31,837 nucleotides of DNA from an uncultured Dorea sp. (GTDB taxonomy: Bacteria; Bacillota; Clostridia; Lachnospirales; Lachnospiraceae), in NCBI GenBank assembly GCA_934295165.1, contig CAKRAT010000022.1, forward strand, positions 1 to 31,837. Direction: 5' to 3'. Shown here one piece after another: positions 1-31,837 of the stretch. Position numbers and translations under genes: made by a program. Position 1 is the stretch's first letter, and each line of letters starts with the position of its first letter. The notes under the pieces are model-generated. The model had not been told where the DNA came from, did no database searches, and was given only the letters and a program-made list of their open reading frames with translations.

Positions 1-48
1 GTCATCTACACCGCCAAGCTGTGCTCTAAGCTCTTCCAATGATGCCAT
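1..48 (-). CDS. Start of a leftward gene, possibly a chorismate mutase-domain protein (partial)
   Basis: Only the first 16 codons are inside the window, reading MASLEELRAQLGGVDD from an ATG at 48. An AGGAGAG ribosome site lies just upstream at 54-60, so the start is well supported. The pattern LxxLRxxLxxVDD resembles the first helix of AroQ-type chorismate mutases, as found at the front of PheA-like proteins. Sixteen residues are too few to prove this. A TATAAT-like -10 (98-103, minus strand) and a small GCAGA/TCTGC hairpin (74-86) lie in the 5' leader. The gene is divergent from the nitroreductase gene. Confidence 0.5.
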   Translation of the reverse strand, partial: MASLEELRAQLGGVDD

Positions 49-192
49 ATACTCTCTCCTTTATGTATATTATGCAGAAAATCTGCGTATCTATTAAATT
101 ATAATACATTCTTTTCATAAAATCTACCCATCAGGATTATGCCTTTTCAAAAAATATGAAGATGAAATTTCTTTAAAAATTATTTCAAGACA

Positions 193-221
193 TTGAAAAT
201 ATATGTTAAATATTATATGAT
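193..221 (+). promoter_or_regulatory. Promoter of the nitroreductase-pyrBI unit
   Basis: TTGAAA at 193-198 and TATGAT at 216-221 are separated by 17 bp, a good vegetative sigma-A match. It sits about 30 bp before the ATG at 253. No other clear promoter lies between it and pyrB, so it probably drives all three genes. Confidence 0.55.
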
Positions 222-252
222 GTATGAAAGATTTGAAAACGGAGGTAAAACC

Positions 253-789
253 ATGAATACAATTGAATGTATTAAAACAAGACGCAGTATTCGTAAATTC
301 AAACCAGATCCTGTAGATCATACTACATTAGAATCCGTGATCGCAGCGGCATCTTATTCTCCATCTTGGAAAAACACCCAGATCACACGTTACATAGCAA
401 TCGAAGATTCTTCTATTCTTGATAAAATCGTTACCGATTACACCCCGGATTTCAATGCAAAGATTATAAAGCAGGCACCAATGCTGATTGCAGTTACCTT
501 CAGAAAAGGACGATGTGGTTTTGAACGTGACGGTTCTTACAGTACTAAGAAAGAAGACCGCTGGCAGATGTTCGATGCCGGTGTTGCAAGCCAGACACTT
601 TGTCTTGCCGCTCATGAAGCAGGTCTTGGAACCGTTATCATGGGAATCTGGGACGAAGACGGCATCACAGATCTGTTACAGATCCCGGAAGAACAGGAGC
701 TTGCCGCTCTCATTGCCATCGGACATCCGGATATCGATCCTGATGCACCTGAGAGAAAATCCGTAAGTGATTTATTAACTTATTTATAA
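253..789 (+). CDS. Nitroreductase family FMN-dependent oxidoreductase
   Basis: A 178-residue protein of the nitroreductase fold, which binds FMN and uses NAD(P)H to reduce nitro compounds, quinones or similar substrates. The true substrate cannot be read from sequence. The N-terminal RRSIRKF (residues 10-16) is the typical FMN-phosphate-binding motif, and the C-terminal half carries the usual [11 protein letters not shown] and [11 protein letters not shown] stretches. An upstream in-frame ATG at 193 would add 20 residues, but GGAGG at 241-245 sits 7 bases before the ATG at 253, which is therefore preferred. The stop is only 17 bases before pyrB, so the two are probably cotranscribed. Length is normal for the small single-domain members. 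Family call is firm; physiological role is unknown. Confidence 0.88.
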
Positions 790-806
790 AACAGGAGGTT
801 TTTTAC

Positions 807-1724
807 ATGAGACACTTATTGAGTCCACTGGATTTTTCCGTGGAAGAACTGGACAACTTAATGGATCTTGCCAAAGATATTGAGGCAAATCCAGAAAAAT
901 ATGCTCACGCCTGCGAAGGAAAAAAACTTGCAACTCTCTTCTACGAGCCAAGTACACGTACCAGATTAAGCCATGAAGCAGCTATGATCAATCTTGGCGG
1001 CAGCGTTCTTGGTTTCTCATCTGCAGATTCAAGTTCTGCTTCCAAAGGGGAAAGTGTAGCAGATACAATTCGTGTAATTTCCTGCTTTGCAGACATCTGT
1101 GCAATGCGCCATCCAAAAGAAGGCGCAGCCATGGTTGCAAGCCAGCATACCACGATTCCAGTGATCAATGCTGGAGACGGTGGACATCAGCATCCGACAC
1201 AGACCCTTACCGATATGCTTACGATCCGTTCTTTAAAGGGACGTCTGGACAACATGACAATCGGTTTATGCGGGGATCTGAAATTCGGCCGTACCGTACA
1301 TTCTCTGATCCATGCACTGGTACGTTATCCCGGCATCCGTTTTGTTCTGATCTCACCAGAAGAGTTAAAACTTCCAAGCTATATCAAGAACGATGTATTA
1401 GACCGTCAGAATATTCCTTACGAAGAAGTCGTACGACTGGAAGACGCACTTCCTGATCTGGACATTCTTTACATGACTCGCGTGCAGAAAGAGCGTTTCT
1501 TCAACGAAGAAGATTATGTACGTATGAAAGACTTCTACATTCTGGATAACAAGAAGATGGAGCTTGCCAAAGATGATATGTATATTCTTCATCCACTTCC
1601 AAGAGTAAATGAAATTGCCACAGAAGTAGACAGTGATCCAAGAGCCGCTTACTTCAAACAGGTACAATACGGTGTCTACATCCGCATGGCACTGATACTT
1701 ACACTTTTGGAAATTGAAGTTTAG
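807..1724 (+). CDS. pyrB: Aspartate carbamoyltransferase catalytic chain
   Basis: Catalyses carbamoyl phosphate + L-aspartate to N-carbamoyl-L-aspartate, the committed step of pyrimidine synthesis, in the cytoplasm. The 305-residue length is standard. The carbamoyl-phosphate site STRTR is at residues 49-53, HPTQTLTD at 129-136, and the aspartate-side HPLPRVNEI at 262-270, all intact. AGGAGG lies 8 bases before the ATG. It follows the nitroreductase by 17 bases and is followed by pyrI after 12 bases, so it should form the PyrB-PyrI holoenzyme. No PyrR-type attenuator fits in the 17-base gap; any such control would have to act from the promoter upstream of the nitroreductase. Identification is very secure. 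Confidence 0.97.
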
Positions 1725-1736
1725 GAGGAACATAAC

Positions 1737-2183
1737 ATGGTAAAGAATACATTAACTGTCGGACGCATCGAGGAAGGATTCGTTCTGGATCATATCCAGG
1801 CCGGACGAAGCATGGATATCTATAAATACCTGCATCTGGACAAACTGGACTGCTGCGTTGCGATCATTAAAAATGCAAAAAGTAATAAAATGGGTAAAAA
1901 AGATATTATGAAGATCGAATGCCCGATTGACTTTATGGATCTGGACATTCTTGGTTTTATTGATCATAACATTACGGTAAATATTATTAAGAATTCAGAG
2001 ATTGTAGATAAGAAGGCACTTCATCTGCCTCGCGAGATCCGCAATGTGATCCACTGCAAGAACCCTCGCTGCATCACATCGATTGAGCAGGGATTGGATC
2101 ACGTATTCGTACTTACAGATCCGGAAAAAGAAGTTTACCGCTGTAAATACTGTGAGGAAAAATACGACGGAAGACGAAAATAA
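1737..2183 (+). CDS. pyrI: Aspartate carbamoyltransferase regulatory chain
   Basis: Regulatory subunit that binds nucleotide effectors and, through a zinc domain, contacts PyrB. The protein has 148 residues. The zinc ligands are visible as C107-x4-C112 and C136-x2-C139 in the C-terminal domain; the N-terminal part is the allosteric nucleotide-binding domain. A GGAGG site lies close before the ATG at 1737, 12 bases after the pyrB stop. A separate pyrI implies allosteric feedback on ATCase activity by nucleotides, as known for the E. coli holoenzyme; whether CTP or UTP inhibits here is not visible. A strong terminator follows at 2256-2300. Confidence 0.96.
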   Translation: MVKNTLTVGRIEEGFVLDHIQAGRSMDIYKYLHLDKLDCCVAIIKNAKSNKMGKKDIMKIECPIDFMDLDILGFIDHNITVNIIKNSEIVDKKALHLPREIRNVIHCKNPRCITSIEQGLDHVFVLTDPEKEVYRCKYCEEKYDGRRK

Positions 2184-2255
2184 TTTTCCTTCCGAATGCA
2201 TGGAGGCGATCTACAGAATCTGCCACAGGCCGCTTTTCCTGAACGCACGACGCTT

Positions 2256-2300
2256 AAAAAAGAAGAGAACTCCGCAACCTGCGGGGTTCTCTTCTTTTTA
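2256..2300. terminator. Bidirectional rho-independent terminator between pyrI and rnpB
   Basis: An AAGAAGAGAACTCCGCA arm pairs with TGCGGGGTTCTCTTCTT across a three-base loop with one G-T pair. The hairpin is flanked by A-run and T-run on either side, so it can end both the rightward pyrBI transcript and the leftward rnpB transcript. Confidence 0.9.
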
Positions 2301-2372
2301 TGCATTATTCCTTTATCGCAAGAAACAACCGAAGCATTCCCAGCGAATATCTTCACATAAAATAATAAAATA

Positions 2373-2726
2373 CAAGCAAGACGATAAGCCGGGTTATGTC
2401 GTTGGATGATCATCTATCTAGACCCGCCGTTGCCAGCTGGTTCAAGCGACCTACCTAAGACGTGACGGGCCGCCACATCGTCTTTATCCGGTCTTGCTTC
2501 GGATGGGGTTTACATATGCCCCTGCTGTTACCAGCAAGGCGGTAGTCTCTTACACTGCCCTTCCAACCTTACCAGGATCAGATCCTGGCGGTACATTTCT
2601 GTTGCACTATCCTTGGAGTCGCCTCCACCGGACGTTATCCGGCATCCTGCCCTGTGAAGCCCGGACTTTCCTCACCTGCTGCCTTTCGGCAATTGCAGCT
2701 GCGATCATCTGTCTTACTTGCATTTT
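2373..2726 (-). ncRNA. rnpB: RNase P RNA, bacterial type A
   Basis: Catalytic RNA of ribonuclease P, which removes 5' leaders from pre-tRNAs. Read leftward it begins GCAAGTAAGAC near 2721 and ends GTCTTGCTTG near 2373; these pair as helix P1. The hallmark GAGGAAAGTCCGGGC block is at 2659-2673, the ACAGAAA segment follows, and the conserved ATAACCCGGCTTATCG lies near the 3' end. Length of about 350 nt and layout fit the ancestral type A class. Exact mature ends are estimates from P1. A vegetative promoter lies directly upstream and the two-way hairpin at 2256-2300 lies downstream. Confidence 0.95.
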
Positions 2727-2740
2727 CAAAAGCGTTTATT

Positions 2741-2769
2741 ATTATAGCACTGTTTTATCAAAATAACAA
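2741..2769 (-). promoter_or_regulatory. rnpB promoter
   Basis: Read leftward, TTGTTA (2764-2769) and a perfect TATAAT (2741-2746) are separated by 17 bp. The predicted start is around 2734, a few bases before helix P1, as expected for a stable RNA gene. Confidence 0.8.
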
Positions 2770-2826
2770 ATCTTTTTTATTCTAATTTCATTCTGGTTTT
2801 CATTTCGTTATTCAAAAACTTTTCAC

Positions 2827-3516
2827 TTAAATTTCTACTTCAAATACCTGTCCCGGTTCTCTTACCTTCATCACCCGGTCTTTGTATGACACTGCCTCCG
2901 AATTCTTCATTAAGCGGTCATACACCTCATAATGCTCCCACATATGCATCGGAAACACATATTTCGTACTGGTATGCTTCATAAAATAATCCATTCCCCA
3001 GGCATATTGGTCTTCCTGCCTCGGATCCAGCGGAACAAATGCCACATCAATTGCAATATCTTTCAGTTTATCAATCTCCCGCTGATAGTCTTTCCGCATC
3101 TGTTCATTATAGAGTTCACTTTCCTCTTCCCAATGCCACCAGTTCAGGTCACCTGCATGATAGATCATCTTATCATCCACATAAACAACAAACGCAACAC
3201 CTTCATCTGTAGAATGAAGTGTCTGCACTTTTATATCATCAAAATGATATTCCTTATTTGCCGTTACATATGTTGTCTGTTCCGGTTGTTCTTCAGCGGT
3301 AATATCTGCCGACAGAATATACCGGATATTCGGATAAGGTTCCATCCATTCAAAGATCTTTTTATTAAAATGATCATAATGCGAATGGCTTGCGAATACA
3401 TAAATCTTTTTCTTTAAATCAAATTTCGGGAGCCTGCCTCTGTACCAGTCGAAAATAAACACATCATCTTTATATTCTACAACGAATCCACTGTGTTCCA
3501 GGTACGTCACCTTCAT
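2827..3516 (-). CDS. Metallo-beta-lactamase-fold metal-dependent hydrolase
   Basis: A 229-residue cytoplasmic protein with the metallo-beta-lactamase fold. The metal-binding HSHYDH motif is at residues 44-49, followed by later His/Asp positions within YHAGDLNWWHW and the C-terminal PMHMWEH. The short form with an early HxHxDH places it with the UlaG/YtnP-like 'beta-lactamase superfamily' hydrolases; the substrate cannot be inferred. The ATG at 3516 is preceded by GGGAGA inside the end of the upstream gene, and only 3 bases separate the two genes, so they are cotranscribed. No hairpin terminator is visible before the rnpB promoter. General family is secure, function open. Confidence 0.85.
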   Translation of the reverse strand: MKVTYLEHSGFVVEYKDDVFIFDWYRGRLPKFDLKKKIYVFASHSHYDHFNKKIFEWMEPYPNIRYILSADITAEEQPEQTTYVTANKEYHFDDIKVQTLHSTDEGVAFVVYVDDKMIYHAGDLNWWHWEEESELYNEQMRKDYQREIDKLKDIAIDVAFVPLDPRQEDQYAWGMDYFMKHTSTKYVFPMHMWEHYEVYDRLMKNSEAVSYKDRVMKVREPGQVFEVEI

Positions 3517-3519
3517 CTC

Positions 3520-3990
3520 TTATACTTCTCCCTTAATGACCTTAACGGCATGTACAAGCTCCGGAAGTAAATATCTTAAGCTTTCTTTCACTGCCTGTGC
3601 TTTTCCCGGGAGATTGACGATCAGGGTCTCTCCACAGATTCCTGCTGCACTTCTGTTCAGCATACTGCGTCTGGTAAGCTTCATCGTATGTGCACGCATA
3701 GCTTCCGGAATTCCAGGAACTGGTCTTTCTACAATATCCATCGTTGCTTCCGGTGTACAGTCATCCGGATTGCATCCTGCCCCGCCTGTTGTAAGGATCA
3801 GGTCTGCTGCTTTTCCGTCCGCCATACGTTTCATAATTGCTGACAGTACTTCTCTATCCAGCGGCAACGCTCTCATAAACACAACTTCCAGTCCGGCTTC
3901 TTCCGCTACAAGTTTTACTGCCTCTCCGCTTTCATTTTCTTTTGTGCCTTTGTATATATCTGTATTTGCTGTAATAATTGCTATTTTCAT
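3520..3990 (-). CDS. MogA/MoaB-family molybdopterin-binding protein
   Basis: A 156-residue MoCF_biosynth-domain protein related to MogA/MoaB, which bind and adenylylate molybdopterin. TTGGAG (residues 67-72) followed by DDCTPEAT and the NLPGKAQAVKE stretch near 126-136 form the expected nucleotide/pterin pocket; the usual third glycine-threonine-glycine and Arg-Asp forms are altered (GAG and DD). An in-frame ATG 24 codons upstream exists, but GGAGG directly before the ATG at 3990 and homology beginning MKIAIITA support the shorter form. It is the first gene of a pair with the metallo-hydrolase. No other molybdenum cofactor gene is in the window, so a role in cofactor synthesis is inferred from family only. 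Confidence 0.85.
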   Translation of the reverse strand: MKIAIITANTDIYKGTKENESGEAVKLVAEEAGLEVVFMRALPLDREVLSAIMKRMADGKAADLILTTGGAGCNPDDCTPEATMDIVERPVPGIPEAMRAHTMKLTRRSMLNRSAAGICGETLIVNLPGKAQAVKESLRYLLPELVHAVKVIKGEV

Positions 3991-4033
3991 ATCGTACCTC
4001 CAACATTCATCTGTGATAATCATATACCTTTGT

Positions 4034-4062
4034 ATTTTAACTCTTTTATCATAATAATGCAA
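4034..4062 (-). promoter_or_regulatory. Promoter of the MogA-like/hydrolase pair
   Basis: Read leftward, TTGCAT (4057-4062) and TAAAAT (4034-4039) with a 17-bp spacer lie about 45 bp upstream of the ATG at 3990. The match is moderate. Confidence 0.45.
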
Positions 4063-4134
4063 TCTTATAAGTTTATTTCTGCTATCTGAAAATACCTGAA
4101 ATCTGCCACCTTCCGTTTTTCTGCACCTCTTAAC

Positions 4135-4191
4135 AAAAAAAGATTCACATCTGTCCTTTCCCGGATGCCGGACGGAATGTGAATCTTTTTT
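4135..4191 (-). terminator. Terminator of the alcohol dehydrogenase gene
   Basis: AAAAAAGATTCACAT pairs with ATGTGAATCTTTTTT, and the inner CTGTCC/GGACGG extends the stem after a one-base bulge. T-runs occur in both directions, but only the leftward alcohol dehydrogenase (ending at 4259) reads into it. Confidence 0.85.
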
Positions 4192-4258
4192 CTATGATTA
4201 TTTCTTATCTGTAAGGCTTACCGCCCGGCAGCATCTGCTGCAAATTCCAATCTATCAT

Positions 4259-5407
4259 CTACAATGCTTTGCGATACAGCATTTCTACGTCTTTCAATGT
4301 TGTCTGACGTGGGTTTGCTGCGATATTACCGCTCTTCATGGCATCTGCTGCCATCTGAGGGATCTTATCTTCTGTTACACCAACCTCAGAAAGTGTCTTT
4401 GGAATACCGAGGGAAGCGTTCAGTTTCTTGATTTCTGCTACCAGCATCTCTGGTTTAAAGTCTTTTACCGGCTCTTTGTCTTCGCTGATATAATTGTAGA
4501 TTTTCTCATAACGTCCCTGATCTGCTAATGCATTGTATTCTACGATAACCGGAAGCAAGATAGAGTTGGCAACTCCGTGCTGCACTCCGAAGAATGCGCT
4601 GACCGGATGAGACATTGCATGTACATTGCCAAGTCTTGCCCATGCAAATGCGATTCCAGCGAACATACTTCCTGACATCATCGCACATGCTGCTTCTTCG
4701 TCTTTTCTGTTTGCTACGAACCGGCGGATATTTCCTCCGATCAGTTCCATTGCTTTTTCTGCCATTGCATCAGAGAATGGAGATGCTCCCAGTGATGTAT
4801 AAGCTTCCCATGCATGGATTAATGCATCAATTCCGCAGGATGCTGCAACCATTGGAGGTACAGACATGATCATTTCCGGATCCAACAGTGCGTATTTTGG
4901 GAGTAATTCGTAACTGAATACTGTCAGTTTATAGTTTCTGGAAGTATCTGTGATAACAGAAAATGCTGTTACTTCACTTCCAGTACCAGCTGTTGTCGGA
5001 ATTGCAATGATCGGTTCGATTGGTCCCGGAACAAGGTGTGCTCCTTCGTATTCTGTAATTGATCCACCGTATTTTGCAAGAACACCCACAGCTTTAGCTA
5101 CATCCATCGGGCTTCCTCCTCCGAGTGCAACGATACTTGTTGCTCCGGATTCTTTATATACTTTTGTTGCTGCATCTACCATATCTACTGTTGGATTTGG
5201 AAGGATATCCAGGAAGCTGACTGTCTCGATTCCTTCTGCTTCTACGATATCCAATACTTTCTGTACAACACCTAATTTTTCCAGTCCACGGTCTGATACA
5301 ACCATCATCTTTTTGGAACCACTCTTCTCCAGAAGTTCCGGCAGTCTCTTTAATGAACCAACGCCAAACACGATGTCCTGTGGTACTTTAAATGTGTAAT
5401 CTTTCAT
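4259..5407 (-). CDS. Iron-containing alcohol dehydrogenase
   Basis: Group III NAD(P)-dependent alcohol dehydrogenase, interconverting alcohols and aldehydes or ketones in fermentation. With the start at 5407 it has 382 residues, normal for the family. GGGSPMD (96-102) is the dinucleotide site. Predicted metal ligands are D194, H198, H263 or H267, and H277, close to those of FucO-type enzymes. An ATG at 5416 abuts the GGAGG site with no spacer, whereas the ATG at 5407 has a 9-base spacer, so 5407 is preferred. It is monocistronic, with its own terminator downstream and the spoIVA terminator upstream. A palindrome in the promoter spacer suggests repression. Ethanol, butanol or propanediol are all possible substrates. 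Confidence 0.93.
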   Translation of the reverse strand: MKDYTFKVPQDIVFGVGSLKRLPELLEKSGSKKMMVVSDRGLEKLGVVQKVLDIVEAEGIETVSFLDILPNPTVDMVDAATKVYKESGATSIVALGGGSPMDVAKAVGVLAKYGGSITEYEGAHLVPGPIEPIIAIPTTAGTGSEVTAFSVITDTSRNYKLTVFSYELLPKYALLDPEMIMSVPPMVAASCGIDALIHAWEAYTSLGASPFSDAMAEKAMELIGGNIRRFVANRKDEEAACAMMSGSMFAGIAFAWARLGNVHAMSHPVSAFFGVQHGVANSILLPVIVEYNALADQGRYEKIYNYISEDKEPVKDFKPEMLVAEIKKLNASLGIPKTLSEVGVTEDKIPQMAADAMKSGNIAANPRQTTLKDVEMLYRKAL

Positions 5408-5434
5408 TTTTTTCATCCTCCAGATTTTTTTAGT

Positions 5435-5462
5435 TATTTACAGGGATTCCCTGTATTCTCAA
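5435..5462 (-). promoter_or_regulatory. Promoter with embedded palindromic operator for the alcohol dehydrogenase
   Basis: Read leftward, TTGAGA (5457-5462) is followed after 16 bp by TAAATA (5435-5440). The spacer and the -10 edge hold ACAGGGATTCCCTGT (5440-5454), an inverted repeat with 7-base arms around one central base. An element here would overlap RNA polymerase contacts, the classic position for a repressor site. The -10 match is weak. Confidence 0.5.
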
Positions 5463-5466
5463 ATGT

Positions 5467-5510
5467 GGTAAAAAAAGAGACCACACCCATGCGGGTATGG
5501 CCCCTTTACC
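5467..5510 (-). terminator. spoIVA terminator
   Basis: Read leftward, GGCCATACCC pairs with GGGTGTGGTC around a GCAT loop and is followed by a run of seven T. It lies 74 bases after the spoIVA stop. The outermost GGTAAA/TTTACC also pairs. Confidence 0.85.
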
Positions 5511-5583
5511 AATTCCTGATTCATATTATAGGCACAGTCATTTCCAGATTTCAAGTGTTTTTCGTATATTTATTCAGTTTTTT

Positions 5584-7056
5584 CTAAATGATAATACATA
5601 CCATGCCGCCGTTACTGTCATTTACAATCTTTTGCATGCTATCCTGAAGTTTCTCCTGACTTTCTTCGTTGATGACTGCCATCTTATTCCTCAGACCGTC
5701 CATAACCAGTTCTTCTACTGTCTTTCCAAATATACTGGTTTTCCAGATTCCCCCTTCCTGCTGCTTTTCTTCTTCGATGTAATGGATCAAATCCTTCGCC
5801 TGCTGCTCATTTCCAACAATCGGGGCTATCTCCGTCTCTATGTTAGCACGGATCAAATGAATGGACGGTGCCTGCGAATGAATTTTTACCCCATATTTAT
5901 TTCCCTGACGAATCATCTCCGGAGCATCAAGTATGATTTCTTCTTTTTTCGGACTTACCACTCCGTAACCTTTCATACGAACGGATGCAAATGCATCCCT
6001 TACATTCTCATATTCACTTTTTAATCCTGCCAGCTCCTGCATCGTCCGAATCAGATCATATTGCCCTGTGATCGGTGTGTCTGTCAGTTCACTTAACATT
6101 TCATAGTAATATTTTTCATACATATGAATCTGTATGATCACACAGCCTGTATCCATCTGTACCTGTTCTACATAGAGTTCTTTAATATAAATGCTTTCTG
6201 GTTTCGGAATATCTGTTACGGCGTCCCTGATTTCTTCCATTTCTTCTAAGATCTTTCGGATGTGTTCCATAAGATCCTGTTTGATTACATGCGTGGCAGG
6301 AAGCATTTCCACCCACTTCGGTATATAGAACTGTATCTCCGATACCGGGAATTCATACAATACATTTTCCAGGATCTGATAAATATCCTCTTCTTTTAAC
6401 TGTTCGCAATTCACGGACATTGCAGGCACTTTATAAGTCTCTTCCAGTCTCTCAGCCTTCTCTTTCGCATCCTGACTATGCGGCTTTTTCGAATTCACCA
6501 GTATAATAAATGGTTTATGGATGTTCTGTAATTCTGTTATGGTCCGTTTTTCTGCGTCCTCATAATTCTGCAGCGGGATATCCGTGATCGTTCCATCCGT
6601 TGTTACTACAATCCCAATGGTTGCATGCTCATGGATTACCTTCTGTGTTCCGATTACCGCCGCTTTGGTAAATGGTATTTCTTCTTGGTACCACGGTGTA
6701 CGAACCATACGTTCCCGCCCATTTTCTTCATGTCCGGCAGCGCCTTCCACCATATATCCGACACAGTCGATCAGACGGATCTTTACTTCTATATCCTGCC
6801 CGAAACGGATCTTCGCTGCCTCCTTTGGCACAAATTTCGGTTCTGTTGTCATGATTGTTTTTCCTGTTGCCGATTGTGGCAGTTCGTCTCTTGTCCGCTC
6901 CTTTTTATGTACATCTTCCATTCGCGGCAACACCATGACATCCATAAACCGTTTGATAAATGTAGATTTTCCAGTCCTTACCGGTCCTACCACTCCGATG
7001 TAGATTTCCCCATTTGTTCTCGCTTTTATGTCTTTATATAATTGTTCTGTATGCAA
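5584..7056 (-). CDS. spoIVA: Stage IV sporulation protein A, spore coat scaffold ATPase
   Basis: SpoIVA is made in the mother cell and polymerises on the forespore surface using ATP, forming the base layer for coat and cortex assembly. The protein has 490 residues, close to the usual size of about 492. The Walker A GPVRTGKS is at residues 24-31, a middle domain follows, and the C-terminal tail ends SNGGMVCIII, the membrane-proximal segment typical of the family. The chosen start is TTG at 7054-7056, supported by AAGGAG nine bases upstream and by the family's N-terminal YKDI..RT..IYIGVVG pattern. It lies downstream of gpsA but is separated by a hairpin, and the leader holds a sigma-E-like -10. 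It shows the host can sporulate or recently could. Confidence 0.97.
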   Translation of the reverse strand: MHTEQLYKDIKARTNGEIYIGVVGPVRTGKSTFIKRFMDVMVLPRMEDVHKKERTRDELPQSATGKTIMTTEPKFVPKEAAKIRFGQDIEVKIRLIDCVGYMVEGAAGHEENGRERMVRTPWYQEEIPFTKAAVIGTQKVIHEHATIGIVVTTDGTITDIPLQNYEDAEKRTITELQNIHKPFIILVNSKKPHSQDAKEKAERLEETYKVPAMSVNCEQLKEEDIYQILENVLYEFPVSEIQFYIPKWVEMLPATHVIKQDLMEHIRKILEEMEEIRDAVTDIPKPESIYIKELYVEQVQMDTGCVIIQIHMYEKYYYEMLSELTDTPITGQYDLIRTMQELAGLKSEYENVRDAFASVRMKGYGVVSPKKEEIILDAPEMIRQGNKYGVKIHSQAPSIHLIRANIETEIAPIVGNEQQAKDLIHYIEEEKQQEGGIWKTSIFGKTVEELVMDGLRNKMAVINEESQEKLQDSMQKIVNDSNGGMVCIII

Positions 7057-7087
7057 TCGTTTCCGCTCCTTCCTGCTATACTGCTAG

Positions 7088-7095
7088 AATATATG
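7088..7095 (-). promoter_or_regulatory. Candidate sigma-E -10 element for spoIVA
   Basis: Read leftward, CATATATT resembles the sigma-E -10 consensus (CATACAHT), and spoIVA genes are known sigma-E targets. I cannot find a convincing -35 at the right distance, so this is tentative. Confidence 0.3.
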
Positions 7096-7108
7096 CATAA
7101 AAAACAAA

Positions 7109-7160
7109 AAAAATAACAGATACAAAAACATCATTTGTTATTTCTGCGTCTGTTATTTTT
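7109..7160 (-). terminator. Probable gpsA terminator
   Basis: AAATAACAGA and TCTGTTATTT arms enclose a 28-base loop. Read leftward the hairpin is followed by a T-run, about 60 bases after the gpsA stop. The stem is A+T rich, so termination may be incomplete and some spoIVA transcription may come from the upstream genes. Confidence 0.5.
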
Positions 7161-7220
7161 TACTGCCATATATTCGTTAAGAGCTAAAGTGGCAGATTCT
7201 GTAGTTTATGATTACATTTT

Positions 7221-8234
7221 TTATTTCTTCCATGGAAGTGCCGTATGTTCTGCTTTACCGCCTCGAAGCATCAGTTCATTCACTGCTTCTTCCGGACTCT
7301 TGTCTTCAAACAGAACTTTATTCACCTCTTCAATGATCGGAAGTGATACGCCATATTTTTTTCCAAGCTTTGCAGCAGCCTTTGCCGAAAATACACCTTC
7401 TACTACCATCTGGACTTCGTCCATAGCTTCTTTCATGCTCTTTCCCTGTCCCATCAGGTATCCGGCTTTACGGTTACGGCTGTGCACACTGGCACATGTA
7501 ACGATCAGGTCTCCAATTCCCGCAAGTCCACCAAATGTTTCGGCAGCACCGCCCATCTTCACTCCGAGTCTGGAAATCTCCGCAATTCCACGGGTAATCA
7601 GTGCAGCCTTGGTATTATCTCCATAACCCATACCATCTGCAATACCTGCAGCCAGTGCGATCACGTTTTTCAAAGATCCTCCCAACTCGATGCCAAGCAT
7701 ATCAGGGCTGATATATACACGGAATACTTCATTCATAAAAAGATTCTGTAAATACTTCGCCGTTTCTTCTGTATGCGCTCCGATACAGACCGTTGTCGGA
7801 AGTCCTCTTCCAACCTCCTCCGCATGGCTTGGTCCGGAAAGAACCGCCACATCTGCTTGCGGCATCTCTTCTTCAATCTGCTGGGACAATGTCATCAGGG
7901 TATCTTCCTCTATTCCCTTTGCCACATCTACGAATTTCTGTCCTTCTTTTGCATACGGACAGATCATTCTTGCTGTGCTTCTTACATGAATCGATGGTAC
8001 CGCAAGTACCACTACATCTTTTCCCTCTACCGCTTCTTTGATATCTGCAGTAAAGAATATCTTATTCGGGATTCTGACGCCCGGAAGCTTGCTTACATGC
8101 TCTCTCTTTTCACTCAACATGCGGACTTCTTCTTCCTGATATGACCATACCGTCACATCGTGTCCATTTTTACATAAAAGCAGTGCCAGTGCTGTTCCCC
8201 AGCTTCCGGCTCCGATCACACTTACGTTTGCCAT
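7221..8234 (-). CDS. gpsA: Glycerol-3-phosphate dehydrogenase [NAD(P)+]
   Basis: Reduces dihydroxyacetone phosphate to sn-glycerol 3-phosphate, the backbone for phospholipids. With the start at 8234 it has 337 residues. The Rossmann motif GAGSWG is at 8-13; the catalytic-lysine region GGSLKNVIALAAGIADGMGYG and the NTKAALITRG stretch are present. An upstream in-frame ATG at 8264 adds ten charged residues and has no ribosome site, while AAGGA stands about nine bases before 8234. It directly follows plsY, which consumes its product, so the pair makes lysophosphatidic acid. Identification is firm. Confidence 0.96.
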   Translation of the reverse strand: MANVSVIGAGSWGTALALLLCKNGHDVTVWSYQEEEVRMLSEKREHVSKLPGVRIPNKIFFTADIKEAVEGKDVVVLAVPSIHVRSTARMICPYAKEGQKFVDVAKGIEEDTLMTLSQQIEEEMPQADVAVLSGPSHAEEVGRGLPTTVCIGAHTEETAKYLQNLFMNEVFRVYISPDMLGIELGGSLKNVIALAAGIADGMGYGDNTKAALITRGIAEISRLGVKMGGAAETFGGLAGIGDLIVTCASVHSRNRKAGYLMGQGKSMKEAMDEVQMVVEGVFSAKAAAKLGKKYGVSLPIIEEVNKVLFEDKSPEEAVNELMLRGGKAEHTALPWKK

Positions 8235-8270
8235 AAGAGCCTGTCCTTTCTTCTTATCTGTCATCTCTGA

Positions 8271-8924
8271 CTATTTTTTATCTTTTCCGCCGACACTGAT
8301 CTTATTTTCCGTGCCACTTAAAAGTCTCTTGATATTCGCTCTGTGTCTCCAGAATGCCAGCACCATCAGAAATGCCGCCACACCGTACATCTCATGCAGA
8401 TATACCGCATTTTCCACACCAAATCCTCCGTGCTGACCATAAACGATCACACTGATCAGATAGATGGTAACAACTGCCATAGATCCCAGTGACACATATC
8501 TTGTCGTCGCAACGATCGCAATAAATACCGCAAGACAGATCAGTACGATCCATATATTGGTAGTGCTGATAATCAGACCCGCCGTTGCTGCAATTCCCTT
8601 TCCGCCTTTGAACTTCAGGTAAAAAGGATAATTATGTCCCAGAACTGCTCCCATTCCCGCATACATGGAAAGTAATGGCAACATATCTGTATGTGTCTTA
8701 CCATAGATCAGATGCACAACAACGACCGCTGCCACACATTTAAAGCAGTCTCCGAGCAGTGTAACTGCACCAGCCTTCCATCCCATCGTACGGAGTGCAT
8801 TCGTTGTTCCGGCATTCCCACTTCCTTTTTTTCTCAGGTCAACACCTTTCTTTTTCCCGTATATATATCCGGTCTGGATCAGACCGAACATATATCCGAC
8901 AAGTACACATATCAAACGCTCCAT
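8271..8924 (-). CDS. plsY: Acyl-phosphate:glycerol-3-phosphate acyltransferase
   Basis: Integral membrane enzyme that moves an acyl group from acyl phosphate to glycerol 3-phosphate, the first step of phospholipid synthesis in most Gram-positive bacteria. The 217-residue protein is dominated by hydrophobic segments. The family motifs GSGNAGTTN (34-42) and GHNYPFYLKFKGGKG (96-110) are clear. A GGAG site lies within the end of der, whose stop is only 2 bases upstream, indicating translational coupling. gpsA, the source of its acceptor substrate, follows. The C-terminal charged tail is slightly longer than in minimal members. Confidence 0.96.
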   Translation of the reverse strand: MERLICVLVGYMFGLIQTGYIYGKKKGVDLRKKGSGNAGTTNALRTMGWKAGAVTLLGDCFKCVAAVVVVHLIYGKTHTDMLPLLSMYAGMGAVLGHNYPFYLKFKGGKGIAATAGLIISTTNIWIVLICLAVFIAIVATTRYVSLGSMAVVTIYLISVIVYGQHGGFGVENAVYLHEMYGVAAFLMVLAFWRHRANIKRLLSGTENKISVGGKDKK

Positions 8925-8926
8925 GA

Positions 8927-10255
8927 TTACTGCTCCTTTTCCTTTCTTTCCCTGATGAAGAATTTCAAAGCAGTACCACGGAATCCAAAGGCCTCACGGA
9001 TCTTATTCTCTAGATATCTGGTATAAGAAAAGTGCATCAGTTCTTTATTATTTACAAAGATTACGAATGATGGCGGTTTTACCGCTACCTGTGTAATATA
9101 ATACAGTTTCAGCCTCTTTCCTTTGTCTGAAGGCGGCTGCTGCATGGCAACGGCTTCTGTCATAATCTCATTCAGGACACCTGTCGCAACACGCAGTGTC
9201 TGGTTTTCAATGACCATATCGATCATATCGTATAATTTATTCAGACGCTGTCCTGTCTCTGCAGATACATACATGATCTCTGCATATGGCATGAAAGAAA
9301 GCACACGGCGTACATTATTCTCATACTCTTTCATCGTCTTGTCATTCTTTTCAATGGCATCCCATTTATTTACAACGATGATAATTCCTTTTCCTCTTTC
9401 ATGCGCGATACCTGCAATCTTGGCATCCTGTTCGGTTACGCCCTCTGTCGCATCAATCACAATCAGAACCACATCTGCGCGTTCTACTGCAGTTACCGTA
9501 CGGATAATACTGTAACGTTCCAGTTCTTCTTTAATCTTACTCTTACGTCTGAGTCCGGCTGTGTCAATGAATACATAATCTTTTCCATTATATTTTACAT
9601 TGGTATCGATGGCATCTCTGGTTGTTCCTGCCACATCCGATACGATCACACGCTGTTTTCCGGTCAGCTTATTGATGATCGAAGATTTTCCTACATTTGG
9701 CTTTCCTACGATTGCTACTCTCGGACGTTCATCTTCTTTTTCCTCTGCTTCATGTTCCGGGAAATGTGCAATCACAGCATCTAACATGTCTCCGATTCCC
9801 AATCTGGAAGCTGCAGATACCGGTACCGGATCTCCAATCCCCAGATTGTAGAATTCGTACACATCCGGCATGAACTTTTCAAAGCTGTCTACCTTATTCA
9901 CCGCCAGAACAACCGGTTTTCCGGATCTGCGGAGCATATCGGCAACTTTAGAATCTGCATCTACAAGTCCCTGTCTGACATCCGTGATAAAAATAATCAC
10001 ATCTGCGGTATCAATAGCGATCTGTGCCTGTTCCCTCATCTGTGAAAGGATAATATCTTTGCTCTCCGGTTCGATACCACCGGTATCAATCATGGTAAAT
10101 TCTTTGTCCAGCCATGTGACATCTGCATAGATACGGTCTCTTGTTACTCCAGGCGTATCTTTGACGATTGAAATCATCTCTCCCGCCAGTACATTAAAAA
10201 GGGTTGACTTTCCTACGTTCGGTCTTCCCACAATAGCAACTACTGGTTTACTCAT
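8927..10255 (-). CDS. der: Ribosome biogenesis GTPase Der (EngA)
   Basis: Double-GTPase that assists assembly of the 50S ribosomal subunit. The 442 residues contain two G domains with P-loops GRPNVGKS (10-17) and GKPNVGKS (184-191). The matching NKVD and NKWD base-recognition motifs and DTGG/DTAG switch motifs are visible, followed by a C-terminal KH-like domain ending in a basic RERKEKEQ tail. GGAGAG precedes the ATG. It is the first gene of the der-plsY-gpsA(-spoIVA) cluster common in Clostridia and is divergent from prs. Confidence 0.97.
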
Positions 10256-10303
10256 CTTAACTCTCCTCTATATTTCATTCTATATTTGTCTCTTAACGAT
10301 ACT

Positions 10304-10324
10304 ATTATACATTACCTTTGTCAA
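10304..10324 (-). promoter_or_regulatory. Promoter region of der
   Basis: Read leftward there is a perfect TATAAT (10304-10309) and a perfect TTGACA (10319-10324), but only 9 bp apart, so they cannot serve the same promoter. Either TATAAT is used with a poor -35 (TTGGAC, 18 bp upstream), or TTGACA is used with TATCGT 17 bp downstream. Two overlapping promoters are possible. Confidence 0.5.
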
Positions 10325-10340
10325 ATAGTCCAATCAGTAG

Positions 10341-10370
10341 TTGACCTTTTTATAGAAAAAGTGATATAAA
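10341..10370 (+). promoter_or_regulatory. Promoter of prs
   Basis: TTGACC at 10341-10346 and TATAAA at 10365-10370 with an 18-bp spacer, about 45 bp before the prs ATG. It is back to back with the der promoter region. Confidence 0.6.
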
Positions 10371-10415
10371 TAATTAGGAGTAACTTATCATATAAAATAC
10401 ACAGGAGTTTTTATT

Positions 10416-11591
10416 ATGCCAAATATCAAATTAATGGAAAGCGGTCTTCCTGTTGCACCACTGAAAATCGGTGCGCTGGAATCATGCCGCGAACTTGGTG
10501 AAAAGGTAAATAATTACATCGTACAGTTCAGAAAAAGCACGATGAATGAGAACATGGACTCACCATTATACTATAATTACCTGCGTGACAATTATCTGAT
10601 TGATTGTCCGTGTCCACGTTTTGGAAGTGGAGAAGCGAAAGGACTTCTGACAGAATCTATCCGTGGTGCAGATTTGTTCCTCATGGTAGATGTCTGCAAT
10701 TACAGCCTTACTTATTCTGTAAACGGACATTTAAATCATATGTCACCGGATGATCATTTCCAGGATTTAAAGAGAATCATTGCTGCCGCTAACGGAAAAG
10801 CACGCCGTGTCAACGTTGTAATGCCTTTCCTTTATGAAAGCCGCCAGCACAAACGCACCAAACGTGAATCTCTGGACAGTGCTCTCGCACTTCAGGAACT
10901 GATCGATATGGGCGTATCTAATATCTTTACATTTGATGCTCACGATCCCCGTGTACAGAATTCTATCCCGCTTCATGGATTTGACAGCTTCAACCCGCCG
11001 TATCAGTTCATGAAAGCATTATTAAACGCAGAACCAGATCTTAAAGTTGACAAAGAACATCTGATGATCATCAGCCCTGATGAGGGAGCTATGCAGCGTG
11101 CTGTATACTTCTCTAACGTTATGGGGGTTAACATGGGTATGTTCTACAAGCGTCGTGACTATTCAACTGTCGTAAATGGAAAGAACCCAATCGTGGCGCA
11201 TGAGTTCTTAGGTGAACATCTTGATGGAAAAGATGCGATTATCATTGATGACATGATTTCTTCAGGTGAAAGTATGCTGGATGTTGCAAAACAGATCAAG
11301 GACCGTGGAGCCAACCGTGTATTTGTCTGCACTACATTCGGACTCTTTACCGATGGATTCGGGAAATTTGATGAATATTATGAAAAAGGTTACATTGACC
11401 GAGTGATCACTACCAATCTTACTTATCTTCCGGCAGAAGCAAAAGAAAAGCCTTACTTCCTGGTTGCAGATATGAGTAAATTCATTGCACTGATCATCGA
11501 CTCCATGAACCACGATATCAGTATCGGAAAGGTTATGGATCCTACTGAAAAGATCCACCGCCTGCTGGAAAAATATAACCATTCATTATAA
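10416..11591 (+). CDS. prs: Ribose-phosphate pyrophosphokinase, long divergent form
   Basis: Makes PRPP from ribose 5-phosphate and ATP for nucleotide, histidine and tryptophan synthesis. At 391 residues it is about 70 longer than the classical enzyme. The fold's landmarks are recognisable: SIRGADLFLMVD (81-92), the flexible loop RQHKRTK (143-149) in place of the usual RQDR, DAHDPR (174-179), PDEGAMQRA (221-229) and the PRPP-binding DDMISSGES (278-286). Several active-site positions differ from the textbook form, yet this long form is familiar in Clostridia. AGGAG lies nine bases before the ATG. It stands alone between divergent der and a terminator, consistent with housekeeping expression. 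Family call firm; enzymatic equivalence inferred. Confidence 0.9.
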   Translation: MPNIKLMESGLPVAPLKIGALESCRELGEKVNNYIVQFRKSTMNENMDSPLYYNYLRDNYLIDCPCPRFGSGEAKGLLTESIRGADLFLMVDVCNYSLTYSVNGHLNHMSPDDHFQDLKRIIAAANGKARRVNVVMPFLYESRQHKRTKRESLDSALALQELIDMGVSNIFTFDAHDPRVQNSIPLHGFDSFNPPYQFMKALLNAEPDLKVDKEHLMIISPDEGAMQRAVYFSNVMGVNMGMFYKRRDYSTVVNGKNPIVAHEFLGEHLDGKDAIIIDDMISSGESMLDVAKQIKDRGANRVFVCTTFGLFTDGFGKFDEYYEKGYIDRVITTNLTYLPAEAKEKPYFLVADMSKFIALIIDSMNHDISIGKVMDPTEKIHRLLEKYNHSL

Positions 11592-11607
11592 AATATCTTT
11601 ATAAAGC

Positions 11608-11645
11608 AAAAACAGGATCAGCTCACAAATACTGATCCTGTTTTA
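11608..11645. terminator. Bidirectional terminator between prs and the deacetylase gene
   Basis: AAAACAGGATCAG pairs perfectly with CTGATCCTGTTTT around a 10-base loop, with A and T runs on the two sides. It ends both convergent transcripts. Confidence 0.88.
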
Positions 11646-11676
11646 TACTTTATCACCATATAGCAGTATCTTCGTT

Positions 11677-13113
11677 TTATTTTGTAAAATCGCTGTAAGC
11701 AGTTCCGTTTTCCAACGTCTTATTCTTCGCCGCTGCCATTTCCGAAACTGTTACTAACTGATATCCTTTCTCTTCCAACTTCGGAATAAGCTCCAAAGCT
11801 GCATCAATCGTTTCACTATGAATATCATGCATCAATATAATATCTCCATCTTTTAGGTTCTTCATAACCTCATCAATCGTACTTTGAGCATTCCGGGTCT
11901 TCCAGTCCAGTGTATCTACATTCCAGAGAATCATCGGCATTCCGACACTTGATTTTACCGTGTCGTTGATTGCTCCATATGGAGGTCTCAATACCGTTGC
12001 TGGACTTCCACAGATATTTTTGATATTTTCATTGGTATCGCCTATCTCTTTGGCCACTGCATCTGCATTAATCTTTGTAAGCTGCTGATGGTCATAAGAA
12101 TGATTTCCAAGTTCATTCCCGTCTTTTAACATCTGTTTTACTGCATCAGGATATTTCGTCACATTCTTCCCGAGCATAAAAAACGTTGCATGCGCATTAT
12201 ACTTTTTTAACTGATCCAGAAGTTCTGTCGTTCTCGGTCCCGGTCCATCATCAAATGTAAGTGCTACCATCGGCTTATTCGGATCAATTTCTGTCTTTTC
12301 TTTCGAAATCAGTTCCCCATTTTCATTAAATTTACACTTTTCAAGCCCAAGCTTTATTTCACCCGTTGCTGCAATTCCTTTTGAATCAAAATAGTACTCT
12401 TTACCATCAATTGTCTGCCAGCCGGTCAATGCCTTACCATCATCTGCCAGATATGCTTTTCCACTATCAACAGTAATCCAACCCGATTTTTGCATTATAC
12501 CTTTTTTGTCAAAGCAATACAGTGAATCTCCTATCGTCTGCCAGCCGGTTACTTTTTTTCCTTCTTCATCAAAATAATATGTTTTTCCTTTTGATACCAC
12601 AAAATCCGATGCTACATAAGTCCCATCATATTTTTTAAATTTATTACCTTCCCATACACCAATTGGATTCTTCACCTTGCAGGTTCCGTTTTTAATCGTT
12701 ACCTGCACTTTTTCCTTCCAATCTCCATCCAGATTTTTTCTAATATAATCAGAGAGAGTGGCTGTAATCACGTAGGCTCCTTCTACCTCCGCATCAGCCT
12801 TACTAGAAATTGTAAGTTCTTTACCTTTCCGCAAATCTTCTGCCAGATCTTCTGCTGTATATGTATCGGTAAGCTTATTCTTATCCCTGTCCTGTATCTT
12901 TACATCCGCTGTAAATGCCGGAAGGTTTTCTCCCTGCATAATCTCAACATCTGCAACCTGTATTGTAATCTGTGCCGGTTTTCTTAACATTTCTTTGATT
13001 ACCGGTATTGCCACTACAATCAGGCAGACAACAAAAAGAGTAAGACCCACACGAATGTTTCTTACTCTTCTCCGATATCTCTTACGTCTTGCTCGAATCC
13101 CTGTATTATCCAT
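11677..13113 (-). CDS. Membrane-anchored polysaccharide deacetylase with cell-wall-binding repeats
   Basis: A 478-residue surface protein. A very basic N-terminus (RARRKRYRRR) precedes one membrane segment at about 21-40, so the rest is outside the cell. A beta-rich domain (about 47-140) is followed by choline-binding-type GW repeats (about 176-265, e.g. GWQTI..YYFD units) and a NodB polysaccharide deacetylase domain. Catalytic motifs are intact: TFDDGP (286-291), HxxxH (H338, H342), RPPYG (376-380) and LMHDIH (427-432). It probably removes acetyl groups from peptidoglycan N-acetylglucosamine or a related wall polymer, giving lysozyme resistance or wall remodelling. The exact substrate is inferred. 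It lies downstream of serA with its own promoter-like sequence, so it need not belong to that operon. Confidence 0.92.
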   Translation of the reverse strand: MDNTGIRARRKRYRRRVRNIRVGLTLFVVCLIVVAIPVIKEMLRKPAQITIQVADVEIMQGENLPAFTADVKIQDRDKNKLTDTYTAEDLAEDLRKGKELTISSKADAEVEGAYVITATLSDYIRKNLDGDWKEKVQVTIKNGTCKVKNPIGVWEGNKFKKYDGTYVASDFVVSKGKTYYFDEEGKKVTGWQTIGDSLYCFDKKGIMQKSGWITVDSGKAYLADDGKALTGWQTIDGKEYYFDSKGIAATGEIKLGLEKCKFNENGELISKEKTEIDPNKPMVALTFDDGPGPRTTELLDQLKKYNAHATFFMLGKNVTKYPDAVKQMLKDGNELGNHSYDHQQLTKINADAVAKEIGDTNENIKNICGSPATVLRPPYGAINDTVKSSVGMPMILWNVDTLDWKTRNAQSTIDEVMKNLKDGDIILMHDIHSETIDAALELIPKLEEKGYQLVTVSEMAAAKNKTLENGTAYSDFTK

Positions 13114-13151
13114 CCCTTGTATCCCCCAGATTTTATAACTTCTGTATATCG

Positions 13152-13176
13152 GAGAAGCTGTCGTTTACAGCTTCTC
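13152..13176. repeat. Hairpin in the deacetylase leader
   Basis: GAGAAGCTGT and ACAGCTTCTC are perfect 10-base arms around a 5-base loop. No T-run follows on the leftward strand, so it is not a normal serA terminator. It lies about 40 bases upstream of the deacetylase ATG and would be in that gene's 5' leader. Confidence 0.6.
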
Positions 13177-13192
13177 TTTCTCTATACTCAAT

Positions 13193-13221
13193 AGGATACC
13201 CTAATACGACATATTTCGCAA
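13193..13221 (-). promoter_or_regulatory. Candidate promoter of the deacetylase gene
   Basis: Read leftward, TTGCGA (13216-13221) and TATCCT (13193-13198) with a 17-bp spacer lie between serA and the deacetylase gene. The match is moderate. Confidence 0.4.
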
Positions 13222-13254
13222 TTAAGGGATTCTTACAAATTTATTAAGTTTCAT

Positions 13255-14418
13255 TTAACATATGACACGTACACGTAACACTTCACTGATTTCTTTCAAT
13301 TCTGTCACAACTGCTTCCGGTACCTTAGAATCTACATCAATCATCGTGTATGCATATTTTCCCTTACTCTTATTTGTAAGGTCTGCGATGTTCATATTAT
13401 CTTTTGCAAGGATCGCTGATATCTGACCGATCATATTCGGCACATTGTGATGCAGTACCAGAATACGCATCTTATCGCCTCTCAGTCCCATATCACAGTC
13501 CGGATAGTTCACGGAATGTTTAATATTACCATTTTCCAGATAATCCATCACTTCTTTGACCGCCATCTTTGCACAGTTATCTTCAGATTCTTCTGTAGAA
13601 GCACCGAGATGAGGAATAACGATAGCTCCTTTTACACCTGCAATCTCCGGTGTCGGAAAATCTGTAACATAATGTTTTACCTTTCCTGACACAAGCGCAT
13701 CTACCATTGCTTCAGAATCTACCAGTACATCTCTTGCAAAGTTCAGGACGATCACCCCTTCTTTCATAAGTCCGAGCGCATCTTTTCCAATCATTCCCTT
13801 TGTGTTGTCAAGTGCCGGCACATGAACCGTAATATAATCACAATTTTCATAGATCTCATCTACATTTGTTGTATGATGGATGCTTCTTGAAAGTCTCCAT
13901 GCGGAATCTACAGATACATATGGATCATATCCATACACATCCATACCCAGATGTGTTGCTGCATTCGCTACAAGTACACCAATTGCTCCAAGACCAATCA
14001 CACCAAGTTTTTTACCTTCCAATTCCTGTCCTGCAAATGCTTTTTTAGCCTTTTCTGCATCTTTTGCAATATTACCGTCTTCTTCATTTTCTTGTACCCA
14101 GTTGATACCGCCGATGATATCTCTGGATGCCAGAAGCATACCGGCAATCACAAGTTCTTTTACACCATTCGCATTGGCTCCCGGTGTATTGAATACCACA
14201 ATTCCCTGTTCCGCACATTTCTCAAGCGGAATATTATTAACGCCTGCTCCTGCTCTTGCAATCGCCTTCAGATCCGATGCAAATTCCATCTCATGCATTG
14301 CCGCACTTCTTACCAGAATCGCATCTGCTGTCTCCGCTGTACTTACAGGTGCATAGTCTTTTGTAAATTCATCCAGTCCTACCTGTGAGATTGGGTTCAG
14401 ATTATGATACTTATACAT
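13255..14418 (-). CDS. serA: D-3-phosphoglycerate dehydrogenase
   Basis: First enzyme of serine synthesis, oxidising 3-phosphoglycerate to 3-phosphohydroxypyruvate with NAD+. The 387-residue short form has a catalytic domain split around a Rossmann domain with GLGAIG (142-147), catalytic R229, E258 and H270 (in IPHLGAST), and a C-terminal ACT domain (about 317-387) where serine or another amino acid may bind. It lacks the intervening ASB domain of the long forms. AAGGAG lies in the end of serC and only 2 bases separate the genes, so serC and serA are coupled. No clear terminator follows. Confidence 0.95.
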   Translation of the reverse strand: MYKYHNLNPISQVGLDEFTKDYAPVSTAETADAILVRSAAMHEMEFASDLKAIARAGAGVNNIPLEKCAEQGIVVFNTPGANANGVKELVIAGMLLASRDIIGGINWVQENEEDGNIAKDAEKAKKAFAGQELEGKKLGVIGLGAIGVLVANAATHLGMDVYGYDPYVSVDSAWRLSRSIHHTTNVDEIYENCDYITVHVPALDNTKGMIGKDALGLMKEGVIVLNFARDVLVDSEAMVDALVSGKVKHYVTDFPTPEIAGVKGAIVIPHLGASTEESEDNCAKMAVKEVMDYLENGNIKHSVNYPDCDMGLRGDKMRILVLHHNVPNMIGQISAILAKDNMNIADLTNKSKGKYAYTMIDVDSKVPEAVVTELKEISEVLRVRVIC

Positions 14419-14420
14419 GA

Positions 14421-15503
14421 TTACATATTCTCCTTTTCAAATGCTTTCATAAATTCTACCAGTTTTTCTACTCCCTCAACCGGCATCGCATTGTAGATAC
14501 TTGCGCGCATGCCTCCGACACTTCTGTGTCCCTTCAGATTTTCAAATCCGGCTTCTTTTGCTTCTTTTACGAATTTTGCATCCAGGTCTTTATCGCCTGT
14601 TACAAACGGAACATTCATAAGAGAACGGTCTTTTGGTACAACGGTACCTTTGAATAATTTGCTTTCATCCAGATAATCATAGAGAATCTTTGCTTTCTTT
14701 TCATTCCGCTCTTTGATTGCTTCCAATCCCCCCTGTTTTTTCAGCCATTTGAATACTTTACCACAGATATAGATTCCATATGCCGGTGGTGTATTGTATA
14801 AAGACTTGGCATCTGCATGTGTCTTATACTTCAGCATAGTCGGTGTACCTTCTAATACATCATCTGTGATCAGATCTTCACGGATAATTGCAATCACAAC
14901 ACCTGCCGGTCCAACATTTTTCTGAACACCTCCATAGATCACGCCGTATTTTGACACATCTACCGGCTCAGACAGGAAGCAGGATGATACATCTGCCACC
15001 AGTGTCTTTCCTTTGGTATTTGGAAGCTCTTTGAACTTTGTACCATAAATCGTATTATTTTCGCAGATATATACATAATCTGCATCCTCAGAGATACCGA
15101 GGTCTGAGCAGTCCGGAATATAAGAAAATGTCTTATCTTCGGAAGATGCGATTACATGGACCTCCCCATATTTCTCTGCTTCTTTGGCTGCTTTTTTCGC
15201 CCATTGTCCAGTTACGATGTAGTCAGCCACTTTATTCTTCATCAGATTCATAGGAATCATGGCAAATTGCTGAGATGCCCCACCCTGTAAGAATAACACC
15301 TTATAGTTATCCGGAATATGCATCAGTTCGCGGATATCAGCTTCTGCTGTCTCAATAATCTCCTGGAACACCGACGAGCGGTGACTCATTTCCATAACCG
15401 ACATTCCACAGCCCTGATAATCTAACATCTCTGCTGCTGCTTCTTTTAATACTTCTTCCGGCAATACGGCCGGGCCTGCTGAAAAATTGTACACTCTGCT
15501 CAT
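14421..15503 (-). CDS. serC: Phosphoserine aminotransferase
   Basis: Converts 3-phosphohydroxypyruvate and glutamate to phosphoserine and 2-oxoglutarate; the same fold also serves pyridoxal synthesis in some bacteria. The 360-residue length is standard. The N-terminal YNFSAGPAVLP signature, GGASQQF (74-80) and the PLP lysine K195 in GGVQKNVGPAG are all present. GGAGG precedes the ATG, 39 bases behind ilvB. No phosphoserine phosphatase (serB) gene is in the window, so the last step is encoded elsewhere. Confidence 0.97.
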   Translation of the reverse strand: MSRVYNFSAGPAVLPEEVLKEAAAEMLDYQGCGMSVMEMSHRSSVFQEIIETAEADIRELMHIPDNYKVLFLQGGASQQFAMIPMNLMKNKVADYIVTGQWAKKAAKEAEKYGEVHVIASSEDKTFSYIPDCSDLGISEDADYVYICENNTIYGTKFKELPNTKGKTLVADVSSCFLSEPVDVSKYGVIYGGVQKNVGPAGVVIAIIREDLITDDVLEGTPTMLKYKTHADAKSLYNTPPAYGIYICGKVFKWLKKQGGLEAIKERNEKKAKILYDYLDESKLFKGTVVPKDRSLMNVPFVTGDKDLDAKFVKEAKEAGFENLKGHRSVGGMRASIYNAMPVEGVEKLVEFMKAFEKENM

Positions 15504-15542
15504 TGTAGTTCCTCCATTTTCCTTTAACTTTTTTTGCTATTC

Positions 15543-17228
15543 TTATTCTGCTTTCTTTGCTTCCAGGTCTTTTTCATCAAAAGCCTCGTTAATCGGCGCT
15601 CCAGGTGCAACCATCGGCCATACTTTATCGTCACTGTCAATCTGACAGTCGATCACAACCGGATGTCCACTCTTTAACGCATCCGCAAATGCTTTTTTGA
15701 ACTCTTCCTGGGTTGCCACACGTATTCCTTCTGCTCCCATAGCCTCTGCAAGTTTTACAAAGTCTACTGCATCATTTAATACGGTAGCCGAGTAACGCTG
15801 TCCGTAGAACAGGTTCTGCCACTGGCGGACCATACCAAGTACATGGTTATTGATTACTACCTGTATTATCGGAATATTATGGCGTGTTGCGGTAGCAATC
15901 TCATTCATATTCATACGGAAACATCCGTCACCTGCGATATTGACTACAGTCTTTTTCGGTCTTCCGACCTTGGCTCCGAGGGAAGCTCCAAGACCATATC
16001 CCATTGTTCCTAGACCTCCTGATGTAAGAAGTGTTCTTGGTTCTGTATATTTATAATACTGTGCTGCCCACATCTGATGTTGTCCGACTTCTGTAGAAAT
16101 GATTGCTTCACCATTTGTCTGACGGTAGATTTCTTCTACCACAAATGGACCACTGAGTACATCCGGATGATAAGTCATTGGATACTTTTCTTTATAAGAC
16201 ATGACCTGTTCTACCCAGGCCTTATGATCTTGCTGTTCCAGTCGTTCATTCATTTTTTGAAGAGCAACCTTCAGATCCCCAACCACACCTTCTGTAATCA
16301 GTATATTTTTGTTCATTTCTGCTGCATCTACATCAAACTGTAAGATTTTGGCATTTTTTGCGAATTTTTTGGCATTGCCTGTGACACGGTCGCTGAATCT
16401 GGCTCCCGCCACGATCAGAAGATCACATTCGCTGACACCATAATTAGATGCTTTTGTTCCATGCATTCCAAGCATTCCGGTATATAACGGATCAGTTCCC
16501 GGAAATGCCCCTTTTCCCATCAAAGAGTCAGTAACTGGAGCATCTACCTTCTTCACAAATTCGTATAATTCTTTGCTGGCTCCTGATAATACCGCTCCGC
16601 CGCCAACAAATATGTATGGCTTTTCTGACTCCCGAATCATGCGTGCCGCACTTTCCAGATCTTCCTCGCAGATATCTTCAGATGGTTTTACAACCTTCGG
16701 TTCCTGTACCGTAAATTCTGCTTTATTTGCTGTTACATCTTTCGGAATATCAATCAGAACCGGTCCCGGTCTTCCTTCTTTCGCAATTACAAATGCCTTA
16801 CGGATCGTATCTGCCAGATTATTAACATCTTTTACAATATAATTATGCTTTGTGATCGGCATCGTAACACCTGCAATATCAATCTCCTGAAAGCTGTCTT
16901 TTCCAAGAAGCGATACCCCTACATTACAGGTAATCGCAACAACCGGAATCGAATCCATGTATGCGGTTGCTATTCCGGTTACAAGATTGGTTGCTCCCGG
17001 TCCGCTGGTTGCAAGACATACACCAACTTTTCCTGTTGCCCTTGCATATCCGTCTGCTGCATGAGCAGCCCCCTGCTCATGCGATGTAAGGATATGTGTA
17101 ATCTCATCTTTATGTTTATATAATTCATCGTATACGTTCAAAATTGCTCCACCCGGATAACCGAATACGGTATCTACGCCCTGCTCTTTCAAACACTCAA
17201 TTACGATCTGTGATCCTGTTAACTGCAT
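15543..17228 (-). CDS. ilvB: Acetolactate synthase large (catalytic) subunit
   Basis: ThDP-dependent enzyme joining two pyruvates to acetolactate, or pyruvate and 2-oxobutyrate, for valine, leucine and isoleucine. With the start at 17228 it has 561 residues. The catalytic glutamate is E51 (SHEQGAAHAADGYAR region), and the ThDP/Mg motif begins GDGCFRMNMNE in the C-terminal third. An ATG at 17237 lies one base after AGGGGA, whereas the ATG at 17228 has a normal spacer of about ten, so 17228 is preferred. It follows ilvD closely. No small regulatory subunit (ilvN) is adjacent, so feedback control may depend on a gene elsewhere. Biosynthetic rather than catabolic role is inferred from the operon. 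Confidence 0.96.
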   Translation of the reverse strand: MQLTGSQIVIECLKEQGVDTVFGYPGGAILNVYDELYKHKDEITHILTSHEQGAAHAADGYARATGKVGVCLATSGPGATNLVTGIATAYMDSIPVVAITCNVGVSLLGKDSFQEIDIAGVTMPITKHNYIVKDVNNLADTIRKAFVIAKEGRPGPVLIDIPKDVTANKAEFTVQEPKVVKPSEDICEEDLESAARMIRESEKPYIFVGGGAVLSGASKELYEFVKKVDAPVTDSLMGKGAFPGTDPLYTGMLGMHGTKASNYGVSECDLLIVAGARFSDRVTGNAKKFAKNAKILQFDVDAAEMNKNILITEGVVGDLKVALQKMNERLEQQDHKAWVEQVMSYKEKYPMTYHPDVLSGPFVVEEIYRQTNGEAIISTEVGQHQMWAAQYYKYTEPRTLLTSGGLGTMGYGLGASLGAKVGRPKKTVVNIAGDGCFRMNMNEIATATRHNIPIIQVVINNHVLGMVRQWQNLFYGQRYSATVLNDAVDFVKLAEAMGAEGIRVATQEEFKKAFADALKSGHPVVIDCQIDSDDKVWPMVAPGAPINEAFDEKDLEAKKAE

Positions 17229-17252
17229 ACCATTCATTCCCCTGTCATGATT

Positions 17253-18926
17253 TTATTTTGCCTTTGGAACTTCAAGAATAGCTCCTCTGTTTCCAGAAGT
17301 AACCATTGCTGCATATCTTGCAAGATATCCAGTTGTAACTCTTGGCTCTCTCGGAGTCCAGTTTGCTTTTCTCTTAGCCAGTTCTTCGTCCGACACATCT
17401 AAGTGAATAGAAAGATTTGGAATATCAATCTGGATCAGGTCGCCTTCTTCCACTAATGCAATCGGTCCACCGACTGCTGCTTCCGGAGATACATGTCCGA
17501 TAGATGCTCCTCTGGATGCACCACTGAATCGGCCATCTGTGATCAGTGCCACGCTTGATCCAAGTCCCATTCCCGCGATTGCAGATGTAGGATTCAGCAT
17601 CTCACGCATTCCAGGACCTCCTTTTGGTCCTTCGTAACGAATAACAACTACATCGCCTGCTACGATCTTACCGCCTTTGATTGCTGCGATTGCATCTTCT
17701 TCACAGTCGAATACTCTTGCAGGTCCTTCATGTACCAGCATCTCATCTACAACTGCAGAACGTTTTACAACACTTCCGTCCGGTGCAAGATTTCCTTTTA
17801 ATACTGCAAGTCCGCCTGTTGGTGTATATGGATTACCGATTGGACGGATAACTTCAGGATCTTTATTTACTACACCTTCGATATTCTCTCCAACCGTCTT
17901 TCCTGTAACTGTCATACATTCTGTATGCAGGAGTCCTTTCTTATTTAATTCTGCCATTACTGCATAAACTCCACCGGCCTCGTTCAGATCTTCCATGTAA
18001 GTCGGGCCCGCCGGTGCAAGGTGGCAGAGATTCGGAGTCTTCTCACTGATTCCATTAGCAAAATCAATCTCGAAGTCCATTCCTACTTCGTGAGCGATTG
18101 CCGGAAGGTGAAGCATACTGTTTGTAGAGCATCCAAGTGCCATATCAACAGTAAGAGCATTCAGAATTGCTTCTTTTGTCATGATATCTCTTGGACGGAT
18201 ATTTTTCTCAAGAAGTTCCATCACTTTCATACCTGCATGTTTTGCAAGACGGATTCTTTCTGAATATACAGCCGGGATTGTTCCGTTTCCACGAAGTCCC
18301 ATACCAAGCACTTCTGTCAGACAGTTCATACTGTTCGCTGTATACATTCCAGAACATGATCCACATGTCGGACATACCTTATTCTCAAATTCGCACAAGT
18401 CCGCATCTGACATTGTTCCTGCCGCATTGGCTCCTACAGCTTCGAACATGCTTGAAAGACTTCTCTTCTGTCCTTTTACATGTCCTGCAAGCATCGGTCC
18501 GCCACTGACGAATACAGTCGGTACATTGATTCTTGCCGCAGCCATCAAAAGTCCCGGTACGTTCTTGTCGCAGTTCGGGATCATTACAAGTGCATCAAAC
18601 TGGTGTGCCATTGCCATTGCTTCTGTAGAATCTGCGATCAGATCTCTGGTTACCAGAGAATACTTCATTCCAATGTGTCCCATTGCGATTCCGTCACAGA
18701 CTGCAATTGCAGGGAACATGATCGGTGTACCACCCGCCATGGCAACACCCTGTTTTACAGCATTTGCGATCTTATCCAGATTCATGTGTCCCGGTACGAT
18801 CTCGTTATAAGAACATACGATACCAACCAGTGGTCTGTTCATCTCTTCCTCTGTAAGTCCGAGTGCATTGAACAGCGAGCGGTGAGGTGCCTGCTGTTTT
18901 CCTTTTGTTACTGTATCACTTCTCAT
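17253..18926 (-). CDS. ilvD: Dihydroxy-acid dehydratase
   Basis: Iron-sulfur enzyme dehydrating 2,3-dihydroxy-isovalerate and -methylvalerate to the branched-chain 2-oxo acids. The 557-residue protein has the signatures CDKNVPG (C119) and [21 protein letters not shown] (around 185-205). The N-terminal stretch reads EIVPGHMNL, as in the E. coli enzyme, without the extra cysteine of the [2Fe-2S] plant-type enzymes, which suggests an oxygen-sensitive [4Fe-4S] cluster suited to an anaerobe. Preceded by AGGAGG; it follows leuB after 81 bases and precedes ilvB by 24. Confidence 0.97.
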
Positions 18927-19007
18927 TCTTTTTTATCCTCCTATTGTCTTTCTATTCAATCTCTTCTATTATAACTCTGTAAATCCGTACTTCGATGTAG
19001 CAGTCAA

Positions 19008-20093
19008 TTACTGAATGTTTGCTGCAATCATATTGCCCATCTCTTCTGTTCCGATCTGTGTCTTTCCTTCTGACATAATATCAATCGTATGATATCCGTC
19101 TTTTAATACCTTTGAAACAGCTGCTTCGATCGCATCTGCTTCTTTGTCCAGATCAAAGCTGAAACGAAGCATCATTGCTGCCGAAAGAATCGTTGCGATC
19201 GGATTCGCAATTCCTTTTCCTGCAATATCCGGTGCTGATCCGCCGCTTGGCTCATATAAGCCGAATTTTGTCTCATTTAAGCTGGCACTTGCAAGCATTC
19301 CAATCGATCCTGTTACCATACTCGCTTCATCTGAAAGAATATCTCCGAACATGTTCTCTGTAAGAATAACGTCAAACTGCTTCGGGTCTTTTACAAGCTG
19401 CATTGCACAGTTGTCTACCAGCATATTTTCAACTGTCACTTCCGGATAATCCTTTGCAACTTCTTCTACTACTTTTCTCCATAATCTTGAAGAATCCAGT
19501 ACATTTGCCTTATCTACACTTGTTACTTTTTTGCGGCGTTTCATTGCAATATCAAATCCTCGTTTTGCAATTCTTCGGATTTCTTCTTCATTATATGTAA
19601 GAGAATCTTTTGCTGTCATCACTCCGTCGATCTCTTCTGTCTTTCTCTCTCCAAAGTAAAGACCACCTGTCAGTTCTCTCATGATCATCATGTCAAATCC
19701 GCCTTCTGTGATCTCTTCTTTCAGCGGGCATGCACCTTTCAGTTCATCGTAAAGTACGGCAGGTCTTAAATTTGCGAAAAGATTCAATGCTTTTCTGATC
19801 TTCAGAAGTCCTGCTTCCGGTCTCTTGGAAGGCTCTAATTTGTACCAAGGGGATGTCTTCGCATCTCCTCCGATGGAACCCATCAGAACTGCATCACATG
19901 CTTTGGCTTCTGCGATTGTCTCATCTGTAAGCGGTACTCCGTGAACATCAATAGATGATCCCCCCATGAGTAACTGCGTATAATCACAAGTATGTCCATA
20001 TACTTCTGCAACTTTATTCAGAACTTTCATTGCCTCCGTTACGATCTCCGGACCAATTCCGTCTCCCTTAATCACACCAATTTTAAGATTCAT
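19008..20093 (-). CDS. leuB: 3-isopropylmalate dehydrogenase
   Basis: NAD+-dependent oxidative decarboxylation of 3-isopropylmalate in leucine synthesis. The 361-residue length is normal. GDGIGPEIV near the N-terminus, [11 protein letters not shown], and the substrate/metal region [18 protein letters not shown] are all intact. AAGGAAGG precedes the ATG. It is the first gene of the leftward amino-acid block leuB-ilvD-ilvB-serC-serA. leuA and leuCD are not in the window. The upstream gap to the pflA terminator is only about 160 bases, with a sigma-A promoter and no T-box leader. Confidence 0.97.
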
Positions 20094-20132
20094 AGTTCTT
20101 CTTCCTTCCTTCGGTAAAAATCTATAAAAATA

Positions 20133-20161
20133 ATATTATCGTATTTTTATACATGTTTCAA
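20133..20161 (-). promoter_or_regulatory. leuB promoter
   Basis: Read leftward, TTGAAA (20156-20161) and TAATAT (20133-20138) with a 17-bp spacer lie about 40 bp before the leuB ATG. It probably drives the whole leuB-ilvD-ilvB-serC-serA block. Confidence 0.6.
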
Positions 20162-20257
20162 GACTTTAATTGGCTAAATTGACAAATTGCTACATTTTAC
20201 ATACTTAAAAAACGCTTTTTAGAATATTTCTTGTACACTTTGATGATTGATTGCTAT

Positions 20258-20300
20258 AAAAAAATGCGGAACACATTATTTCCATGTGTTCCACATTTTT
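20258..20300 (-). terminator. pflA terminator
   Basis: GGAACACAT and ATGTGTTCC arms, extended outward by A/T runs and one pair that is G-U in the leftward RNA. The hairpin touches the pflA stop codon (20300-20302), a compact arrangement. Confidence 0.88.
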
Positions 20301-21040
20301 TATGCATGATATTTTGCTGTTTCAAGAATCCGGTTCGCATTTTCCACCCGCTCTTGCGATGGCGGATCAATGCCTTCCAACTGATATGGAATACCCAGTT
20401 CTTTCCATTTATATACACCAAGTGTATGATACGGAAGGACTTCTACTTTCTCCACATTATCTAACGTCTCAATAAAATCATGAAGTCTGTGCAGATATTC
20501 GTCTTTATCACTTCTTTCCGGAACCAGTACATGACGGATCCAGACTGGTTTTCCGGTCTCAGAAAGATATTCTGCCATATCAAGAATATTCTTATTCGTC
20601 TGACCGGTAAGGATCTTATGCTGCTCGTCATCAATATGCTTGATATCCAGCATTACAAGATCTGTCACCTTCATAAGTTCCTGGAATTTACTGAAGAATG
20701 GCTCTTCTCTTGTGAATGGATTTCCACAGGTATCCAGCGTTGTGTTGATTCCTCTTTCTTTTGCTTTCTGGAACAACTCCAGCAGAAAATCGATCTGCAG
20801 AAGCGGTTCGCCCCCACTGACGGTAATACCGCCCTTACTTCCCCAGTAAGTGCGGTATTTCCAGGCTTTATCAATCAGTTCATCTGCTGTGTAGAGAGTC
20901 CCTGAATTCATGTTCCATGTGTCCGGGTTATGACAGAACTGGCAGCGCATTGCACAACCGGTCATAAATATCAGATACCGAACACCTGGACCGTCAACGG
21001 AGCCGAAACTTTCCAGAGAATGAATGTATCCCTTGGTCAT
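20300..21040 (-). CDS. pflA: Pyruvate formate-lyase activating enzyme
   Basis: Radical SAM enzyme that installs the glycyl radical on PflB. The 246-residue protein has the cluster motif C29-x3-C33-x2-C36 (TGCAMRCQFCHNP), the glycine-rich TVSGGEPLLQ segment that binds S-adenosylmethionine, and a typical C-terminus. The reading frame is open for 36 more codons upstream, but AAAGGAG seven bases before the ATG at 21040 and the family start MTKGYIHS.ESF fix the start. It follows pflB by 89 bases that hold an inverted repeat. Anaerobic, oxygen-sensitive activity is known for the family. Confidence 0.96.
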   Translation of the reverse strand: MTKGYIHSLESFGSVDGPGVRYLIFMTGCAMRCQFCHNPDTWNMNSGTLYTADELIDKAWKYRTYWGSKGGITVSGGEPLLQIDFLLELFQKAKERGINTTLDTCGNPFTREEPFFSKFQELMKVTDLVMLDIKHIDDEQHKILTGQTNKNILDMAEYLSETGKPVWIRHVLVPERSDKDEYLHRLHDFIETLDNVEKVEVLPYHTLGVYKWKELGIPYQLEGIDPPSQERVENANRILETAKYHA

Positions 21041-21076
21041 AGTTTTTGCTCCTTTATTATTTATTGCATGTAGTCC

Positions 21077-21120
21077 GCCATGCACAGCTCGATTCCGCTT
21101 TGCTTCATCTGATGCATGGC
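21077..21120. repeat. Inverted repeat between pflB and pflA
   Basis: GCCATGCA (21077-21084) and TGCATGGC (21113-21120) are perfect 8-base arms with 28 bases between. No T-run follows on the leftward strand, so it is not a full terminator; it could stabilise the pflB mRNA end or tune pflA expression. A 15-codon reading frame (21061-21108, leftward) overlaps it without a clear ribosome site. Confidence 0.5.
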
Positions 21121-21129
21121 TCATAGCTC

Positions 21130-23382
21130 TTACATATGGTCGTGGCAAGTTCTTGCGATAACGTCTAACTGCTGTTCGCGGGTCAGGTCGATGAACTTAA
21201 CTGCGTATCCAGACACACGGATTGTGAAGTTAGCGTACTCTGGTTTCTCTGGATGCTCCATAGCGTCAACCAGTTTGTCTGTACCAAATACGTTAACGTT
21301 CAAGTGATGTGCTCCCTGATCGAAGTATCCATCCATTACACGTGCAAGGTTTTCTTTACGCTCGTCATCTGTATGTCCAAGTGCGCTTGGGCTGATTGTC
21401 TGAGTATTAGAAATACCATCCAGAGCCAGCTCGTATGGCAGCTTAGCAACAGAGTTAAGTGATGCAAGAAGTCCGCTCTTTTCTGCACCGTAAGATGGGT
21501 TAGCACCTGGTGAAAGTGGCTCTCCTGCTTTTCTTCCGTCCGGAAGAGATCCTGTAGCCTTACCGTATACTACATTGGAAGTAATTGTAAGGATTGATGT
21601 TGTAGGTACAGAATTTCTGTATGTATGGCACTTATTCAGTTTGTGCATGAATGTCTTCAGAAGCCATACAGCCATGTCGTCTGCACGGTCATCGTCGTTA
21701 CCGTATCTTGGGAAATCTCCTTCGATCTCGAAATCTGTTGTGATTCCCTCTTCGTCACGGATAGCTTTTACTTTAGCGTATTTGATAGCGCAAAGTGAAT
21801 CTACTACGTGAGAGAATCCGGCGATACCTGTTGCAAATGAACGCTTAACGTCTGTATCGATCAATGCCATCTGAGCTGCTTCATAGTAATACTTATCATG
21901 CATGTAGTGAATCATATTCAATGTATCTACATACAGTTTGCTCAGCCATTCCATCATAGCATCATATTTTTCCATTACTTCATCGAAGTCAAGATACTCA
22001 GATGTGATTGGTCTGTAAGCAGGTGCAACCTGAATTTTACTCTTTTCATCAATACCACCGTTGATAGCGTATAACAGACACTTGGCAAGGTTCGCACGAG
22101 CTCCGAAGAACTGCATCTCTTTACCTGTCTCTGTAGCAGATACGCAGCAGCAGATTGAATAGTCATCGCCCCATACTGGACGCATAACATCATCATTCTC
22201 ATACTGGATTGAGCTTGTCTCTACTGAAATCAGGGCTGCAAACTTCTTGAAGTTCTCTGGCAGTCTTGAAGAGTAAAGTACTGTAAGGTTTGGTTCTGGT
22301 GAAGGTCCCATGTTCTTCAGTGTGTGAAGGAAACGATAGTCATTCTTTGTTACCATAGAACGTCCGTCCTGTCCAAGTCCACCAACTTCCAGTGTTGCCC
22401 ATGTAGGATCTCCTGAGAACAGTTCGTTGTAAGATGGGATTCTTGCGAACTTAACCATACGGAATTTCATTACCATGTGGTCGATTAATTCCTGAGCTTC
22501 TTTTTCTGTGATCTTTCCAGCTTTTAAGTCTCTTTCAATATAGATATCAAGGAATGTAGAGATACGTCCAACACTCATTGCAGCTCCGTTCTGAGTCTTG
22601 ATTGCTGCAAGATATCCGAAGTACAGCCACTGTGCAGCTTCGTGAGCATCTTTAGCTGGCTGTGAAATATCGTAGCCATATACAGCTGCCATTTCTTTCA
22701 TTTCTTTCAGAGCTTTGATCTGATCTGCAAGCTCTTCACGGAGACGGAAGTCTGTTCCCTTCATTCCGTGTCTTGCATAACGCTCAAAATCATACTGTTT
22801 TCTTTCGATCAGGAAGTCGATACCATAAAGGGCTACACGACGGTAGTCACCAACGATACGTCCTCTTCCGTATGTATCCGGAAGACCTGTGATAATCTTG
22901 TTATGTCTTGCTTTCTTCATTTCAGGTGTATAGATATCGAATACTCCCTGGTTGTGTGTTTTATGATATTTTGTAAAGATCTCATGAAGCTTTTCGCTTG
23001 GCTGATATCCGTATGTTGTACAAGCCTGCTCAGCCATCTTGATTCCACCGTATGGCATAAATGCTCTCTTCAGAGGTTTGTCTGTCTGAAGACCAACAAC
23101 CTTCTCAAGATCTTTTGTCTCTTCACTGATGTATCCCGGGCCATATGCTGTAAGACCAGATACTACTTCTGTCTCCATATCAAGAACGCCGCCTTTTGCA
23201 CGCTCTTCTTTCTGCAGTTCCTGAAGTTTACCCCATAAAATATTGGTTGCTTCTGTTGGTCCTTCCAGGAAGGATTCGTCTCCCTCATATGGTGTATAGT
23301 TCTCCTGGATAAAGCTACGAACGTCTACGGAGTTCACCCATTCTTTTCCTTTAAAACCAGCCCACTGCTCAAAATGTGCCAT
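21130..23382 (-). CDS. pflB: Formate C-acetyltransferase (pyruvate formate-lyase)
   Basis: Glycyl-radical enzyme splitting pyruvate with CoA into acetyl-CoA and formate, the core of anaerobic mixed-acid fermentation. The 750-residue length is near that of E. coli PflB. The catalytic cysteine pair lies in CCC at 411-413 and the radical glycine is G725 in RVSGYAVKF, 25 residues from the C-terminus. A GGGG-type ribosome site precedes the ATG at 23382. A strong extended -10 promoter stands about 45 bases upstream, with symmetrical motifs behind it that look like regulator sites. pflA follows. No formate channel (focA) is adjacent. Confidence 0.98.
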
Positions 23383-23426
23383 CTTTTTGTTCCCCTTTCC
23401 TATCTTTCATTTTCTTTTGCGCCGTC

Positions 23427-23455
23427 AGTATAACATTTCGTGAAGAAAATATCAA
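23427..23455 (-). promoter_or_regulatory. pflB promoter with extended -10
   Basis: Read leftward, TTGATA (23450-23455), 17-bp spacer, TATACT (23427-23432) preceded by TGT, giving an extended -10. This is among the strongest promoter matches in the window, fitting a highly expressed enzyme. Confidence 0.75.
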
Positions 23456-23493
23456 GCCTTATTCTGATAATCGTTTTCAATATCGCCCTTGTA

Positions 23494-23525
23494 TGCAATT
23501 TTGTGCAATATGTGTATATTTACAC
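23494..23525. promoter_or_regulatory. Operator-like motifs upstream of the pflB promoter
   Basis: TGCAAT occurs twice at 10-bp spacing (23494-23499 and 23504-23509), one DNA turn apart. Next to it is the dyad GTGTATATTTACAC (23512-23525) with perfect 5-base arms. All lie 39-70 bp upstream of the -35, where an activator would bind. They do not match the Rex consensus (TTGTTAA-type), so the regulator is unknown. The remaining bases to 23649 are A+T rich with nothing else recognised. Confidence 0.4.
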
Positions 23526-23649
23526 GAACATTACGGGGTTATTTTGTATTTATTCCAGCACAATCTTACATTTTTGCATTCATATCCCGAAATATAAAAT
23601 TTTACTGCTGATTTCTGCTAAAGATGAAATATTTCTAATTTTTATATAC

Positions 23650-23689
23650 AAAAAAAGAACCTGCTCTATTTACAGATTCTCTTTTTTTC
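23650..23689 (-). terminator. yajC terminator
   Basis: AAAAAAGAACCTG pairs with CAGATTCTCTTTTTT with a mismatch, and in the leftward direction ends in a T-run immediately after the yajC stop. Confidence 0.65.
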
Positions 23690-23691
23690 AA

Positions 23692-24000
23692 TTATTCAGC
23701 CGAAGGTTTTTCAACATTCGTAATTGCAGATTTAGCCATCGGAATACGACAGTTTTTATTGTTTCCAAATTCTACAACCACGTCTTCATCTGTCATATTG
23801 ATAACTACACCGTAAAATCCACTTGATGTCTGCACTGAATCTCCGATTTCCAGACTGTTCAGCATTTCTCTGACTCTTTTCTGTTCATTCTTCTGAGGTC
23901 TGAAGAAAACCATATAAAATCCTCCGAAGATAACCGCATATACAATAATTAAAATAATCCAGCTTGAACCGCCAGAACTCTGTGCTGCTAATGAAAACAT
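23692..24000 (-). CDS. yajC: Preprotein translocase subunit YajC
   Basis: Small inner-membrane protein associated with SecDF-YidC and the Sec translocon. It has 102 residues with a short N-terminus, one membrane span (about 13-33), the conserved FFRPQKNEQKR sequence just after it, and a cytoplasmic SH3-like domain (GDSVQTSSGFYGVV). AGGAGG precedes the ATG. It lies behind tgt, the usual tgt-yajC arrangement, although a hairpin between them should limit read-through. Confidence 0.94.
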   Translation of the reverse strand: MFSLAAQSSGGSSWIILIIVYAVIFGGFYMVFFRPQKNEQKRVREMLNSLEIGDSVQTSSGFYGVVINMTDEDVVVEFGNNKNCRIPMAKSAITNVEKPSAE

Positions 24001-24045
24001 AATTCTTCCTCCTACTCATTTTTAAACACTATTGTTATCATACAC

Positions 24046-24073
24046 AAAAACCTTGCTTTCAGCAAGGTTTTTT
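24046..24073 (-). terminator. tgt terminator
   Basis: AAAAACCTTGCT and AGCAAGGTTTTT arms with a 3-base loop, 17 bases after the tgt stop in the leftward direction. A similar T-run exists on the other strand but no gene reads in from there. Confidence 0.85.
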
Positions 24074-24089
24074 ATATATTTTTCATTAT

Positions 24090-25223
24090 TTATTCATTCT
24101 TTCCTGTTACAGCAGCAATTTTTTTCTCTTTATACTCTTTATAACAGTCATGATCAATCGCATCCCTGATTTCTTCCATCATTGTATTATAGAAATACAG
24201 ATTATGAAGCACGCAAAGACGCATACCCAGCATTTCCTTTGCCTTTAACAAATGTCTGATATATGCTCTGGAATAATTACGGCATGCCGGACACTGACAT
24301 CCTTCTTCAATCGGTCTGTCATCCAGTTCAAATCGGGCATTAAACAGATTCAGTTTCCCGTAATTCGTATATACATGACCATGTCTGCCATTTCTGCTTG
24401 GATATACACAATCAAAGAAATCAACTCCCCGGTCAACAGCCTCCAGAATATTCGCAGGCGTTCCAACACCCATCAAATAGGTTGGTTTGTTATCTGGAAG
24501 ATGTGGAACAACTGCATCCAGAATCCTGTACATCTCTTCATGAGATTCACCGACTGCCAGTCCTCCGACTGCATAACCATCCAGATCCAGTTTTGAGATT
24601 TCATCCGCATGTTTGATACGGACATCCTCATATACGCCGCCCTGATTGATTCCAAATAACATCTGCTGTTTATTAATCGTATCTGGAAGCGAATTCAAAC
24701 GTTCCATTTCCTTTTTACAACGCACCAGCCATCTGGTTGTACGGGCTACAGATTTTTCCATATAATCCCGGTCTGCAACGCTAGACGGGCATTCATCGAA
24801 TGCCATCGCAATCGTAGATGCCAGATTCGACTGGATCTGCATGCTTTCTTCCGGACCCATAAATATTTTCCGTCCATCAATATGGGAATTAAAGTATACA
24901 CCTTCCTCTTTAATTCTCCGAAGTCCTGCCAGTGAAAATACCTGAAAACCTCCTGAATCCGTAAGAATCGGTTTGTCCCAGTTCATAAATTTGTGAAGTC
25001 CACCCAGTTTCTTCACCACTTCATCTCCCGGACGTACATGCAGGTGATAAGTGTTCGATAGTTCCACCTGCGTTTTTATTTCCTGTAAATCTGTAGTTGC
25101 TACTGCGCCTTTGATTGCAGCTGCAGTACCTACATTCATAAATACAGGGGTTTCAATCACTCCATGCACGGTATGTAATCTTCCTCTTTTTGCGAGTCCG
25201 TCTTTTTTTATTAATTCATACAT
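24090..25223 (-). CDS. tgt: tRNA-guanine transglycosylase
   Basis: Exchanges guanine 34 of Asp, Asn, His and Tyr tRNAs for the queuosine precursor preQ1. The 377-residue protein has catalytic D89 in TDSGGFQVFSL, nucleophile D271 in DCVYPSRNGRHG, and zinc ligands C309, C311, C314 and H340. AAGGAAG precedes the ATG. The upstream transpeptidase stop is 23 bases away, suggesting cotranscription, which is an unusual partner. No queA or other queuosine gene is in the window. Confidence 0.97.
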   Translation of the reverse strand: MYELIKKDGLAKRGRLHTVHGVIETPVFMNVGTAAAIKGAVATTDLQEIKTQVELSNTYHLHVRPGDEVVKKLGGLHKFMNWDKPILTDSGGFQVFSLAGLRRIKEEGVYFNSHIDGRKIFMGPEESMQIQSNLASTIAMAFDECPSSVADRDYMEKSVARTTRWLVRCKKEMERLNSLPDTINKQQMLFGINQGGVYEDVRIKHADEISKLDLDGYAVGGLAVGESHEEMYRILDAVVPHLPDNKPTYLMGVGTPANILEAVDRGVDFFDCVYPSRNGRHGHVYTNYGKLNLFNARFELDDRPIEEGCQCPACRNYSRAYIRHLLKAKEMLGMRLCVLHNLYFYNTMMEEIRDAIDHDCYKEYKEKKIAAVTGKNE

Positions 25224-25246
25224 GATCGTACTTCCTTTTTCTTATA

Positions 25247-26782
25247 TTAATTATGTACAATTACCGGTGTTCCAGCTGAAATCAGATCAAACAATTTTGC
25301 TGCCATCTCCGGTGGCATATTAACACAACCATGTGATCCATTTGTCAGATACCGGCTGCCGCCAAATGTCGGCTGCCATGACGCATCATGGAACCCAACC
25401 CCACCGTTAAACGGCATCCAGTATTTGACAGGTGTCTCATATTCATATGTCCCATCTGCTTTTTTCGTTCCTCTAAGAGTCTGGTCCTTTGCTTTATATG
25501 CCAATGAATATACACCCGCCGGAGTATCGTTTCCCTTATTCGGATTACCTGTTACTACATCCGTCTCCAATGCAATCTGTCCATCTTTTACATAATACAT
25601 ATGCTGTGTTGTCAGATTTACTTCTGCATATGTATTACCCATGTCATTTCCCTCATGACTCGCTGCACGGCTGGAATAATTTGGCTCTCTTGTTACCGTC
25701 TCAGCATTCTGGATATTTGCAATCAACGCATTATATTCGGCATCCTGATCAATCTTCCATCCATAACTTCCACCGGAAACCGTAACCGTATTTCCACTTG
25801 CCGATGTAAATGTTCGTTCTTTTCCCTTTGTATCATATTTTGCAGCAAGTGATTTGATGTATTCTTTTACGGCATTTTCATCAAATGTTACATTCATATT
25901 GTCATCCACGTTTACCCACTGGGCAATCACAGAAGAATCAACCACTTCTGTGTTCGGTTTAAAATCATAAGTAATAGATGCTCCCAGATATTTGTTCATT
26001 GTATCACAGGCATCTGTCACCTCTTTAGAATCTGAGGTATAAGCCGGTTTCAGATAGCAATCCTCTGCTGAAAGATCCAGTTCCACATTCAGACCATCTA
26101 CTGCTGTAATCACTTTTTCTCTGAAGACATCTGCATCAATCTGTGAACCATTACTTTCCGAAACAATTACAAATTTATCATTCTGAAATTCCGGATGTGC
26201 ACTCACGGGTGCTGCCTGGTTCTCTTCTTTCATACAATCCAGATTGGCAATCAATGTCTTCAGTGTACTTTCATCATATTCAACACCGATTTCCGCTTCC
26301 ATCTTTCTTGATTTCCATAAAGATTCTACCCATAAAAACGGATTCTGACTGCTGACAAGCTTCTTAACCTGATTACCCGGCACATATTTTAATGAAATCT
26401 CCTGTCCCTGGATTTCCTCCGTCCTATTATCTGCTTCCTTTAAAGTAAGTTTATAATTTGAAACCTGTTTTTCCAGATACTCCTCTACCTGCTTTACGCT
26501 CTTGTTCGAACAATCAATTCCATTAATCTCTGTCTTTGCAAAGAAATGCATACTGTAAAATACAGCTATTGCTACATAACCAATAGCAATAACCGAAACG
26601 ATCAGAGAAAGTGCAATTGCTACTTTATTGCTCATTTTTCTCTTCTTTTTTCTTGCTTTCTTCATTGCTTTTCGCGACTCCTGTTCTCTATCCTCTTTGT
26701 CAATTTCTGCAAAACCTTCATCTTCCTGCAGTTCATTCATTATTTCTTCATTTTCATCTGATTGTATATGTTTCCTGTTCAT
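25247..26782 (-). CDS. L,D-transpeptidase (YkuD) with peptidoglycan-binding domain
   Basis: A 511-residue membrane-anchored wall enzyme. A highly charged cytoplasmic N-terminus (1-53) precedes one membrane span at about 54-78. The extracellular region carries a YoaR/VanW-like putative peptidoglycan-binding domain (roughly 85-350) and a C-terminal YkuD catalytic domain with H484-G-C486-V-N-M-P, where C486 is the nucleophile. It should form 3-3 cross-links in peptidoglycan that resist most beta-lactams, as known for the family. GGGAG lies ten bases before the ATG. It is divergent from aroC. The leader has a TATAAT-like -10 but no good -35. Confidence 0.93.
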   Translation of the reverse strand: MNRKHIQSDENEEIMNELQEDEGFAEIDKEDREQESRKAMKKARKKKRKMSNKVAIALSLIVSVIAIGYVAIAVFYSMHFFAKTEINGIDCSNKSVKQVEEYLEKQVSNYKLTLKEADNRTEEIQGQEISLKYVPGNQVKKLVSSQNPFLWVESLWKSRKMEAEIGVEYDESTLKTLIANLDCMKEENQAAPVSAHPEFQNDKFVIVSESNGSQIDADVFREKVITAVDGLNVELDLSAEDCYLKPAYTSDSKEVTDACDTMNKYLGASITYDFKPNTEVVDSSVIAQWVNVDDNMNVTFDENAVKEYIKSLAAKYDTKGKERTFTSASGNTVTVSGGSYGWKIDQDAEYNALIANIQNAETVTREPNYSSRAASHEGNDMGNTYAEVNLTTQHMYYVKDGQIALETDVVTGNPNKGNDTPAGVYSLAYKAKDQTLRGTKKADGTYEYETPVKYWMPFNGGVGFHDASWQPTFGGSRYLTNGSHGCVNMPPEMAAKLFDLISAGTPVIVHN

Positions 26783-26911
26783 TAATCTTAACTCCCTTAT
26801 AATGAATATCCTACCTTTTATAAAATTTATGCTTACTAATTATAATATGCATATACCAAAAAGTACAGATAAATTATTGTTTTTTTACAAGTTATTTTAT
26901 AATTTTTGGGA

Positions 26912-26940
26912 TTGCGGCTTTCTTTCTTTTTCTATATAAT
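26912..26940 (+). promoter_or_regulatory. aroC promoter
   Basis: TTGCGG (26912-26917), 17-bp spacer, perfect TATAAT (26935-26940), 58 bases before the aroC ATG. Confidence 0.6.
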
Positions 26941-26998
26941 ATACTTTATATATTACAGTCACGAATGACCGAATACAGAATTTTAAGGAGATACAGAT

Positions 26999-28096
26999 AT
27001 GGCAGGATCAACTTTTGGAACATTATTCACGATTACAACCTGGGGAGAATCCCATGGTCCGGCACTCGGTGTTGTTGTCGATGGCTGCCCGGCAGGTATT
27101 CCTCTTACCAGCGATTATATCCAGACATTTCTTGACCGCAGAAAACCCGGTCAGAGCAAATTTACCACAGCAAGAAAAGAATCTGATACAGTAGAAATTC
27201 TTTCCGGTGTCTTTGACGGTCTTACAACCGGCACTCCGATTTCTCTGATGGTACGCAACAATGACCAGCGCTCCCACGATTACAGTAAAATCAAAGATTG
27301 CTACCGTCCAGGACATGCCGATTATACTTTTGATCAAAAATATGGTTTCCGCGACTACCGCGGTGGCGGACGCACATCCGGACGTGAAACCATCGGACGC
27401 GTTGCCGGAGGCGCAATTGCCTGCCGTATCCTTGAGAATCTCGGAATCCATCTTACTACATATACAAAAGCAATCGGTCCTGTAACCATTCCTGCCGATT
27501 CCTGTGACTATTCGGTAATCAGCAAAAATAAGCTCTACATGCCAAATCTGGAATATGCCCAACAGGCAAGTGCTTATCTCGAAAAATGCATAAAAGAACA
27601 GGATTCTTCTGGAGGACTGATTGAATGTATCATCGATGGTATGCCGGCAGGTATTGGCGAACCAGTATTTAATAAGTTGGACGCTTCTCTTGCAAAAGCA
27701 GTCATGTCCATCGGCGCTGTTAAAGGCGTTGAAATTGGTGATGGATTTTCTGTTTCTTCTTCAAAAGGAAGCTGCAACAATGACCCATTCCTTTCCAGAG
27801 ATGGTCAGATTACCAAACAGACCAACCACAGCGGCGGTATTCTCGGTGGTCTCAGTGACGGAAGTCCGATCATTTTACGTGCAGCTATAAAACCAACCCC
27901 TTCCATCTCACAGCCACAAAAAACAGTGAACACCTCAGGAGAAAATATCGAAATTGAAATCTCCGGCCGCCACGATCCGATTATCGTACCACGTGCGGTT
28001 GTTGTCGTAGAATCTATGGCTGCGGTTACATTGGTGGATTTGTTGATGCAGAACATGAGTGCGCGGATTGAGTATATGAAGAAGATTTATTCTTAA
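26999..28096 (+). CDS. aroC: Chorismate synthase
   Basis: Converts 5-enolpyruvylshikimate 3-phosphate to chorismate using reduced FMN, the last step of the shikimate pathway. The 365-residue protein has the three family signatures: GESHGPALG (16-24), the RPGHADYTF segment (103-111) and RGGGRTSGRET (121-131), and the C-terminal GRHDP motif. AAGGAG lies eight bases before the ATG. It is monocistronic here; no other aro gene is adjacent. The coding sequence stops just before the large inverted-repeat element, which would form its 3' untranslated region. Confidence 0.97.
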   Translation: MAGSTFGTLFTITTWGESHGPALGVVVDGCPAGIPLTSDYIQTFLDRRKPGQSKFTTARKESDTVEILSGVFDGLTTGTPISLMVRNNDQRSHDYSKIKDCYRPGHADYTFDQKYGFRDYRGGGRTSGRETIGRVAGGAIACRILENLGIHLTTYTKAIGPVTIPADSCDYSVISKNKLYMPNLEYAQQASAYLEKCIKEQDSSGGLIECIIDGMPAGIGEPVFNKLDASLAKAVMSIGAVKGVEIGDGFSVSSSKGSCNNDPFLSRDGQITKQTNHSGGILGGLSDGSPIILRAAIKPTPSISQPQKTVNTSGENIEIEISGRHDPIIVPRAVVVVESMAAVTLVDLLMQNMSARIEYMKKIYS

Positions 28097-28153
28097 ATTG
28101 ATTTTCTATTTAATTATCATCGTGGCCTCTCGATCCATGAGAATGAATTCAGT

Positions 28154-28256
28154 AGAGGGACTGTAACCTTTGTGTGCAGCTGGGAAGTTATGGTGAAGGC
28201 CTTGATTTTCCGGCTTTTTTGTACACTTTCGGTACCACAACGGTTACGGTTCCTCT
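28154..28256 (+). repeat. First internal hairpin of the element
   Basis: A 21-pair stem (28154-28174 with 28236-28256) has one mismatch and two pairs that are G-U only in rightward RNA. Its top contains AAGGCC/GGCTTT (28196-28217) followed by a run of T, which may act as a weak aroC terminator. Confidence 0.7.
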
Positions 28257-28286
28257 GTTTAATTATTATGGCATGCGATAACGTGA

Positions 28287-28498
28287 CTGAAGAAAAGTAT
28301 GGGAGTGATTTCTGTGCATATGAGGTCATGGTTAGTAACTCTTGAGTAATAAAATTGACCGTTAGTCTTGGAAAAATCATTGTCTGAGACGAATGTCGAG
28401 TTTTGATTTTTCCAAGGCTGCTTTTAGGCCAATTTTGTTGCTCTAGAGTTACTCCATGATCGAATCAGCACAGAAATCACTCCCATACTTTTCTTCAG
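28287..28498 (+). repeat. Second internal hairpin, about 210 bases with perfect 31-bp arms
   Basis: Arms 28287-28317 and 28468-28498 are exact reverse complements over 31 bases. After a 6x6 internal loop the stem resumes at 28324-28360 with 28427-28461 (few mismatches, one 2-base bulge) and again as a perfect 13-bp stem, 28367-28379 with 28404-28416. The 24-base tip contains GAC-GAAT-GTC. It is far longer than any terminator and explains why both strands look similar here. Confidence 0.85.
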
Positions 28499-28539
28499 GG
28501 CCGGGGTAAGCCGCCATGATACATCAAATAGAAACAAAA

Positions 28540-30207
28540 TCACACATGAAAGCACCCGCCCCCGATAAACTCTCTAAGCAATGAATTTGCCGGTACATTT
28601 TCGCTTCCGATTCCCACAAAATAATCAAGGAACTTCAGCAACCGTTTTGCTTCCAGATATTCCGGACAGTCTCTTTCAATTCCAAATAATTGTGCTTCTA
28701 CATATGGTTTTAATACCGCAAGTTCATAGATCAATGCAGAGTTGAACATCACATCCGCTTCCTCCTGATACGGGAAGATATTCCGTTCTTCTCCTTTTCT
28801 TACAGACGGCCACATGCGGATCGTCTCTTTGGCTGATGTACCTCTGGTTCTTGCATCACGGACAATACGGCGGATCAGACGGCCGTCTGTTGTCGGAATG
28901 CGATTATGTTCATCAATATTCAGCTGAGTAAGTGCACTGATATAGATCTTGAACTTATTCTCATCCGGAAGGTTCCGGGTCAGTTCCGGGTTCAGACAAT
29001 GAATCCCTTCGATTACCAATACTTCATTTTCCTTTAATTTCTTCGGTCTTCCTTTATACTCTTTATGACCAGTGACAAAATTAAACTCCGGTATCACCAC
29101 TTCTTTTCCGTCCAACAATTCCTGAAGCTGATGATTGAACAAATCTACATCTACCGCATCAAGACCTTCAAAATCATACTCTCCGTTTTCATCTCTCGGT
29201 GTCTCTTCCCGTTCTTTAAAATAATTATCTACTGCAATCGGATACGGACATAGTCCATTTGCCCGAAGTTGCACCGATAACCGGTGTGAAAACGTTGTCT
29301 TGCTGGAGGAAGACGGTCCTGCAATCAACACAAACCGGACATCTGAACGTACTTTAATCTGCCCGGCAATCTGTGCAATCTTTTCTTCCTGCAATGCTTC
29401 CTGAACCAGTACCAGCTCATTGACATCACTCCTGGTGATCTTGTCATTCAGGTCTCCAACCGTCTCGATTCCCTGTGCGTCTCCCCATTTGGTTGATTCC
29501 TGCAGGACACGGAACAACTGATTCTGCGGTTCAAACGGAGGAACTATCTCCGGTGCATTCATTACCGGCATCTGAATGACAAATCCTTCATCATACAGAT
29601 ATAGTTTGAAATATTTCAAATATCCGGCACTCGGCACCATATATCCATAATAATAGTCTTCAAATTCATTCATACTATAGACATTCACACGTGATACCCT
29701 TCGGTAATGGAACAGACGCTCCTTATCATGCATCCCATGCTGTCCAAACATTGTAATTGCATCATCTGTGTGCACACTCTTTTTCCGAATCGGAAGATCC
29801 ATTTCTACCATTTCATGCATCCGGCTCTCCACCCGGTTCAGAAATTCCTCTGTAAGATTGATTTTTCCTTCTATCGTACAATAGTATCCTTTACTTACAG
29901 AATAGTGAATTCTTACTTTATCGATATTCTTGTGCTCTGCCACATCATACACTGCCTTGACAAGCATGAGACTCATACTTCTTCGGTAGCTTTTATACCC
30001 CAATGGATCTGCAGTCGTCACAAATTTCAATTCGCTATCTTTCTCCAGCGTTTTAAACAATTCCTGCAGCCTTCCATCTGCAAATACCAATACAATATCA
30101 TAAGGATACTCTGCCTGACATGCTCTGGCTATCTCCTGATATGTTGTTCCCGCCTTGAATTTTCTGTCCGTTCCATTTACATGAACCGTATATAAAGTCT
30201 CATTCAT
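28540..30207 (-). CDS. TGS-domain nucleoside (uridine) kinase-like protein
   Basis: A 555-residue cytoplasmic fusion. The first ~65 residues resemble a TGS domain, and the next segment (to ~220) resembles the second additional domain of threonyl-tRNA synthetase. A phosphoribulokinase/uridine kinase domain occupies about 290-490. The P-loop reads G297-PSSSS-K303-TT, with serine where the usual GKT glycine stands. The kinase-typical DNYFKEREETPRDENGEYDFEGLDA and VIEGIHCLN segments follow. Such fusions are annotated as nucleoside kinases in Firmicutes; uridine or cytidine is the presumed substrate but this is not proven. GAGGT precedes the ATG. Its stop codon touches the edge of the large inverted-repeat element. 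Confidence 0.85.
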   Translation of the reverse strand: MNETLYTVHVNGTDRKFKAGTTYQEIARACQAEYPYDIVLVFADGRLQELFKTLEKDSELKFVTTADPLGYKSYRRSMSLMLVKAVYDVAEHKNIDKVRIHYSVSKGYYCTIEGKINLTEEFLNRVESRMHEMVEMDLPIRKKSVHTDDAITMFGQHGMHDKERLFHYRRVSRVNVYSMNEFEDYYYGYMVPSAGYLKYFKLYLYDEGFVIQMPVMNAPEIVPPFEPQNQLFRVLQESTKWGDAQGIETVGDLNDKITRSDVNELVLVQEALQEEKIAQIAGQIKVRSDVRFVLIAGPSSSSKTTFSHRLSVQLRANGLCPYPIAVDNYFKEREETPRDENGEYDFEGLDAVDVDLFNHQLQELLDGKEVVIPEFNFVTGHKEYKGRPKKLKENEVLVIEGIHCLNPELTRNLPDENKFKIYISALTQLNIDEHNRIPTTDGRLIRRIVRDARTRGTSAKETIRMWPSVRKGEERNIFPYQEEADVMFNSALIYELAVLKPYVEAQLFGIERDCPEYLEAKRLLKFLDYFVGIGSENVPANSLLREFIGGGCFHV

Positions 30208-30291
30208 GGCCGCACCTCATTTCTATTTCTTATCAAAATTAAATTCGCATTATGTTCCCGGTATCCGTCTAAACGGTGATTTTTTCTGCTT

Positions 30292-31086
30292 TTACACGAT
30301 CAAAAATGGATGAACAACCGGAGCTGCAGCAACTTCGATCCCTTCCAGATTCTTATCCAGATACTGTCTCATATCTTCAATAAAGATATGTTCAATTCCA
30401 TAATGACCGCCGTCTATGATTGCCAGTCCCTGCGCCACCGCATCAATTCCTTCATGATGACCGATATCTCCTGTGATCAGGACATCTGCATGCTTATCCA
30501 GGGCGGTTTGAATCACACTTTTTCCAGAGCCTGGACAAATGGCAATCCTCTTTACTCTGTCTTCCAGATTACCGAATACTTTTACCGCCCCCAGATGAAA
30601 TGCCTCTTTCACATCTTCACAGCATTCCCGAAGTGTCATCGGTGTCTCAAGATCTGCCACTCTTCCGATTCCTTCCAGCTCATCTTCTTCTCCGATATCT
30701 CCTTCTGCCGTCACTTCCAGTATCTCAGCATCTTTCATATTCATCTTATCTCCGGAAAGATCTGCCATTCCCAGAACATCATAATTTGTATGCATTGCGT
30801 AATAAGAAATGTCATTCTGAATTAATTTGATAATGCGTCCGCCTACAAAATCAAGATTATGAATTTTCTTAATTGGCGAAAAGATCATAGGATGATGTGT
30901 AATCAGCATATCTGCACCCGTCTTAACCGCTTCTTCTATTACTTTGTCTGTTGCATCCAGTGCAATATATATCTTCTTCACTTCCTTATCATCCCTTCCA
31001 ACCAGAAGTCCGACATTATCCCATGAAAGTGCATAATTCAGCGGATATTCTTTTTCAATCACATTCATTACATCTTTACACAACAT
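30292..31086 (-). CDS. Nif3-like dinuclear metal centre protein
   Basis: A 264-residue member of the Nif3/YqfO (DUF34) family, which forms hexameric toroids with two metal ions per subunit. The metal-site motifs are visible: DATD (44-47), ITHHP (H64, H65) and the C-terminal GHYGIEHIFIEDM. It is the short form without the inserted PII-like domain. The family's reaction is uncertain, although the name GTP cyclohydrolase 1 type 2 is used in databases. AAAGGGAG precedes the ATG; it follows trmK by 19 bases, the common rpoD-trmK-nif3 cluster of Firmicutes. Confidence 0.93.
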   Translation of the reverse strand: MLCKDVMNVIEKEYPLNYALSWDNVGLLVGRDDKEVKKIYIALDATDKVIEEAVKTGADMLITHHPMIFSPIKKIHNLDFVGGRIIKLIQNDISYYAMHTNYDVLGMADLSGDKMNMKDAEILEVTAEGDIGEEDELEGIGRVADLETPMTLRECCEDVKEAFHLGAVKVFGNLEDRVKRIAICPGSGKSVIQTALDKHADVLITGDIGHHEGIDAVAQGLAIIDGGHYGIEHIFIEDMRQYLDKNLEGIEVAAAPVVHPFLIV

Positions 31087-31105
31087 CTTACATACTCCCT
31101 TTCTT

Positions 31106-31801
31106 CTACTCGTAATACTTTAATGCCTCTTGCGTCAGTATGATTTCTTTTTTTAACTCTTCCATTCTCTCGGCAGCGCTTACACTGTTCTGGTGTTTAA
31201 ACAGCTGGCAAAACACGCTTTCTTTAATTGCCATCTCCCTGTCCAGATACTTCTTAAGAACCGGATGGCACTGTTCCAGCAAACGTTTTCCATATGTATA
31301 TTCACATACAGTATAATCTTCATTTTCTCCGTGTATGACTTTCATCATTGGATAAAATTTTCCATCTTCTTCTATCATATTTTCTTCTACAATCTGAAGC
31401 TGATGTTCATTCAAAAATTGTCTGACCTTCCCGATCTCCGACTGTGGCTGCAGGATCATCGTATCCAGCGTATCTGCCACTGCATTTCCTTCCGTCAGGA
31501 TTTTGATCACCAATCCCCCACCCATACCGGCAGCAATCATCGTGTCTGCCTCTCCCGGCAGAACCTTTTCCAGGCCATCTGAAAGTCTGGTCTCTATCTT
31601 TTCTTTCAATCCATGCCCAACTATATGCATTCTGGCTCTTTCTAACGGGCCCCTGTTGATATCCAGTGCGATCACTTTTTCTGCGATTTTATTTTCCATC
31701 AGGTAAATCGGAATATAACCGTGATCCGTACCGATATCTGCAACAGAAGCGCCCTCTGTAACCAGATCTGCAACTGCCTGCAGTCTCTTTGATAGTTCCA
31801 T
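31106..31801 (-). CDS. trmK: tRNA (adenine(22)-N(1))-methyltransferase
   Basis: SAM-dependent methyltransferase that makes m1A22 in tRNAs. The 231-residue protein has the SAM-binding motif ADIGTDHGYIP (21-31), the ALDINRGPLERA motif II region, the AAGMGGGL catalytic-region motif, and a C-terminal coiled-coil-like segment rich in Lys and Glu. AGAGG lies close before the ATG at 31801. It begins 14 bases after the end of the presumed rpoD and precedes the Nif3-like gene, supporting the assignment. Confidence 0.94.
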   Translation of the reverse strand: MELSKRLQAVADLVTEGASVADIGTDHGYIPIYLMENKIAEKVIALDINRGPLERARMHIVGHGLKEKIETRLSDGLEKVLPGEADTMIAAGMGGGLVIKILTEGNAVADTLDTMILQPQSEIGKVRQFLNEHQLQIVEENMIEEDGKFYPMMKVIHGENEDYTVCEYTYGKRLLEQCHPVLKKYLDREMAIKESVFCQLFKHQNSVSAAERMEELKKEIILTQEALKYYE

Positions 31802-31815
31802 AGGCGCCTCTTTTC

Positions 31816-31837
31816 TTAATCTAAATAATCTCTTAAT
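31816..31837 (-). CDS. rpoD: C-terminal end of RNA polymerase sigma factor RpoD/SigA (partial)
   Basis: The last codons read LRDYLD-stop, the usual extreme C-terminus of the primary sigma factor, and the position right before trmK and the nif3-like gene matches the conserved cluster in Firmicutes. Only seven codons including the stop are present, so the call rests on this tail and the gene order. Confidence 0.65.

Follow-up and report, generated by a model that had tools for sequence, protein, structure and literature searches.

A 432-bp palindrome downstream of aroC in an uncultured Dorea sp. is probably an internally deleted copy of a dispersed, MITE-like DNA element

The intergenic region between aroC and a convergent nucleoside kinase gene of an uncultured Dorea sp. 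(Lachnospiraceae) is occupied by large nested inverted repeats, which raises the question of whether it gives rise to a structured RNA or is itself a mobile element. A first-pass annotation of the window, i.e. the whole stretch of 31,837 nucleotides that was analysed, had offered both readings. The features of the locus are listed below in window coordinates; TIR denotes a terminal inverted repeat, and G127 is the related genome in which the closest further copies were found.

26999-28096, plus strand: aroC, chorismate synthase (PF01264, E 6.7e-140)
28103-28534, plus strand: whole element copy, 432 bp, made up of left TIR, junction of the hairpin A deletion, hairpin B, hairpin C and right TIR
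28103-28136, plus strand: left TIR, TTTCTATTTAATTATCATCGTGG...
28136-28150, plus strand: junction of CATGAGA with ATGAATTC, where hairpin A (~220 bp in G127 copies) is missing by eye comparison with G127 copies E1-E8
28153-28257, plus strand: hairpin B (fold of -52.7 kcal/mol for 28150-28262)
28178-28221, plus strand: terminator-like stem-loop in hairpin B, AGCTGGGAAG...TTTTCCGGCT, with the stem-loop at 28178-28215 followed by a T run; candidate aroC terminator
28287-28498, plus strand: hairpin C, a 212-nt copy of a wider module family
28314-28325, plus strand: conserved internal loop 3 of module C, 5′ side GTGCATATGAGG, 3′ side GAATCAGCAC at 28462-28471
28360-28364, plus strand: conserved internal loop 2 of module C, 5′ side CGTTA, 3′ side GCTTTTAGG at 28420-28428
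28380-28402, plus strand: conserved apex of module C, TTGTCTGAG-stem-CGAGTT
28498-28534, minus strand: right TIR, reading TTTCTATTTGATGTATCATGGCGGCTTACCCCGG... on the minus strand
28540-30207, minus strand: nucleoside kinase of the uridine-kinase family, convergent with aroC (PF00485, E 6.9e-19)

The nested inverted-repeat structure reported between the two genes is present at 28103-28534, with the termini TTTCTATTTAA and TCAAATAGAAA. It folds far below shuffled sequence, with -211.3 kcal/mol on the plus strand compared to -112.1 (sd 5.8) in 100 dinucleotide shuffles, none of which was as low (z -17.0), and -170.3 kcal/mol on the minus strand (z -13.6). Paired arms are found at 28103-28114 with 28523-28534, at 28287-28331 with 28454-28498 (45 nt, 89% complementary), at 28334-28360 with 28427-28453, and at 28364-28379 with 28404-28419. 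The left end lies six bases past the aroC stop (28096), exactly as annotated. The outer stem is imperfect across about 35 bases (by eye from the fold), as had also been described. Its right end at 28534 is 5 bases short of the stop codon of the minus-strand kinase gene, the first base of that codon being 28540. The two separate long hairpins of the annotation correspond by folding to B and C. An 87-aa ORF inside the window copy had no Pfam match.

Among 397 Lachnospiraceae genomes searched with the window element, 17 gave matches at E <= 0.01, one of them strong (G127, E 7.7e-145). The annotation's proposal to look for further copies in related Lachnospiraceae proved fruitful in this genome, where 47 BLAST matches with the window copy as query, and 38 with the longest G127 copy, resolve to about 25 dispersed sites (E1-E25), many of them fragmentary. 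Six of these copies measure 654-723 bp, three 436-536 bp and the remainder 33-362 bp; with the longest as query, no match was obtained in G001 or G399, two genus mates of G127. Of the four places returned by a search of G127 for the terminal-repeat pattern, three coincide with copies already known. The window copy is homologous to the copies of 654-723 bp, the fullest of which consist of TIR, hairpin A, hairpin B, hairpin C and TIR, with module A in reverse and module C in forward orientation, A being absent from the window copy. Content is modular, and the arrangements A-B-C, B-C (window), A-B (E10, E11) and C alone (E3) all occur. Identity to the window copy is 88, 93 and 95% for the three best G127 copies, compared to 72-89% for the others; aroC and the kinase gene are 78% and 82% identical between G127 and the window, and the best aroC match among the 80 loci listed is 75% identical. 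At the aroC-kinase site itself the element is absent from G127, G001 and G399, with approximately 100-150 bp between the matched ends and a short hairpin visible by eye in each. By mechanical ORF calls, 18 of 24 G127 copies lie between convergent ORFs, like the window copy, and 6 between tandem ORFs, with none in a divergent setting (E25, with no downstream ORF, was dropped). A flanking ORF stops within the terminal repeat at 9 of the 25 sites.

Hairpins A and C are one module on opposite strands. The module is built of a stem of ~31 bp, an internal loop, a middle stem of 7 + 9 + 17 bp, an internal loop GT / NTTTTA, a stem of 17-18 bp and the apex YTGTYTGAG-stem-CGAGTT; apex and internal loops are conserved at near-fixed spacings, and the stems vary freely. 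A second type of internal loop, GCGAGCATAGC / GCGGCGCAGC or close to it, accompanies the same apex in genomes G284 (L198, L202, L204, L205), G101 (L197, L201) and G258 (L200), and outer arms differ widely among the G284 copies of this type. Hairpins are 176-342 nt long in 37 rows of module loci. Searching for the exact apex pattern, with no structural model, yielded nine places in 4 of the 397 genomes and none with the reversed control; all nine are tips of hairpins 179-298 nt long, and the apices of G127 fall outside this exact pattern. Model R1, built in part from the window copy and matching 28310-28475 of hairpin C at 173.5 bits, finds matches in 50 of the 397 Lachnospiraceae genomes and in 24 of 389 genomes sampled from the class, with a threshold of E <= 0.01 per genome, at which about 4 chance genomes are expected in each set. 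For each genome seven candidates were scored; the class set includes some Lachnospiraceae, G001 and G209 being common to both sets. Matches at class level are weak (best 7.5e-9). Of the loci inspected, 28 of 32 from the family and 24 of 25 from the class have the apex, these being matches to a model that itself favours it. Many Lachnospiraceae carry the module C family, for which the signal across the class is weaker, and its presence in other Clostridia is likely. A plasmid or phage origin finds no support: 72,556 plasmid records and 50,697 phage records contain no match to the window element, and a class-level hairpin gave matches of no more than 32 bases to 13 plasmids (E 0.4) and none to phages. 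In two viral contigs that carry the exact apex pattern it lies within an open frame with no long hairpin, and these were likewise set aside; a variant pattern matched no viral contig. The pair CTGTTTGAGC..GCGAGTTT is carried by eighteen viral contigs (L318-L335).

Elements with the same core are numerous in two further genomes. In G049 the core is present at 10 places, alongside a fragment of 34 bp and a palindrome that consists of arms only; G363 has at least 37 places (40 of 114 candidates were scored). The 289-bp elements of both genomes end in GTAACAGTTC / GAACTGTTAC, forming 10-bp inverted ends; some copies of the element end in TTTCTATTTA. Flanking 8-bp repeats include CTTTATTC (L341), GAAAATGA (L344) and, by eye, AGCGGAGC (G049 site a). 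An 8-bp duplication at 7/8 or better borders 7 of 8 copies in G363 and 6 of 9 in G049 (13 of 17 together), compared to mispaired-flank means of 0.81 and 0.90, respectively, in an automated test that misplaced the boundary of L252. Because of the 10-bp inverted ends and the 8-bp target duplications, the core in G049 and G363 is seen to transpose as DNA. The combination of GTAA ends with 8-bp duplications recalls the IS66 family. For G127 together with the window, a duplication at 7/8 was found in 2 of 12 copies, equal to the mispaired mean of 1.95; for this branch transposition is only inferred. The mobile-element reading of the annotation thus gains support from the dispersed copies in G127, from the site empty in three relatives, and from elements of the same core with inverted ends and 8-bp duplications in two genomes.

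A hand-made alignment of 13 modules, fitted to the structure and excluding near-identical and most partial copies, has pairing in 773 of 829 cells, with both partners altered in 58 of 66 pairs. A MAFFT alignment of 11 of those modules has 88.8% of its cells paired and both partners altered in 40 of 55 pairs; none of 500 shuffles paired as highly, and slid controls pair at 37-46%. The annotation had proposed that many dispersed copies would support a mobile element, and a single syntenic copy with compensatory changes a structured RNA. The compensatory changes are indeed present, but this rule fails to separate the two readings because dispersed copies show them too. Neither are such changes decisive for RNA, because template switching gives the same pattern: passages of PMC8794818 describe template switching during replication as creating hairpins and keeping their arms complementary, and as able on its own to yield pairing of this kind. 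In nine G049 copies (a tenth, L256, misaligned by the script, was left out), the outer arms of ~58 bp differ between copies and pair almost perfectly within each, a pattern that fits arm-to-arm copying by template switching. Outer arms are nevertheless not peculiar to each single copy, since G363 has arm subfamilies, with at least 12 near-full-length matches to one arm type among the 40 of 114 candidates scored. The resemblance to template-switching hairpins, as portrayed in parts of PMC8794818 and PMC7202029, lies in arms kept complementary by replication copying one from the other; the difference is that here the process, if applicable, acts on a mobile family with conserved mismatched loops. 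Arm-to-arm copying would also erase these loops, so that their conservation points to selection on the loops: something must select for them.

The same compensatory change, along with an apex and loops conserved at near-constant spacing, could speak for a structured RNA, either non-coding or part of a 3′ UTR, with stems maintained by selection at the transcript level and with the ability to spread in the genome as a repeat. If transcripts are selected, isolated stem mismatches should show an excess of G-U over A-C on the working strand. A hand-fitted count in the G127 family gives 46 G-U and 12 A-C (related copies), and was rejected as proof of RNA since no excess is seen across loci: on the module strand there are 15 G-U and 23 A-C with one locus per genome (32 loci), and 73 and 84 in a looser count of 77 loci. 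The latter divide into 11/5 for G127 and the window (p 0.21), 31/30 for other Lachnospiraceae, 12/10 for the class, and 19/39 for G049 with G363 (p 0.012, but from 17 related copies). At 19 loci between tandem genes, the transcribed strand has 28 G-U and 16 A-C (p 0.10). A complete class A RNase P RNA, present in the window at 2369-2720 on the minus strand (304 bits), gave 6 G-U and 2 A-C as a small control. Orientation is also non-random, which speaks for an RNA together with the G127 count and the lean on the transcribed strand. Modules in other genomes are less restricted in their setting than those of G127, and occupy 9 convergent, 24 tandem and 2 divergent settings by a strict count (n=35), and 10, 20 and 5 by a looser one (2 of 37 rows dropped) in which 8 of 35 rows had ORFs that ran more than 60 bases into the hairpin. 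Between tandem genes the module strand opposes transcription in 18 rows and agrees with it in 6 (14 and 5 when each genome contributes one row, p 0.06; 13 and 7 in the looser count), and indifference of orientation was discarded. Against an RNA stand the missing overall G-U excess, the absence of any sigma-70-like promoter from 28000-28650 in a consensus scan, the fact that template switching alone can produce such pairing (in the portion of PMC8794818 cited above), and the Rfam searches. Group II introns, skipping-rope, ROOL and OLE are classes in Rfam, and no Rfam family reached its cut-off in the element or the module loci, so that known Rfam classes were dismissed as its identity. Sub-threshold matches in E-value mode were to microRNA precursors, BTnc201 and snR190 in the element and to MIR8643 in module loci, and sub-threshold T-box matches fall outside the modules. 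The annotation's remark that no known RNA class could be recognised therefore holds. Its suggestion of a structured RNA formed as the aroC 3′ end retains the compensatory changes in its favour, finds neither an Rfam match nor an overall G-U excess, and has a non-significant G-U lean on the transcribed strand. We regard an RNA as an unlikely explanation of the element as a whole. A transcript may still have a role.

Two further explanations carry much less weight with us. REP/REPIN elements with RAYT transposases, as presented in parts of PMC3116915, are likewise palindromic and intergenic, with inverted module pairs forming hairpins, and an element of this type mobilised by an IS200-like or REP-associated Y1 transposase on single-stranded hairpins would be in keeping with a location often just past stop codons and with window and G127 copies that are without target duplication; hairpin recognition would account for the conserved loops. 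However, modules here are ~200 nt long, several times the 20-40 bp given for REP sequences in a passage of PMC3733652, and 8-bp duplications are present in G049 and G363. Moreover, PF01797 proteins, present in 213 of 397 genomes, occur in 31 of 50 module-positive genomes and in 182 of the 347 others (hand count from lists), and were not detected in G101, G284, G302, G366 and G370, each with 6-7 scored module matches (assembly completeness unstated). A Y1 transposase was rejected as the mover on these counts. PF01797 does not track the element, so that an IS200/RAYT enzyme is not required, and a REP/REPIN-type origin is very improbable. That the region is an ordinary, if unusually long, bidirectional terminator evolved in place is hardly credible. 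Its position between convergent genes, where relatives have short hairpins, and the terminator-like stem-loop within B would agree with such an origin, but homologous copies at ~25 other places in G127 refute it as a complete account, and the plus-strand ends, rich in T at the left and in A at the right, are the reverse of a terminator tail.

In our view the sequence at 28103-28534 is probably one copy, 432 bp long and with an internal deletion, of a palindromic DNA element with dispersed copies, likely a non-autonomous, MITE-like giant hairpin. Terminal inverted repeats are found in the window (28103-28136 / 28498-28534), in G127 copies and in the G363 and G049 elements, and there are many dispersed intergenic copies with neither a transposase gene of their own nor an ORF with a known domain; the 8-bp duplications of the G049 and G363 elements are a further likeness to MITEs. 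Unlike MITEs, the family shares between species with different ends a hairpin core that is conserved, its internal loops being spaced at near-fixed distances, and the window and G127 copies do not have the duplication. The element would be moved in trans by a transposase; none was recognised by eye among the ORFs between far-apart inverted modules in G341 and G193. DNA-polymerase template switching, copying one arm onto the other, would be the main cause of the stems staying complementary, and selection would keep the loops, which a protein likely reads, either in the extruded DNA hairpin or in the transcript of it. Several observations stand against this DNA-element explanation: G127 and window copies without target duplication, the identity of just 72-89% between the window copy and all but the three best G127 copies, no transposase or autonomous parent found, PF01797 transposases that do not track the element, an orientation opposed to transcription (18 versus 6 rows) that plain DNA selfishness does not predict, and the signs of RNA-level selection in the G-U lean of the G127 family and of the transcribed strand. 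A bolder picture, which we put forward tentatively and with some doubt, is that of Clostridia-wide selfish DNA hairpins ~75 bp tall in which a protein reads mismatched loops at fixed heights, template switching rewrites the stems, and differing transposon ends have taken up the core from one species to another, covariation then being unsafe here as proof of RNA.

Insertion between convergent genes would presumably be tolerated. At the present locus the element probably replaced the aroC terminator that relatives seem to keep, to judge from the short hairpin at their empty sites. A terminator, i.e. a GC-rich stem-loop followed by a T run, is absent at the element's own ends. The stem-loop in B likely ends aroC transcripts. 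This structure has a predicted fold of -20.9 kcal/mol for 28176-28224 and was not listed by the consensus scan.

These data describe a large repeat family of Lachnospiraceae, and likely of other Clostridia, that is matched by no Rfam family and that explains RNA-like structure between genes. It offers a natural case of very strong compensatory change within a mobile element, and brings within reach of testing the general question of how frequently covariation between bacterial genes stems from template switching of DNA and not from RNA function. A section of PMC8040213 reports that 250 of 3,161 candidate structured RNAs from the human microbiome are palindromic; such candidates resemble the present family in being palindromic and found by comparative genomics, and a prior listing of the family among them is possible as far as that section goes. 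Among the literature matches listed, none described the element or any of four 15-letter versions of its apex.

Some minor observations concern individual loci. In G049, L257 (G049:C1:4477501-4477601) is a near-perfect palindrome of ~115 bp related to the arms of L246, with the core missing. The ends of G363 contigs C1 and C16 (L336, L337) lie beside genes that flank G049 copy b; a few hundred bases past those genes both contigs end in other sequence, with no module visible. Finally, L298 (G705) and L303 (G600) are 82-84-nt versions, AAAAAATCGG...CCGATTTTTT, that have the same apex and a 3′ T run and are terminator-like.
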